Shown piece by piece: positions 1 to 64,000 of a stretch of DNA of 64,000 nt. The notes beneath the pieces were generated by a model. It did no database searches, had not been told where the DNA came from, and saw only the letters and a program-made list of their open reading frames with translations. Where the stretch lies: the NCBI GenBank assembly GCA_021832305.1, contig JAKBLB010000004.1, positions 59,675 through 123,674 on the forward strand, given 5' to 3'. The position numbers were made by a program, and so were the translations under genes. The stretch's first letter is position 1. Each line of letters opens with the position of its first letter. This DNA comes from Pseudomonadota bacterium. Its GTDB lineage: Bacteria; Pseudomonadota; Gammaproteobacteria; Burkholderiales; Ferrovaceae.

Positions 1-1
1 T

Positions 2-532
2 CGTCCGGCAGATGAAGTCAGTTTGCTCATGCAACTTTTCATGCATATGCTGGAAAAAGAAGTTCAGCAACTGCACGAAGCCGGGGTGCGTTTACGCGTG
101 ATAGGGGACCGGTCGCCTCTGGGCAATAAATTGCAGGTGCTGATCGAGGAAGCGGAGCGGCTGACTTTGGCCAATCAGGCATTGACCTTGACGCTTGCAG
201 TGAATTATGGGGGACGTTGGGATATTCTGCAGGCGGTCAATGCCTGGAACAAGGCACATCCCACTTCGGCGCACCCCATGACCGAAGCGGATTTGCAGAC
301 TCATCTTTGCCTGGGCGATCTGCCGGAGCCGGACCTGTTCATTCGTACCGGAGGCGAACAACGTATCAGCAACTTTCTGCTCTGGCAGTTGGCGTACACC
401 GAGTTTTATTTTACCGAAACCCTCTGGCCAGACTTTGATCGCGTAGCACTGGATCAGGCCATTCATTCCTATCAGAGCCGTGAACGACGTTTTGGTCGGA
501 CCAGTGAACAATGCTCCGCACTCGGCTCCTGA
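2..532 (+). CDS. uppS: Isoprenyl (undecaprenyl) diphosphate synthase, 5' truncated by window edge
   Basis: [44 protein letters not shown] motifs; frame open to the window start. Confidence 0.93.
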
Positions 533-1320
533 CTGCATCCATACTCCTGGTGGTGGTGGGCCTGAGTTTGTTCTGGGCTTCTCCACCGGTCTGGGAGGGT
601 CTGGTGGCCGGAGTCATGGTCTGGGCGGGTTGGGAATGGGCGGGGCTGGCGAAAGCAGTCTTCTGGCAGCGCTGCCTGTATGCCTTGACTCTTCTGCTGT
701 TCTATCAGTTCGGACGGGAGACTGTCTGGCAAAACCTATGGATGGAGGTATCCCTGGTCTTCTGGATTGCCTTGGTTCCTTTGTGGATGAAACGGCAATG
801 GCGGATCGGGGGAACCCCGCTTCTTGCAGTCGGCCTCCTGGTGCTGCTCCCCACGGGTTGGTCCCTCACGCTTCTTCAACATCAGGGCAATCTGGTGCTT
901 CTGGCCCTGATGGCCGTACTCTGGATATCGGACAGTGCGGCCTATTTTACGGGTCGCGCCTGGGGAAAGCACAGACTGGCCCCTGCCATCAGCCCGGGAA
1001 AAACCTGGGAAGGAGTGGCTGGCGCGTGGCTGACGGTGACCATCTACGGGGCAATCTGGTGGTGGCTGGCACGTACGGGAGCCTCCTCCATGACCCAACT
1101 GGTCAATCACCTGGGATGGGCCTGGTTTCCACTCATTTGGGGACTGGTCGGGTTGGGTATTTTGGGAGACTTGTTTGAATCCTGGATCAAACGTTGTGCC
1201 GGCGTCAAGGACAGCGGCAGGGGTTTGCCGGGGCATGGCGGGGTTCTGGACCGAATCGATGCGCTCACGGCGACGCTTCCTCTGACAGTTTTGAGCATCC
1301 ATCTTCTGGGGGGCGCATGA
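511..1320 (+). CDS. cdsA: Phosphatidate cytidylyltransferase
   Basis: C-terminal [23 protein letters not shown] signature; multi-TM; between uppS and dxr. Confidence 0.93.
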
Positions 1321-2501
1321 AGCAATACTTGACCATTCTGGGTGCCACCGGCAGTATCGGCGTGAACACCCTGGAGGTCGTTCGACGCCACCCGGAATGC
1401 TATGAAATTCATGCCTTGACTGCACATCGCAACCTGCTTGGACTGGCGCGACAATGTGTGGATTTTCGTCCCCGCCTGGCCGTGGTGCCCGAGGTGTCTC
1501 AACTGGATGAACTGGCACGGATCCTGCGTGCGTTGGATCCTGACTGTCCTACGGAATTGAGGGCGGGCGAGGGTGCGCTCGAAGAAGTTGCCGCAGCCCC
1601 GGAAGTGACTACGGTGATGGCCGCCATCGTGGGCGCTGCTGGCTTGGCATCGACCTTGGCGGCGGCCCGCGCGGGGAAAAAAATACTTCTGGCCAATAAA
1701 GAATCCTTGGTCATGTCGGGCCCTTTGATGATGGAGGCTGTTGTCCAGGGAGGAGCACGCCTGCTTCCCGTGGACAGCGAGCATAATGCCATCTTCCAAT
1801 GCTGGCCGAATGATGAAGGGGGGCGTTCCGGCGTGGAAAAAATTCTATTGACGGCCTCCGGTGGTCCTTTTCTGAACACGCCATTGCAGGATTTGGACAA
1901 AGTCACGCCGGAACAGGCGTGTCAGCATCCCAAGTGGCGTATGGGTAAAAAGATTTCGGTGGATTCGGCGACCATGATGAACAAGGGACTGGAACTGATC
2001 GAAGCCTGCTGGTTGTTTGGCTTGCCGCCTGAAAAAGTCGAGATCGTCATTCATCCCCAGAGTCTGGTTCACTCCCTGGTCGGGTTCATCGACGGTTCGT
2101 TGTTAGCCCAATTAGGGTATACGGACATGAGAATTCCCATTGCCCATGCTTTGGCCTATCCCGAACGTCACTCCTCTGGAGTGTCCTTGCTTGATTTGAC
2201 CACGGCGGGGCCTTTGACTTTTTTGCCTCTGGAACGGGAACGTTTTCCGGCTGTGGTATTGGCCGAACAAGCCATGCAGGCTGGGGGAACGGGCCCTACG
2301 TTGCTGAATGCCGCCAACGAGGTGGCTGTAGCGGCGTTTTTGGCGGGACATTTGAATTTTCGGGCGATCACCGACACCATTGCGCGGGTACTCGACCAAC
2401 TCCCCTCTCAAGCATGTACCACCTTGGAAGAGGTTATCGAGGCGGATCGACGGGCACGGCGGTCCACCAAGCAGATCCTGTCCGGTAGAAACGCGTGCTG
2501 A
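1317..2501 (+). CDS. dxr: 1-deoxy-D-xylulose 5-phosphate reductoisomerase
   Basis: [14 protein letters not shown] and [11 protein letters not shown] motifs; ATG at 1317 overlaps cdsA stop (ATGA), downstream of the ORF-track start. Confidence 0.95.
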
Positions 2502-3853
2502 AGGGGGGAGGCACGCTCGGGGCTTTCCTGCTGGCGCTCAGTTGCCTGATTTTCATTCATGAACTGGGGCATTTTGTCGTGGCGCGCTGGGTCGGTGTCA
2601 AAGTCCTGCGTTTTTCCATCGGACTGGGGCGTCCGCTTTGGCGCCGACAAGTAAAAAATGGGACTGAGTGGGTGGTGGCACTCTTTCCTCTGGGGGGCTA
2701 CGTACGCATGCTGGACGAGCGAGAGGGACCGGTGTCCCCGCTGGAAGTCCAGCATGCCTTCAACCAGAAAACCCTGGCGCAAAGAAGTGCGATTGTGGTG
2801 GCAGGTCCCCTGGCAAATTTTCTGCTGGCCTGGTTGTTGTTCAGTTTGCTTTATGCTCTGGGGATTCCGGGGCAGCGCCCTTGTCTGGACGCGCCGGAGA
2901 CAGGCACCCTGGCGTGGAATGGGGGGATCCGGGCAGGGGAATGCGTGCTCAGTCTGGACGGAGCGGCGATCCGCACCTGGCAGGATTTCGAGTTGGAATG
3001 GCCCAGAGCGATCCGGGGGCGGGGAACCGTGACATTGGTGACACGGGATGACCGGGGTCAGGAAGAAGTTCATCGGTTGGCAACGGTACAAGCCACTTCG
3101 GCGGCTGAAGAGGGCGTGGAAGGGAGCGGTTTTCATCTGTGGGCCCCCCTGCCCCCGGTGGTCGGACAGGTCATTCAGGGCAGTGTGGCGGACGATGCGG
3201 GACTGAAACCTTTGGATCGGTTGCTACGCGTGGCCGGTCAGCCGGTGGAAACCTGGGCACAAGTGGTAAGGATCGTCGAAAATCATCCTCAGGCCATAGT
3301 GGAGATCGAACTGCAACGTGCCGGTCAAACCAGGAAGGTACAGGTCGTTCCCCGGGCGGTGGATTTGCCCAATGGTCGCCGGATCGGGCGGATTGGCATC
3401 AGCCCGCAGGTTACCGAGACCATGCGTCGTCAATGGACGGTTCTCGAAAAGGATTCACCCCTGATGGCGCTTGGGCATGGCGCCATGAAAACCTGGTCAC
3501 TCACCACGTTGACCCTGGATTCTTTCGGTCAGATGCTTACGGGACAGGCTTCCCTGGATAATCTGGGGGGGCCGGTCCGGATCGCATCGCTGGCGGGAGA
3601 AAGCGCCCGCTCGGGGCTGCTGTCCTATTTGCAATTCATGGCGTTGATCAGCCTCAGCCTGGGCGTCCTTAATTTATTGCCCATTCCTTTATTGGATGGA
3701 GGGCATTTGTTGTATCATGCGGTGGAGTGGGTGAGGGGGCGGCCCTTGTCCATGGAATTCTTGGGTCTTACCCAGCGGTTAGGGTTTTTCTTGCTGGCGG
3801 GGCTCATGGTTTTTACATTCCTTAATGATTTGCGCCATTTTTTCAATCACTGA
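2495..3853 (+). CDS. rseP: RIP metalloprotease, site-2 protease family
   Basis: HELGHF zinc motif, PDZ-like region, [16 protein letters not shown] start. Confidence 0.94.
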
Positions 3854-3866
3854 TTCAACTTACCTC

Positions 3867-6164
3867 ATGTTTTTTCGTTCACTGTTATTCCTGTTCTGGA
3901 TGTGTTGGAGTTCTCTGGCGTTGGCCCTGGCGCCGATCACGATTCAGGATATCCGCGTGGAAGGCGCGCAACGCATCGAACCGGGGACGATTTTCAGTTA
4001 TCTGCCCCTCAAAGTGGGCGATACCATTACCAATGAAAAAGCCTCTGCGGCACTGAAGGCGCTTTACGATACCGGATTTTTTTCCGATGTGCGCCTCGAA
4101 TCTGATGGAAATGTTCTGGTGGTCTATGTGCAGGAACGCCCCTCCATCGCTCGCCTTGAAATCAACGGCGCAAAATCTTTTACCAAGGATCAACTCAAGG
4201 ACGCCTTGAAATCCATTGGAATTGCAGAATCGCGGATCTATGATAAATCCTTGCTGGACAAGGCGGAGAAGGAACTTAAACGACAGTATCTGGGAAAAGG
4301 GAAGTATTCGACACAAGTATCCACCACCGTGACGCCGCTTCCCCGCAATCGAGTCGCGCTGGCATTCAACATTGTGGAAGGGGAAGCAGCGCATATTCGT
4401 GAAATCAATATTGTCGGGGCCCACGCCTTTTCTGCCAAGGAACTGCAGGATCAATTACAGTTGAATACGCCCAACTGGCTGTCCTGGTATACCAAAAACG
4501 ATCAGTATTCCAAACAGAAATTGTCTGGAGACCTGGAAGCCCTGCGTTCCTTCTATCAGGATCGGGGTTATCTGGAGTTTGCCGTGGATTCGACTCAGGT
4601 ATCCATTTCTCCGGACAAACAGGATGTCTACATCAGCGTCAACATCACCGAAGGACAACCGTATAAAGTGTCAGATGTGAAACTGGCGGGCCAATTTCTG
4701 GTGCCCGAAGCAGAGTTGCGAAAATTGCTTACGCTCAAGCCGGGGGATTTATTCTCCCGTGAGAAGGTCACGACTTCCACCAAGGCGATTGCGGACCGAC
4801 TGGCCAAGGATGGTTACTCCTTTGCCAATATCAATGCCAATCCGGAAATCGACAAGGAGCACCATACCGCCGCCTTTACCTTTGTCATCGATCCCGGAAG
4901 ACGGGTGTATGTCCGCCGGGTCAATATTTATGGGAACACCACGACCCGGGATGAAGTGATTCGCCGTGAAATCCGTCAGATGGAAGGGGCCTGGTACTCT
5001 GTGGAAAAGGTCAACCGCTCCAAGGAACGGATCGACCGCCTGGGTTTCTTCTCCGAGGTGACGGTAGACAGTCCGCCCGTGCCCGGTACCACTGATCAGG
5101 TGGACGTCAACTTTACGGTCGCGGAACGCCAGACCGGATCCATCCAGTTGGGGGCAGGATATTCCAATGCCGAAGGCATAATTTTGAGTGCAGGGATTAC
5201 CCAGAGCAACCTGTTCGGGAGTGGTAACTCGCTTTCCTTCGGGGTCAGTACCGGGTTGGTGACCCGTACCTATTCCGTCGCCTATACCAATCCTTATTGG
5301 AGCGAAGAAGGCATCGCGCGCACCATCAGTCTCTATGATCGTTCCATCGATACCTCCTATCTGATCGGGGTCAGCCCCTATTCGACCCGGACCTTGGGGG
5401 CCGACGTGACTTATACGATACCGGTCTCGGAAGTGAACGCCTATTCTCTCGGGTATGGATTCGAAGCCACCAGCGTGGGGGTCTTCAATACCAGCCCCGC
5501 CGAGTATGTGGATTTCGTCAATCAGTTCGGTTCGCAGGCCAAAGCCATCAAGGTAAGTATGGGCTATACCCATGATACCCGCGACAGCATCATCTACCCG
5601 ATGAAGGGATGGAGCCAGAAATACGGCCTGGAAGTGGGGGTGCCCGGCGAAAATCTAACTTACTATCGCGCAACGGCCAGTGAGCAAGTGCTTACTCCTG
5701 TCAGTCAAAATACGACACTTTCCCTGTCAGGACAGTTAGGATATGCCAATGGTTATGGAGGCGTGCCTTTGCCCTTCTACAAAAACTTCTTTGCCGGGGG
5801 TGTGGGATCGGTGCGGGGATACTTTCCGGGCAGTTTGGGTCCCCAGGTTTATGATAATTATGGTAACCTCCTGAACCTTGGGGGGAACAAGATGATTACC
5901 GGGAGTGCCGAATACTTTTTTCCCTTGCCGGGTTCCAAGGGTACGGACAAGTCCTTCCGCCTGAGTACGTTCGTGGATACCGGGAACGTCTATGGGTACA
6001 ATCAGGGCTTTTCAATCCCGCAACTGCGTTATTCTGCCGGGATTGCCCTGTCCTGGTATTCGCCCATGGGCCCCCTCGAGTTCAGTTACGCCGCCCCCTT
6101 TCACTATAACTCAGTCACTGATAACATTGAGCGACTACAATTTCAGTTAGGTAATACGTTCTAA
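3867..6164 (+). CDS. bamA: Outer membrane protein assembly factor BamA
   Basis: POTRA repeats (IRVEGAQRIEPGTIFSYLPLKVGD), C-terminal barrel ending in F; ATG at 3867. Confidence 0.95.
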   Translation: MFFRSLLFLFWMCWSSLALALAPITIQDIRVEGAQRIEPGTIFSYLPLKVGDTITNEKASAALKALYDTGFFSDVRLESDGNVLVVYVQERPSIARLEINGAKSFTKDQLKDALKSIGIAESRIYDKSLLDKAEKELKRQYLGKGKYSTQVSTTVTPLPRNRVALAFNIVEGEAAHIREINIVGAHAFSAKELQDQLQLNTPNWLSWYTKNDQYSKQKLSGDLEALRSFYQDRGYLEFAVDSTQVSISPDKQDVYISVNITEGQPYKVSDVKLAGQFLVPEAELRKLLTLKPGDLFSREKVTTSTKAIADRLAKDGYSFANINANPEIDKEHHTAAFTFVIDPGRRVYVRRVNIYGNTTTRDEVIRREIRQMEGAWYSVEKVNRSKERIDRLGFFSEVTVDSPPVPGTTDQVDVNFTVAERQTGSIQLGAGYSNAEGIILSAGITQSNLFGSGNSLSFGVSTGLVTRTYSVAYTNPYWSEEGIARTISLYDRSIDTSYLIGVSPYSTRTLGADVTYTIPVSEVNAYSLGYGFEATSVGVFNTSPAEYVDFVNQFGSQAKAIKVSMGYTHDTRDSIIYPMKGWSQKYGLEVGVPGENLTYYRATASEQVLTPVSQNTTLSLSGQLGYANGYGGVPLPFYKNFFAGGVGSVRGYFPGSLGPQVYDNYGNLLNLGGNKMITGSAEYFFPLPGSKGTDKSFRLSTFVDTGNVYGYNQGFSIPQLRYSAGIALSWYSPMGPLEFSYAAPFHYNSVTDNIERLQFQLGNTF

Positions 6165-6183
6165 ACTTGAAGAGAGATGCCCC

Positions 6184-6693
6184 ATGCATAAGATCGCCAA
6201 ATTCGTTTCCCTGTTGTTTGCCTTCTTTTTGTTGAGTTCATCGGTCATGGCCACCGAACTGAAGGTGGGCTGGATCAATATCGAGCGAATTTTTCGCGAG
6301 GCAGCACCGGCTCAGGTGGCTACCAAAAAGTTGGAGAAAGAGTTTGATAAACGCCAGGTAGAGTTGCAAAAAATGGGTAAGCAGATCCAGGATCAGCAGG
6401 CTGAACTGGACAAGAACGGAATGACCATGAGCGAGGGCGAACGCGCGCACAAGGAGCGTGATCTGGCCAATCTGAACCGTGATTTCCAACGCATGCAACG
6501 GGAATTTCGGGAGGATCTCAATACTCGTCGCAACGAAGAATTTGCTTCCATCCAGGAGCGTGCCAACAAGGCCATCAAGGAAATTGCCACGACCGAGAAT
6601 TATGACCTGATTCTGACAGATGCCATTTATGCGGGTCCCCGCATCGATATCACCGACAAGGTCATCCGGATCATCGACAGCGGCAGTAAATAA
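6184..6693 (+). CDS. skp: OmpH/Skp family periplasmic chaperone
   Basis: Signal peptide plus coiled-coil OmpH-like sequence between bamA and lpxD. Confidence 0.9.
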   Translation: MHKIAKFVSLLFAFFLLSSSVMATELKVGWINIERIFREAAPAQVATKKLEKEFDKRQVELQKMGKQIQDQQAELDKNGMTMSEGERAHKERDLANLNRDFQRMQREFREDLNTRRNEEFASIQERANKAIKEIATTENYDLILTDAIYAGPRIDITDKVIRIIDSGSK

Positions 6694-6701
6694 CTTCATT
6701 T

Positions 6702-7739
6702 ATGCGTGGACAGTGTACTTACACGCTGGGCGAACTCGCCCGGTTCTGCGGCGTCGAGGTAGAGGGAGATCCTCATACCCTGATCGGGGGTGTGGGAACA
6801 CTGGAGGGAGCGGAACCCGGCGACATCACCTTCCTGACTAATCCGCTGTATCGGGCGCACTTGGGCAATACCCGCGCGGCCGCCGTGATTCTCAGGAAAC
6901 GGGATCGGGAGGCGACGGATTTGCCCTGCCTGATCACGGATAATCCACACGGGTGTTATGCCCGGGTAGCCCAGAAACTTTTTCCTGAAGTCAAACCTCC
7001 ACCGGGTATTCACGGGACGGCCGAGATTCATCCCGAAGCCAGGGTCTCTCCTCTCGCCAGTATTGGCCCGCAGGTGGTGATCGAGGCGTGTGCATTTATC
7101 GACGATGGAGTGGTGGTGGGCGCAGGGGGGTATGTCGGTGAAAGCGTCCATCTGGCTCAGGATGTATTCCTTCATCCGCGCGTCACCTTGTATGCCGGAG
7201 TCGCCCTGGGCCCCCGCACCCTGGTGCATTCCGGCGCCGTGATCGGAGCGGATGGTTTTGGCATGGCCTGGCAGGAAGGACGATGGTTAAAGGTTCCTCA
7301 GGTCGGGAGCGTGCGAATCGGGGCAGACGTGGAGATCGGGGCCAATACCACCATCGATCGAGGGGCCATCGAGGACACGGTCATCGAGGAGGGGGTCAAG
7401 TTGGATAACCTGATTCAGATTGCCCATAACTGCCGAATCGGTGCCCATACCGTGATTGCAGGCTGCACGGGCATTTCGGGGAGTTCCCGGATCGGGGCGC
7501 ATTGCAGAATTGGCGGGGGAGTGGGCATCGTGGGGCATGTGGAGATCTGCGACGGCGTCACGGTGTCCGGGTTTTCCCTGATCACCAAGTCCATTACGCA
7601 GTCCGGGGTATATACTTCGGCCATTCCCAGCCAGCCTCATCGCGAGTGGCTACATACCCTGGCGCATTTGAGGGGACTTCCGGAATGGGTGGAACGGGTT
7701 CGTGTGCTTGAAATGACGCAGGCGCAGCAGGGTCTTTAA
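6702..7739 (+). CDS. lpxD: UDP-3-O-(3-hydroxymyristoyl)glucosamine N-acyltransferase
   Basis: Left-handed beta-helix hexapeptides; GADGFGMAW; IGANTTIDRGA. Confidence 0.94.
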   Translation: MRGQCTYTLGELARFCGVEVEGDPHTLIGGVGTLEGAEPGDITFLTNPLYRAHLGNTRAAAVILRKRDREATDLPCLITDNPHGCYARVAQKLFPEVKPPPGIHGTAEIHPEARVSPLASIGPQVVIEACAFIDDGVVVGAGGYVGESVHLAQDVFLHPRVTLYAGVALGPRTLVHSGAVIGADGFGMAWQEGRWLKVPQVGSVRIGADVEIGANTTIDRGAIEDTVIEEGVKLDNLIQIAHNCRIGAHTVIAGCTGISGSSRIGAHCRIGGGVGIVGHVEICDGVTVSGFSLITKSITQSGVYTSAIPSQPHREWLHTLAHLRGLPEWVERVRVLEMTQAQQGL

Positions 7740-7760
7740 ATTGAGAACGGAGAATGAACG

Positions 7761-8216
7761 ATGAGCAGTATGGACATCAACGAAATCATGCAGTATCTTC
7801 CTCATCGCTATCCTTTTCTCATGGTCGATCGGGTTCTGGAGGTCACGCCGGGCAAGTCCATCGTGGCGATCAAGAATGTCAGTCGCAATGAAGAATATTT
7901 TCAGGGACATTTCCCTCACCATCCGGTCATGCCCGGTGTATTGATCATCGAATCCCTGGCTCAAGCGGCTGCACTGCTCAGTTTCAAGACGGAAGGCATC
8001 AAGCCGGATGGCAAAATCGTGACCTATTTCGTCGGGATCGATCAGGCCCGTTTTCGCAACCCGGTTTTTCCGGGGGATCAGTTGCGGCTCGAGGTATCAT
8101 TGTTGCGGCGTTCCTACAAGATCTGGAAGTTTTCTGCCAAGGCCTGGGTGGAAGATCGCCTGGCGGCTGAAGCCCAACTGATGTGCGCAGAAAAAAATCT
8201 GGCCGAACCCGCGTAA
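7761..8216 (+). CDS. fabZ: 3-hydroxyacyl-ACP dehydratase
   Basis: [13 protein letters not shown] and [16 protein letters not shown] motifs. Confidence 0.95.
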
Positions 8217-8225
8217 CGTCAATTC

Positions 8226-9023
8226 ATGGATTCCTGGAATTCTGCAGACTTTTTGCGCCATCCGACGGCATTGATTCATCCTGACGCCGTATTGGCGTCC
8301 GATGTGCGGGTCGGGGCTTACTGTTTGATCGGTCCCGGCGTTACGGTAGGCGCAGGGACGGTCATCCATGATCATGTGCGAATTGGGGGCCGGACGACCA
8401 TTGGCCAACGTAACCGGATCTACTCATTTTGTTCTTTGGGGGGTGAGCCCCAGGACAAAAAGTATCAGGGTGAAGAGTCGGCCCTGGAGATTGGTGATGA
8501 CAACACCATTCGCGAGTTTTGCACCTTCAATCTGGGAACCGAAGAGGATGTGGGGGTAACCCGATTGGGGAACCATAACTGGATCATGGCCTACGTCCAC
8601 CTGGCCCATGACTGTCAGGTGGGTCACCATACGACCTTCGCAAACCATGCGACCTTGGCCGGGCATGTTCATGTGGGCGACTGGGTGACGCTGGGGGGGT
8701 TTGTTGGGGTGCATCAATTCGTACGGATCGGCGCGCATAGTTTCATTGGCATTTCTGCGGTCATCACCCAGGATGTTCCACCGTATCTGTTGGTAGCAGG
8801 GATTCCGGCCGCTCCCCACGGCATCAATGCGGAAGGGTTGAAGCGACGAGGCTTTTCGACGGAAGAATTGGCTGCGCTTAAACAGGCGTACCGCAAGTTA
8901 TATCGTTCGGGATTGTCCCTGGAGCAGGCCCAGCAGGAACTGACGCTTTTGGCGCTGAACGCCCCCTGTGTACTTCCCTTGAGGGACTTTCTCGACCAGT
9001 CCGCCCGCGGCATCCTGCGCTGA
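8226..9023 (+). CDS. lpxA: UDP-N-acetylglucosamine acyltransferase
   Basis: Hexapeptide repeats; HVHVGDWVTLGGFVGVHQFVRIG; follows fabZ. Confidence 0.95.
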   Translation: MDSWNSADFLRHPTALIHPDAVLASDVRVGAYCLIGPGVTVGAGTVIHDHVRIGGRTTIGQRNRIYSFCSLGGEPQDKKYQGEESALEIGDDNTIREFCTFNLGTEEDVGVTRLGNHNWIMAYVHLAHDCQVGHHTTFANHATLAGHVHVGDWVTLGGFVGVHQFVRIGAHSFIGISAVITQDVPPYLLVAGIPAAPHGINAEGLKRRGFSTEELAALKQAYRKLYRSGLSLEQAQQELTLLALNAPCVLPLRDFLDQSARGILR

Positions 9024-9025
9024 TC

Positions 9026-10165
9026 ATGCGCATCGGCGTGGTGGCAGGGGAGGCGTCCGGGGATATGCTGGGGGAAGCCCTGATGAATGCCGTGCGACAA
9101 CATTATCCCGAGGCGATTTTTGAGGGTATTGCAGGGCCGCGCATGCAGGCTTTGGGGGCCCGCTCCTTATTTCCCATGGAAGCCTTGTCGGTACGGGGAT
9201 ACTGGGAGGTCTTGCGCGCACTCCCACGCCTGTTGTGGATCCGGAGGCAGTTGCGACGCCATTTTCTGAGTCACCCGCCCGCTCTTTTTGTGGGCATCGA
9301 TGCCCCGGACTTCAATCTGGGATTGGAGAAAGCGCTCAAGGAGGGAGGCATTCCCACCTTGCAGATGGTGGCGCCCACCGTCTGGGCTTGGCGCGCGGAG
9401 CGGTTGCCAGAAATTCGGGCGGCAGTTTCGGGCATCCTCTCCATTTTTCCTTTTGAAGCCCCGATATTCGAGCAAGCGGGCATTCCACTGACTTACATCG
9501 GCCATCCCCTGGTGCACCGTCTGCCTCCGCCGGACCGGGCTCGCGCTCGTGCGGCATTGGATCCCACCGGGACGGGATTCTGGATCGCTTTATTGCCCGG
9601 CAGTCGAATGTCCGAACTGGAATATCATGGACGCCTGTTTCTGGAGACGGCCTTGCGTCTTCAGCGCAATTTTCCACAAGCGCGTTTTGCCGTTCCGTTG
9701 ATCAATGAGGGAACTCGGAACTATTTTCAGCGATTGCTGCGCGAACCGGCCTATGCTTCCCTGCCGGTGACGGTATTTGAAGAAGATGCCACACGCATTC
9801 TCGCTGGCGCAGAGGTGGCCCTGGTGGCCTCCGGCACCGCAACGCTGGAAGCCGCCTTGTTGGAATGCCCCCAGATTCTGACCTATCGGTTATCCGGGTT
9901 GACCGCCTGGTTGGTGCGGCGCAAGGGGGTGAACGGTTGGGTGGGGCTGCCCAATATCATCCTGGGGCGTGCCGTGGTTCCAGAAATCTTGCAGGAACAG
10001 GCGACTCCTGATCGTTTGGCCGAAGAATTGGGCAATTTGCTGAGGGATGCTGAACGCCGTGCCGACATGCGCCAGTCCTTTCGGGAGGTGCGCCAAAGGC
10101 TGCAAGCCGATACCATGGGTGCATTGGTGCGCGGTGTGGAGGGGGTATTGGCCCATGCACCCTGA
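9026..10165 (+). CDS. lpxB: Lipid-A-disaccharide synthase
   Basis: GEASGDMLGEALM; PTVWAWRAERL; ASGTATLEAAL. Confidence 0.94.
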   Translation: MRIGVVAGEASGDMLGEALMNAVRQHYPEAIFEGIAGPRMQALGARSLFPMEALSVRGYWEVLRALPRLLWIRRQLRRHFLSHPPALFVGIDAPDFNLGLEKALKEGGIPTLQMVAPTVWAWRAERLPEIRAAVSGILSIFPFEAPIFEQAGIPLTYIGHPLVHRLPPPDRARARAALDPTGTGFWIALLPGSRMSELEYHGRLFLETALRLQRNFPQARFAVPLINEGTRNYFQRLLREPAYASLPVTVFEEDATRILAGAEVALVASGTATLEAALLECPQILTYRLSGLTAWLVRRKGVNGWVGLPNIILGRAVVPEILQEQATPDRLAEELGNLLRDAERRADMRQSFREVRQRLQADTMGALVRGVEGVLAHAP

Positions 10166-10766
10166 TTATTGCTACCGTGCCCAGGATATCCTGCCTGAAT
10201 TTCCCGTCGGCGCCTGTGGCGTGGACGAGGCCGGGCGTGGCCCTCTGGCAGGCCCGGTGCTGGCGGCTGCCGTCATTCTGCCCGCCGGGGTGGGGTTGAA
10301 GGGGGTGAGGGATTCAAAATTGTTGAGCGCCCCCCAGCGCGCTCGCCTGGCGAGCGAGATTCAGGGGATGGCGGTGAGTTGGGCCATCGGCTCAGCGTCT
10401 GCTGCGGAAATCGATACCTTGAACATTCTCCAGGCCACTTTGTTGGCAATGCATCGAGCCTTGGCAGGGTTGACTCGCGCACCGACGGAGGTTTGGGTGG
10501 ACGGACTTCATGCGCCCCCATGTTCCTGGCCCAGTCGGGCGGTGGTCAAGGGAGATCAACGGGTGGTCAGCATCTCCGCCGCTTCCATTCTGGCCAAGAC
10601 AGCGCGGGATGCTCACATGCTTCACCTGTCCGACTGTTATCCGGGGTATGGTTTCGAGCAACATAAGGGGTATGCCAGTGCGGCGCATCGTGCCGCGCTC
10701 CTGCGCAAGGGCCCTTGTCCCGAGCATCGGCGCAGTTTTGCCCCGGTGCGGGCGCTGTTGCCATGA
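10155..10766 (+). CDS. rnhB: Ribonuclease HII
   Basis: CGVDEAGRGPLAGPV; KGDQRVVSISAASILAKTARD; ATG at 10155. Confidence 0.95.
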   Translation: MHPDYCYRAQDILPEFPVGACGVDEAGRGPLAGPVLAAAVILPAGVGLKGVRDSKLLSAPQRARLASEIQGMAVSWAIGSASAAEIDTLNILQATLLAMHRALAGLTRAPTEVWVDGLHAPPCSWPSRAVVKGDQRVVSISAASILAKTARDAHMLHLSDCYPGYGFEQHKGYASAAHRAALLRKGPCPEHRRSFAPVRALLP

Positions 10767-11545
10767 AAACCGCACGCTCATCTGCCCTGCGTCTGTGGGG
10801 GCGATTGGCAGAGTCGGCCCATCTCCGGCGCAGAGAACGGCAAACGGTACTGGAAGGAGTGCATTTGCTGCAAGGGTACCAGGCCAGGGGGGGGATACCC
10901 TTGCATTGGTTCGTCCGTGCGAGCGTCGTGGCAGATCCGGAAGTGGGCGCCCTGCAAAGGCATTCCCTGTGGCCGGAAGCCACCGTGATTGCCGATGACC
11001 TGTTTGACGAATACTCTTCCCTCCAGTCGCCTGGCGGGGTGTCGGCGCTCATTTCCTGGCCGGCTGCGCCCGCTTCCCTGCCCAGGGAAGAATCCTGCCT
11101 GGTGCTGGATGGGTTACAGGATCCGGGCAACGTGGGGACGCTGCTGCGCTCTGCGGCAGCGGCAGGAATGTCGACCGTGGTCTGCGCGACGGGGACCGTG
11201 CAGGTTTGGTCTCCCAAAGTATTGCGCGCGGGGATGGGCGCCCATTTTCAACTGACCCTGCACGAAGGCGCAGATCTGCGAGATTGGTTGCCCGGTTATT
11301 CCGGGACCATTCTGGGGGCAGAGCGCGGGGCTTCCCGCGCCTATGACGATTTTGATCTCAGAGGGACGGTGGCACTGGTGATCGGGAACGAGGGGGCCGG
11401 GTTGACGCGCGCCGTCCGGGATTTGCTCCATGAACGAATAGGGGTTCCCATGAGTGCCGGAGTGGAATCTCTCAACGCGGGGGTGGCGGGATCCATTCTG
11501 TTGTTTGAACGACAGCGCCAGTTACGCGTCCGCGACGCAGGATAA
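10763..11545 (+). CDS. TrmH/SpoU family RNA methyltransferase
   Basis: VLDGLQDPGNVGTLLRSAAAAG, IGNEGAGL, SLNAGVAGSILLFE SPOUT motifs; ATG at 10763. Confidence 0.9.
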   Translation: MKTARSSALRLWGRLAESAHLRRRERQTVLEGVHLLQGYQARGGIPLHWFVRASVVADPEVGALQRHSLWPEATVIADDLFDEYSSLQSPGGVSALISWPAAPASLPREESCLVLDGLQDPGNVGTLLRSAAAAGMSTVVCATGTVQVWSPKVLRAGMGAHFQLTLHEGADLRDWLPGYSGTILGAERGASRAYDDFDLRGTVALVIGNEGAGLTRAVRDLLHERIGVPMSAGVESLNAGVAGSILLFERQRQLRVRDAG

Positions 11546-11558
11546 TCGGAGCAGAAGC

Positions 11559-12425
11559 ATGAAAAGGATTGCATTGCTGGGTTGTGGCCTGATGGGGACC
11601 CCCGTGGGGAAACGGTTGTTGGCGGCGGGATATGCGCTGACGGTGTGGAATCGTACGCCGGAAAAAGCGGCGCCGCTCTGCGCGGCAGGCGCGCTTTGGG
11701 CGCCTACCCCACAGGAGGCCGTGTGCGAGGCAGAAGGGGTGATCCTGTTATTGGCCAACGGTCCGGCGGTGACGGCAGTATTGGATCAGGTGGAAGACGT
11801 ATTGCCCGAGAATGCGCTGTGGCTGGACATGAGTTCCATTCCCCCGGAAACGGCTCGGCAGCATGCCCAACGTTTGGCAAGGCGGCGGGTTTGGGCACTG
11901 GATGCGCCTGTTTCAGGCGGAGTTCTGGGCGCTGCCGAGGGGACGTTGGCGATTATGGTGGGTGGGGACTCCGAGGGCTTCAAGCGGGCCGGAGAACTCA
12001 TGGGGCACTTGGGTCGGGCCACCTGGGTTGGCCCGGCGGGAACCGGCGCCCTGGCAAAGTTGGCCAATCAAATGATCGTGGGCGTGACCATTGGGGTGGT
12101 CGCTGAAGCATTGCTTCTGGTTGAGGCAGGGGGCGCGAACCCCGCCGCCGTCCGGCAGGCCATCCGGGGCGGATTTGCCGAAAGCCGGGTGCTGGAAGTC
12201 CATGGGGGACGGATGATTCGACAGGATTTTACGCCGGGGGCCCATGGTCGGACCCAACTCAAGGATCTGGCCAGTGCCCTGGACAGTGCGCATGCACTGG
12301 GGGTATCCCTTCCTCTGACCCAGTGCGTGACGCAACTTTACCGAACTTTTGTCGAAGAGGGTGAGGGCGGTGAACTGGATCACAGCGCGTTGTGGTTGGC
12401 ACTGCGTGCTTTGCGTGCCTCTTGA
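11559..12425 (+). CDS. NAD(P)-dependent beta-hydroxyacid dehydrogenase family (3-hydroxyisobutyrate/tartronate-semialdehyde/glyoxylate reductase-like)
   Basis: GCGLMGTPVGKRL Rossmann; DAPVSGGVLGAAEGTLAIMVGG; GPAGTGALAKLANQ. Confidence 0.85.
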   Translation: MKRIALLGCGLMGTPVGKRLLAAGYALTVWNRTPEKAAPLCAAGALWAPTPQEAVCEAEGVILLLANGPAVTAVLDQVEDVLPENALWLDMSSIPPETARQHAQRLARRRVWALDAPVSGGVLGAAEGTLAIMVGGDSEGFKRAGELMGHLGRATWVGPAGTGALAKLANQMIVGVTIGVVAEALLLVEAGGANPAAVRQAIRGGFAESRVLEVHGGRMIRQDFTPGAHGRTQLKDLASALDSAHALGVSLPLTQCVTQLYRTFVEEGEGGELDHSALWLALRALRAS

Positions 12426-12434
12426 AGGGCAGAT

Positions 12435-12463
12435 CAGACAAAACCCCTGGGCTTGGCTATAAT
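12435..12463 (+). promoter_or_regulatory. Putative sigma70 promoter CAGACA-N17-TATAAT upstream of the C1 cassette
   Basis: Perfect TATAAT at 12458-12463; CAGACA at 12435-12440, 17 bp spacer. Confidence 0.5.
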
Positions 12464-12491
12464 CGAAACTTTGAAACCGATTTTTTTGCTT

Positions 12492-12508
12492 GCCCCCCTG
12501 TGGGGGGC
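12492..12508 (+). promoter_or_regulatory. 5'-leader hairpin GCCCCCC-TGT-GGGGGGC
   Basis: Perfect 7 bp all-GC stem with triloop, just before the probable Shine-Dalgarno sequence of the TPP-enzyme gene. Confidence 0.5.
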
Positions 12509-12528
12509 TGACCCAGATGGAGAAATTG

Positions 12529-14214
12529 ATGGAGACGACTGCAACCCCAACCCCCGACCATGCCCAAACCTTGAGTGGTGGGCAGATTGTTGCAAAAATG
12601 CTCAAGCAGGAGGGGGTCAAGCATATCTTTACCATCTCCGGTGGTCATATCATCGACATCTATAATGGGTGTCTGGATGAAGGTATCCGCATCGTGGATG
12701 TGCGTCACGAGCAGGTCGCCGCTCATGCTGCCGATGCGGCGGCACGGATCACGGGCGGGGTGGGCTGTGCTGTGGTGACGGCAGGACCGGGAACCACCGA
12801 TGCGGTGACGGGCGTGGCCAACGCTTTTCGTGCGGAAAGCCCCCTGTTGTTGATCGGTGGGGGAGGGCCACTCAAACAGTACCGCATGGGCGCATTGCAG
12901 GACCTGCCCCATGTGGCCATGATGACTCCCATTTCAAAATTTTCTTCCACGGTGATGACCACGGAACGCTGCGCGGAAATGATGGGGCAATCGATTCGCG
13001 AAATGTTTCATGGGGCACCGGGGCCAGGATATCTGGAAATTCCCCATGACGTGCTGGATGCCCGGGTTGAGGTATCCAAGGTACGGATTCCAGTCAATTA
13101 TCGGGTCAAGGGGGAGTTCATCGGGGACCCCAACGACATTGCCCGGGCTGCCGAGGCTTTGGCTCGTGCCGAACGCCCGGTCGCCTTGTTTGGCACGCAG
13201 GCACGCACGTGTCGTGCCCATGATGCCATCGACCGTCTCGCCCGACACTTCAATATGCCCATTTATGTGAATGGCGCGGCGCGTGGGACTTTGCCGCGTG
13301 CTCACCCCTATGGTTTGATGTCTTCACGCAAGACCGCCTTTGATCAGGCCGATGTCATTCTCCTGGCGGGGACTCCTCTGGATTTCCGTATGGGATATGG
13401 GCGTCGACTCAATCCCAAGGCGACGGTCATCATTCTCGACATGGATTATCGCAATGTGGGGTACAACCGGGATTTTGACATCGGTCTGGTTGGGAATATC
13501 CGTGCCGTGGTGAATGCCCTGTGCGATGCCTCTGCCGGGGATGCTGCCCGTCGTCATGACCCCTTCCTCGATGTGTTGCGGGCTGAAGAGGCTAAATCCC
13601 AGGACAAGAACCGGGCCATCATCGACGCCAATGCCACCCCCATCCATCCCATCCGTCTGGTCCATGAAATCAATGAATTTCTGCTGGAAGACACCGTATA
13701 CATTGGTGATGGCGGAGACATCGTGACCTTTTCCGGATCAGTGGTGCGTCCCCATAAACCCGGCGGGTGGATGGATCCGGGACCTTTGGGAACCTTGGGG
13801 GTGGGGACCGGGTTTGCGTTGGCCTCCAGATTGTTGCAGCCCGAACGCGACGTGGTGGTGTTGTTTGGGGATGGGTCCTTCGGCTTGACCGGTTTTGATT
13901 TCGAGACCATGGTGCGTAATAAATTGCCCTTTGTCGGGGTAATTGGCAACAACGCTTCCTGGAACCAGATTCGTTATGGACAAGCACGCAAATATGGGGC
14001 AGAGCGGGGCGATGTGGGTAATATCCTCGACGATGTGCGCTTTGATCGCTTTGCCGAGTCCATGGGGGGGTTCGGGATTCGGGTGACCGATCCGGCGGAC
14101 ATTCGGTCAGCTCTCGAAAAGGCAAGGGATTCTGGAAAGCCGGCCTTGGTGGATGTGGTGATCGACCGCGAAAAATATTCCAGCGGAACGATGAACCAGA
14201 CCATGTACAAATAA
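12529..14214 (+). CDS. Thiamine-diphosphate enzyme, oxalyl-CoA decarboxylase / 2-hydroxyacyl-CoA lyase-like
   Basis: Conserved Glu in VRHEQVAAHAADAAARITG; GDGSFGLTGFDFETMV...GNNASW ThDP motif; DPGPLGTLGVGTGFAL; adjacent to formyl-CoA transferase. ATG 12529 favoured by upstream GGAG; 12517 also possible. Confidence 0.82.
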   Translation: METTATPTPDHAQTLSGGQIVAKMLKQEGVKHIFTISGGHIIDIYNGCLDEGIRIVDVRHEQVAAHAADAAARITGGVGCAVVTAGPGTTDAVTGVANAFRAESPLLLIGGGGPLKQYRMGALQDLPHVAMMTPISKFSSTVMTTERCAEMMGQSIREMFHGAPGPGYLEIPHDVLDARVEVSKVRIPVNYRVKGEFIGDPNDIARAAEALARAERPVALFGTQARTCRAHDAIDRLARHFNMPIYVNGAARGTLPRAHPYGLMSSRKTAFDQADVILLAGTPLDFRMGYGRRLNPKATVIILDMDYRNVGYNRDFDIGLVGNIRAVVNALCDASAGDAARRHDPFLDVLRAEEAKSQDKNRAIIDANATPIHPIRLVHEINEFLLEDTVYIGDGGDIVTFSGSVVRPHKPGGWMDPGPLGTLGVGTGFALASRLLQPERDVVVLFGDGSFGLTGFDFETMVRNKLPFVGVIGNNASWNQIRYGQARKYGAERGDVGNILDDVRFDRFAESMGGFGIRVTDPADIRSALEKARDSGKPALVDVVIDREKYSSGTMNQTMYK

Positions 14215-14233
14215 TTGCGGGGGACAGGGATTC

Positions 14234-15475
14234 ATGGATAAAGCATTGGCAGGTATACGTATCCTTGACATGACACATGTTCAGGCTGGGCCCACGGCAT
14301 CCCAACTGATGGCATGGCTGGGGGCAGACGTGATCAAACTCGAACCACCGAGCGGGGATATCACCCGGGGGCAGTTGCGTGATATTCCAGGAGCAGACAG
14401 TCTGTATTTCACCATGCTCAACTGCAACAAGCGGTCGATCACGGTGAACATGAAAAAGCCAGCTGGTAAGGAAGTCTTTGAAGCCCTTCTGCAGGAATGC
14501 GACGTCATCATGGAAAACTTTGGTCCCGGTGTGCTCGATCGGCTGGGCTATAACTGGGAAGCCATCCATGCGAAAAATCCGCGCATCATCATGGCTTCCA
14601 TCAAGGGATTTGGATCCACCGGTCCCTATGCCGAATTCAAGGCCTACGAAAACGTGGCTCAGGCCATGGGGGGATCCATGAGTACCACGGGGTTCAACGA
14701 TGGGCCGCCCCTGGTCACGGGGGCACAGATCGGAGATTCAGGGACGGGATTGCATCTGGCCATCGGGATTCTGGCCGCGCTCAATGCGCGTCACCGGACC
14801 GGACGCGGCCAATTTGTGGAAGTGGCCATGATGGATGCGGTCATGAATCTGTGTCGGGTCAAGTTTCGCGACCATCAGCGTTTGACTCGTGGAACCCTGC
14901 CGGAGTATTCGGTGCCTACGGCGGAAACTGTGGCAACCCCGCGCAGCGGCAATGATTCGGGAGGAGGACAGTTGGGGAATGCCATTCGCTGCAAACCCGG
15001 AGGCCCCAATGATTTCATTTATGTGGTGGTTCAGGAAGTGGTTTGGGATGCCTTGGCTCGCCGGATTGGTGGGGAGGCGATGGTCACGGATCCGCGTTTT
15101 TCCACGTTGGCCGAACGACGCAAAAATCAGGTTCAGATGTGGCAAATTCTGGAAAACTTTGCGCTGGACTATACCAAGCGGGAATTGATGGCTTTGTTCA
15201 ATGAACTGGATGTGCCCTGCGGTCCCATCATGAGTACGCAGGATCTGGCAGAAGATGCGCATGTCCGCTTGCGGGAGATGTATGTTCCACTGGATCATCC
15301 GGAGCGGGGACCTTGGCACAATGTCGGGATGCCCATCAAGTTGTCCAACAACAAGGTAGATATCACCCGTTCTCCCCTGTTGGGCGAGCATACCGATGAA
15401 CTGTTGCAGGAAATCCTGCAATGGTCGCCCGAGACCATCGAACATCACCGTCAGAAGGGAGCCTTTGACAAATGA
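14234..15475 (+). CDS. frc: Class III CoA-transferase, formyl-CoA:oxalate CoA-transferase-like
   Basis: GADVIKLEPPSGD; GAQIGDSGTGLHLAIGILAAL with catalytic Asp context; MMDAVMNLCRVKFRDHQRL; glycine loop GNDSGGGQLG; PLLGEHTDELL. Confidence 0.88.
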   Translation: MDKALAGIRILDMTHVQAGPTASQLMAWLGADVIKLEPPSGDITRGQLRDIPGADSLYFTMLNCNKRSITVNMKKPAGKEVFEALLQECDVIMENFGPGVLDRLGYNWEAIHAKNPRIIMASIKGFGSTGPYAEFKAYENVAQAMGGSMSTTGFNDGPPLVTGAQIGDSGTGLHLAIGILAALNARHRTGRGQFVEVAMMDAVMNLCRVKFRDHQRLTRGTLPEYSVPTAETVATPRSGNDSGGGQLGNAIRCKPGGPNDFIYVVVQEVVWDALARRIGGEAMVTDPRFSTLAERRKNQVQMWQILENFALDYTKRELMALFNELDVPCGPIMSTQDLAEDAHVRLREMYVPLDHPERGPWHNVGMPIKLSNNKVDITRSPLLGEHTDELLQEILQWSPETIEHHRQKGAFDK

Positions 15476-16407
15476 AAGTGGTGATCATAGGGCAGCAGGA
15501 CTTTGGCAAGGCGGTGCTGGAAGCCTTTCTGGCGCGTCAGGACGAAGTGGTGGGCGTATTTTGCGCACCGGAAAAAGAAGGGGCTCGGCCGGACCTTCTG
15601 CGGGTGGCGGCACAGGAAAAAGGGATCCGGGTCATTCAACTCCCCAGTTTGAAAACGCCGGAAGCCATCCGGATCCTGCGTGAACTGGCGCCGGATATCG
15701 GTGTCATGGCTTATGTGCTGCAATTCGCGCCCCAGGAATTCGTTTCCATTCCCGTCCACGGGACGATTCAGTACCATCCTTCCCTGTTGCCTCGGTATCG
15801 GGGACCCAGTTCCATCAACTGGCCCATCCTGCGTGGGGACCGTGAAACCGGCCTGACCATTTTCCGTCCTACCGACGGGCTGGATGAGGGGCCCATCATC
15901 CTGCAAAAAAAGGTCCCCATTGGACCGGAGGATACCTTGGGGTCGGTGTATTTCGATCATCTTTTCCCCTTGGGCGTACAGGCGTTGCTGGAAGCCGCCG
16001 ATCAGGTGGTGGCCGGTACCCACCAGGAAGTGGTGCAGGATGAGGGGCTGGCCAGTTACGAAGGCTGGTGTCGGAGTGCCGAGTCCGAGATCCATTGGGC
16101 ACAGCATGTGACGGTCATCCATGATCTGATTCGGGGGTGCAACCCGGCCCCGGGCGCATGGACCTTGCTGGGCGGAAAGAAACTCCAGATCTTCGAGGTC
16201 CGCAAACACCTGTTTCGAACTTTTGGTGCCGTACGGGGGAAAGTTGGAGAAATCTCCGGGGTGACCGACCAGGGGTTTTTGGTCACTGCCCAAGGTGGGC
16301 AGATTGAAGTTCTGCGGGTAAAACTTGAAGGCGGCAAGAAAGTGGATGCGCGTCCCTTTGCAGAAGAACAGGGGTTGCGTGAAGGGATGCGTTTGGGGGC
16401 TAGTTGA
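15472..16407 (+). CDS. Stand-alone formyltransferase/hydrolase resembling the N-terminal domain of 10-formyl-THF dehydrogenase
   Basis: YHPSLLPRYRGPSSINWPILRGDRETGLTIFRPTDGLDEGPIILQ; C-terminal FMT-C-like region; ATGA overlap with frc. Confidence 0.85.
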   Translation: MKVVIIGQQDFGKAVLEAFLARQDEVVGVFCAPEKEGARPDLLRVAAQEKGIRVIQLPSLKTPEAIRILRELAPDIGVMAYVLQFAPQEFVSIPVHGTIQYHPSLLPRYRGPSSINWPILRGDRETGLTIFRPTDGLDEGPIILQKKVPIGPEDTLGSVYFDHLFPLGVQALLEAADQVVAGTHQEVVQDEGLASYEGWCRSAESEIHWAQHVTVIHDLIRGCNPAPGAWTLLGGKKLQIFEVRKHLFRTFGAVRGKVGEISGVTDQGFLVTAQGGQIEVLRVKLEGGKKVDARPFAEEQGLREGMRLGAS

Positions 16408-17413
16408 GTGCTGTCCGGGGCAATAAATCCAGAATGACTTGACCCAGGGTTTCCCAAGGGTCTCCATGGCCGAGCCCTTTTATCAACTGATCCACCTCGG
16501 CAGCACCCTGGAGGGCTCGAGCGCAGGCACGACTGCTGACTTTTTGGGAAAAACGCTCGAGCAACGGCCGACGTTCCCCCCATAAACGGGCTTCCTTGAA
16601 AATCGACGGGGACAGAGCCCGTCCCTCTTCACGGGCGCGGCACAACAGATAGGCGGCCCGCCAATCCTCGCTCAGGGACCAGAGTACCAGGGGTAAGGCT
16701 TCGCCTTCCTGATTCAGGGAACGCAGGAGTAAAAGCGCCCGGGCACCATGGCCCTGACTCAAGGCGCGGGTCAGATCGGTCAGTGTGTGGCGGCTCACGA
16801 CCATGACAGCGGACTGCACTTGTTCCAGAGTCAAGGGGCCGGTTGGATGGAGTAGAGAAAGTTTGGCGATTTCCTGGGCCGTGGCCAGGAGATTTCCCTC
16901 CGTGCAGTCTGCCAGAAACTCCAGGGCTTCGGAACTGGCCTGACAGGGCCCCAGGCGCTGCGCAATCCACTGGGTGAGGGCACTTCGAGGAACAGGTTGG
17001 GTTTCCGTCCAGAGGGCTTTGGTTTGTACTTGGGTCAACCAGGGGGCTTGGCGTGTCCGGTAATCCAGCTCGGACAGGAGAATCAGGAGACGCTTGTCTT
17101 CCCGGGGAGAATTTACCAGTTTTTCCAGTTGCCGGATGCCCTCAGGGCCTGGTTTGCCACTGGGTAGATGGATTTCCACGGCGCTCCGCGAACCGAACAG
17201 GGAACTGCTGTTCCAGTGTAGATCCACTTCAGTCCAGGCAAAGCGCGCTTCCACGGTCCAGACTTTACGCTCTTCGTAGTTTTGGGTACGACAGGCTCGT
17301 CGCCAATGATCCTGACATTCCAGGGAAAGGAAGGGTTCGGAACCGATCAACAGTGTGAGCGGTGGAACCTGACGGTTCAAATGGGATGGCCACTGCTCGG
17401 GGGATAGACGCAT
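16400..17413 (-). CDS. holA: DNA polymerase III subunit delta
   Basis: PLTLLIGSEPFLSLE start, clamp-loader organisation; adjacent to lptE and leuS. Confidence 0.9.
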   Translation of the reverse strand: MRLSPEQWPSHLNRQVPPLTLLIGSEPFLSLECQDHWRRACRTQNYEERKVWTVEARFAWTEVDLHWNSSSLFGSRSAVEIHLPSGKPGPEGIRQLEKLVNSPREDKRLLILLSELDYRTRQAPWLTQVQTKALWTETQPVPRSALTQWIAQRLGPCQASSEALEFLADCTEGNLLATAQEIAKLSLLHPTGPLTLEQVQSAVMVVSRHTLTDLTRALSQGHGARALLLLRSLNQEGEALPLVLWSLSEDWRAAYLLCRAREEGRALSPSIFKEARLWGERRPLLERFSQKVSSRACARALQGAAEVDQLIKGLGHGDPWETLGQVILDLLPRTALN

Positions 17414-17415
17414 GC

Positions 17416-17958
17416 TCAGTGGGCAGCGGTGCCCAGAGCGGGATGCAGGGTAAGAACGCGATGCAACAGTTGATGTACCAAGTCGACTTGCATGTCGTGG
17501 GTGAGTAACTGTTGTTCGGCAGGTTTGCCCAAAATCTGGATGACATTATAGTTGTACAGACGAGTGACCGTCAGGGTGGAGGGAGGAATCAACTCATTTC
17601 CCAAATTGTCCGACGCATGATAGGACAGGCGCGCGTAAAGGGTGTACTGGGAAACGGTTCCCTCCGCGTTGAGGGTCAGGATCTGCTGGGTGTTCTGGAT
17701 CGGTGCGAGGGACAGGATGACATCGGCTTTGTCCGATTGATTGACCAGAGTAATATGCGTCTGGTGCAGCACTTCCAGTTTGAGTTCCTGGTCAGCTACC
17801 TCGCCCATCTTGCCGTCCAGATACAGGGTATGGAATTGCGCCTCGGGGAGACCGCGCAAATGAAAGCCGCAGCCGCCCAACGCGAGGGGAAAAAGAACGA
17901 AAAAAAGAATTTTCCACGGGCTTGGAAAATGATAATGGGAACCGGTGAGTGAGCGCAT
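17416..17958 (-). CDS. lptE: LPS-assembly lipoprotein LptE
   Basis: Lipobox LGGCGFHLRG; between leuS and holA. Confidence 0.9.
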   Translation of the reverse strand: MRSLTGSHYHFPSPWKILFFVLFPLALGGCGFHLRGLPEAQFHTLYLDGKMGEVADQELKLEVLHQTHITLVNQSDKADVILSLAPIQNTQQILTLNAEGTVSQYTLYARLSYHASDNLGNELIPPSTLTVTRLYNYNVIQILGKPAEQQLLTHDMQVDLVHQLLHRVLTLHPALGTAAH

Positions 17959-20378
17959 CAGATCACGATATTGACCAACCGTTGAGGGACCAGGATGATC
18001 TTGCGCGGGTTACTCCCGTGCAGGAATTTTTCCACGATGGGATGGCTCAGGGCCATTTTTTCGATTTCTTCGGCGGCCAGGTGAGAGGGAACCGAAAGTG
18101 TGCCGCGCAATTTTCCATTGATTTGAAGGACCAGTTCCACGGACTCGCGTTCGAGTGCACGTGGGTCGGGGGTGGGCCAGGGTTCGTCGAGGATGGATTC
18201 ACCAAAACCGAGTCGTCGCCAGAGGGTATCGCTGATATGCGGTGTGATGGGGGCCAGCACGCGTAAAAGGAAGGACAAACCTTCCTGAGCCAGAGAATCG
18301 TTGACTCCGGCAATTTTTTCCAGGGTATTGAGCATTTTCATGGCCGCCGAGGTGACCGTGTTGAACTGTTGGCGTTCCATGTCGTGGGTTGCCTGTTGGA
18401 GCAGGCGATGGATTTCATGTCGGACATGGGGGGTTTCAAGGGTTTGTCCGGTATGGACCACCTGCTGTCGAGCCTGGTATTGCGCAGCAAAATGCCACAG
18501 GCGCTTGAGAAAACGATGCGCTCCCTGAACGCCGCTATCCGACCATTCCAGGGACTGTTCCGGCGGGCTGGTAAAGATGATGAAGAAGCGCGCAGTATCG
18601 GCGCCAAAGGTGTCGATCAGAGCCTGGGGGTCCACGGTGTTGCCCAGGGACTTGGACATCTTGCTGCCATCCTTGAGGACCATGCCCTGGGTCAGCAGGC
18701 GGGTGAATGGTTCATCTGTCCGAATCAACCCTTCGTCGCGGAGCAACTTGTTAAAGAACCGCGCATACAACAGATGAAGGATGGCATGCTCCACGCCTCC
18801 CACGTACTGATCGACGGGCAACCAGTAATCGACTCGTTCATCCAGCATGGCCGGCGCATCGGGACAGGCATAGCGGGCATAGTACCAGGAGGATTCAAAG
18901 AACGTATCCAGGGTATCGGTTTCACGTTCTGCGGGGTTCCCGCAGGTCGGGCAGACCGTAGTGCGGAAGGAAGCGTCCCGTTTGAGTGGGGATCCTGTGC
19001 CGGAAAGGGAAACTTCCTCGGGAAGAACCACCGGAAGTTGGTTCTCCGGGACAGGAACGGTTCCACAGGAAGGGCAGTGAATCAGAGGAATGGGACATCC
19101 CCAGTAGCGTTGGCGTGAAACTCCCCAGTCGCGCAGACGAAATTGGGTCTGACGTCGGCCGCTGTTCAGGGCTTCCAGAACCAGAGCCATTTTTGCACGG
19201 GCATCGGCGGACGTACGACCATCGAAATCTTCGGAGTGACAGAGAATGCCGTCCTCCGTGAAGGCCGCCCCGGAGGGGGCTTCTCCTGTGGCGGGGCGAA
19301 TCACGATTTTCGAGGGTAACCCATGGTCGCGCGCGAATTCATAATCGCGCTGATCGTGGGCGGGAACCGCCATGACGGCCCCTTCGCCATAACTCATCAG
19401 GACGTAATTGGCCACCCAGATGGGGAGAGGGTGTCCGGTCAGGGGGTGAATGGCGTGTAACGGGGTAGGGAAACCCTTTTTTTCCTGGGTCGCCAGGTCG
19501 GCTTCGGCCACGCTGCCCTGGCGGCATTCCAGAAGGAAAGCCGCCAATCGGGGATCTTGTCGGGCACATTCCTGGGCCAGGGGATGTTCGGCCGCAATGG
19601 CCAAATAAGTGACCCCGTAAAGAGTATCGGCACGGGTGGTAAAAACGGTCAGGTCGGTTGCACGGTCAGCCAACCTGAAACTGAGGGTGACGCCTTCGGA
19701 TCGTCCGATCCAGTGACGTTGCATGGTTTTGACCTGTTCCGGCCAGGACTCGAGGTGCTCCAGATCCTGCAGCAACTCCTCGGCATAAGCCGTGATGCGC
19801 AAGTAGTACATGGGGATATCGCGTTTTTCCACCAATGCGCCCGAGCGCCAGCCACGCCCTTCAATGACCTGTTCATTGGCCAAAACGGTCTGGTCTACGG
19901 GATCCCAGTTGACCGTACCGGTTTTCTGATAGATCAATCCTTTCTTGAACAGCCGGGTAAACAGCCATTGTTCCCAACGGTAATAATCCGGGCGGCAGGT
20001 GGTGATTTCCCGTTCCCAGTCGACGGCCAGTCCCAGGGCCTGCAACTGACCCTTCATGGTTTCTATGTTTTGATAAGTCCACTCCGCAGGGGCCACGCCC
20101 TGCTTGAGCGCAGCATTTTCGGCGGGTAGGCCAAAGGCATCCCATCCCATCGGCTGGAGGACGTTGAACCCTTTCATGCGGTGGTAGCGGGCCAACACAT
20201 CCCCCAGCGTGTAGTTGCGCACATGCCCCATGTGTAGTTTTCCAGAGGGGTAGGGAAACATGGACAGACAATAATATTTTGGACGGTCCGGTAACTCGCG
20301 GGCACGGTACCGTTGCGTACGCGTCCACGTCTCCTGGCAGCGACGTTCGAGGGTATGGGGGGCGTAAAAATCTTCCAT
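17958..20378 (-). CDS. leuS: Leucyl-tRNA synthetase
   Basis: [17 protein letters not shown] (HIGH), [12 protein letters not shown] (KMSKS). Confidence 0.97.
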
Positions 20379-20468
20379 GGCAGCACAGGTCGGGCAAAGG
20401 GATGATTATACTCGTGCATGGGTGATGGAGGGGACTCCCGTATAATGCGGGGAATCAAGTAGGCGGCG

Positions 20469-22634
20469 ATGGCGAGACCCATGGAAAATTTACTGGAAGG
20501 ATTGAATCCGCAACAACGGGAAGCCGTGACCTGGAATCAGGGGTCTGCCCTGATTTTGGCGGGGGCCGGGAGTGGAAAGACCCGGGTTCTGACCACCCGG
20601 ATGGCCTGGTTGATGGCGACGGGAAAGAATCGTCCCGAGGAGTTGCTGGCCGTCACTTTTACCAACAAGGCAGCGCGTGAGATGATGACACGGTTGTCGT
20701 CCATGGGTAACTGGCCCGTTCGCTCTCTTTGGGTAGGGACGTTTCACGGATTGTGTCACCGTTTTTTGCGTCTGCATGCTCTGGATGCGGGGTTGACACC
20801 CCAATTTCAGATCATCGATGGACAGGAACAGTTGGCGGCGCTCAAGCGGGTCATGAAAGCTCTGAATTTCGACGAAGAGCGGGTGAATCCTCGCCAACTG
20901 CAGAACTTTGTCAATGGGCACAAGGAACAGGGGTTACGCGCGGAGAATGCCGTGGTTTCTCATTCTGCACAGCGACCGCTGCAGGAGGCCTATTTGGCCT
21001 ACGAGGCACAGTGCCAACGAGAAGGGGTCGTGGACTTTGCCGAGTTGTTGTTGCGTTGTGTGGAATTATGGCAACACCATCCCGTGCTGCGCGAACATTA
21101 CCAGGCGCGCTTCAAAACCCTTCTGGTCGATGAGTTTCAAGATACCAATCCGCTCCAGTATCGCTGGTTGCGCCTGTTGTGTGGACCGACCAGCACCGTA
21201 TTTGCAGTGGGGGATGATGATCAGTCCATCTATTCCTTTCGCGGTGCGGAAATCGAGAACATGCGCCATTTTGAGCGGGATTACGGGGTGACCCGGGTCC
21301 TGCGCCTGGAGCAGAATTATCGTTCTCTGGGGACCATTCTGGAAGCAGCCAACGCCTTGATTCAGCATAATGCAGGGCGCTTCGGCAAGACGCTTTGGAC
21401 TGAGGGTGCGCGGGGAGAGTTGATCCGGGTCTACGAAGGGGAAACGGATGGAGATGAAGCCCGTTTCATCGCGCATACCGTGACAGAGTTGCGCGATCAA
21501 GGGGTCCGTTTGTCGGATATGGTCCTGCTGTATCGTTCCAATGCTCAGTCCCGCGCGCTTGAACAGGCCCTGTTTTCTCTCAACCTGCCCTATCGGGTGC
21601 ATGGGGGGCTACGTTTCTTCGAGCGCCAGGAAATCCGCCATGCCCTGGCCTATCTGAGGCTGGCGGTTTCTGCAGAAGACGATGCGGCTTTTCTACGAGT
21701 GGTCAATTTCCCTCCCCGGGGGATCGGGGCGCGTTCCCTGGAGAATCTTCAAGTCGAGGCACAGACTCTCCGTTCCAGCCTATTTCAGGCAACGCGGGTC
21801 AGTTCGTTGGCGGGTAAGGCAGGGCAGGGCGTGCAACGTTTTTTGCAAGGAATCGATCAACTGGCGGAATTGATCCATCAGGGACAGGACTTGCCCGGGG
21901 TGATCCAGGCGGTGTTGGAACTCAGCGGCCTCCTGGAGCATTATCGTCAGGACAAGGAGGGGGCCGACCGGATCGCTAATCTGGAAGAATTGGTGGCCGC
22001 TGCTGTGGCGTTCACCCTGGAAGAAGGTTCAGGGGATGTTCTGTCATTTCTGGCTCATGCCACCCTGGAGACCGGAGAGTACGGAGCCGCGCCGGGGAGC
22101 GAGGCGATTCAGATGATGACGGTGCATGCGGCCAAGGGGCTGGAATTTGAAGTGGTATTCGTGGCGGGACTGGAAGATGGCCTGTTCCCCCATGAAAATG
22201 CTTTGCAGGAAACTCGCGGTCTGGAAGAAGAACGCCGTCTGGCCTATGTCGCCCTCACCCGAGCCCGACGTCAACTGTATCTGACCCACGCCCAGAGCCG
22301 TGTACTCCATGGGCAGGTGCGTTATGGCGTGCGTTCCCGTTTCCTCGAAGAAATTCCCGAATTCCTCTGTCACATTTTGAATCCGCGCGCCAAAAGACAT
22401 GAACTTTTCTTCAGTGCCCGCGCTCTCAACTCCGTGCGTTCCCCCGATGCTTCCACAGAATTCGCCAAAACCGGAAAGTTTCACATCGGACAGCGGGTTC
22501 GGCACGACAAATTTGGAGAGGGCGTGGTTTTGGCACGGGAAGGTCAGGGGGGCGAAGGACGGGTTCAGGTAAATTTCAGGGATGTCGGAATGAAATGGTT
22601 GGCGCTGGCTTTTGCCCGCCTGACTTCCCTTTGA
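20469..22634 (+). CDS. UvrD/Rep family SF1 DNA helicase
   Basis: LILAGAGSGKTRVL Walker A; VDEFQDTNPLQYRWL; VGDDDQSIYSFRGA; MTVHAAKGLEFEVVFVAGLEDGLFP. Confidence 0.95.
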   Translation: MARPMENLLEGLNPQQREAVTWNQGSALILAGAGSGKTRVLTTRMAWLMATGKNRPEELLAVTFTNKAAREMMTRLSSMGNWPVRSLWVGTFHGLCHRFLRLHALDAGLTPQFQIIDGQEQLAALKRVMKALNFDEERVNPRQLQNFVNGHKEQGLRAENAVVSHSAQRPLQEAYLAYEAQCQREGVVDFAELLLRCVELWQHHPVLREHYQARFKTLLVDEFQDTNPLQYRWLRLLCGPTSTVFAVGDDDQSIYSFRGAEIENMRHFERDYGVTRVLRLEQNYRSLGTILEAANALIQHNAGRFGKTLWTEGARGELIRVYEGETDGDEARFIAHTVTELRDQGVRLSDMVLLYRSNAQSRALEQALFSLNLPYRVHGGLRFFERQEIRHALAYLRLAVSAEDDAAFLRVVNFPPRGIGARSLENLQVEAQTLRSSLFQATRVSSLAGKAGQGVQRFLQGIDQLAELIHQGQDLPGVIQAVLELSGLLEHYRQDKEGADRIANLEELVAAAVAFTLEEGSGDVLSFLAHATLETGEYGAAPGSEAIQMMTVHAAKGLEFEVVFVAGLEDGLFPHENALQETRGLEEERRLAYVALTRARRQLYLTHAQSRVLHGQVRYGVRSRFLEEIPEFLCHILNPRAKRHELFFSARALNSVRSPDASTEFAKTGKFHIGQRVRHDKFGEGVVLAREGQGGEGRVQVNFRDVGMKWLALAFARLTSL

Positions 22635-22737
22635 GCAACGGATTTGATTGGGTGCTTATTTTCGGGGGTGCATGGTAGAATGGGCCGATCGATTTTCCGT
22701 ATTCTTCTCTGGCGAGTGATTTCAAGGAAATGACACC

Positions 22738-23358
22738 ATGAAACGATGGATGACTGGACTCCTTCTGAGTCTGATGGTTCTTCCTGCCTGGGCGCAACCG
22801 GGCGATCCGGAAAAAGGGAAGGTCATTGCGGCTTCCATCTGCTATGCCTGTCATGGTCTGGATGGCGTCAGTCCGATCCCGACCCAACCCCATTTGGCGG
22901 CACAGATCCCGGACTATGTGGTCAAACAATTGAATGATATGAAGTCGGTCAACGGGGCCCCTCCTGCCCGGGACAATCCCATCATGGCCGGCATCGTTTC
23001 CATGCTCAGTGCAGAAGATATGCGCAATGTAGCGGCCTGGTATGCGATTCAGCCTCCTCATCTGACGCGCGCGGATGATCCAAAACTCGTGTCCATCGGA
23101 CAGAAACTTTGGCGAGGCGGGGATGCAGACCGAGGAGTGCCTGCGTGTTCCAGTTGCCACGGCCCCACGGGCGCAGGAGTCCCTGCACTTTATCCGCGTC
23201 TTTCAGGGCAGTATCAGGAATATACCGAACTACAGTTGCAACATTTCAGGGATGGCACGCGCAGCAATGACCCGGCTGCCGTGATGCGCACCATTGCACA
23301 TCGTCTGACCAATGAAGAAGTCAAGGCCCTGTCGGACTACGCTGCTGGCGTGTATTGA
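22738..23358 (+). CDS. Diheme cytochrome c4-like protein
   Basis: Signal peptide and two CxxCH (CYACH, CSSCH) in a duplicated fold. Confidence 0.92.
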   Translation: MKRWMTGLLLSLMVLPAWAQPGDPEKGKVIAASICYACHGLDGVSPIPTQPHLAAQIPDYVVKQLNDMKSVNGAPPARDNPIMAGIVSMLSAEDMRNVAAWYAIQPPHLTRADDPKLVSIGQKLWRGGDADRGVPACSSCHGPTGAGVPALYPRLSGQYQEYTELQLQHFRDGTRSNDPAAVMRTIAHRLTNEEVKALSDYAAGVY

Positions 23359-23416
23359 TTTTGACTTCATCTATAGTTACCGACAGGATTTTTGCTTGAT
23401 TTCAAGGAGTTCACGG

Positions 23417-24889
23417 ATGTTGGGTTTGAGGCAGTGGGGCAAGTTGGCCCTTTTGGTCTGGGCTGTGGCTACCTTTCTGGTTCTGCACCGAGGGCCTTAC
23501 GGAATAGAGGAAGAAGCCGCCAAGGCACTGTTGCTGGATTGGTCGGTGGCCGACCATGTGGCCAATTCCATCGTGACACTGGGGGTGCCGGACTTTCGCG
23601 ATCTTCTCTGGCTTCCTCTGGGATTCCTGTGGCCAGGTCAGGTCATGGCCGCCAAGGGAGTGATGATCGCCCTGGCTGGGCTTACGGCATGGGGGCTATA
23701 TCGCTGGCAGTCCCAGGAAGGACAGGACGAGGCGGCTTTATTAGCCACGGGATTATGGCTGCTGACACCGCTGGCCCTGTTGCAAATCGATCACCTTTCT
23801 CCCGGACTGGGAATACTGGCCGCATTCATGGGAGGATACTGGCTGGACCGTTCCTATCGGCAACGACCCCACGCATTGAGTGGACTGTATTTTGGGCAAT
23901 TGGGGCTGTCGGCCTTTGCCGTCAGCCTGCACCCGGTGGGGCTGGTCTACCCGCTGCTCCTGGCCTGGGAGTGGCATAAAAACCCGGTGAATTCCCTGCA
24001 GAAAAAAACATTTTTCATAGGATTGATGATTTTTTCGGGAATCTCGATTCTGTTGCGTTGGGGTTGGAGCGGGGTCACCTGGTTTCAGAACCCATTGCGC
24101 GACTGGATGCCCTTGTGGGGTCATTTTCCCGGTTTTGAACCAGAACTTACGGCTGCAGATTGGGGAGCGGGAATTTTGATTCTCATCCTGTTGCTTTGGG
24201 TATGGTGGAAAAAGCGGCAGATACTCTGGAAGACCTTATTGGGGCGATGTCTCTGGTGGGGAGTCCTGGTTTCATCCTTCAATGGGGATGCTACCTTTGC
24301 TCTGCTGGGCATGATCACGTTACTTTATGCAGGGATTCCGGCGTTGCTCGAATGGGGTGCCGGAAAGATCGGTTTTCTGGCTCAACGGGGCTGGGTCCTT
24401 CTGGGCGTTTTTCTGATCTCTACCCTCAGTATGCAGGATGACCGTGCCTGGTTCGAGTTGGGACAGGCACGTCAATTGACCGAACAGGATCAGTTGATCC
24501 TGACGCTCACCCAGACGGTGGAACACTACCGCACCGATGCAGAAACCCGTCATTTGCCGGATCCGCGTTTGCGGGTGGCGAGCCAGTGGCCGGCACGGAC
24601 CATGCTGGCCTGTCGGTGCGATGCCTTGCCCCTACCCCCAGCCGCCAAGGATCCTGCTGCCCAACTGGTCATGATGAAAGGATTGACCCATTTGATCATG
24701 GCCCCCAAAACCCCAGCCAATCTGGGGTTGGCTCAGAACCTGTCCCTGCTGGGGAACGAAGTGGAAACCATTTCCCTGCAAGCCGGGGGGGTCGTTCTGC
24801 AGATCCGTACGCCCAACCTGGCACCTGCGGCACCGGCCCCGGTACTGGATGAGCCGCCGCCTCCTGCTCCTGGAGATCCCGTCAAATGA
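23417..24889 (+). CDS. Multi-TM membrane protein, possible GT-C/ArnT-like glycosyltransferase
   Basis: Many hydrophobic segments; acidic EEE in the first loop; Pro-rich C-terminus; ATG at 23417. Confidence 0.7.
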   Translation: MLGLRQWGKLALLVWAVATFLVLHRGPYGIEEEAAKALLLDWSVADHVANSIVTLGVPDFRDLLWLPLGFLWPGQVMAAKGVMIALAGLTAWGLYRWQSQEGQDEAALLATGLWLLTPLALLQIDHLSPGLGILAAFMGGYWLDRSYRQRPHALSGLYFGQLGLSAFAVSLHPVGLVYPLLLAWEWHKNPVNSLQKKTFFIGLMIFSGISILLRWGWSGVTWFQNPLRDWMPLWGHFPGFEPELTAADWGAGILILILLLWVWWKKRQILWKTLLGRCLWWGVLVSSFNGDATFALLGMITLLYAGIPALLEWGAGKIGFLAQRGWVLLGVFLISTLSMQDDRAWFELGQARQLTEQDQLILTLTQTVEHYRTDAETRHLPDPRLRVASQWPARTMLACRCDALPLPPAAKDPAAQLVMMKGLTHLIMAPKTPANLGLAQNLSLLGNEVETISLQAGGVVLQIRTPNLAPAAPAPVLDEPPPPAPGDPVK

Positions 24890-25086
24890 AAATCAGCCCT
24901 CGCGAAGCCCTGGTTTATGTGGTGGTGACTCTCAGTTCGCTGTTTCTGACTGCCTATACTGTGCACATGCTGGTGGGTGGCCTGATTCCGGCGGACAGGG
25001 AATACCACTACATGGGGCTGGCCTGTTCGGGGGTGGCGGTGGTGATCGGATTCATGGCCTGGGATGTGGTGCGTCGCCGGCGTTAG
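24886..25086 (+). CDS. Small two-TM hypothetical protein
   Basis: 66 aa with two hydrophobic segments; ATG overlaps previous stop. Confidence 0.7.
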   Translation: MKISPREALVYVVVTLSSLFLTAYTVHMLVGGLIPADREYHYMGLACSGVAVVIGFMAWDVVRRRR

Positions 25087-25095
25087 AAACGCCGG
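25077..25095. terminator. Hairpin between convergent genes (CCGGCGTT-AGA-AACGCCGG)
   Basis: Perfect 8 bp stem, 3 nt loop, at the end of 24886-25086 with a convergent gene beyond. Confidence 0.45.
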
Positions 25096-25121
25096 TGGTT
25101 TCCCTCAGGTTCGAACGGTGT

Positions 25122-25589
25122 CTAGGGAAGAGGCGCCTTCTTTTTGGCAAAGAAATCCTGAAGGGACTGGTAATCCCGTTCAAGAGAAAACTGCCCTTTA
25201 TGAAAAACGAATTGCAGGCGCTTGCCTGCTGCATCCAGTCCGGTCAATCCGATGGAACGGCCGGAATAATCGCGATACACGTGGATATCCTTGAGTAGTT
25301 CGAGGCTCGTCCCGTTTTTCAGGTGGACGCGCACGCAGGGCGCCTGGGGATCGGCTTCCAGTCGAACAGGCGCCGTGGGAAGGTACAGCAGACGAGTCTT
25401 CAGCACCCGATTGGCCCCTGCAAACAGGAAAAAACAGGCCATGAACAGGAGCAGATAGGCAAGATTCGGGTTCGACGCGTACCAAGCATTGGCGGCAAAG
25501 GCACTCAGAGCAGAAACCGTGGGAACATAAAGCAACAGATCCCAAGTCATGCCTCGGGGATCTTTTTTCAATTCATAGGAGCGCAACAT
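25122..25589 (-). CDS. Hypothetical two-TM membrane protein
   Basis: MLRSYELKKDPRGMTWDLLLY start; two TM then soluble C-terminal domain. Confidence 0.65.
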   Translation of the reverse strand: MLRSYELKKDPRGMTWDLLLYVPTVSALSAFAANAWYASNPNLAYLLLFMACFFLFAGANRVLKTRLLYLPTAPVRLEADPQAPCVRVHLKNGTSLELLKDIHVYRDYSGRSIGLTGLDAAGKRLQFVFHKGQFSLERDYQSLQDFFAKKKAPLP

Positions 25590-25629
25590 AGGGATCTCAG
25601 GGGGGCTGACAAATGGGTCGGCAGACTCT

Positions 25630-26142
25630 TTACGGGAGGGAAGCCTGATGAGGGGCGGGTAGAACGGCTCGAATGGCTGCATCCATTTCCTGGTAAAGCA
25701 TGGGGCCCGCCTGTTGATACCGGACGATTCCATGCGTATCGATCACAAAGGTCCAGGGATCGCCCATCACGCGATAGGTTTTGAATGCTTCGGGGTTTTC
25801 ATACTGGTCCATGTGCAGAAACAGGACATTGGGCTGATATTTGTCAAGCATGGCCTTGGTGATTTGCAGTTGCCGATCGCAGACGGAACAATGACCGGGG
25901 GTGGCAAATTCGAGCAGGATGGGTTTTCCCGTGGCCAACGCCTGATCCAGCGAATACTGGTACATGCGCGGGTCAGGCTGGCGATAGGTGGTCATGCGAC
26001 TGAGGTCTCCGCCGACATCGGCCAAGGTCTTGGTGGCCAGTCGAGGGGCCTGGGTCCCCAGGGCCAGCCCAAGGTCCTGCCGATTGCAGCCCCCCAGGGC
26101 GACGACCAGGACGATCAGGGAATACCTCAATTTGGATTTCAT
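25630..26142 (-). CDS. Thioredoxin-fold lipoprotein
   Basis: Lipobox LGGC; KPILLEFATPGHCSVCDRQ with CxxC. Confidence 0.8.
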   Translation of the reverse strand: MKSKLRYSLIVLVVALGGCNRQDLGLALGTQAPRLATKTLADVGGDLSRMTTYRQPDPRMYQYSLDQALATGKPILLEFATPGHCSVCDRQLQITKAMLDKYQPNVLFLHMDQYENPEAFKTYRVMGDPWTFVIDTHGIVRYQQAGPMLYQEMDAAIRAVLPAPHQASLP

Positions 26143-26148
26143 GGGAGG

Positions 26149-26658
26149 TCAGGCTCCTTGCTTGCCAGTCTTGAAGATATTATAGCCCCAGATAATGTTG
26201 GCCAGCAGAACCAACGTTCCGAAGAAGCCCACCCCACCCATCAGATGGGTGACGGTTTTTTCTATTTCCGGACCGGGGTCATAGCCTCCAATGCTGCCTG
26301 CAATGGAGAACAGGACCACCATGCCCATCAGACCGATGTTGTGCATCCAGAAATGGATCTTGACCAGTTTGAGGCTGTAAATCGGGCGATTGACCAGGCG
26401 CGGGACAAAGTAGTAGATGGCGCCGAAAATGGCCATTTCCACCCAGCCAAGCAAATTGATATGCCCGTGCGCCAGCAGGATGAGGTGACCGTGGGGGGCC
26501 GAATCCACGAACATGCGAAAGGCGGGAATTCCCCCCATCAGAGCCCCCCAGGAAAAACCGATGATGGCGTAGGTAATACAGGCATACACGAATAACAGGG
26601 TGAAGGTCGTGTATTCCGGGTCATCGATGCGTTGGTCAAAAGAGGCGGGTGAAGACAT
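26149..26658 (-). CDS. Mini heme-copper oxidase subunit I-like protein (stand-alone C-terminal helices)
   Basis: 169 aa; AHGHINLLGWVEMAIFGAIYYFVPRLVNRPIYSLKLVKIHFW aligns with CcoN helix X region encoded at 37083-38489. Confidence 0.75.
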   Translation of the reverse strand: MSSPASFDQRIDDPEYTTFTLLFVYACITYAIIGFSWGALMGGIPAFRMFVDSAPHGHLILLAHGHINLLGWVEMAIFGAIYYFVPRLVNRPIYSLKLVKIHFWMHNIGLMGMVVLFSIAGSIGGYDPGPEIEKTVTHLMGGVGFFGTLVLLANIIWGYNIFKTGKQGA

Positions 26659-26660
26659 GC

Positions 26661-27239
26661 TCAGGGTTTCTCCTTCTGATTTTGACCTGCATCCTCGCGC
26701 AGATCGTGATATTCGGTTTTCCAGGAACTGGGGGCCCAGACCTTGACCATTTCATCCACGAATCCGGAGCGTTCCGGCATGGGCAGACGGGCATCCGCAG
26801 ATCCTTGCGTGGCTTTCAACTCTGACAGAAACACGGCGATGGAATGGATTTCGTTAGCCGGCAAGGCGGCCACATAGGCTGCTGCCTTGTTCAGACCGTG
26901 GTCGACGGTTTTAGTTTCATAGGTGGACTCGGGTTTTTTCAGGAATGATTCGATGTAGTCCAGGGTATGTCGAGAGCCGATACCGTCCAGGCCAACGCCG
27001 TGATTGGTCCCGTTACGCACGGCTCGATGGCAGTCAGTACAGCCCCTTTCACGAAACAGACGGGAACCTACCTTCCCTTCCGCAGTGAAGTCAAACTGGG
27101 TGGTATTGGGGTACATGGGGTGGTTGAGGTGAGAACGGTAGATTTCCAGCATCACAAAACTGGACACGGCAAAAACGACCAGCAGTCCAAAGATGCCGAA
27201 CAATATCTTTTCGCCCAGTTTCAAGGAGTTGAATTTCAT
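26661..27239 (-). CDS. Membrane-anchored monoheme cytochrome c, NorC-like
   Basis: N-terminal TM anchor, CTDCH, GSRHTLDYIESFLKKPES. Confidence 0.82.
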   Translation of the reverse strand: MKFNSLKLGEKILFGIFGLLVVFAVSSFVMLEIYRSHLNHPMYPNTTQFDFTAEGKVGSRLFRERGCTDCHRAVRNGTNHGVGLDGIGSRHTLDYIESFLKKPESTYETKTVDHGLNKAAAYVAALPANEIHSIAVFLSELKATQGSADARLPMPERSGFVDEMVKVWAPSSWKTEYHDLREDAGQNQKEKP

Positions 27240-27266
27240 TAGTCAGTTTCCTGTCAGGTAAATAGA

Positions 27267-27293
27267 AAACCCGCGCGCTAAGCACGCGGGTTT
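27267..27293 (-). terminator. Intrinsic terminator (AAACCCGCG...CGCGGGTTT)
   Basis: 9 bp perfect stem followed on the minus strand by a T-rich run; downstream of the 27335-28075 gene. Confidence 0.7.
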
Positions 27294-27334
27294 CAAGCAT
27301 ACTTCCCCGCTTCGCTGACTTAAGCCGACGATGT

Positions 27335-28075
27335 TTACCGGGTAGTATTCGGGACGCGTGAGTTCCCTTCCGTGGTGCGAGGGGCCGTGGCCAGATAGGT
27401 TGCGGCGTCGAGAATATCCTCGTCGCTCAACTTCTTGGCAATGGCACGCATCATGCCGTAAGGATCATTGGTGCGGCTCTCATCCCGCCAGTTGTGCAAC
27501 TGGTTGACCAGATAAGTGAACTTTTGTTCCCCGATGACCGGGAAAACTGGAGCTGCACCGCGACCGTTGTACCCATGGCAAGACATGCAGGCCGAAACCT
27601 TGCCGCTGACGCCGTATTTGACCAGGATTTCACCCTTGTAACGGGTTCCGATGGGTTGGCCCCCATCCTTGATGGCCTGCATATCCGACAATTCCTTGGG
27701 GTCAAGAGGAAGAGAATTGACATAAGCCGAAACATCCCGCCGATCCTGGGGGGTGAGTTGCTGTGCAAACAAAGGCATGACTGCCCCTGCCCCCGATGGG
27801 GTTCTCCGGCCTTCGGCCAGGTCCGTCAATTGTTTGACGATATAAGGAAAACCGAGATTGTTGAGACGGGGTGCCCCCATGGCTTCCGTTCCCCATCCTG
27901 TGGCTCCATGGCAGGTCATGCACGCCGGAGCGGCGCCTTTCCCTTCCGTGAAGATCTTTTTGCCGTTGGCCGGGTCGCCGTTCATGACCCCTTCTTCTTC
28001 AGCCAGAGCCGTCATGCTCACCAGAGCCGCGGCCACAGCCAGCCCGGATGTGATCTTAGTGAATGACTTACGCAT
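27335..28075 (-). CDS. Diheme cytochrome c4-like protein
   Basis: Signal peptide; CMTCH and CMSCH. Confidence 0.9.
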   Translation of the reverse strand: MRKSFTKITSGLAVAAALVSMTALAEEEGVMNGDPANGKKIFTEGKGAAPACMTCHGATGWGTEAMGAPRLNNLGFPYIVKQLTDLAEGRRTPSGAGAVMPLFAQQLTPQDRRDVSAYVNSLPLDPKELSDMQAIKDGGQPIGTRYKGEILVKYGVSGKVSACMSCHGYNGRGAAPVFPVIGEQKFTYLVNQLHNWRDESRTNDPYGMMRAIAKKLSDEDILDAATYLATAPRTTEGNSRVPNTTR

Positions 28076-28348
28076 TTACCCCCCTCCAGAATGACATTGA
28101 ATGACAGGACAGTAGACAGGACCTACCGTTCCATGAACCCGTACTGCTTTTTTTAATTGAACGGGCTGCAAAGATTCCCAAACGCGGCACGGTTCGCTGA
28201 TTTTACCGCAGAATTTTGCGATGTCAGCGTTTCCATGTCGCATCGTAGCGGACTATATCATGGGCAAAACCGGCTTCGCAACAGATTTTTGAGGCATGCT
28301 TGTCGAAGCCGCTGACGGGGCCGAAATAAGGGGAAAGATCAGACCCAC

Positions 28349-28377
28349 TTGACAGTCTGTTTCAGGGGCGCTACGCT
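28349..28377 (+). promoter_or_regulatory. Putative sigma70 promoter TTGACA-N17-TACGCT for HiPIP
   Basis: Perfect -35 at 28349-28354 with 17 bp spacer in a 424 bp divergent intergenic region. Confidence 0.5.
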
Positions 28378-28499
28378 AGGCATATGGTCAGTCGGAGAAG
28401 GTGTTTGTCTTCCGGCCATGAGCGTCGTATCACAATAATAAAATATGTTTTTTGTTGGTTTAACCTAAAACTATTTAATCGATCTGGAGGGGTTACAAC

Positions 28500-28805
28500 A
28501 TGGAAAAAGGTATTAAACAATCGCGCCGTCAGTTGCTCAAGATGGGCTCCATCGCTATCGTTGCAGCGCCGATGGCAGGCTTTACCACTTCGGCCTTCGC
28601 CAAGAAGAACACCGCCGTGCGGACAGCCTTGCATTTTCAGGACCATCCCAATGGGGAAAAGGATTGCAATCGTTGCATGAACTTCATTCCCAACAAGGAC
28701 AAGCCGACCGATCCAGGTGCCGTGCACGGGTGTAAACTCTACCCCGGGGACGATGAAATTTGCCCGACCTGCTATTGCAACGGCTTCGTCGCAAAACCCA
28801 AATAA
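28500..28805 (+). CDS. High-potential iron-sulfur protein (HiPIP/Iro family)
   Basis: Tat-like SRRQLLKMG; CNRCMNF...HGCKLYPGDDEICPTCYCNGFVAKPK. Confidence 0.88.
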   Translation: MEKGIKQSRRQLLKMGSIAIVAAPMAGFTTSAFAKKNTAVRTALHFQDHPNGEKDCNRCMNFIPNKDKPTDPGAVHGCKLYPGDDEICPTCYCNGFVAKPK

Positions 28806-28827
28806 CTCAATAGTTCCAAGTCGTATT

Positions 28828-28858
28828 CGAAAAGGTGCCAAGGGCACCTTTTCGTTTC
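28828..28858 (+). terminator. Intrinsic terminator after HiPIP
   Basis: CGAAAAGGTGCC-AAG-GGCACCTTTTCG perfect 12 bp stem. Confidence 0.75.
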
Positions 28859-29100
28859 TGTTTCCGATCCGAATTTGGGGATGAAGAGCATGTTTTCTCA
28901 GCCCTTCCATTCTGGCTCGGGATGCGTGTGCGTACCGACTTTTTGACAGTGCTTGCCATTCCTCCACGGTCCGTGACAGTGGAGGGCGGTCATGTTCGGG
29001 TCTCGGGTGGATACGTGGATGTCAATAAGGGATTGACCGTCAAGACCTTCGTCAGTTGGGGCGAAGTCGCGGGTGAGTTTTTTCTGGGCAGGATTATTGA

Positions 29101-29715
29101 ATGAATTACGGAAAAAGAATTTTTCTCTGGATCGTGCTGTTCTGGATCGGGAGTGCGCAGGTCTTTGCGGAGCCCTTCGTTCAGGGTGGCCCCATTGGTT
29201 CGCAAACCAGTGATGGGTACGATGCGCTGGGCCCGGTGGTAGAGCAACCCATCGAGTTTCCACATAACACCCACGCCGGACGCATGCAGATCAACTGCAT
29301 GTACTGTCATACCTACGCGCGACGCAGCAATGTGTCTGGAATTCCTCGTCTCGACAAATGTATGGGGTGTCACAATTTGATCGAAGGCGTCAAGGATCGT
29401 CCGCGGATCAAGAAATTGTTTGAATATTGGGAAAACAAGCAGCCGATTCCCTGGAAAAAAGTGCATGACTTGCCTGATTTCGTTCGTTTCAACCACGAGC
29501 GCCATATCCAGCGTTTTTATTTCCAGGAAAAACGACCCGTTCGTGAAGTCTGTGGGTACTGTCATGGCGATATTGCTTCCATGACGACGGCACGGCGTGT
29601 CAAAGCCTTGTCCATGGGTTGGTGTGTCAGTTGTCACCAAAAGGATCATCTGGAGAAGGCGGGGAGCACGGTGACCAGTCACGGTCCCAACGATTGCTGG
29701 CTCTGTCATAAATAA
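29101..29715 (+). CDS. actA: Alternative Complex III pentaheme cytochrome ActA
   Basis: Five CxxCH: CMYCH, CMGCH, CGYCH, CVSCH, CWLCH; first gene of ACIII cluster. Confidence 0.9.
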   Translation: MNYGKRIFLWIVLFWIGSAQVFAEPFVQGGPIGSQTSDGYDALGPVVEQPIEFPHNTHAGRMQINCMYCHTYARRSNVSGIPRLDKCMGCHNLIEGVKDRPRIKKLFEYWENKQPIPWKKVHDLPDFVRFNHERHIQRFYFQEKRPVREVCGYCHGDIASMTTARRVKALSMGWCVSCHQKDHLEKAGSTVTSHGPNDCWLCHK

Positions 29716-29742
29716 AACGGCGACCAAACAGGAGACGATGAA

Positions 29743-31950
29743 ATGACAATGAGTAATTTGGATCGCCGAGATTTCCTCAAGGTATTGGGGATCAGTGGGG
29801 CTGCTGCCACACTGGCAGGATGTGGTCATACTTCCATCGAGTCAGGGGTGGAAGAGGTCATGTCTTACGTCCATCCTCAAGACTTCGTGGTGCCCGGCAT
29901 CGGAGTTTTTTATGCCTCGACCTGCGCCCAGTGTGGTTCCGGCTGTGGAATCATGGGCAAGGTGCGCGAAGGGCGGGTTCTTAAACTGGAGGGAAATCCC
30001 GAGTCCGGAATCAGCGGCGGAAAGATTTGCGGGCTGGGACAGGCAGGCGTGCAGGCCCACTACAACCCGGATCGGTTGCGTACGCCCATGTATAAGGGTG
30101 AAGGGGGATTGACCCCCGTATCCTGGGAGACGGCCCATCAGATCCTGGAACAACGTCTGGGACCAAACAGTCCGCTGAAAGGCGAACAGATCGCTTTTCT
30201 GACCGGAGGGGTCAGTGGACACCAGCGGGTACTTCTGGAAAATTTCCTGGAAACCTTTGATTCCACCCATCATGTGACCTACGATGCGCTCTCCACCGCC
30301 ACGGGGAGAGCCGCCAGCAAGGCCATTCTGGGCGCGGAGCAGCCCCTCTGGAATATCCACAAGGCACGCCTGATCCTGTCCTTTGGTAACGATTTCCTGG
30401 GCAGCGGCGTCTCGCCGGTTTACATGGCACGCCAGTATGCGCTGTTTCGAAAGGCACCACGCGGTACCTTGATCCAGATCGAGCCGCGCATGACCCTGAC
30501 GGGAGGAAATGCGGATCGCTGGTATCCCATCAAGCCAGGGACCGAAGGAATTCTGGCCTTGGGTATCGCGCATGACTTGCTGCAACACGAAGAGTTCTCC
30601 AGGGGTGTTCCGCAGGAAATTCTCGATCTGGTCAAAAATTACGATCGGGATGCCGTGAGCGATATCACGGGGATCGGTTCCGATGCGGTACGCCTGATTG
30701 CGGCTCAACTGTGGAACAATACGCCTTCTCTGGTGATTGCCGGACCTTCGGTAGAAGGACACCCCTATGGGTTCAGCAATGCGGCGGCCGTACAACTGCT
30801 CAACGTGATTCTGGGGAATCGGGGGCAGACGATGGAGGGACAGGCCGAACATCCCTTCCCTCAACTGACGCCTACCTTGGGAAGTTACCATGCGCTGGCT
30901 GACCTGAACCAGAAAATGGCCGCTGGAAAGACACAGGCCCTACTGGTTTATGGTACCAATCCGGTGTTCACGGCGCCGTCGCATCTGCCCTTCGGGGAAT
31001 CCATGAGCAATGTTCCTTTCAAGGTGGCTTTTGTCACGCACATGGATGAAACTGCGGGACATTGTGATCTGGTTCTACCTCTGCTGTCCGCGCTGGAAGA
31101 CTTTGGCACCCATGTGGCCGAATACCAGCCGGATGGCGTGGAGGTGATGCTGCAGCAACCCCTGATGGAAAAACTCTATCCCGAGTCCAAGGGGTACGGC
31201 GACATCCTTCTGGAAATATTGAAAAAACGCAAGCCAGAGGCCTACGCCGCATTTCCTGACTATTACAGTTATCTCAAAACCGCCATGGTCAAGGCCAAGC
31301 CGGTTTTCAAGGTCAGCGACAGCGATGATCATTTCTGGGAAGACGCCCTGCGCAATGGTCTCGTCAAGTGGAACGGAAAACCGACCTCTCTGGAGGCCAA
31401 GCTACCGGCCCTGACCCTGCCGAAGCCAGCAGAACTGACGACGGACTACCCCTTCTACTTCGTTCCCTCCATCCGACCGGACATGCGCGACGGGCGTCAT
31501 GCCTACCTGCCCTGGCTGCAGGAATCGCCTGAAACCATGACCACGGTGGTCTGGGACAGTTGGGTCGAGATCCATCCCAAAACGGCAGAGGCGATGCAGA
31601 TCAAGGAAGGGGACATTCTGCAAATCCAGTCTGCCACCGGATCCGTGCGCGCCAAGGCCTATCTGTTTCCTGGCATTCAACCCGATACGGTATCCATGCC
31701 GCTGGGGCAAGGGCATACCCAGCTCGGACGGTTTGCCACGGGGGTTGGGGTGAATCCCTACAAGATTCTCGATCCGATTTTTGACGATCGTACCGGGGAA
31801 CTGGCCATGCATGCCACGCGTGTGGCCTTGAGAAAAACAGGCGAGCATCAGGTGGTCGTGAAGGACGAGGGCCCCACCACCTTCCAGAACGGGCAAAAAC
31901 TTGTCGCCACCTTGTCCGCTGACCAAGCCAAATTGTCCAAGGAGATCTAG
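29743..31950 (+). CDS. actB1: ACIII ActB, molybdopterin-oxidoreductase-like part (ActB1)
   Basis: Tat motif DRRDFLKVLGI with lipobox LAGC; CAQCGSGCGIMGKVREGRVLKLEGNPE; ends before ferredoxin domain. Confidence 0.88.
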   Translation: MTMSNLDRRDFLKVLGISGAAATLAGCGHTSIESGVEEVMSYVHPQDFVVPGIGVFYASTCAQCGSGCGIMGKVREGRVLKLEGNPESGISGGKICGLGQAGVQAHYNPDRLRTPMYKGEGGLTPVSWETAHQILEQRLGPNSPLKGEQIAFLTGGVSGHQRVLLENFLETFDSTHHVTYDALSTATGRAASKAILGAEQPLWNIHKARLILSFGNDFLGSGVSPVYMARQYALFRKAPRGTLIQIEPRMTLTGGNADRWYPIKPGTEGILALGIAHDLLQHEEFSRGVPQEILDLVKNYDRDAVSDITGIGSDAVRLIAAQLWNNTPSLVIAGPSVEGHPYGFSNAAAVQLLNVILGNRGQTMEGQAEHPFPQLTPTLGSYHALADLNQKMAAGKTQALLVYGTNPVFTAPSHLPFGESMSNVPFKVAFVTHMDETAGHCDLVLPLLSALEDFGTHVAEYQPDGVEVMLQQPLMEKLYPESKGYGDILLEILKKRKPEAYAAFPDYYSYLKTAMVKAKPVFKVSDSDDHFWEDALRNGLVKWNGKPTSLEAKLPALTLPKPAELTTDYPFYFVPSIRPDMRDGRHAYLPWLQESPETMTTVVWDSWVEIHPKTAEAMQIKEGDILQIQSATGSVRAKAYLFPGIQPDTVSMPLGQGHTQLGRFATGVGVNPYKILDPIFDDRTGELAMHATRVALRKTGEHQVVVKDEGPTTFQNGQKLVATLSADQAKLSKEI

Positions 31951-31951
31951 C

Positions 31952-32800
31952 ATGTCACTGAGCAATCTGATTCAGAACTGGAACTCGTTTCGGACGCGTC
32001 GTCCCTATGAGGGGCAGTACGACGATGCCCCCTACAAGTGGGCCATGGTCATCGACCTGGACGCCTGTATCGGCTGTAACGCGTGTACCGTTGCCTGTTA
32101 TGCGGAAAACAATCTGCCTGTGGTGGGCAAGGAACGCTTTGGCAAGGGGCAGGCCATGCACTGGATCCGCATCGAGCGATACTGGGGGGAGGGGGATGCC
32201 ATGACCTCAGAATTTCCCGATCATGGTGCGCAATACTTGCCCATGCTCTGCCAGCAGTGCGAAGCGGCTCCCTGTGAACCGGTCTGTCCCGTCGGTGCCA
32301 CTCACCACTCGCCGGATGGTCTCAATACCCAGGTGTATAACCGGTGCGTGGGGTCGCGTTATTGTTCGGCCAACTGTCCCTACAAGGTTCGTTACTTCAA
32401 CTGGTGGAATTACCCTGACCGGGCCTGGCCCAATCCGCTGGAATTGCAATTGAATCCAGACGTGACGGTGCGGAGCAAGGGGGTCATGGAAAAGTGTACG
32501 TTCTGCATGCAACGGTTGCGCGCGGGGATGGACAAGGCCAAGACCGAAGGGCGTATCCTGGCCGATGGCGAAGTGCTTACGGCCTGTGCGCAGGCCTGCC
32601 CCACCTCCGCCATCACCTTTGGAAACCTGGCGGATAAAAAGTCCAAGGTGGCCAGAATGTGGAAAAACCAGCAGGTCGATCTGGCCAAGGACAGTCAGGA
32701 AAAATCCGAGGAGGGGATTCGCGGTTACCGGATTCTGGAAGAGTTGAATACCTATCCGTCCATCGTGTATCTCGAACGCGTACGCAATCTCGAGGCTTGA
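31952..32800 (+). CDS. actB2: ACIII ActB iron-sulfur part (ActB2), separate ORF
   Basis: CIGCNACTVAC, CQQCEAAPCEPVC, CVGSRYCSANC, CTFC, CAQACP clusters; ATG at 31952. Confidence 0.9.
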   Translation: MSLSNLIQNWNSFRTRRPYEGQYDDAPYKWAMVIDLDACIGCNACTVACYAENNLPVVGKERFGKGQAMHWIRIERYWGEGDAMTSEFPDHGAQYLPMLCQQCEAAPCEPVCPVGATHHSPDGLNTQVYNRCVGSRYCSANCPYKVRYFNWWNYPDRAWPNPLELQLNPDVTVRSKGVMEKCTFCMQRLRAGMDKAKTEGRILADGEVLTACAQACPTSAITFGNLADKKSKVARMWKNQQVDLAKDSQEKSEEGIRGYRILEELNTYPSIVYLERVRNLEA

Positions 32801-32844
32801 GTTGACCCGCGCGTTCACGAATACCACCATTCAGGGAAAAAACC

Positions 32845-34308
32845 ATGAGTCATAGTGTTCATAGCCATCCTCAGCTGGATGTGCAAGTTGAAAGAAAATT
32901 CATCCCCAAGCAGAAGGATCTGGGGGCGGACGTTACCTGGGCCAAGATCAACAAGGATGTGCTGAGAAGTCTGGAAAAGCCGCGCCCCGTTTTCTGGGTG
33001 ATTTTCTTTTCTGCCCTGGCCTTGTTTTCCTTTGGCGTTTACTGTGAGGTTTATCAGTACCAGAACGGAATGGGGGTGGCAGATTTGAACAACCCGCAGG
33101 TCTGGGGTTTATATATTGCCACCTTCATTTTCTGGATCGGGATGGGTCACTCCGGTACCCTGCTGTCCGCCCTGCTTCATATCATCCATGCGGACTGGCG
33201 AAAACCGATCTACCGGTATTCGGAAGCCATGACCACCTTTACCTTGCTTACGGCTGCCCTGTTTGTGCTGGTGCACATGGGACGGCTCTGGCAGTTTTAC
33301 TATGTGGTGGCCTATCCCAACGAACGCTGGACCTGGCCTAATTTCACCTCACCCCTGGTGTGGGATGCCACGGCCATCGGAACCTATCTGACCTCGTCAC
33401 TCCTGTTCCTCTACATGGGGATGATTCCCGATCTGGCGATCTGTCGCGACAATGCCAGGGGAGCACGGCGGGCACTCTACCGCTTTCTTTCCATGGGCTG
33501 GCAGGGAACCGATCGGCAGTGGGCCAATTTCAAGGTGGCCTACATGACCATGGCCTGCTTTCTGATGCCGCTGGCAGTTTCGGTTCACTCCATCGTGTCC
33601 ACCGACTTTGCCGTGTCACAGAACCCCGGCTGGCACGTGACGTCCTTCCCGCCTTATTTTGTGTTGGGCGCACTGTATTCAGGATGCTCGGGCATTATTA
33701 CCCTGTTCATCGTGCTGCGTTATGTCTTCCGTTTCGAAGCCTACATGACCCAGCCCATCCTGAACAAGCTGATCAAGATGACCTTCGCCATTGCCATGGT
33801 ATGGACCTATCTGGATCTGATCGAGTATGCCACCACCTGGTACGGCAGCGATGAAGTGGCCAAGGCCGACCTGATTTACCGGGCGACGGGGGATTATGCC
33901 CTGCAGTTCTGGGGAATGATTTTCTGCGCCATGGTAATGCCCTTCACCCTGTTGATCCGTTTCGTGCGTCACAACTATGTGGTCTTGCTGATCATTTCAC
34001 TGATCCTCAATGTGGGGATGTGGCTGGAACGTTTCCAGATCATTACGCCCACCTTTGCGAAATCGCACTACCCATGGACATGGACGGCGGGCTGGTGGCC
34101 GAGTTGGGTCCAGTGGGGCATCGTGGCCGGGAGTTTTGGCTGGTTCACCATGCTTTTCATGCTGTACTGCAAGATCTTCCCCAGCGTGTCCATGTATGAA
34201 GTAAAGGAAATGGTGCACGAACAGAACATGGAAGAAAAGGCGCTTGCGGCACAGACAGATGTCCATGAAGCAGGCCTGGTGCCAGAAATGAAGGGAGGAC
34301 AGGCATAA
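32845..34308 (+). CDS. actC: ACIII ActC, NrfD/PsrC-like integral membrane subunit
   Basis: Multi-TM NrfD-like protein in ACIII order. Confidence 0.9.
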   Translation: MSHSVHSHPQLDVQVERKFIPKQKDLGADVTWAKINKDVLRSLEKPRPVFWVIFFSALALFSFGVYCEVYQYQNGMGVADLNNPQVWGLYIATFIFWIGMGHSGTLLSALLHIIHADWRKPIYRYSEAMTTFTLLTAALFVLVHMGRLWQFYYVVAYPNERWTWPNFTSPLVWDATAIGTYLTSSLLFLYMGMIPDLAICRDNARGARRALYRFLSMGWQGTDRQWANFKVAYMTMACFLMPLAVSVHSIVSTDFAVSQNPGWHVTSFPPYFVLGALYSGCSGIITLFIVLRYVFRFEAYMTQPILNKLIKMTFAIAMVWTYLDLIEYATTWYGSDEVAKADLIYRATGDYALQFWGMIFCAMVMPFTLLIRFVRHNYVVLLIISLILNVGMWLERFQIITPTFAKSHYPWTWTAGWWPSWVQWGIVAGSFGWFTMLFMLYCKIFPSVSMYEVKEMVHEQNMEEKALAAQTDVHEAGLVPEMKGGQA

Positions 34309-34835
34309 TGAAAAAATCTCATACTCTGGCGCTGTATGCGGATATGGATGAAGCGGCCAATGCACTCAAGGAACTCAAGTCCTCCGGCATGTCGGGTTTC
34401 AGGATGGAGGACGTGGTGGTCAAATCCCCCATCGACCATCCCGAACTGAGCGAGTTGCTGGGCCCTCGTCCCGTCTATATCCAGTGGTTTACCCTGCTGG
34501 GGGTCCTGCTGGGACCCACTACCGGGTTGGTGTTGATTGCGTCTGCCCAGGCCAGTTTCATTTATCAGGTGCGGGGCGGACGACCGGTGGTTCCGCTTCC
34601 ACCGGATATGGTGCTGACCTATGAACTGTTCATCCTGTCCGGGGTTCTCATGACGGTTCTGGCGACTTTCGTGGCCATGAAGTTGCCGGGTAACCGGAGC
34701 CCGCTCTACAACGCCAGCGTGTCCGAAGACAAGATCGGTATCCTGGTGAAGGCAGACCCGCAAAGCATTCCTCAGATCAACGAAATTTTGGGGCGTCACA
34801 AGCCTCTCGAAATCATGGGAGACCAAGCACGATGA
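34308..34835 (+). CDS. actD: ACIII ActD (DUF3341-like)
   Basis: LYADMDEAANALKELKSSGMSGFRMEDV; two TM; position after actC. Confidence 0.88.
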   Translation: MKKSHTLALYADMDEAANALKELKSSGMSGFRMEDVVVKSPIDHPELSELLGPRPVYIQWFTLLGVLLGPTTGLVLIASAQASFIYQVRGGRPVVPLPPDMVLTYELFILSGVLMTVLATFVAMKLPGNRSPLYNASVSEDKIGILVKADPQSIPQINEILGRHKPLEIMGDQAR

Positions 34836-35380
34836 AATCCTTAACTCGCTGGATACCCATTCTGGCTCTGGTTCCCTCTGTCGCCCTGGCATGGCCGTGG
34901 AGCAAGGATATGGCCAATCAGATCAGCGTCAAACCCCAGGAGGGGCCGGATGCGGTGCGACCTTTTCCGGAAAATTCCGTGCCGATGTCAGGAACGCCGA
35001 CCACGCCTTATGTGCACGATGGGGATGCGGCCATGAATCTGCCCAACCCCAATCCGCCCACTGAAAAGTCGGTGGCTTATGGGCGTGAGATGTTCAAGAT
35101 CTACTGTGTTCCCTGTCATGGAGACTCGGGTACTGGAGATGGCCTGGTGGGCGAGAAACTGATCGTACGCCCCTTTGACCTGACGGCCCCCCGGGTTCAG
35201 AAAGAAGTTCCCGAAGGCTATATCTGGGGACATATCACCTTTGGCGGGGCGCTTATGCCCTCCTACGGGAATGACATGTCGCCCTCCGAGCGCTGGGATG
35301 TGGTGAATTATGTGCGACATGGTCTATTGACAGATCCTACCGCCAAAAAACGCGACATGACCACCACCGAAAACAAATAA
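34832..35380 (+). CDS. actE: ACIII ActE monoheme cytochrome c
   Basis: Signal peptide; CVPCHGDSGTGDG; ATGA overlap with actD. Confidence 0.9.
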   Translation: MKSLTRWIPILALVPSVALAWPWSKDMANQISVKPQEGPDAVRPFPENSVPMSGTPTTPYVHDGDAAMNLPNPNPPTEKSVAYGREMFKIYCVPCHGDSGTGDGLVGEKLIVRPFDLTAPRVQKEVPEGYIWGHITFGGALMPSYGNDMSPSERWDVVNYVRHGLLTDPTAKKRDMTTTENK

Positions 35381-35398
35381 ACCACAAGGAGCCGCGCC

Positions 35399-36403
35399 GT
35401 GATTCCATTTGCAAGTTGGTCAGTATTGACCGTGGATTTTCTGATCGTGCTGCACCTGTGCCTGGCGGGCGTTGCCCTGCCTTGCCTGCTGCATCTGGTC
35501 AATGCCAAGTGGCGTTATGAAGTTCGCCACATTTCCGTTGCGTTCTTCTCCCTGTATCCGCTGGCCGTGATACTTCTGTTGATCCTGCTGTTTGGGGGGG
35601 AAATGACCTTTCCCTGGGCGGGCACCTTCGAGCATCTGCCCAAGTGGAACAACCTGAAGTTTTTGCGGGTACGGGAGATTGCCGGCATCATCATCGTGGG
35701 GCTGGCATATGGCGCATTTGTCCGCTTGCAGCGCACCTCTGAAGATTCTCCGGAAAATCTTTCCCGCTTCAAGGCGCTCGCCGCGGCCATTCCCTTCATC
35801 CATGTCCTGTATTGCACCATGGTGGCGTGGGATTTCGAAATGACCCTGTTGCCTCATTGGGAAAGTTCCATGTTTTCCGTGAACTACATTGTCAGTGTCT
35901 CGGGCATGTTCCTGGCTTCCTTCGTGATTCTGCTCACCATTCTCCAGAACACCGGGGTGATCCGGCAAAAGATCCGGTTCCAGATTTTCAATTATCTGGC
36001 GCAGATGATGCTGGGCTTCACCATTTTATGGATCTATACCTTCTTCGGTCAGTACCTCATCATATGGTACGGCAACATTACGGAGGAAACGACCCGCATC
36101 TACCAGATGCAGTATGGTGACTACAGTCCGCTGTTCTGGCTGTTTTTTGTGATGAAGTTCATCATTCCCTTCGTGACCCTGGTTTTCCCCTTCAGCCGGC
36201 ATAACCCCAGGGTGATTTTCTTCATTGCCTGCGACATCGTCCTGGGCAGTTGGATCGAGCGTTATACCTGGATTTCCGGTACCTACCCCACGCCGCACTT
36301 TCCGATGACCGGCAGTTTCGACATCGGTGTGACGGTGGTGGTGATGGTCACGGCATTCCTGATCGTGCGCAGCCGGTTGAAAAACACCCAGGTGATCAAG
36401 TAA
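35399..36403 (+). CDS. actF: ACIII ActF-like membrane subunit
   Basis: Multi-TM, ACIII position; GTG start. Confidence 0.85.
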   Translation: MIPFASWSVLTVDFLIVLHLCLAGVALPCLLHLVNAKWRYEVRHISVAFFSLYPLAVILLLILLFGGEMTFPWAGTFEHLPKWNNLKFLRVREIAGIIIVGLAYGAFVRLQRTSEDSPENLSRFKALAAAIPFIHVLYCTMVAWDFEMTLLPHWESSMFSVNYIVSVSGMFLASFVILLTILQNTGVIRQKIRFQIFNYLAQMMLGFTILWIYTFFGQYLIIWYGNITEETTRIYQMQYGDYSPLFWLFFVMKFIIPFVTLVFPFSRHNPRVIFFIACDIVLGSWIERYTWISGTYPTPHFPMTGSFDIGVTVVVMVTAFLIVRSRLKNTQVIK

Positions 36404-36428
36404 GAAAGAAGAATTTCCAGTGCGGATG

Positions 36429-36457
36429 TTGAAAACCGCACGGGATGCTGGTATAAA
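36429..36457 (+). promoter_or_regulatory. Putative sigma70 promoter TTGAAA-N17-TATAAA
   Basis: Near-consensus -35 and -10 between actF and the oxidase gene set; dyad GTGCGG/CCGCAC (36420-36441) spans the -35. Confidence 0.65.
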
Positions 36458-36588
36458 GTGGCATGAGAGGTTGAAACCGCAAGGAAACGACCCACAGGCA
36501 AGACAAGAGAGATAATCAGCAAAATAAAAAGTTATGTAAGTTGCTGAATATCATTAATTTCAGTGAAAACGAAAGAGAGGGGGGAGGA

Positions 36589-36864
36589 ATGCAAAAAAAA
36601 TCCATCATGTCGCGCGGCTTTTGGTGCATGATCGTCGGCGGAATGCTGACGGGTATGGGCAATGGCAGCGTGTTCGGTGCAGCCTTGATGTGTTTCCTGG
36701 GGCGCGGTGACTTCAACGATTGGGGAGGATGGAACGGTCTTGCTTATGACCCTCATACCTTCACGGGATTCATCGACTGGTGTATGCTCGTTTTCGGTTT
36801 CGCCTACATTGGTATTCTGGCCATCGCCTTTCAACGGCATGATGCCATTGAAAACGCTGCCTGA
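36589..36864 (+). CDS. Small two-TM membrane protein, hypothetical
   Basis: GGGAGG Shine-Dalgarno then ATG at 36589 (MQKKSIMSRGFWCMIVGGMLTG...). Confidence 0.7.
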   Translation: MQKKSIMSRGFWCMIVGGMLTGMGNGSVFGAALMCFLGRGDFNDWGGWNGLAYDPHTFTGFIDWCMLVFGFAYIGILAIAFQRHDAIENAA

Positions 36865-36911
36865 TCCTCATCCAACCATTTGCGCGCCATTCGCGTCAAG
36901 GAGACATTGAA

Positions 36912-37016
36912 ATGATCGGTACCATCGCCGCAGTTTTGGGGATTGCCCTTGCCTTCTCCAGCATGCTTCTTTCCTGGTATGTCCTGATGCCCCGCAAGCG
37001 TCAGGGTCACCATTGA
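36912..37016 (+). CDS. 34-aa single-TM micro-protein
   Basis: MIGTIAAVLGIALAFSSMLLSWYVLMPRKRQGHH; upstream AAGGAGA; below the ORF-track length cutoff. Confidence 0.65.
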   Translation: MIGTIAAVLGIALAFSSMLLSWYVLMPRKRQGHH

Positions 37017-37082
37017 TTCATTCCAATAACACATTCATTTACTCACGTAATCTGATATAGAAAACAACAGGGGGGGTTCAAG

Positions 37083-38489
37083 ATGTTCAAGTACCTATTT
37101 GCGCGTAGCGAGGATATTCCGGAGGGATCGGCAGCGGTTTACTTCGGTTTCTCCGCGATTACTTGGTTTGTGATTGGAACCGGGTTGGGTGCCTTCAATG
37201 CATCCAAGTTGGCATTTCCTGATTTTGTCACGGGTCTCGAGTTCGTTTCTTTCGGTCACATGCGTCAGGTGCACGTTCACGCCGTGATTTTCGGCTGGAT
37301 TTCCATGGCGTTTGCCATGGCCATGATGTACGTGACCCCGGCCTTGGGTAACACCAAGTTGTGGTCGGAAAAGTTGGGCATCTGGAATGCGTTTCTCTGG
37401 AATGTCGGGCTGTCGCTGGGACTGACGCTGTTGTGGTCCGGGATGACCTCGGGGCGGGAATATTCCGACTTCCCCTGGTTCATCGATCTGTACATTGCGA
37501 CCTTCATGACCATTCCTTTGGGCATCAATGTCTGGATGACCGTCATTCACCGCAAGACGCAGGGGATCTACACCACCAACTGGTTCTTTGCTTCTGCCGT
37601 GTTCATGGTCAGCATCGTGTTTATCGTGGGTAACCTGCCCGAGTGGTTCCATCTGACCGGGTTGACTGAAGCCTACCTGACCTGGTGGTTTGCGCACAAT
37701 GTGCTGGGTCTGTGGATTACTCCGGTTGCAGCGGCCATTGCCTACTACACCATTCCCAAGGTGACCGGCAATCCGCTCTATTCACACCGGATCGGCCACC
37801 TGCACTTCTGGTCTGTGGTCGTGTTCTATTCCACCCCTGCTGCCCACCACCTGATGTCCGCTCCCCTGCCTGAATGGCTCAAGTCCTTCGCTTCGGTGGA
37901 AGGGGTGTTGATTCTGGTGCCAGCCGTTGCCTTCGTGTCCAACATTCTGTTGACCATGCAAGGGAAATGGAACATGTTCGTGGAAAACCTGGAAATCCGC
38001 TTCACGGTGACCGGCTGTCTGATGGCCATCCCGCTGAACATGCAAGGGGGCTTCCAGCAAACCCGTGCCATCAACTGGTACATTCACGGGACGGGCTGGA
38101 TCGTGGCCCACGCCCACTTGGCTCTCCTGGGTTTCTCGACCTTCCTGGAAGCTGCTGCGGTCTACCTGGGTTTGCAAACCCTCATGAAGCGTAAACTGTA
38201 CTCTCTGACTTTGGGGAATCTGCATTTCTGGTTCCTGCTGATCGGATTCACCACCTACTGGGTGTCCATGACCATTGCCGGATTGATTCAAGGGGCCGGA
38301 AAGATCTACGAAGTCCCGTACATCGACGTGGTGATGGCGGAGCATCCCTACATGATTGCCCGCTGGATCGGTGGTTCCCTGGTATTTACCGGAAACTGCT
38401 TCTGGCTCTACAACATGTGGATGACCGCACGCGCCGGGACCGTGATTCCAGAGGGACGCATGGCCCACGAACTGGCCTACGAACGTTAA
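37083..38489 (+). CDS. ccoN: cbb3-type (C-family) heme-copper oxidase subunit I
   Basis: VHVHAVIFGW; WWFAHNVLGLW...FWSVVVFYSTPAAHHL (Cu-His with Tyr 6 before HH); AHAHLALLGF. Confidence 0.9.
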   Translation: MFKYLFARSEDIPEGSAAVYFGFSAITWFVIGTGLGAFNASKLAFPDFVTGLEFVSFGHMRQVHVHAVIFGWISMAFAMAMMYVTPALGNTKLWSEKLGIWNAFLWNVGLSLGLTLLWSGMTSGREYSDFPWFIDLYIATFMTIPLGINVWMTVIHRKTQGIYTTNWFFASAVFMVSIVFIVGNLPEWFHLTGLTEAYLTWWFAHNVLGLWITPVAAAIAYYTIPKVTGNPLYSHRIGHLHFWSVVVFYSTPAAHHLMSAPLPEWLKSFASVEGVLILVPAVAFVSNILLTMQGKWNMFVENLEIRFTVTGCLMAIPLNMQGGFQQTRAINWYIHGTGWIVAHAHLALLGFSTFLEAAAVYLGLQTLMKRKLYSLTLGNLHFWFLLIGFTTYWVSMTIAGLIQGAGKIYEVPYIDVVMAEHPYMIARWIGGSLVFTGNCFWLYNMWMTARAGTVIPEGRMAHELAYER

Positions 38490-38525
38490 TCGGCCACTGA
38501 TCGCAGAATTGGAGGAGAATATCAA

Positions 38526-39482
38526 ATGGTCAATTTTAGAGAGTACAAGATCGGAGCCCGGTTTTTCGGTCTTGCCCTGGGTGGATCGATGACGATCACC
38601 CTGTTTATGCCCAGTTTCGACTTGCGCAATGTAAATGCCACAGAGGTGGCTCTGGACAAGCAGCTTTGGGCCGGTCACGAGTCGGGGTTCAGTCTGGCCG
38701 ATCCCTTCCTGACGGGAGAGCATCGTCCGGTACGGGTGACCTTGAAAACGGATCCGAAAACGGGTCAACCCATGGCATCCACGGTCGCCTATGTTTATCC
38801 GGCGGGGACACCTCTTCCCAATGGCGTGGACCACCCCGATAACCTCGGAAATATCGTGGAGCAATTGAGTCGGGACAAAGGTCGGATCGGTGAAGCCAAC
38901 AAGTCTCAAGGTGCGGTCTTTCTGCTCAGTTCCGAACCTCAGGGCGATGGCTCCAAGCAGTTTTATATTGAAAATGCTTCGGCCACCAAAGGCTGGAATC
39001 CTGAAGAGGTCATGAAAGCAGCTGGGGATGAAAATACCTACCATGCTTCTTATGGAAAGTCCATTTTCGTGCGTGAAGGCTGCTGGTGGTGTCACACCCT
39101 CTTGCCGGAAGAAACCCAGGATTGGCAAGTGTTTGGTGCGCCGCCCATGTTGGGTGACTTCAATGGAGAATCCCCCACTGCCTTTGGTTCTGACCGCAAG
39201 GCGCCGGATATTCTTCATGTGGGATCGCGCAATTCATCGCGCGAATGGATGATGTTGCACTTCTTCAATCCGCGTCTGGTGCAACCGCATTCCATCATGC
39301 CCCGTTTTGACTATCTTTGGGGACCGGTCGACGACAAGGGTCAGAAGATCGATTTCGACAAGTGGCGCGCAGAGTATAACGAGTATGTGGATGGAAAGCG
39401 GGTTACTCCGCCTGAAGTTCCCATGTATGCCAGCAATTCTGATGCCCGCGCGTTGATCGACTTCGTTTTGTCGCTCAAGTAA
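38526..39482 (+). CDS. ccoO: cbb3-type oxidase monoheme subunit CcoO-like
   Basis: VREGCWWCHTL; GSDRKAPDILHVGSRNSSREWMMLHFFNPRLVQPHSIMPRF. Confidence 0.87.
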   Translation: MVNFREYKIGARFFGLALGGSMTITLFMPSFDLRNVNATEVALDKQLWAGHESGFSLADPFLTGEHRPVRVTLKTDPKTGQPMASTVAYVYPAGTPLPNGVDHPDNLGNIVEQLSRDKGRIGEANKSQGAVFLLSSEPQGDGSKQFYIENASATKGWNPEEVMKAAGDENTYHASYGKSIFVREGCWWCHTLLPEETQDWQVFGAPPMLGDFNGESPTAFGSDRKAPDILHVGSRNSSREWMMLHFFNPRLVQPHSIMPRFDYLWGPVDDKGQKIDFDKWRAEYNEYVDGKRVTPPEVPMYASNSDARALIDFVLSLK

Positions 39483-39553
39483 ATCTTGATACCAAACTGA
39501 CTGTCCCTTTCCTTTCAGGGGGGGGCAGTCGATAAAATAAGTGGAGGTCTCTT

Positions 39554-40174
39554 ATGAGTAATTGGTCCTTTGATTCGCCCCTGCGCACCCTTTCTGATGA
39601 AGAAAAGGTCCGTAATGATGAAAAATTGTGGGAAAACGACAATCTGGGTGGGGTACACGAAGACAACAACCCGGTTCCTGCGCCCGTGGTATGGTTGGTC
39701 GGTTTGACGGTGATCACGGCATTTGCCATTACCTTCCCGCTCTGGGGTCAACGTCCAACGGCGGCTTTGTATGAATCCTACGTCAATTCCATGGACAAGC
39801 CTGAAGTGCTGGCCGCCAAGGACGACAAGGAAGCCATGGCTAAAATCGTGGAAATGAACAAAGGGACGCCGAATGATGCCTTGCTGGAACGGCATCCCTT
39901 GACCATGGACGATCTGCGCATGATTGCTCCGCAAATCAAGGCGCTGGAGGCCAAGGGCGCGCACATGCATGATTTCGAAGTGGTGGGAGATCAAGTGGTT
40001 ACGGCAAACTTTGAAGGCAACTATCGTCCTGATGGCACCCGCATCCGCCAGCAACCCTGGTGGGACAAGGGATACACCATTGATATTTTCTATCTGAGTT
40101 ACTTCTTTTTATCCGTATTTACCATGATCAAGCGGCTGCCCCCCACCACGTGGCAACCCAAGCATGATCACTGA
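39554..40174 (+). CDS. Heme-free CcoP-like N-terminal membrane protein
   Basis: LGGVHEDNNPVPAPVVWLVGLTVITAFAITFPLWG resembles CcoP N-terminus; no Cys in the sequence, so no CxxCH. Confidence 0.6.
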   Translation: MSNWSFDSPLRTLSDEEKVRNDEKLWENDNLGGVHEDNNPVPAPVVWLVGLTVITAFAITFPLWGQRPTAALYESYVNSMDKPEVLAAKDDKEAMAKIVEMNKGTPNDALLERHPLTMDDLRMIAPQIKALEAKGAHMHDFEVVGDQVVTANFEGNYRPDGTRIRQQPWWDKGYTIDIFYLSYFFLSVFTMIKRLPPTTWQPKHDH

Positions 40175-40200
40175 GCACCCTACATCAAGGAGATGAGATC

Positions 40201-40311
40201 ATGATTGATCTGGATTACGGCCCTTTGGCCATTGCTCTGCCCATCAGTATCGCCTTTATCTGCCCGTTTCTCTATAGTTTCTTTGTGGATAACTTCGACA
40301 AAAAGAAATAA
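40201..40311 (+). CDS. 36-aa single-TM micro-protein
   Basis: MIDLDYGPLAIALPISIAFICPFLYSFFVDNFDKKK; upstream AAGGAGATGAG; below the ORF-track cutoff. Confidence 0.65.
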   Translation: MIDLDYGPLAIALPISIAFICPFLYSFFVDNFDKKK

Positions 40312-40357
40312 TGCGTTTTGGTGGCAAGATGAAACCATAACCATTTAAATGACTCGC

Positions 40358-40390
40358 AGTGCCATACCTGACGGTATGGCACTTTTTTTT
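40358..40390 (+). terminator. Intrinsic terminator (AGTGCCATACC-TGAC-GGTATGGCACT + T run)
   Basis: 11 bp perfect stem followed by an 8-T run. Confidence 0.9.
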
Positions 40391-40412
40391 GACCCCATTC
40401 GAACTTTATCTC

Positions 40413-40694
40413 ATGATCACTGAAATCTCGCATCTCGTGGCCGCAACGACTTCCGGAAAAATCGATATGAGTATCGAAGGAATGAGGAGTCAGCGTTTCA
40501 GCGTCTATATTTTTGTTTTTCTGCTGATCGGTATCGCAGTTTTTTCTGGAATCATCTATTCCCTGCTCAAAGGGCAATATGCCCCCACCAAGATGCGTAT
40601 CGGGGAACGCTTGATGTTCATCGCCATCATCCTGGGCGTGGTGGCGGCCACGGGGTTCGGTGCTACCCAACTATTGACCGGTTATCTGTTTTGA
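40413..40694 (+). CDS. Small two-TM membrane protein
   Basis: MITEISHLVAATTSGK...; ORF-track start 40359 lies inside the terminator, so ATG 40413 or later is more likely. Confidence 0.55.
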   Translation: MITEISHLVAATTSGKIDMSIEGMRSQRFSVYIFVFLLIGIAVFSGIIYSLLKGQYAPTKMRIGERLMFIAIILGVVAATGFGATQLLTGYLF

Positions 40695-40727
40695 GGGCGT
40701 TTTGATGTGATTGGGTATTTTGAACCT

Positions 40728-40757
40728 TTGCAGGAATGACAACTCCAATTCCTGCAA
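40728..40757. promoter_or_regulatory. Operator-like dyad TTGCAGGAAT-N10-ATTCCTGCAA
   Basis: Perfect 10 bp inverted repeat with 10 bp spacer, just upstream of TAGAAT (40766) and the next gene; no T tract. Confidence 0.5.
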
Positions 40758-40799
40758 GAGAGTGTTAGAATAACGGCAACCTTCATACAGGAGTCTGGC

Positions 40800-41081
40800 A
40801 TGGGCAATTACCTCGATACATTACCCGATGGGTGGACCATCTACCTGTGGCTCATCGCTGGAGGACTTATCATTGCCGTGAGTATTTACGGGATACGCTG
40901 GGGTTCCAAAAACGAGCAGTTCGATGAGGATATCAAGTATCTGGTATTCAAGGAAAGCGACAAGGACAAGATGAGTCCGGAAGAATATGCCAAAAGTCGC
41001 GAAGTTCTGGCTAAACAGGTAGCCCGGAGAGCGGAGGTGTTGGCAGAACAAGCGGCGGCCAGGACAACCAAGACGACATGA
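40800..41081 (+). CDS. Single-TM protein, CcoS/CcoQ-like
   Basis: YGIRWGSKNEQFDEDIKYLVFKESD after an N-terminal TM. Confidence 0.6.
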   Translation: MGNYLDTLPDGWTIYLWLIAGGLIIAVSIYGIRWGSKNEQFDEDIKYLVFKESDKDKMSPEEYAKSREVLAKQVARRAEVLAEQAAARTTKTT

Positions 41082-41572
41082 AACGAGGTGAATGGGTCGT
41101 GCTGGGCCTCATTGGGGCGCTGGCGATGGCGGGTATTGCGCAAAATCTTATCCATCACGAAAAGGGTGATCAGAACGGTGATCGTGGTTTGCCTTTTTAT
41201 ACGACGGCCACCCCCGAATTGGCGCGGGAAGGGTCTGATCTGATCCGTCAGAATGACTGTCGTCAATGCCATTCGCTTTGGTCAGTGCGTAATATCATGC
41301 AGTCGGTTCCCTCCCCTTCACTGGATGGAATGGGGGATTTGCGGAGCGAGGCATGGCTTTACCAGTATCTGTCGTCCCCCAATCCTCAGACTATTTTACC
41401 CAGTCGTCTCAAGCCTGAATATCGAATGCCTTCATTTGCCTCGCTCCCCGAGCAGGAAAGAAGAACGCTGGCCCATTATCTGGCCAGTCTGCATGTCAAG
41501 GATTGGTATCTGGATGAAACCAAAAAGAGCGAATATGAAAAACTCACGGGGAAGGATGACTACAAAAAATGA
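41078..41572 (+). CDS. Monoheme cytochrome c, membrane-anchored or secreted
   Basis: N-terminal hydrophobic segment; CRQCHSLW; ATGA overlap. Confidence 0.87.
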   Translation: MKRGEWVVLGLIGALAMAGIAQNLIHHEKGDQNGDRGLPFYTTATPELAREGSDLIRQNDCRQCHSLWSVRNIMQSVPSPSLDGMGDLRSEAWLYQYLSSPNPQTILPSRLKPEYRMPSFASLPEQERRTLAHYLASLHVKDWYLDETKKSEYEKLTGKDDYKK

Positions 41573-42072
41573 CAGAAGTAGTCCCACAGGAAAAAGACAC
41601 GGGTAAGTGGGGGAGGGCGCTGATTGGATTGGGCGTCGCTACCGCCATCAATCACTTTGGGGATCGGCTGCTGGGCGTCACCATCGAGATCTTTACCAAT
41701 GCGCTGGATTATTTTTCTTTTCGCTGGATGCTGGATGTTTTTCTCGTTCCCTTGATTGCAAATTTTTTTCTGGCTCTGATTTTTGGCAAGGGAAGTAAGT
41801 GGCTCTGTTATGCCACACCCTTGATTGTCCGGGGTATCAGTTATTTCAACGTGGCCGAAATTTCCGGGATACCCGAGTATGGTCACCTGATTCCCCTGGG
41901 ATGGTGGGGGTTTTTTATCATCCTGGCCATGGAGACGGGCATGGTAGGGGCCGTGATCGGGGAATCCGTGATCAAACGCTACTATGGGCGCAAGACCATC
42001 GAGGGGATCTATCAAGAGCGTTTGGCACGGGAAGAACGTCAACGTCAACGCGCGCAAAAAAACAGGGAGTAA
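41569..42072 (+). CDS. Multi-TM hypothetical membrane protein
   Basis: Hydrophobic segments, basic C-terminal tail; ATGA overlap with cytochrome c. Confidence 0.7.
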   Translation: MTEVVPQEKDTGKWGRALIGLGVATAINHFGDRLLGVTIEIFTNALDYFSFRWMLDVFLVPLIANFFLALIFGKGSKWLCYATPLIVRGISYFNVAEISGIPEYGHLIPLGWWGFFIILAMETGMVGAVIGESVIKRYYGRKTIEGIYQERLAREERQRQRAQKNRE

Positions 42073-42075
42073 ACG

Positions 42076-43134
42076 GTGGCACTTTCCCCCAAACTGCCGT
42101 CCACGCCGGAAGAACGGCTCAAACGCAAAAAGATCCTGTCAGCCACACTGGTGACGTGTATCGGCATCGTCATGATTGGCAGTTCGCTCCATGTCATCAA
42201 ACTGGGACAAGGGCGCATGGAGGATATGCGCAATCTGGTGTCCTATAACATCAAGGATTCAGACAACCATATTCGCGCAGCGGGTGAGGATATTCAACTT
42301 CATGAACAGCACGAGGGCGGACAAGTCAAGGGTGGCTACACGGTGGAGGAAACTGATCGCTTGTTGTCACGCGAGCAATGGGAAAACCTGAACACGATGG
42401 TGACCATTCCTGCAGGCCCCTTTCAGATGGGAACCAACCTCGATCGTGCCGATCCTCCCGATAAGCCGGAACATAAGGTGTATCTTCCGGCTTACGCCAT
42501 CGATAAATATCCCGTCACCAACGCACAATATGCCCGCTTCGTGGCGGCTACTGGACACCGTCCTCCGCTCAACTGGAAAGATGGGAGGATTCCGCAGGGG
42601 GCGCTGTTGCTCCCGGTCACCCTGGTGACGTGGTATGACGCCAAAGCCTATGCCCAATGGGCACATAAGCGCTTGCCCACGGAAGCCGAATTTGAAAAAG
42701 CCGGGCGGGGCACAGACGCACGCCGCTGGCCCTGGGGAAACATCATGGACCCGACCAAATTGAATACGTATTACAACCGGAATTCGTCTTCACCCGTGAC
42801 TGATTATCCCCAAGGAGCCAGTTCCTACGGTGTTTTTGATTTATCGGGCAACGTGGATGAGTGGACCGACAGTGATTTTACGCCTTACCCTGGGTCCATT
42901 GCTCCCACCATCGTGTTTCAAGGCAAGGTGGCGGTTCAGGAATCTTCCCAGGATCGCAATCTGGGGATTTCCGATCAAAAACTGATCAAACGCAGTTACA
43001 AGGTGCTGCGGGGCGGATCCTGGAAAAGCGATCCCTTCTCCACTTCCCTTTTTCATCGCGACAATGCTTTTGCCAACATGACTTCCGACTTTTATGGGTT
43101 TCGCTGTGCCAGTTCCCTTCCTTCCTCTCGTTGA
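42076..43134 (+). CDS. FGE/SUMF1-fold protein with N-terminal TM, lacking FGE catalytic cysteines
   Basis: VTIPAGPFQMGTN; DKYPVTNAQYARFV; LPTEAEFEKAGRG; LSGNVDEWTDS; VLRGGSWKSDPF. Confidence 0.85.
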   Translation: MALSPKLPSTPEERLKRKKILSATLVTCIGIVMIGSSLHVIKLGQGRMEDMRNLVSYNIKDSDNHIRAAGEDIQLHEQHEGGQVKGGYTVEETDRLLSREQWENLNTMVTIPAGPFQMGTNLDRADPPDKPEHKVYLPAYAIDKYPVTNAQYARFVAATGHRPPLNWKDGRIPQGALLLPVTLVTWYDAKAYAQWAHKRLPTEAEFEKAGRGTDARRWPWGNIMDPTKLNTYYNRNSSSPVTDYPQGASSYGVFDLSGNVDEWTDSDFTPYPGSIAPTIVFQGKVAVQESSQDRNLGISDQKLIKRSYKVLRGGSWKSDPFSTSLFHRDNAFANMTSDFYGFRCASSLPSSR

Positions 43135-43144
43135 GTATCGACCC

Positions 43145-43387
43145 ATGTTGCGTCAACTTCGTATCTCAGCCTTGCTGGCGCAGTGTCTATGGATTTCTGA
43201 CGCCCATGCCGTGGACAGTTATCGCTATCTGCATGTGACCGTAGATACGCCGTGGAATATTTTCCTTTTTCTACTGATTGGCATATTTGCCCCTTTCATT
43301 CTGATGGGTGTGCTGGCGTGGTATTTTTCTTTCAAAAAGAAACCGGCGCCTCCCAATCACCCGTCTGCACCAGAGGATCATCCATGA
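43145..43387 (+). CDS. Small signal-peptide plus single-TM protein
   Basis: MLRQLRISALLAQCLWISDAHA then TPWNIFLFLLIGIFAPFILMGVLAWYF. Confidence 0.6.
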   Translation: MLRQLRISALLAQCLWISDAHAVDSYRYLHVTVDTPWNIFLFLLIGIFAPFILMGVLAWYFSFKKKPAPPNHPSAPEDHP

Positions 43388-43776
43388 AACCCTTCGGTTC
43401 TCCGGGATCTCGTTGGGGATGGTCTCTTTTGACCGGGATGCTCTTCATCCTGGGGCTGGCACTCTTTGGACCTGCATTGGCTGCTCCGGTTGCTGCGCAA
43501 AACCCCAATGCCGTTCAGGTGATGGAGGCATTCCAGAAGCAGCAAGGAGACAAGGACGATGGGGTGACGCCCGTTGATGACCACAAGAAAAAAATCATCA
43601 TGTTCATCATGGGGGGGCCGCTCATTCTGATGGTTCTGGTGACAGGAGTCCTGGGCATCGGCATGGGCATCTATGGTAAACCCTGGTTTGTTCCGCACAT
43701 GATCATGGCGGGATTGACCATGACTCTGGCCCTGGTCCATGCCATCGTGGGGGTGGCCTGGTTCTTTCCCTTTTGA
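43384..43776 (+). CDS. Small membrane protein with signal peptide and two TM
   Basis: Signal-like N-terminus; two hydrophobic segments; ATGA overlap. Confidence 0.65.
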   Translation: MKPFGSPGSRWGWSLLTGMLFILGLALFGPALAAPVAAQNPNAVQVMEAFQKQQGDKDDGVTPVDDHKKKIIMFIMGGPLILMVLVTGVLGIGMGIYGKPWFVPHMIMAGLTMTLALVHAIVGVAWFFPF

Positions 43777-46394
43777 ACTCCTTCCTGATTCCGGCCCTGT
43801 ATGGTTTGTCGGGTCTGGTGGGGCTGGCCTATGAGGTGCTGTGGGTCCGCATGGTGACCCTCCAGTTTGGCCTGAGCATCTTTGGAGTGGTCATTACGGT
43901 GGCTGCATTCATGGCGGGACTGGGGTTGGGCGCACTGGCGCTGTCCAGCCGCACTTTTCGTCGTCCCCTCCGCCTGCTTGCCCTTGTTGAAGTGAGTGTG
44001 GCCCTTTTCTCGGCTCTGTTGCCCTTTCTGGCTCCCCTCGAGGAACATGCGCTCTGGGCGGGTTTTTCTCATCAAGGGACTTTGAACTGGCATTTGGGAT
44101 TGGCCCTGGTGTCTTTCCTCCTGCTGACCCTGCCCGCTGCGGCCCTGGGGGCTGGATTTCCTCTGGTCCTGTCCTTAGGTCAACAGGTATCTGGACGGTT
44201 GGGATTGCTGTACGGGGTCAATACCCTGGGTGCCGTGTTGGGCGCTTTGCTTCCCCTGATTCTGCTGCCAATGTTCGGTTGGGTCCACGCCCTGCGGGGG
44301 ATCGCAGCGTTGGGTGCGGCACTGGGGGGCGGTTGGTGGATGCTGGAGCATTTCGAGGGAATCCCTTCTCCTGTTCAGGAAGATGAATCAATCAGGCCCA
44401 CTGGAAAATCGGGAAGAACCGAATCGATGCTCCTGCTTTTTTATGGGATCCTGGGAATGGCCAGTCTTTCCCTTGAAGTGGCCTGGACTCGCCTCTTCGG
44501 TCTATTGTTCCTGCGTACCGAGTATGTCCTGGCCTTGATTCTGGCTTCCTTTCTGGTGGGAATCGGGTTGGGTAGCCTGGTGGCGACGCGATGGCAGACC
44601 ACGTTGCGCCGATTCCGCAGTGCGTTTCCATGGATGGCTGCCGGCGGCATTCTGGCAGGACTGGCCGTGTTGCCGGTCGTGGCTACCTGGGTCGAACACC
44701 CGCTGGGTCAAACGCTGACCCAGGCACTTCTGCTTCAAGGACTGATCCTGACCCTGCTCACTTTCCCGGTGACTTTTGTCCTGGGACTGTGGCTCCCTCT
44801 TCTGAGTGAAGAGCAGGGCAGTCCCCGTACCGGGGTGAAACTGTACGGCGCCAATTCTCTGGGGGGCGCTCTGGGTGCTCTGTTGACGGGCTTTGTCTGG
44901 TTACCCTGGCTGGGGACCACCGGAACCCTGGTCTGGAGCGCGTTTCTGATCCTGGGGGCCAGTTTGACCTGGACCCGTCCCTGGACGTTGGTGCAGGGGG
45001 GACTGATGGTGGGTTTTGTGGGGTTGGGTGCCGGGCTCTGGACCTTTCCGCCGACACAGAAATTGCTGCCGGAAACGCTGGCCGGTAGCCACGATATTTA
45101 TCGCTATGAAGATGCGGTAGCCATGACTCAAGTGGTTGAGCAGCCCGATGGGCAGAGAATTCTGCTCACCGACCTGCAACGGCACGATGCCTCCTCAGAT
45201 CCGACGGCGGCTTTCGTGCAACGGAATCAGGGTCGTCTGGCCCTGCTGCTGCAAGGACATCCCCAACGGGTCTTGTTTCTGGGACTGGGCACCGGACTGT
45301 CGCTGGCCGGGAGTTCGGCGTATCCCGACGTTCGACGGGAAGCCGTGGAATTATCGCAGGGGTCCATCGAAGCGGCACGTCGTTACTTTACGCCCGTGGA
45401 TGGTCCGATCCTGAGTGAAACCGAACTGATTCAGGACGATGCGCGGCATTTCATGAGTTTCACGGAAAACCATTATGACGTCATCGTGGGCGATCTCTAC
45501 CATCCTGACCTGGCTGGGGTGGGGGCTTTACTTTCCCTGGAACAGTTTGGGCGGGTGCGGGATCATTTGTCGGCCCATGGGGTATTCGTCCAATGGTTGG
45601 CCCTGAACCAATTTGATCCTGCCGCGCTCCAGGTGGAGTTGAGAACCTTTCGGCGGGTTTTTCCCGATGCGTATCTGTTTCTGGACGGCATGCATCTGGC
45701 TCTGGTGGGGTTTCGCCAATCCTGGGCAGGCTGGTCCACGGTGGAAGCGGGTCAGGAACGTCTCAGTTCGGATCAACGAGTTGAAGCCACGGGTGGTGAG
45801 GGGGTGATGACCTGGATGGGACGTTACTGGGGAAAAATTCCTGATACGCCGGGACCGGTTCAGAAGGAATGGGCCCCCGTCATCGATTTTTCCCTGCCCC
45901 GACTGAAATATACCGGCGGCGCCCTGGAGATGACGCTGGCGGCTCTGTGGCATCAAAGGCCTTCCCTGGAGCAGGCAGCGCAGGATCTGAATCTGCCCGA
46001 ATCCCGGAGTCCGGAATTTGCCGCTGCCTGGCATGCCACCCAGTATCTGGTGCAAAGTTGGCAGGATCGTATGACCGGGCGTGACGGCGAAGCCGAACGT
46101 CTGGTTCGCCTTGCGTTCGAGGCCAATCCACGGGACCGCTGGGTGGGTTATGCGCTGGCCGATGAGGTATTGGCCCAGTTGATGCGCGCGCCATTGCCTG
46201 CCGCCCAAAAAGAAGCCGTGCTGGATAAACTGGCACTCCGTTTTCCGTGGCATGTAGAGGTGCAAAGGGCCCTCTGGAAAATACAGGGGGAGCGCCATGA
46301 ATTTGCCGAAGCAGAAAAAACCCGCCTGAACCTGCTGCGCGAAGCCCCTCTTGACCGCGAAGCCGGGATAGCGAAAAATGAAAACTTTCAGTAA
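43773..46394 (+). CDS. Fused multi-TM/spermidine-synthase-like protein
   Basis: YEVLWVRMVTLQFG; VLFLGLGTGLSLAGSSAYPDVRREAVELSQG SAM-fold; TTG start overlapping previous stop. Confidence 0.82.
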   Translation: MNSFLIPALYGLSGLVGLAYEVLWVRMVTLQFGLSIFGVVITVAAFMAGLGLGALALSSRTFRRPLRLLALVEVSVALFSALLPFLAPLEEHALWAGFSHQGTLNWHLGLALVSFLLLTLPAAALGAGFPLVLSLGQQVSGRLGLLYGVNTLGAVLGALLPLILLPMFGWVHALRGIAALGAALGGGWWMLEHFEGIPSPVQEDESIRPTGKSGRTESMLLLFYGILGMASLSLEVAWTRLFGLLFLRTEYVLALILASFLVGIGLGSLVATRWQTTLRRFRSAFPWMAAGGILAGLAVLPVVATWVEHPLGQTLTQALLLQGLILTLLTFPVTFVLGLWLPLLSEEQGSPRTGVKLYGANSLGGALGALLTGFVWLPWLGTTGTLVWSAFLILGASLTWTRPWTLVQGGLMVGFVGLGAGLWTFPPTQKLLPETLAGSHDIYRYEDAVAMTQVVEQPDGQRILLTDLQRHDASSDPTAAFVQRNQGRLALLLQGHPQRVLFLGLGTGLSLAGSSAYPDVRREAVELSQGSIEAARRYFTPVDGPILSETELIQDDARHFMSFTENHYDVIVGDLYHPDLAGVGALLSLEQFGRVRDHLSAHGVFVQWLALNQFDPAALQVELRTFRRVFPDAYLFLDGMHLALVGFRQSWAGWSTVEAGQERLSSDQRVEATGGEGVMTWMGRYWGKIPDTPGPVQKEWAPVIDFSLPRLKYTGGALEMTLAALWHQRPSLEQAAQDLNLPESRSPEFAAAWHATQYLVQSWQDRMTGRDGEAERLVRLAFEANPRDRWVGYALADEVLAQLMRAPLPAAQKEAVLDKLALRFPWHVEVQRALWKIQGERHEFAEAEKTRLNLLREAPLDREAGIAKNENFQ

Positions 46395-46416
46395 ATTTCA
46401 GGGAGCGCAGAGTTAA

Positions 46417-47712
46417 ATGAATGGGGCATCGATACAGGTCTCGCGCTTTCATCTGCACCGTCGCGTGGTGCAGGGGGTCACCCTTTTGTTGGTCATTCTG
46501 GTGCCAGCCCTGGGACTGTTTCGTATCGATCCCCGTGCCGGCGCATTGGTCGTGCTGGATCGTCAGATCTGGTTCGCCGACTTCTTTTTGATCGCCGGAT
46601 TGTGGATCACCCTGCTCAGCCTTCTGGTGATGCTCTATTCCGTGGCTGGCACCGTATTTTGCGGGTGGGTGTGCCCACAGAACATATTTTCCGAATGGGC
46701 CAATTACATGACCCATCTCCTGTTGGGAAAACGGGCTGAAGTCAGCCTGGATGGTCAGGCACCGGTCATCGCCCCAGCCAAAAATCGTGTGTGGAACTGG
46801 GTGTTGCTGGGCCTTTCCTTCCTGTTGGCTTCCATGTTCCTGGGGGTGATTCCCCTGTTCTATTTTTACGACCCCTCGACGATCCTGGCTTTTCTTCTCT
46901 GGCGTTCGGATCCTGCATTGGCCAGTTCCCTGCATTGGATTTATGCGGTTTTTGTTTTGATCATTCTGGTGGATATTGCCGTGATCCGCCACTTCTGGTG
47001 CCGTTTTGCCTGCGTATACCGGGTTTGGCAGCACAGTTTCCGGACCCGTGAAACCCTTCATGTGCGTTATGACGCGAACCGCGCCAGTGCCTGCGAAAAG
47101 TGTAACTATTGCGTGACATCCTGCTTCATAGACATCGATCCACGCAAGACGGATGTCTACGACAGTTGCATCAATTGCGGCGAGTGTATCGATGCCTGCA
47201 ACCGTCTTCAGGCAAAGAAAGGGAATCCGGGGTTGCTGAGTTTTGAATTTGGCGAACGCAAAACCAAACGGGAAGCGCGTATTCACTTTCGCAACAATGC
47301 CATCGGCCTGAACTCACGCGCGGGGTGGATGACTGTCGTCATGGTCCTGGGACTGAGTTTTTTTTCCTGGGGACTGTGGACCTGGGAACCTCTTCATCTG
47401 GCAGCCTACCGGGCCGAGGTGCAAGATGCCGCGAACGATCTGGATTACCGTATCGAAATCGCCAATAAACGTTACCGTCCTGAAAGAGTGGAATTGTTGG
47501 TGCAGGGATTGAAGCCGGGAGAGTATCATTTGTCTCGGACCCAACTGACGATTCCTGCAGCAGGACGACTGTCCGCGATCCTGTCCATCTCGCCGACCCT
47601 GCCCCATGGCGTGCATTCCTTCAGAATTCTGGCTCATGCCGTTCAGGAGGACTGGAAGGACCAGTTTGCCATCCAGCATTTCTCAGAAGCCCCCAAGGGA
47701 GGAAACCCATGA
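46417..47712 (+). CDS. ccoG: Cytochrome c oxidase accessory protein CcoG/FixG
   Basis: FCGWVCPQNIFSEW; CEKCNYCVTSC; CINCGECIDAC. Confidence 0.9.
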   Translation: MNGASIQVSRFHLHRRVVQGVTLLLVILVPALGLFRIDPRAGALVVLDRQIWFADFFLIAGLWITLLSLLVMLYSVAGTVFCGWVCPQNIFSEWANYMTHLLLGKRAEVSLDGQAPVIAPAKNRVWNWVLLGLSFLLASMFLGVIPLFYFYDPSTILAFLLWRSDPALASSLHWIYAVFVLIILVDIAVIRHFWCRFACVYRVWQHSFRTRETLHVRYDANRASACEKCNYCVTSCFIDIDPRKTDVYDSCINCGECIDACNRLQAKKGNPGLLSFEFGERKTKREARIHFRNNAIGLNSRAGWMTVVMVLGLSFFSWGLWTWEPLHLAAYRAEVQDAANDLDYRIEIANKRYRPERVELLVQGLKPGEYHLSRTQLTIPAAGRLSAILSISPTLPHGVHSFRILAHAVQEDWKDQFAIQHFSEAPKGGNP

Positions 47713-48149
47713 ATCAAACCCGTGAACCCGAGCCACCCCTGAGCGAGATCCAGCCGGAATGGGGGAAAAAAGACAAAGAGCATTTTGGCTATGCATCGGA
47801 TGAAGAACGCAAGGACAAACGGGGACTGGAGGACTGGGAATTGGTAGAGAGCGTTCCTTTATCCCAGAAGCCCGTGCCTTACTGGTTTTTTGCCGTGATC
47901 TTGGTGGTTCTGCTGGTCGCGGTTGGGCTCGCCTTTCCATTTTGGGGCGTTCGCTCTGGCCACCAGAAGCACTGGCTGGACTGGGGATTTTTGTTGGCGT
48001 TGGTATACATCGCGGGCGCTGGAACCTTTGTGTACTACATGGTCCGGATGTATGGGATTGCTCATCCGGGGCGGTCAGAGACCGATGCTCAAAATTCCCT
48101 GGATTCTGCCGATCCTCAACTACATAAGACTACCGATGAAGTTCGTTGA
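47709..48149 (+). CDS. Two-TM protein resembling heme-free CcoP-like protein at 39554
   Basis: KPVPYWFFAVILVVLLVAVGLAFPFWGVR followed by second TM; no CxxCH. Confidence 0.6.
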   Translation: MNQTREPEPPLSEIQPEWGKKDKEHFGYASDEERKDKRGLEDWELVESVPLSQKPVPYWFFAVILVVLLVAVGLAFPFWGVRSGHQKHWLDWGFLLALVYIAGAGTFVYYMVRMYGIAHPGRSETDAQNSLDSADPQLHKTTDEVR

Positions 48150-48546
48150 CAAGCCCTTTTGGGGCCTCCTCGGATGGGGGCCACTGTTCTTTCTGGCCGC
48201 CTGCGGCAAAATAGAATCGACTCTGCCCGATACGACATCCCAAACCTGGAACGACTGGACCGTGCGCGTGGAATCCCGCCCCAGCCCCCCTCGGGATGGC
48301 ATGAATGAGTTTCTGGTCATGGTCACCGGTGCCCATGACCGTCCCGGTTCCCGCTGTCTGGTGGATATTCGGACGGCCCAGAATGATCCCTGGAAACAGG
48401 CCATTCAGGATGGACGGGTGGGGGTCTACCGGCGCGCTGCTCTGGTCGAACCGGGGGAACGGCGTACGGTGCAGGTTCGCCTGAACTGCGCGGACGAGGC
48501 GCAGCGGGACAGCGTTTTGTTTTTCCCGCTGCATGTTCCCGACTAG
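48136..48546 (+). CDS. Small lipoprotein, possible FixH/YtkA-like domain
   Basis: Lipobox LAAC; DWTVRVESRPSPPRDGMNEFLVMVTG; ATG at 48136; next to ccoG. Confidence 0.6.
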   Translation: MKFVDKPFWGLLGWGPLFFLAACGKIESTLPDTTSQTWNDWTVRVESRPSPPRDGMNEFLVMVTGAHDRPGSRCLVDIRTAQNDPWKQAIQDGRVGVYRRAALVEPGERRTVQVRLNCADEAQRDSVLFFPLHVPD

Positions 48547-48565
48547 GGTTTGCTGAGGCCGAAAT

Positions 48566-49090
48566 TCAATCTTCGGCGCGGGTACTTTCCACCGGACCCA
48601 TCAAGGTCAGGACGATATTGGAGAAGTAAACCATGAACCCGACGGCCATACAGGTGCCGGCCACGGCTACGATGGGTCCGTAGAAATGGTGGGCATGAGT
48701 CATGGCCGATCGGTCATGGAGCATCAGGTACCCCTCCCAGATGCCAAAGACCATTTGGGTCGTATAGAACCCGTAGACTCCAATGAACAGCCACCAGAAA
48801 GAATGCTGAACCAGGCGCTGGGAGTAGATGCGTTTGCCGCTCAAACGCGGGAGCAGGTAATAGGTGGTGCCCATGGCCAGGGTGACCACGCCGCCCACCA
48901 GGTTCATGTGGGCATGGGCCAGGGGGTCGATCATGTGCCCCGGCCCACCGTAGGGGCTTCCAATGGAATCGAGCCAGGCCCGAATGGGGGGGAACACCTG
49001 CAACATTCCGTGCATGGCTCCGATGAAGAGAGAGGTGGCAGAAACGATAAAAAATTTGACTAAACGGCGAAGGTCTGAGAGCGAGTGCAT
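48566..49090 (-). CDS. Second mini heme-copper oxidase subunit I-like protein
   Basis: 174 aa; AHAHMNLVGGVVTLAMGTTYYLLPRLSGKRIYSQRLVQHSFW aligns with CcoN helix X region and the 26149-26658 product. Confidence 0.75.
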   Translation of the reverse strand: MHSLSDLRRLVKFFIVSATSLFIGAMHGMLQVFPPIRAWLDSIGSPYGGPGHMIDPLAHAHMNLVGGVVTLAMGTTYYLLPRLSGKRIYSQRLVQHSFWWLFIGVYGFYTTQMVFGIWEGYLMLHDRSAMTHAHHFYGPIVAVAGTCMAVGFMVYFSNIVLTLMGPVESTRAED

Positions 49091-49137
49091 GCGCCAACCT
49101 GTATAAATAGAGTCCGTAAGAAGGGAGGCCTAAAACA

Positions 49138-49166
49138 AAGCACCCGGTGAATAGACACCGGGTGTT
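49138..49166 (-). terminator. Hairpin CACCCGGTG/CACCGGGTG between micro-ORF and mini-HCO gene
   Basis: 9 bp perfect stem, 6 nt loop, T-rich downstream on minus strand (ctttgtttt). Confidence 0.65.
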
Positions 49167-49212
49167 TGAATAAATTCCCTCTGGTCAGCAGGGACCCAGG
49201 GATAAATCCGGG

Positions 49213-49341
49213 TTATTTGCCTTTCTTTTGGTCATTGGCCAGAATGTCGACGCCCAGGCCAGCGAGGGACAGGGACACCAGAATACCGCCAACGAACAGG
49301 ATCACGGGAATGATCATGTACCCTTTATCCATAATTTCCAT
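49213..49341 (-). CDS. 42-aa single-TM micro-protein
   Basis: MEIMDKGYMIIPVILFVGGILVSLSLAGLGVDILANDQKKGK; upstream GGGGAGAG; below ORF-track cutoff. Confidence 0.65.
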   Translation of the reverse strand: MEIMDKGYMIIPVILFVGGILVSLSLAGLGVDILANDQKKGK

Positions 49342-49440
49342 ATTTCTCTCCCCTGTTAAAGTTTTAAGTGGACGACGTCAAGATCCATCAGACATGACAC
49401 TGGGATGGTAACAAAAGACTTGGGTTCTTGGCAAACATTT

Positions 49441-50076
49441 TTAATTGGCCAGGATGGCCTGGGCATCATGGAACAACTGGTCGGGAACCTGGGGCACCTG
49501 AAAGGATGCCTGCAGGCGACCCGAGGGGTTGAACAGGAAGATCGTGCTGCTGTGATCCACCGGATAGTTTCCCCGTCCATCCTTTTCATGCTCATGAAGG
49601 ACGGCATAGATCCCTAAACTCTGGGTGAAGGGGGCGAGTTGGGCAGTTGTGGCCTGAGCCCCGATGAAAGAGGGGTCGAAGGCGGGGGTGTAACGTCCCA
49701 GAACGGACAGGGAATCGCGCCCAGGGTCCACGGAAACGAATATGACCTGAGGGGCGGTGTGACCCGCTCTTTTGAAGGATCGGGATACCGAGGCCAATAG
49801 GGCAAGGTCGGTGGGGCAGACGTCGGGACAGTGGGTATAGCCAAAGAGCAGGAAAGTCCAGTGCCCTGACAAGGACTCACGGGTCAGGGTGCCCTGGGTG
49901 GAAGGCAAGGAGAAAGGAGGCAAGGAAGGACCTTGAGCCAGCCACTGTGTTCGATCCCCAAGCCCTCGAGGAGGCGCGGGCTGGTACCAAAAGAAAAGCC
50001 CCAGGCCCCCCAGAATGAGGAGAGCCGTGCAGAACAGAAAAACGACGGATGAGGAGGATCGGGTCACCGGCCTCAT
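49441..50076 (-). CDS. SCO1/SenC family copper chaperone
   Basis: TFLLFGYTHCPDVCPTDLALL; VFVSVDPGRDS; DHSSTIFLFNPSG. Confidence 0.93.
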   Translation of the reverse strand: MRPVTRSSSSVVFLFCTALLILGGLGLFFWYQPAPPRGLGDRTQWLAQGPSLPPFSLPSTQGTLTRESLSGHWTFLLFGYTHCPDVCPTDLALLASVSRSFKRAGHTAPQVIFVSVDPGRDSLSVLGRYTPAFDPSFIGAQATTAQLAPFTQSLGIYAVLHEHEKDGRGNYPVDHSSTIFLFNPSGRLQASFQVPQVPDQLFHDAQAILAN

Positions 50077-50846
50077 TGATCTCGAACCAGACGGAATCCG
50101 ATGGTATTGACGCGTACGGTGGGGTCATCGGCGGTGCGCCTACTCAAGGCGAGATCGTGGGCGTTATTGTTCCATGACCCCCCCCGCACGACCCGCGACA
50201 GGCATTCCCCATCCTGTTCGGCAGCATCGCCTTCCCAGGCAGCTCCGTTATCCGGAACATTGCGCCGATCACCCTGATTGATCCGACGGGTGTTCTGGTA
50301 GCAATCTTCCATCCACTCCCACAGATTGCCGCTCATGTCATACAGTCCCCAGGCATTGGGGGCCTTGGTGGCCACGGGATGAGGATGATTGGCGCTGTTC
50401 TCGCCGTACCATGCGATGGGATCGAGCGTATCGCCCCCGCAGTAGGGGCTGGTGAGGCCGGCTCGACAGGCATATCCCCATTCGCTTTCGGAGGGCAAAC
50501 GATAATGCCGACCGGTCCTGGCATTGAGGCGCAGGATATAGACCTGGGCATCTTCCCAACTGACACGGTCCACCGGACAGTTGTCGCCACATCGGGGAAA
50601 GGCACTGGGATTGCGATGCATGAGTGCGCGCCATTGTCCCTGGGTGACCAGGGTGGTGCTCATCATGAAGGGTTTGGAAAAGGTTACCTTCCCACCCTCA
50701 CTGAGGACAAAACTTCCCGTCGGAATCGGGGCCATTTCCGGGCATTCAGGACAATCCTGAACTCTGGGGCCAGAAGGTGAGGCCGCGCTGGCGAGGGCAA
50801 AGACGAGCATTAGTCCGCCCAATGCTTTGGAACTCAGACTGACCAT
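50073..50846 (-). CDS. Secreted FGE/SUMF1-fold protein lacking FGE catalytic cysteines
   Basis: MAPIPTGSFVLSEGG; YRLPSESEWGYACRAG; YDMSGNLWEWMED; VVRGGSWNNNAHD; RBS GGAGAGG before ATG 50846. Confidence 0.85.
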   Translation of the reverse strand: MVSLSSKALGGLMLVFALASAASPSGPRVQDCPECPEMAPIPTGSFVLSEGGKVTFSKPFMMSTTLVTQGQWRALMHRNPSAFPRCGDNCPVDRVSWEDAQVYILRLNARTGRHYRLPSESEWGYACRAGLTSPYCGGDTLDPIAWYGENSANHPHPVATKAPNAWGLYDMSGNLWEWMEDCYQNTRRINQGDRRNVPDNGAAWEGDAAEQDGECLSRVVRGGSWNNNAHDLALSRRTADDPTVRVNTIGFRLVRDQ

Positions 50847-50963
50847 AGGACCTCTCCAAAAAAGAACCCAACGCATGAATCTGTTCTGTGGAAGGTTTCA
50901 GTTTATCCCACTCCCGTATGGATGAAAAGGGGAAGGCCATGTTAAAGGGCGACTGGCCGCAAA

Positions 50964-51731
50964 TCACGGGGTGACGGGGGGAAGCGGTGCTTCATGAAAG
51001 ACATCACGATAGGAAGCATAGACGCTGGCGATGATGAGGGCTACGATGAAAAACCCGATCAAACCACTGATCCAGGGGAGGGCGAAACTGAGGAAAGTGG
51101 CGACGGTCAGCAGGATTCCCATGATCAGGGTGAACAGAAGAAAAGCAGGGAGATTGACAAGACAGCCCCGGGTACTGAGGGTCAGGGCTTCCAGCGTGGA
51201 CAAATCGGTAAAACGTAGAAGGGCCGGGGCAAACCAGCCCATCATGAGCAGGGCCACCTGAAGCAGCACAAGAGTGATGAACAGGGGTGTCAGAGAGAAT
51301 AAGGCCGCACGTAATTGTTCCAGGTTCTCTGCACCATCCAGGGACAAATTCTGCAGGTCGATCATTTGTTGCCCCCCCCACAGGACCAATACCAGAGTCA
51401 GCAGGGTTTCGCCGGCAATATTGACCATCCCCAACTGGAATAATCGTCTGGAACTGCTTTTGAACCCACTGAGCAGATGCGGGATCCTGAGTGAGCGTCC
51501 TTTTTCGATGGCGGCACAGCCGGCCATCATGCCGGCAAACAGAGCGGGAAGTGACAGGGAAAAAAAGACAGGACCCAGCATCGGGAACAGACTGCATACC
51601 AGAATGAAGGCAAACCACAGCGCCAGACTGGTCATCCAGCCGATGGGGCTTTGCAGGACTGCGTAGGCCCCCTGGCGAATCCATAACGCACCGTGCCATG
51701 GCGGTACCTGACGAGGGGTCAGAGGGGGCAT
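50964..51731 (-). CDS. BPSS1780-like multi-TM membrane protein
   Basis: Multi-TM; LRIPHLLSGFKSSSRRLFQLGMVN; typical betaproteobacterial family. Confidence 0.7.
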   Translation of the reverse strand: MPPLTPRQVPPWHGALWIRQGAYAVLQSPIGWMTSLALWFAFILVCSLFPMLGPVFFSLSLPALFAGMMAGCAAIEKGRSLRIPHLLSGFKSSSRRLFQLGMVNIAGETLLTLVLVLWGGQQMIDLQNLSLDGAENLEQLRAALFSLTPLFITLVLLQVALLMMGWFAPALLRFTDLSTLEALTLSTRGCLVNLPAFLLFTLIMGILLTVATFLSFALPWISGLIGFFIVALIIASVYASYRDVFHEAPLPPVTP

Positions 51732-52657
51732 GGGCAGGGCTGCTCGAGGTGATGGCTGAGGATGCGTTCAAACCAGGCGGGGTCATGGGGGTTGAGGAGC
51801 GAGCCGATACGAGGCTGATGTTGATCGTGCAGGCGTGAAAGCCAAAAGCGCAAAGCGGCCGTCACCAGCATCCGTGGCCAGTGTTTGATTTCCTCCGCGG
51901 CGAGAGGACGCTTTTCATGATAAGCGCCCAGCAGGGCGGAAAGCCGGAGGGGGTCGAGGCGCGCTTGCGGGGTCACGCACCAGTCATTGGCGACGATGGC
52001 CAGATCGTAGACCCAGTTATCCGTTCCGGCAAAGTAGAAATCGATGAGGCCGCTGATACGCTCTCCCTCGAACAGGACATTGTCCCGGAATAGGTCGGCG
52101 TGAACGGGACCCTGCGGGAGCGCGGAGTCGAAAGGGGCAGCCTGTGCCAGGGCATGGTCCAGCAGGGTCTGCTGGGAGGCCGTCAGAAAAGGGCGGATTT
52201 CCCGGGACGTCTGGATGCGCCAGTCCTGCCCCCTGGGATTGCCCTGTACCTCTTCAAAAGTGATGGCAGCCTGATGCAAGCGGGCAACCATGTGCCCCAG
52301 GGCAACGCAGTGGTCGACGGTGGGGTGGGTCTGGGATTGTCCGTTCAAACGCGTCACCAAACTGGTGGGTTTGCCTTTGAGCAGGGAATGGAACTGACGT
52401 TGCTGGTTGAGAAGGGGGGCGGGGCAAGGCAGACCCTGGGCCGCCAGATGATTCATCAGACCCAGATAGTAGGGTAACTCCTGCGGCTGGAGTTTTTCGA
52501 ACAGCGTCAGGACATAACGTCCCGTGCTGGTGTGGACGAAATAATTGGTGTTTTCAATGCCCGCAGCAATGGGAACAAGATCCTGCAGTGTCCCCACCGG
52601 ATAGTGTTCGAGCCAAAGTGAGAGTTCCTCTGGAGAAACCGTGGTAAAGACAGCCAT
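51719..52657 (-). CDS. thrB: Homoserine kinase type II (ThrB, APH fold)
   Basis: MAVFTTVSPEELSLWLEHYPVGTL; GIENTNYFV; GPVHADLFRDNVLFEGERISGLIDFYFAG. Confidence 0.92.
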   Translation of the reverse strand: MAVFTTVSPEELSLWLEHYPVGTLQDLVPIAAGIENTNYFVHTSTGRYVLTLFEKLQPQELPYYLGLMNHLAAQGLPCPAPLLNQQRQFHSLLKGKPTSLVTRLNGQSQTHPTVDHCVALGHMVARLHQAAITFEEVQGNPRGQDWRIQTSREIRPFLTASQQTLLDHALAQAAPFDSALPQGPVHADLFRDNVLFEGERISGLIDFYFAGTDNWVYDLAIVANDWCVTPQARLDPLRLSALLGAYHEKRPLAAEEIKHWPRMLVTAALRFWLSRLHDQHQPRIGSLLNPHDPAWFERILSHHLEQPCPCPL

Positions 52658-52674
52658 GAAGCGGTGATCCGTGC

Positions 52675-53130
52675 TTAGAATTCGAAAATGACCCACTGAG
52701 GGGGCTGAACATAGTCTTCAATCACATCGCGCTGGTGCCAGATGCCACTGCCATCTTCATCGATCAGGTAATAGGGAGGGCCGACTTTTGGGGTGACTTT
52801 TATTTTGTACAGACGTCCGCGAATCCGGTATTCCTCGAAGCGTGCGCTGTCTCGCTCCACGATCGTGACTTGCGCATTGACATCATTGGCATCGGATGCA
52901 CTACTCCGGGGTTGGGTTTCCTTGGTCCGAGGCACTGAAGGAGCAGCCTGAACGGGGCCGGGCGGGCGCTCTTTGGAGGGGGCGTCCGGCACATCAGGGC
53001 GAGAATCGTCCAGAGTGGGGGGCAAGGGGGTATCCGTTCCCAATGGGGGCAATGGTTCTTCGGCAAAGGAACCCTGCACACCCAGAACCACGAGCCCAAT
53101 CGAAAATAGCGTGCGAAAGAAGGAAGTCAT
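52675..53130 (-). CDS. DUF2782 family protein
   Basis: Signal peptide; YRIRGRLYKIKVTPKVGPPYYLIDEDGSG. Confidence 0.85.
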   Translation of the reverse strand: MTSFFRTLFSIGLVVLGVQGSFAEEPLPPLGTDTPLPPTLDDSRPDVPDAPSKERPPGPVQAAPSVPRTKETQPRSSASDANDVNAQVTIVERDSARFEEYRIRGRLYKIKVTPKVGPPYYLIDEDGSGIWHQRDVIEDYVQPPQWVIFEF

Positions 53131-53206
53131 GGGCGAATTCTAACAGGTGTTGGGCACTTGGTATATCCTGACCTCTGTTCAATGGGATGAAACTCGATGG
53201 GGCGAC

Positions 53207-53779
53207 ATGGATGAACGCATGCGCGGATTGCGCACTTTTCTTGGCAAAGGAGGGCTCGTGGCCTACCCTACCCGGGCCGTCTATGGCCTGGGGTGCGATC
53301 CCAGCAATCACCTTGCCTTGCGCGCCCTGTTGCGTCTCAAGTCCCGTCCGGTCCATAAGGGTCTGATCGTGGTTGCGGACCGCCGGGATCTTCTGCGTCG
53401 CTTCCATGTTCCCCTGAGTGTAGAAGAAGAAGCACGTCTGCAGGCGCGGTGGCCTGGGGGGCACACTTGGCTGATTCCCGCCCGTCAGCCCATGACTACT
53501 TGGTTACGGGGCCGAAAGCGCGGCTTTGAGGGGGATTTTCGACCGCGCATTGCCTTGCGTCAGGATGACTATGGGCCTCTGGCCCGGTTATGTCGACGCC
53601 TCGACATGGCGCTCGTCTCCACCAGTGCCAATCGCAGTGGGCGGAAACCCCTGAAAACAGCACGGGCGTGTCGTCAGGCGTTTGGTTCCCGGGTACGGGT
53701 CATCGATGGGCGTTGTCAGGCCAGCGCCCGTCCCTCCACGGTCGCTGATCTGATCACTGGGCGGGTTATTCGGGTTTAG
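53207..53779 (+). CDS. tsaC: TsaC/YrdC/Sua5 family threonylcarbamoyl-AMP synthase
   Basis: GGLVAYPTRAVYGLGCDPSN; KSRPVHKGLIVVA; STSANRSGRKP. Confidence 0.9.
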   Translation: MDERMRGLRTFLGKGGLVAYPTRAVYGLGCDPSNHLALRALLRLKSRPVHKGLIVVADRRDLLRRFHVPLSVEEEARLQARWPGGHTWLIPARQPMTTWLRGRKRGFEGDFRPRIALRQDDYGPLARLCRRLDMALVSTSANRSGRKPLKTARACRQAFGSRVRVIDGRCQASARPSTVADLITGRVIRV

Positions 53780-55053
53780 GGAGTGCCGTGGGGTTTCAGC
53801 GCGCGCCAGCCAATATCCTGCCGGTATTGCATGCCGTCGAAGTGCAGGAGCCGGATTCGTTCATAGGCCTGATGGCGGGCGGCTTTCAGGGTGTCGCCCA
53901 GGGCCGTGACACATACGACCCGTCCCCCCTGAGTCACCCACTGCTTCCCCTCCTGGCGCGTTCCGGCATGAAAGAGGTGCGTATCCGGCAAGGAGGCATC
54001 CAGACCGGTGATGGGAAAACCCACCACCGGATGCTCAGGGTAACCTGGGGCTGCCAGGACCACGCCAAGTGCGGGACGACGGTCCCAATCAGCTACGGCA
54101 TCCCGCAGGTGGCCTTCCAGAGCGGTTTCGATCAGATCCACCAGGTCGGTTTTCAGACGCATGAGAAGCGGCTGGGTTTCCGGGTCTCCCAGGCGACAGT
54201 TGTATTCCAGTACCTTGATCGTTCCATTAGGCGCGATCATCAGTCCGGCATATAAAAAACCCGTGTAGGGGTGTCCTTCCTGGATCATGCCTTGCAGCGT
54301 CGGTTGAATGACCTCGCGCATGATGCGTCCATGCAGGGTGGGGGTGATGAGGGGCGCCGGTGAATAAGCGCCCATGCCCCCCGTATTGGGGCCTTCATCA
54401 TTGTCGCGCAGGCGTTTATGGTCCTGGCTGGTAGCGAGAGGCAATACCTGTTCGCCGTCCGCCATGACGATGAAACTGACTTCTTCCCCCGTTAAAAATT
54501 CTTCGATCACCACCCGTCGTCCCGCCTCCCCCAAACCTCCGTCCAGCATGGCATCGACGGCATGATGAGCTTCTTCCAAAGTCTGGGCGACCACGACTCC
54601 CTTGCCCGCAGCCAGTCCATCGGCTTTGACGACGATGGGCGCCCCCACCTGCTCGAGATGGGCGTGGGCCAGCACCGGGTCTTCAAAGGTGGAAAAATGT
54701 GCGGTGGGAATGCCATGCCGGTGCATGAAGCGTTTGGCATAGTCCTTGGATATTTCCAGTTGGGCGGCTTCCAGGGTGGGGCCAAAAATGGCTTGTCCTG
54801 CATCCCGGAACCGGTTCACGATCCCCGCCGCCACGGGGGCTTCGGGTCCCACCACGGTAAACGCTACCTGCTCCCGGCGCGCCAGGTCCAACCAGGCGTC
54901 GATCCCTTGCACGGGGACGCAGTGGACGCCCTCCTCATGCGCTGCGCCGTCATTTCCTGGGGACAGAAATACATGGGAAACCCTGGGGGACTGGGTCAGG
55001 CGCCACGCCAGCGCATGCTCCCGTCCTCCGCTACCGATGACCAAAATCTTCAT
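53776..55053 (-). CDS. purD: Phosphoribosylamine-glycine ligase
   Basis: MKILVIGSGGREHALAWRL; VKADGLAAGKGVVVAQ; EYNCRLGDPETQ. Confidence 0.96.
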   Translation of the reverse strand: MKILVIGSGGREHALAWRLTQSPRVSHVFLSPGNDGAAHEEGVHCVPVQGIDAWLDLARREQVAFTVVGPEAPVAAGIVNRFRDAGQAIFGPTLEAAQLEISKDYAKRFMHRHGIPTAHFSTFEDPVLAHAHLEQVGAPIVVKADGLAAGKGVVVAQTLEEAHHAVDAMLDGGLGEAGRRVVIEEFLTGEEVSFIVMADGEQVLPLATSQDHKRLRDNDEGPNTGGMGAYSPAPLITPTLHGRIMREVIQPTLQGMIQEGHPYTGFLYAGLMIAPNGTIKVLEYNCRLGDPETQPLLMRLKTDLVDLIETALEGHLRDAVADWDRRPALGVVLAAPGYPEHPVVGFPITGLDASLPDTHLFHAGTRQEGKQWVTQGGRVVCVTALGDTLKAARHQAYERIRLLHFDGMQYRQDIGWRALKPHGTP

Positions 55054-55065
55054 GATTCAGTGTGC

Positions 55066-56625
55066 TCAATGACGAAAATGACGAATGCCGGTCAGCACCA
55101 TGGCAACCCCTTGCTCGTCCGCAGCGGCGATGACTTCGCCATCGCGCAGGCTGCCCCCGGGTTGGATGACGGCACGAGCGCCGGCGCGAGCCAGGACATC
55201 GAGGCCATCCCGAAACGGAAAGAAGGCATCGGAGGCGGCGACACTTCCCTGCAACGAGAGTTTCGCATCCTCGGCCTTACGTTGGGCAATGCGGGTGCTG
55301 TCCACACGGCTCATCTGTCCGGCGCCGATGCCCAGAGTCCGACCTTGGCCACAGAACACCACGGCATTGGATTTGACGTAATGAGCGACGTGGAAGGCCA
55401 GGCGCAGATCGGTCCATTGTTCCTCGGTGGGGGCGATCTGCGTGACCACCTTGAGCGTGTCTTCGTTCAATCCACCGGGGTCGGAGGTTTGAACCAGCAG
55501 GCCTCCCCCGACGCGTTTCATGTCCCATCGGTTCAGTCCTTTGTCACCAGGCAGTTGCAGGACACGCACATTGGCCTTTTGGGTGAGGCATTGCAAGGCA
55601 GAAGGGGTAAACCCGGGGGCAATCAGAACTTCCACGAACTGACGTTGCAAGGCTTCCACTGTGGTTTCGTCCACCGTTCGGTTGAAGGCGATGATGCCTC
55701 CGTAGGCCGAGGTGGGGTCGGTGGCGTAGGCGCGCTGGTAGGCATCCAGCGCCTGGTTGCCCAGGGCCACGCCACAGGGGTTGGCATGTTTCACGATGAC
55801 GCAGGCAGGCGCGTCGAGAAAACGCACGCAATCCCAAGCCGTATCTGCATCCGCGATATTGTTGTAGGACAGGGGCTTGCCCTGCAGTTGGCGGTAATGA
55901 GCCAGTACACCGGAAGGGGCGGCAGGATCGCGGTAGAACGCTGCCCCCTGGTGCGGGTTCTCGCCGTAGCGCAGGGACTGGTGTTTGACAAAGGACAGGT
56001 GCAGCCGCTCAGGGTACCCATCGGCTTGGGATGCAGCATTCAAACCGGACAGGTAAGTGGCAATGGCCCCATCGTATTCTGCGGTATGGGAGAAAGCCTT
56101 GACGGCCAGTTCGAAACGGGTGGCGGCGCTGAGCATCCCGCGGTTCTTTTCCAGTTCATCGAGCAGGCGCGGATAATCGGCGGGGTCCGTGACCACGGCG
56201 ACATGGACATGGTTTTTGGCTGCGGAGCGGACCATGGCGGGGCCCCCGATGTCGATATTCTCGATGGCTTCTTCCAATGTGACGCCGGGTTGGGCGATGG
56301 TTTCCCGAAACGGGTACAAATTGACCACCACCAGGTCGATGGGGTCTATTCCGTGCCGGGCCATGGCTTCCTGATGACTGGGGATATCCCGATTACCCAG
56401 CAAACCTCCATGAATCTTGGGGTGAAGGGTTTTGACCCGTCCGTCGAGCATTTCCGGAAAGCCGGTAAGGTCGGAAACTTCCCGTACAGGAATTTTGGCG
56501 TCGCGTAGCGCTTGCGCCGTTCCTCCCGTGGAAAGCAATTCGATGTTGAGGTGGTGCAAAGCCTGGGCCAGTTCGATCAGACCGGTTTTATCGGAAACAC
56601 TGAGGAGGGCGCGTTGAAGGGTCAT
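55066..56625 (-). CDS. purH: Bifunctional AICAR formyltransferase/IMP cyclohydrolase
   Basis: [39 protein letters not shown] at 56625. Confidence 0.96.
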
Positions 56626-56861
56626 AGGAGTTGATATCGTTGCATTTTTTTGCGGAGGGTCGTGCGGTTGAGGCCGAGTAATTCGGCAGCGCGCGTCTGG
56701 TTTTGGGCACAATGCGCCAGAACGACTTCGAGCAGGGGTTTTTCGACACTGTGAACGACCAGGTCATGGAGCGCAGAGCACCGCTCTCCCTCAAGATGCT
56801 GGAAGTACGTTTCCACCATGCGCCGGATACAGGCGGACAATTCGGTTTCAACGGGTTTCAT
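56622..56861 (-). CDS. fis: Fis family DNA-binding protein
   Basis: [33 protein letters not shown] at 56861; downstream of dusB. Confidence 0.93.
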
Positions 56862-57883
56862 GCCGCGAGCTCCTCGGCAACCGGAGGTTCCTCGTAACAC
56901 AGGGTGGGGCTGTAAAGAGCGTGTCTCTCGAAAAACTCGGTGACTGCATGGCGTTGCCCTCCGATGTCCTGGAGTCGGTTCATGGCATGCCGGAAATTGG
57001 CGGAATTCGCCAGTCCGCGGGTATACCAACTGATATGCTTGCGCGCCACGCGCACGCCTAACTCGGTTCCGTAGAAGTGATAGAGGTCTTCCAGGTGCAT
57101 CAGCAGGACCTGGTGAATTTCGAGGACGCCGGGAGGGGGTAACAGGGTCCCGGTGTCGAGGTAATGCTGAATTTCCCGGAAGATCCAGGGACGTCCCTGA
57201 GCCGCCCGGCCGATCATGATTCCATCGGCGCCGGTTTGATGGAGCACGGTCCGGGCCTTTTGGGGGCTGGTGATGTCGCCATTGGCGATGACGGGAATCG
57301 TTACGGCAGCTTTTACGGCGGTGATGGTGTCGTATTCGGCGTCACCAGAGTAGCCGCAGGCCCGTGTCCGGCCATGAATGGCCAGGGACTGGATCCCAAA
57401 ATCCTGCGCCAGTCGCGCCACACTCAGAGCATTGCGATGTTCGCGGTCCCACCCTGTCCGGATCTTGAGGGTGACGGGGACCGGCACGGCGGAGACCACC
57501 GCTTCGAGAATGCGCGCCACCAGAGGTTCATCCTGGAGCAGAGCCGAACCCGCCATGACATTGCATACTTTTTTGGCGGGGCACCCCATGTTGATGTCGA
57601 TGATCTGAGCCCCCTGATCGACATTGTAGCGAGCGGCCTCGGCCATCATGCGCGGGTCGGCCCCGGCAATCTGTACGGTGCGGGGCTCCACTTCCCCGTC
57701 ATGGTTGGCCCGGCGGCGAGTTTTTTCAGAACCCCAGAGCAGGGAATTGGAAGAAACCATCTCCGACACGGCCAGACCAGCACCCATCAATTTGCACAAT
57801 TGGCGGAATGGACGGTCGGTCACGCCTGCCATGGGGGCGACCACGAGGGCATTTTTGAGCCGATAAGGTCCGATCTGCATCAC
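56858..57883 (-). CDS. dusB: tRNA-dihydrouridine synthase B
   Basis: APMAGVTDRPFRQLC; NMGCPAKKVCNVMAGSALL; IHGRTRACGYSG. Confidence 0.95.
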   Translation of the reverse strand: MMQIGPYRLKNALVVAPMAGVTDRPFRQLCKLMGAGLAVSEMVSSNSLLWGSEKTRRRANHDGEVEPRTVQIAGADPRMMAEAARYNVDQGAQIIDINMGCPAKKVCNVMAGSALLQDEPLVARILEAVVSAVPVPVTLKIRTGWDREHRNALSVARLAQDFGIQSLAIHGRTRACGYSGDAEYDTITAVKAAVTIPVIANGDITSPQKARTVLHQTGADGIMIGRAAQGRPWIFREIQHYLDTGTLLPPPGVLEIHQVLLMHLEDLYHFYGTELGVRVARKHISWYTRGLANSANFRHAMNRLQDIGGQRHAVTEFFERHALYSPTLCYEEPPVAEELAA

Positions 57884-57933
57884 GCGGGTTCGATGGGGGG
57901 TGGAAAAGCCGCCATTATACCCCTGCCATGGTT

Positions 57934-60651
57934 TTAGTGGGCTTCATCCCAGTTCTTTCCTGTCCCCACCTCTACGCTCAAGGGCACCTGAAGGGAGGCA
58001 ACCCCTTCCATGAGGCGGATGAGGTGGGGACGCAACCGGGAAACTTCATCCTCGGGGACTTCCAGGATCAATTCGTCGTGAACTTGCAGGATCAGACGGC
58101 TCTGGCTCCGGGTTTCATCCAGCCAGCCCTGTACCGCCAGCATGGCGCGTTTGATCAGATCGGCAGCCGTGCCCTGAAGAGGGGCATTGATGGCGGCCCG
58201 CTCCGCAGCCTGACGCCGGCCGGCCCCTGAGTTTTTGAGTTCAGGAAGGAACAGGCGGCGTCCGAAAAGAGTTTCCACATACCCTTTTTCCCGCGCCTGC
58301 TGGCGAGTTTTCTCCATATACAGGGCCACCCCGGGGTAGCGTTGAAAATAGCGTTCCATGTAATGTTGCGCGGCGGAACGGGTGAGATTGAGTTGCCGGG
58401 CCAGACCGAAGGCCGACATCCCGTAGATCAGTCCGAAGTTGATGGCTTTGGCGGCGCGGCGCTGATCTGCAGTGACCTGATCCACCGCCACGGCAAAGAG
58501 TTCGGCGGCGGTGGATCGGTGTACGTCCAGGCCCTGGGCAAAGGCGTTCAGCAGTCCGGGGTCCTCGGACAGATGGGCCATGAGGCGCAATTCGATCTGG
58601 GAATAATCCGCCGCCATGAGGACATGGCCGGGAGGAGCGATGAACGCTGCCCGGACGCGTCGCCCGGCGGCCGTGCGAATGGGAATGTTTTGTAAATTGG
58701 GGTCGCTGCTGGAGATGCGTCCGGTGACCGCCACCGCCTGGGCAAAATGGGTATGCACTCGCCCCGTTTCGAGGTTGATCCGTTTGGGCAGTGCATCGGT
58801 GTAGGTGGACTTGAGTTTGGCCAGGGTTCGGTAGTCCAGAAGCAACTTGGGAAGGGGAAAGTCGAGGGCCAGTTGTTCCAGCACACTTTCATCGGTGGAG
58901 GGCTGCCCTCCGGGCGTCTTCCTGAGAACCGGCAGTCCAAGAGTTTCGAACAACAGGGTTTGAACCTGTTTGGGGGAGTTGAGATTGAAGGGTTGTCCTG
59001 CCAGGACATGGGCCTGACTTTCGAGCGCGCTGAGTTGACCGGATAACTCGGTACTCTGCTGGTTCAGAACGGCCGCATCCAGAAGTACCCCGTACCGCTC
59101 CATGCGCCACAGGACTTGCTGAATCGGCAGTTCCAGTGTTTCATACAACTCGAGGAGGCGGGGTTCGGTGCAGAGTTGGGGGTACAGGACCTTGTGTACC
59201 GCCAGGGTGACTTCTGCATCCTCAGCGGCATAGATCGTGGCTTGGTCCAGCGCGACCTGTTCGAAGCCGATGGCGTTGGCCCCCTTGCCGGTCACCGTCT
59301 CATAGGACAGGGTCTCTCGTCCCAGGTGGCGGCGTGCCAGACTTTCCAGGCCGTGGGGTTGGTGTGCCTCGAGCAGGTAGGACTGAAGCAGGGTATCGTG
59401 GCGGATGCCACGCAGGGCGATACCGTGATTGGCCAGAATGTGGGTGTCATACTTCAAATGTTGTCCCACCTTGGCCGCTGCCGGGTTTTCGAGCCAGGGG
59501 CGCAAACGCTGGAGGGTTTCTTCGAAAGGAAGCTGGGGAGAGGCGCCCAGGGTCCGGTGGGCCAGGGGCAGATAGGCGGCGTGCAGGCCGTCGCAGCAGA
59601 AGGAAAGTCCCACCAGGGTGTCCTGCAGCGGGTCGAGCCCCGTGGTTTCCGTATCGAGAGCGGTCAGGTCTGCCTGTTCCAGTTGGGTCAGCCAGTACTC
59701 CAGTTGCGTGGAAGTCAACAGGGTTTCGTAATGCAACTCCGGGGGTGGGGTGGGGGTGGGAGGCGGAGCGAGGGGCACAGGGCTGGCCGGTGCCGAATTT
59801 TTCCAGCGTTTGAGGTCATAGCGTTCTGCCAGGACTGCCAACGCAGCGTCATCGGGCGCATGCCACACCAGGGTTTCCGGAGATTCGGAGAGTTGGACGC
59901 TGGATTTGAGGGTGATCAGAAAGCGGGCTTGGGGCAACCAATCGAGACTGTGCCGCAGATGATTGCCGACGACGCCGCCGATTTCGTCGGAACGGGCCAT
60001 CAGGTCGTCCAATGTGCCGAACTGCTGGATCCATTTGGCTGCGGTTTTTGGGCCAACTTTGGGAACACCGGGAACATTGTCTGCCGTATCGCCCACCAGG
60101 GTCAGGTAATCTACGAACTGGGTGGGTGCCACTCCATACTTTTCGGTGGCTCGGACCACGTCCAGGCGTTCGTTGGAGAGGGTGTTGATCAGGGTGACCC
60201 CATCCGTCAGTAACTGGACCAGATCCTTGTCGCCACTGGAGATGGTGACCTTCCAGCCTAACATTCGGGCTTGGTGGGTGAGGGTGGCAATGACATCGTC
60301 CGCCTCTACCCCCGATTCCTGGAGGAGGGGCCAGCCCAGGGCGCGAATGGCCTGGTGCAGGGGTGCGATCTGACCGACCAGGTCGGCCGGCATGGCGGGG
60401 CGCTGTGCCTTGTAGTCAGGAAAGGCCTGATGGCGGAAGGTGGGACCGGGGGCATCGAACACGCAGGCCACATGATCCGGCTTATAATCCTCCTTCAGTC
60501 GGGCCAGCATGTTCAGTACGCCGTACAACGCGCCGGTGGGTTCTCCATGGCGGTTGCGCAAGTCGGGCAAGGCATGAAAGGCGCGGTAAAGGTACGATGA
60601 CCCGTCCACCAGCACCAGATGGGGGCGTTTTTCTTCACTCATGGATGACAT
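57934..60651 (-). CDS. polA: DNA polymerase I
   Basis: 5' exonuclease, 3' exonuclease ([10 protein letters not shown]) and polymerase ([34 protein letters not shown]) motifs. Confidence 0.97.
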
Positions 60652-60652
60652 T

Positions 60653-61579
60653 ATGGCAGAACAGACCCTATCCCATTCTTCTTTCGATCCCGAGCGGTTG
60701 AAAGCTTACCTGATGGATCTGCAGGAACGCATCGTCATGGCTTTGGAAAGAACCGATGGCCATACGTTCCGACGGGATGCCTGGACTCGGCCGGAGGGCG
60801 GGGGAGGACTGAGTGCGCTCGTGGAAGAAGGGGCTCTTTTCGAGCGCGGGGGGGTGAACTTCTCCCATGTCATGGGCCCCGGCTTGCCGCCCTCGGCCAG
60901 CGCCCATCGCCCCGAGTTGGCCGGACGCCGCTTCGAGGCCATGGGGGTCTCCCTGGTACTGCACCCCCGCAACCCTTATGTCCCTACCGTCCACATGAAC
61001 ATCCGCTTCTTTGCCGCCTTTGCCGAGGATGCTGCGCCGGTCTGGTGGTTCGGGGGGGGCATGGATCTCACGCCTTATTACGGTTTCGAGGAAGATGCCC
61101 GTCATTTTCATCAAACCTGTCATGCCGCCCTGGCTCCCTTCGGGACCGATTACTATCCCCGGTTCAAACATTGGTGCGACGAGTACTTCTTTCTCAAACA
61201 TCGGCAGGAACCGCGCGGCGTGGGCGGCATTTTCTTCGATGACTTCAACGAGTTGCCCCTGCCCCAGGCCGAGGCCCTCTGGCGCAGTGTGGGCGATCAT
61301 TTTCTGGCGGCCTATCTGCCCCTCGTCGAACGTCGCCGTTCCCTGCCCTACGGCGATCGGGAAAGAGATTTTCAAGCCTATCGGCGGGGGCGTTATGTGG
61401 AATTCAATCTGGTCTATGATCGAGGGACGCTATTTGGCCTTCAGTCCGGGGGGCGTACCGAGTCGATCCTGATGTCCTTGCCCCCGATCGTGCGCTGGCG
61501 TTACGACTGGCATCCCGAAGCGGGGTCGCCCGAAGCCGCGTTACTCGAACGATTCATCAACGGGCGGGAGTGGTTGTGA
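60653..61579 (+). CDS. hemF: Oxygen-dependent coproporphyrinogen III oxidase
   Basis: [59 protein letters not shown] at 60641 also possible. Confidence 0.96.
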
Positions 61580-61601
61580 GGTCGGGACGTTTTTGCCGCC
61601 C

Positions 61602-62525
61602 ATGGTAACGTTCCTGCAACAGGTGCTCAATGGCCTGACACTGGGGTGCATCTATGCCCTGGTTGCCTTGGGGTACACCCTGGTATACGGGATACTTGAA
61701 CTGATCAACTTTGCCCATGGGGATCTGGTCATGATCGGCGCCCTGGTTTCCCTTTCCCTGGTACGTACCTTGCAGGGATGGGGCGCACCCCTCCCCGTGG
61801 CTCTGGCAGGAGGACTCGCGGGGGCCATGGGGGCCTGCGTGTTGCTGGGGATGGCGCTGGAACGGTTGGCCTATCGTCCCCTGCGCCATGCGCCCAAACT
61901 GGCTCCCTTGATCACGGCCATCGGAATGTCGATGGTGCTGGAACAGAGTTCGGCCCTGCTCTGGGGACGTGGCTATCGTTCTTTTCCAGATTTGGGGTTG
62001 ACCCATTCCCTGGCGCTGGGGGGCGTGCTCATCAGTCCTCTTCAGGGAGTGATCGTGCTGGGAAGTCTCGGGCTGTTGGGCGGACTGCTTTGGCTTATCC
62101 AGCGCTCGGCGCTTGGGCGTGCCATGCGTGCGACGGCGCAAAATCCCATGGCTGCCCAGTTGCTGGGGATAGACACGGAACGGATGATTACCCTGGCTTT
62201 TGTGATTGGCGCTGCGCTTGCCGCCGTTGCCGGGTTGATGGTGGGGGCCTACTATCAGGTGGCCCACTACACCATGGGATTCATGCTGGGACTCAAGGCG
62301 TTTACGGCGGCCGTACTGGGGGGGATCGGCAACTTGTCCGGCGCGGTGCTGGGCGGGATTCTGCTGGGCTTGCTGGAAGCCTTGGGGGCCGGCTATCTGG
62401 GGGATTGGACGGGAAATCTGTTTGGCAGCAACTACAAGGATGTTTTTTCCTTTGCCACCCTGATCCTGGTTCTGCTGTTTCACCCTTCCGGTCTGTTGGG
62501 GCGCCATGCCCCGGAAAAGGTATGA
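61602..62525 (+). CDS. livH: Branched-chain amino acid-type ABC transporter permease
   Basis: GYTLVYGILELINFAHGDLVMIGA; KAFTAAVLGGIGNLSGAVLGG; ATG 61602 preferred over TTG 61593. Confidence 0.9.
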   Translation: MVTFLQQVLNGLTLGCIYALVALGYTLVYGILELINFAHGDLVMIGALVSLSLVRTLQGWGAPLPVALAGGLAGAMGACVLLGMALERLAYRPLRHAPKLAPLITAIGMSMVLEQSSALLWGRGYRSFPDLGLTHSLALGGVLISPLQGVIVLGSLGLLGGLLWLIQRSALGRAMRATAQNPMAAQLLGIDTERMITLAFVIGAALAAVAGLMVGAYYQVAHYTMGFMLGLKAFTAAVLGGIGNLSGAVLGGILLGLLEALGAGYLGDWTGNLFGSNYKDVFSFATLILVLLFHPSGLLGRHAPEKV

Positions 62526-63568
62526 TTGTCCCCCTCACTCGTTTCAGGCCCCTGTGGATGTTCCTGGGCATCCTGCTCTTGCCCTGGGTGATTGAAGGAC
62601 TGCTGGGGCGGGGTTGGGTGCGTATCCTGGATTTTGCCCTGCTGTCCGTCTTGCTGGCCGTTGGTCTCAACATCGTGGTGGGCTATGCTGGTCTTCTGGA
62701 CCTGGGGTTCATCGCCTTCTTCGGAGTGGGGGCTTATGCCTATGCCCTGTTGGCATCGCCCCAGTTTGGGCTGCATTGGCCTCTTTGGGCCATCCTGCCC
62801 ACGGGGGTTCTGGTGGCGGCCAGTTTTGGCGTGGCGCTGGGTTGGCCGACTCTGGGTCTGCGCGGAGATTATCTGGCCATCGTGACCATGGGTTTTGGCG
62901 AGATCATCCGGGTTTTTCTCAACAATCTGACTGCGCCGGTCAATATCACCAACGGTCCGCAGGGAATTACGATGATCGATGCCCTCCATCTGGGGACCTG
63001 GTCCTTTGCCCGTCCCCATCGGGTGCTGGGCATCCCGTTGCCTGCCTTGGTGGGAACCTATTACCTGTTTCTTCTGTTCGTCCTGCTGGCGCTCTTTCTT
63101 TCCCGGCGGTTGGAATATTCCAGGATTGGACGAGCCTGGATGGCCATTCGCGAAGACGAGATTGCGGCGGCCAGCATGGGGCTGGATACGCGCCGCCTCA
63201 AATTGCTGGCCTATGCGCTGGGGGCCGTCTTTGGGGGCGTGGCGGGGGGGCTGTTTGCAGGATTTCAGGGTTTCGTCAGCCCGGAGAGTTTTACCTTGCA
63301 GGAATCCGTCATGATCCTGTGTATGGTGGTACTGGGCGGGATGGGTAACCTGCGCGGCGTCGTGGCAGGTGCCCTTCTGCTCGCTTTTCTGCCCGAGGTG
63401 CTGCGGCCCCTGGGGGGATGGCAACAGCACTGGTTTCATCGCGTCCTGATCGATCCCTCCACTCTGCGCCTGCTCCTCTTCGGGGTTACCCTGGTCGTCC
63501 TGATGCGCTGGCGCCCTGAAGGACTATTCCCGTCCCGGGCTCGGGCACGGGAATGGCATACGTCATGA
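62522..63568 (+). CDS. livM: Branched-chain amino acid-type ABC transporter permease
   Basis: VGLNIVVGYAGLLDLGFIAFFGVGAYAYALL; LRGDYLAIVTMGFGEIIRVFLNN; MVVLGGMGNLRGVVAGALLL; ATG 62522. Confidence 0.9.
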   Translation: MIVPLTRFRPLWMFLGILLLPWVIEGLLGRGWVRILDFALLSVLLAVGLNIVVGYAGLLDLGFIAFFGVGAYAYALLASPQFGLHWPLWAILPTGVLVAASFGVALGWPTLGLRGDYLAIVTMGFGEIIRVFLNNLTAPVNITNGPQGITMIDALHLGTWSFARPHRVLGIPLPALVGTYYLFLLFVLLALFLSRRLEYSRIGRAWMAIREDEIAAASMGLDTRRLKLLAYALGAVFGGVAGGLFAGFQGFVSPESFTLQESVMILCMVVLGGMGNLRGVVAGALLLAFLPEVLRPLGGWQQHWFHRVLIDPSTLRLLLFGVTLVVLMRWRPEGLFPSRARAREWHTS

Positions 63569-64000
63569 GTCTGCTGGAAGCAAGGGGTATCAGCAAACAC
63601 TTTGGAGGGATTCAGGCGTTGCAAGACGTTTCACTGACGGTCGAGCCAGCCAGTATCGTGGGCTTGATCGGTCCGAATGGCGCCGGAAAAACCACCTTTT
63701 TCAACGTACTGACCGGGGTCTACATGCCCGATGGGGGGATGTTGACCTTTGCCGGTCAACCTTTGCCCGCAGGTCAGCCCCATCGGGTCGCCCGAGCGGG
63801 CCTGGTGCGTACTTTCCAGAACATTCGGGTGTTTCCCCAGATGAGTGCCTTGGAAAACGTCATGGTGGGGTTTCATGGGCGGACGCACAGCGGATTGCTG
63901 GGCGCCTGGTTCAACGGCCCGGCCGTGCGGCGCGAAGAGCGGGAGATTCGGGAAGGGGCTCAGGAATTGTTGAAATGGGTGGGGTTGCAGGAAATGGCGC
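63565..64000 (+). CDS. livG: Branched-chain amino acid-type ABC transporter ATPase, 3' truncated by window end
   Basis: MSLLEARGISKHFGGIQALQDVSLTVEPASIVGLIGPNGAGKTTFFNVLTGVY; LVRTFQNIRVFPQMSALENVMVG. Confidence 0.92.
   Translation, partial: MSLLEARGISKHFGGIQALQDVSLTVEPASIVGLIGPNGAGKTTFFNVLTGVYMPDGGMLTFAGQPLPAGQPHRVARAGLVRTFQNIRVFPQMSALENVMVGFHGRTHSGLLGAWFNGPAVRREEREIREGAQELLKWVGLQEMA

Follow-up and report, generated by a model that had tools for sequence, protein, structure and literature searches.

Is a 169-aa protein that resembles part of subunit I of the heme-copper oxidases a remnant of a larger enzyme or a unit in its own right and, if the latter, what does it serve? The question is raised by a gene at 26149..26658 on the minus strand of the window (the whole stretch of DNA analysed here, 64,000 nucleotides), whose product we call MINI1; the reading frame, which begins with ATG and is preceded by AGAAGGAG, is present as an earlier note on this DNA had described it. 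By both sequence and fold MINI1 is homologous to heme-copper oxidase subunit I: it matches Pfam COX1 (PF00115) with 53.4 bits (E 2.5e-14), above the curated cut-off of 34.8, over profile positions 309–405 of 436 (the TM X–XI region), and its best solved relatives are the CcoN chains of cbb3 oxidases (9g83, 6xkw and 3mk7). Profile–profile alignment (HHalign) with the CcoN encoded in the window (37083–38489) gives a probability of 98.3% and an E-value of 1.9e-14, which bears out the alignment over the HxH helix made in the earlier note. The AlphaFold2 model (pLDDT 92.6, pTM 0.85), made from 21 orthologs, has four helices, all of them long (14–43, 58–88, 96–126 and 130–166), and in Foldseek it fits best on CcoN, at a TMq of 0.75–0.77 (0.77 to 3mk7_A). 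MINI1 thus has four TM helices and not the 12-TM core of three 4-TM units, and with TIGR00780, the equivalog model for cbb3 CcoN, it scores 41.9 bits against a cut-off of 583.15. In a tblastn search of plasmids with MINI1, the annotated matches among those listed were rhizobial ccoN.

We show that MINI1 is one complete 4-TM repeat, that is one third, of CcoN and of the heme-copper fold, since an HMM of the mini family and HHalign each match all three CcoN repeats. The HMM, built from 13 such stand-alone units ('minis'), finds a single domain in MINI1 and three in CcoN, at 10–126, 161–292 and 301–452 in the CcoN of locus L136 and likewise three times in that of the window; HHalign places MINI1 in the same three registers, of which that of TM IX–XII is the strongest and yields the E-value given above. 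The proposal that MINI1 is a free-standing C-terminal part of subunit I therefore holds as far as its standing alone is concerned, and fails in that it is a complete unit rather than a C-terminal remnant. Small size and a partial COX1 match could also be signs of a decaying fragment or a misassembled piece of an oxidase gene, a reading to which we give practically no chance: decay and assembly artefact are ruled out by an identity of about 55–100% across Ferrovaceae, Gallionellaceae, Zetaproteobacteria and gammaproteobacterial MAGs, by similar lengths, by invariant sites and by a conserved operon, in line with what had been argued before. Full-length orthologs, which the earlier note had named as a sign of truncation, were not seen at the MINI1 locus, the orthologs being uniformly short.

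Conserved in at least 97% of 98 distinct MINI1 sequences are H64, H66, H102, H106, E74, W37, R48, W72, N68 and N107 (H56 reaches 91%), and the only invariant histidines are H64, H66, H102 and H106. The HxH formed by H64 and H66 is kept in 98/98, so that its loss in homologs, the other sign that would have spoken against a functional protein, is not observed. In HHalign these two residues fall on the TM X heme ligands of the CcoN in the window, H343/H345, and MINI1 accordingly has the helix-X HxH that in the superfamily ligates the low-spin and the high-spin heme. The CuB/FeB site (His on TM VI and HH on TM VII) has no counterpart in MINI1, as had been noticed before: counted from the common HFW, the CuB pair H255/H256 of CcoN corresponds to L116/F117. 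Without CuB, MINI1 is unable to reduce O2 or NO in the manner of an oxidase, and we rule out either reductase activity, the CuB/FeB ligands being absent even in an oligomer. The charges of the loops (3 K/R and 0 D/E between TM2 and TM3; 0 K/R and 3 D/E between TM3 and TM4) fit a topology in which the N and C termini would lie inside and the HxH end of helix 2 near the periplasm.

The partners of MINI1 are encoded with it on the minus strand. The block opens with a diheme cytochrome c4-like protein (27335..28075; 72/80 named loci), followed by a membrane-anchored monoheme cytochrome c (26661..27239) that overlaps or abuts MINI1; immediately 3' of MINI1 lies a thioredoxin-fold lipoprotein (25630..26142; 78/80 named loci), and a conserved membrane protein, p203 (25122..25733), closes the operon, its true start probably lying further in than this ORF because the orthologs have about 150 aa. 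The anchored cytochrome c, MINI1, the lipoprotein and p203 stand together in 77–78 of the 80 named loci, and the loci without the full four-gene block include contigs ending near MINI1; the median gaps (118 loci) are -1 nt between cytochrome c and MINI1, +2 between MINI1 and the thioredoxin gene and +6 to the next. Lipobox Cys19 and the CxxC pair Cys85/Cys88 are kept in every sequence of the lipoprotein, which is what it had been taken for. The coupled monoheme cytochrome c is equally real, but its designation as NorC-like describes architecture only: the sequence gives a generic Cytochrom_C match (2.3e-6), and the only NorC among its chain matches is 4xyd_B, at E 0.32. His114, invariant and part of a DHG motif, stands in it roughly at the position of the class I Met ligand, where an invariant Met is absent. 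The cytochrome may be bis-His ligated, the alternative ligand being Met164 in the C-terminal extension, and its potential is perhaps low since His seems to replace the Met ligand. Natural fusions, either mini–mini or cytochrome c–mini, were searched for in the collected loci and none was found.

On the plus strand the window carries a divergent ('distal') cbb3-type oxidase. Its CcoN (37083..38489) keeps all heme and CuB ligands (H64, H205, H255, H256, H343 and H345) as well as Y249, and with it are encoded the monoheme subunit CcoO (FixO; 38526..39482), a set of conserved proteins (39554..43776) comprising p206, p111, p93 (weakly FixS-like), a monoheme cytochrome c (41078–41572), p167, a SUMF-like (formylglycine-generating-enzyme-like) protein (42076–43134), p97 and p174, and the rest of the cluster (43773..48546), namely an 873-aa spermidine-synthase-like membrane protein (43773–46394), a CcoG-like protein (46417–47712), p146 and p207. 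The SUMF-like and spermidine-synthase-like proteins recur in the distal cbb3 cluster as conserved components. A ccoP gene was not recognized there, and SCO (49441–50076) is a neighbour. Available excerpts of the literature distinguish proximal and distal forms of the cbb3-type oxidase (PMC7029218, PMC10734462, PMC8788666) that differ in subunit composition (PMC8788666), and name cbb3 as the oxidase predicted for Nitrotoga (PMC6050957). Going by its hosts and by the make-up of its cluster, we take the CcoN of the window to be the distal form of PMC7029218, PMC8788666 and PMC10734462.

The window also holds a second mini, which the earlier note overlooked. MINI2 (48566..49090, minus strand; 174 aa) is another stand-alone 4-TM unit, linked to MINI1 with 98.5% profile probability (HHalign), and its HxH (H59/H61) is invariant in 21 MINI2 sequences; its model is likewise four-helical (pLDDT 81.7, from seven sequences), with a confidence below that of the MINI1 model. 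The cluster (ccoN, ccoO, five small genes including that of the monoheme cytochrome c, the SUMF-like gene, p97, p174, the spermidine-synthase-like and ccoG-like genes, p146, p207 and MINI2) lies near the MINI1 block in the 80 named loci, in varying order and orientation. The MINI1 operon is in most genomes separate from the oxidase operon, which it adjoins, and this counts against MINI1 as a subunit. In the divergent genome G095 (L136:847–6672) a compact operon has the order cytochrome c, mini, 72-aa protein, ccoN, ccoO and others, with a single mini, just the one 72-aa gene between it and ccoN, and a ccoN that is 57–58% identical; possibly this is a simpler form of the cluster.

The minis and the distal cbb3 oxidase are a conserved gene set of Fe(II)- and nitrite-oxidizing lineages and of some gammaproteobacterial MAGs. 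The best 80 of 224 MINI1 loci bear the names of Ferrovum, Gallionella, Sideroxydans, Ca. Nitrotoga, Zetaproteobacteria, Chromatiaceae and Ectothiorhodospiraceae MAGs and Proteobacteria bins, the closest named among these 80 being Ferrovum MAGs and Ferrovum myxofaciens P3G; the genome of the window itself is 99.4% complete. A homolog 77% identical to MINI1 (L086) lies on a 5.5-kb contig of a Rhizobiales-labelled bin without the usual neighbours, a placement that is probably a binning error. Writing CcoN* for the CcoN of the type carried by the window, a class sample of 274 genomes has MINI1 in 24, CcoN* in 24 and MINI2 in 25; MINI1 and CcoN* coincide in 23 (23/24 MINI1 carriers), and MINI2 is present in all 24 genomes with MINI1. 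In a phylum sample of 299 genomes minis are found in 42/42 CcoN* genomes, and in 8 more, mostly incomplete, that have no long CcoN* match. Fisher's p for co-occurrence (3e-31 and 2e-43) ignores shared ancestry and overstates the case; the better argument is co-absence within the family, MINI1 and CcoN* both being missing from all five genomes of genus g6, together with joint presence in separate classes. Pairwise divergence of MINI1 correlates with that of CcoN* (0.47) and of the cytochrome c (0.68), values that cannot separate co-evolution from common descent. In sum, MINI1 shows the strict co-occurrence and linkage to be looked for in an accessory subunit of the distal cbb3 oxidase.

We suggest, with a probability of about one half, that MINI1 is a small b-type cytochrome and an accessory subunit of the distal cbb3 oxidase, relaying electrons together with its cytochrome c. 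This is the simplest reading because the HxH is predicted to lie near the periplasm, a cytochrome c is coupled to the gene and MINI1 is nearly absent apart from the distal oxidase. In CcoN structures a single 4-TM unit supplies one side of a pore; since the partner helices of a full CcoN are missing, heme b would bind between two chains, each contributing one His, whether these are copies of MINI1, MINI1 and MINI2, or MINI1 and CcoN. Electrons would pass between the anchored cytochrome c and this heme, in either direction, on the periplasmic side, and the two would act at the distal oxidase as a c-to-b relay for electrons that Fe(II) or nitrite supplies. A low-potential cytochrome c would perhaps be an odd partner in a high-potential Fe(II)/nitrite pathway, which counts against this proposal. 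It is conceivable, though doubtful, that a trimer of MINI1, or of MINI1 and MINI2, rebuilds the three-pore heme-copper core from separate chains. The HHalign register gives TM II of CcoN the first-position His, TM VI the second-position one and TM X the two together. Since every protomer of a trimer would have the two, a His of either position would line each pore (on a pore assignment that we assume from CcoN structures), enough for at most three bis-His hemes b, with copper absent. If true, such a trimer would represent the fold with its units unjoined, a form from which the 12-TM oxidases may have been built.

The main rival to the accessory-subunit proposal, because the thioredoxin-like lipoprotein, SCO and CcoG adjoin, is that the minis are assembly factors, which, while the distal oxidase is being made, would hold or deliver heme b or template the folding of a third of CcoN. 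They would act with the lipoprotein (through thiol or copper chemistry), SCO and CcoG, and be gone before the enzyme works. We consider this possible but not probable: besides the three neighbours, distant minis elsewhere also have beside them a fusion of thioredoxin with another mini-like unit, and the conserved HxH would suit a transient heme site too, but the cytochrome c coupled at a median of -1 nt is an electron-transfer partner and not a typical chaperone, and to our knowledge the canonical cbb3 assembly set ccoGHIS works without any mini.

Invariance of the HxH in 98 MINI1 and 21 MINI2 sequences, and its being common to minis of unrelated clusters, bears on another view, namely that the 4-TM unit is heme-free and packs on CcoN/CcoO in place of the helices of CcoP, CcoQ or CcoH, its histidines serving only as hydrogen-bonding residues. 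Packing alone would not require such conservation, and we hold this view to be rather unlikely, even though ccoP was not recognized in the cluster and, in the available excerpts, subunit composition differs between the cbb3 types (PMC8788666) and subunit III of the oxidase was not identified in Ferrovum JA12 (PMC4725956). Less likely again is a gas sensor, or an NO- or O2-protective heme protein, that tunes the oxidase. The neighbours of distant minis would suit such a role (norCBH, nitrite reductase and an Rrf2-type regulator in Thermus; Crp/Fnr-like regulators in Gammaproteobacteria), but signalling domains and regulators are absent from the conserved MINI1 block of the 80 named loci, where the link is with the oxidase itself. 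Of the roles offered by the earlier note (small b-heme carrier, sensor or assembly factor), a free carrier or sensor is thus far less likely than an accessory part of the distal oxidase, given MINI2, the near-absolute co-occurrence with CcoN* and the restriction to particular lineages.

In the portions of the literature available to us, only ccoN/ccoO stand behind the terminal oxidase assigned to Nitrotoga and to iron oxidizers, whether neutrophilic or acidophilic, and a characterization of the complex was not found. Judging from the genes, the distal oxidase machinery probably has heme parts that have so far gone undescribed, and because it has two invariant companions of heme-copper fold, today's models of respiration on Fe(II) and nitrite probably give its subunits and cofactors incompletely. 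Our literature search, in the parts of the sources at hand, yielded no paper in which heme-copper proteins of a single unit, or accessory or uncharacterized proteins that go with the distal cbb3 oxidase, are described, and on threefold symmetry it returned unrelated papers only. The minis can serve as genetic markers for this oxidase type; moreover, with one-third units surviving separately, the origin of 12-TM heme-copper oxidases from a 4-TM unit becomes testable.

Finally, considering known systems, MINI1 is closest to CcoN (cbb3, C-family; PF00115, TIGR00780), with which it has in common the fold unit, the HxH on the second helix of that unit and the PRxxxRPxYS and HFW signatures; it differs in having 4 TM helices instead of 12 and one third of the length, in lacking the CuB ligands and in two invariant residues peculiar to it, Glu (E74) and His (H106). 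As in NorB/NorC, a membrane protein of heme-copper fold goes together with an anchored monoheme cytochrome c; unlike NorB, MINI1 has only 4 TM helices and cannot form an FeB site (the His pair on helix 3 is missing), and its cytochrome is not clearly recognizable as NorC; membership of NorBC is unsupported by the cytochrome sequence. NorH, which we take to be the third subunit of the Thermus cNOR, is likewise a small extra membrane protein tied to a heme-copper enzyme; we reject it as a relative, as it has 99 aa and no HxH and no similarity to MINI1 was seen. Thermus does have a 126-aa mini with HxH, WP_014511218.1 (L134:4890–5267), annotated only as 'hypothetical protein' and located on Thermus thermophilus plasmids beside norCBH, nitrite reductase and an Rrf2-type regulator. 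This protein and the gammaproteobacterial minis of loci L045–L049 resemble MINI1 in their predicted 4 TM helices and HxH (27–34% identity), and differ from it in their denitrification or lipoyl/thioredoxin neighbourhoods, in shorter loops and in being unlinked to distal cbb3. At L047:8993–10643, L046:8882–9957 and L048:8654–10291 the partner of the mini is a protein in which a thioredoxin-like domain is joined to another mini-like 4-TM unit, which has a weak NnrS match, and in L047 a lipoyl GcvH-like protein lies in between. A haloarchaeal 'hypothetical protein' of 454 aa (L135:3980–5344) resembles three fused 4-TM units, with HxH in the first only. For the distal cbb3 of iron and nitrite oxidizers (Ducluzeau type), the available excerpts of PMC7029218, PMC8788666, PMC10734462 and PMC6050957 describe CcoN/CcoO and cytochromes c and do not mention minis; this is the oxidase that the minis accompany. 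Stand-alone heme-copper units thus also occur outside the window, and what is new here is their fixed partnership with a terminal oxidase.
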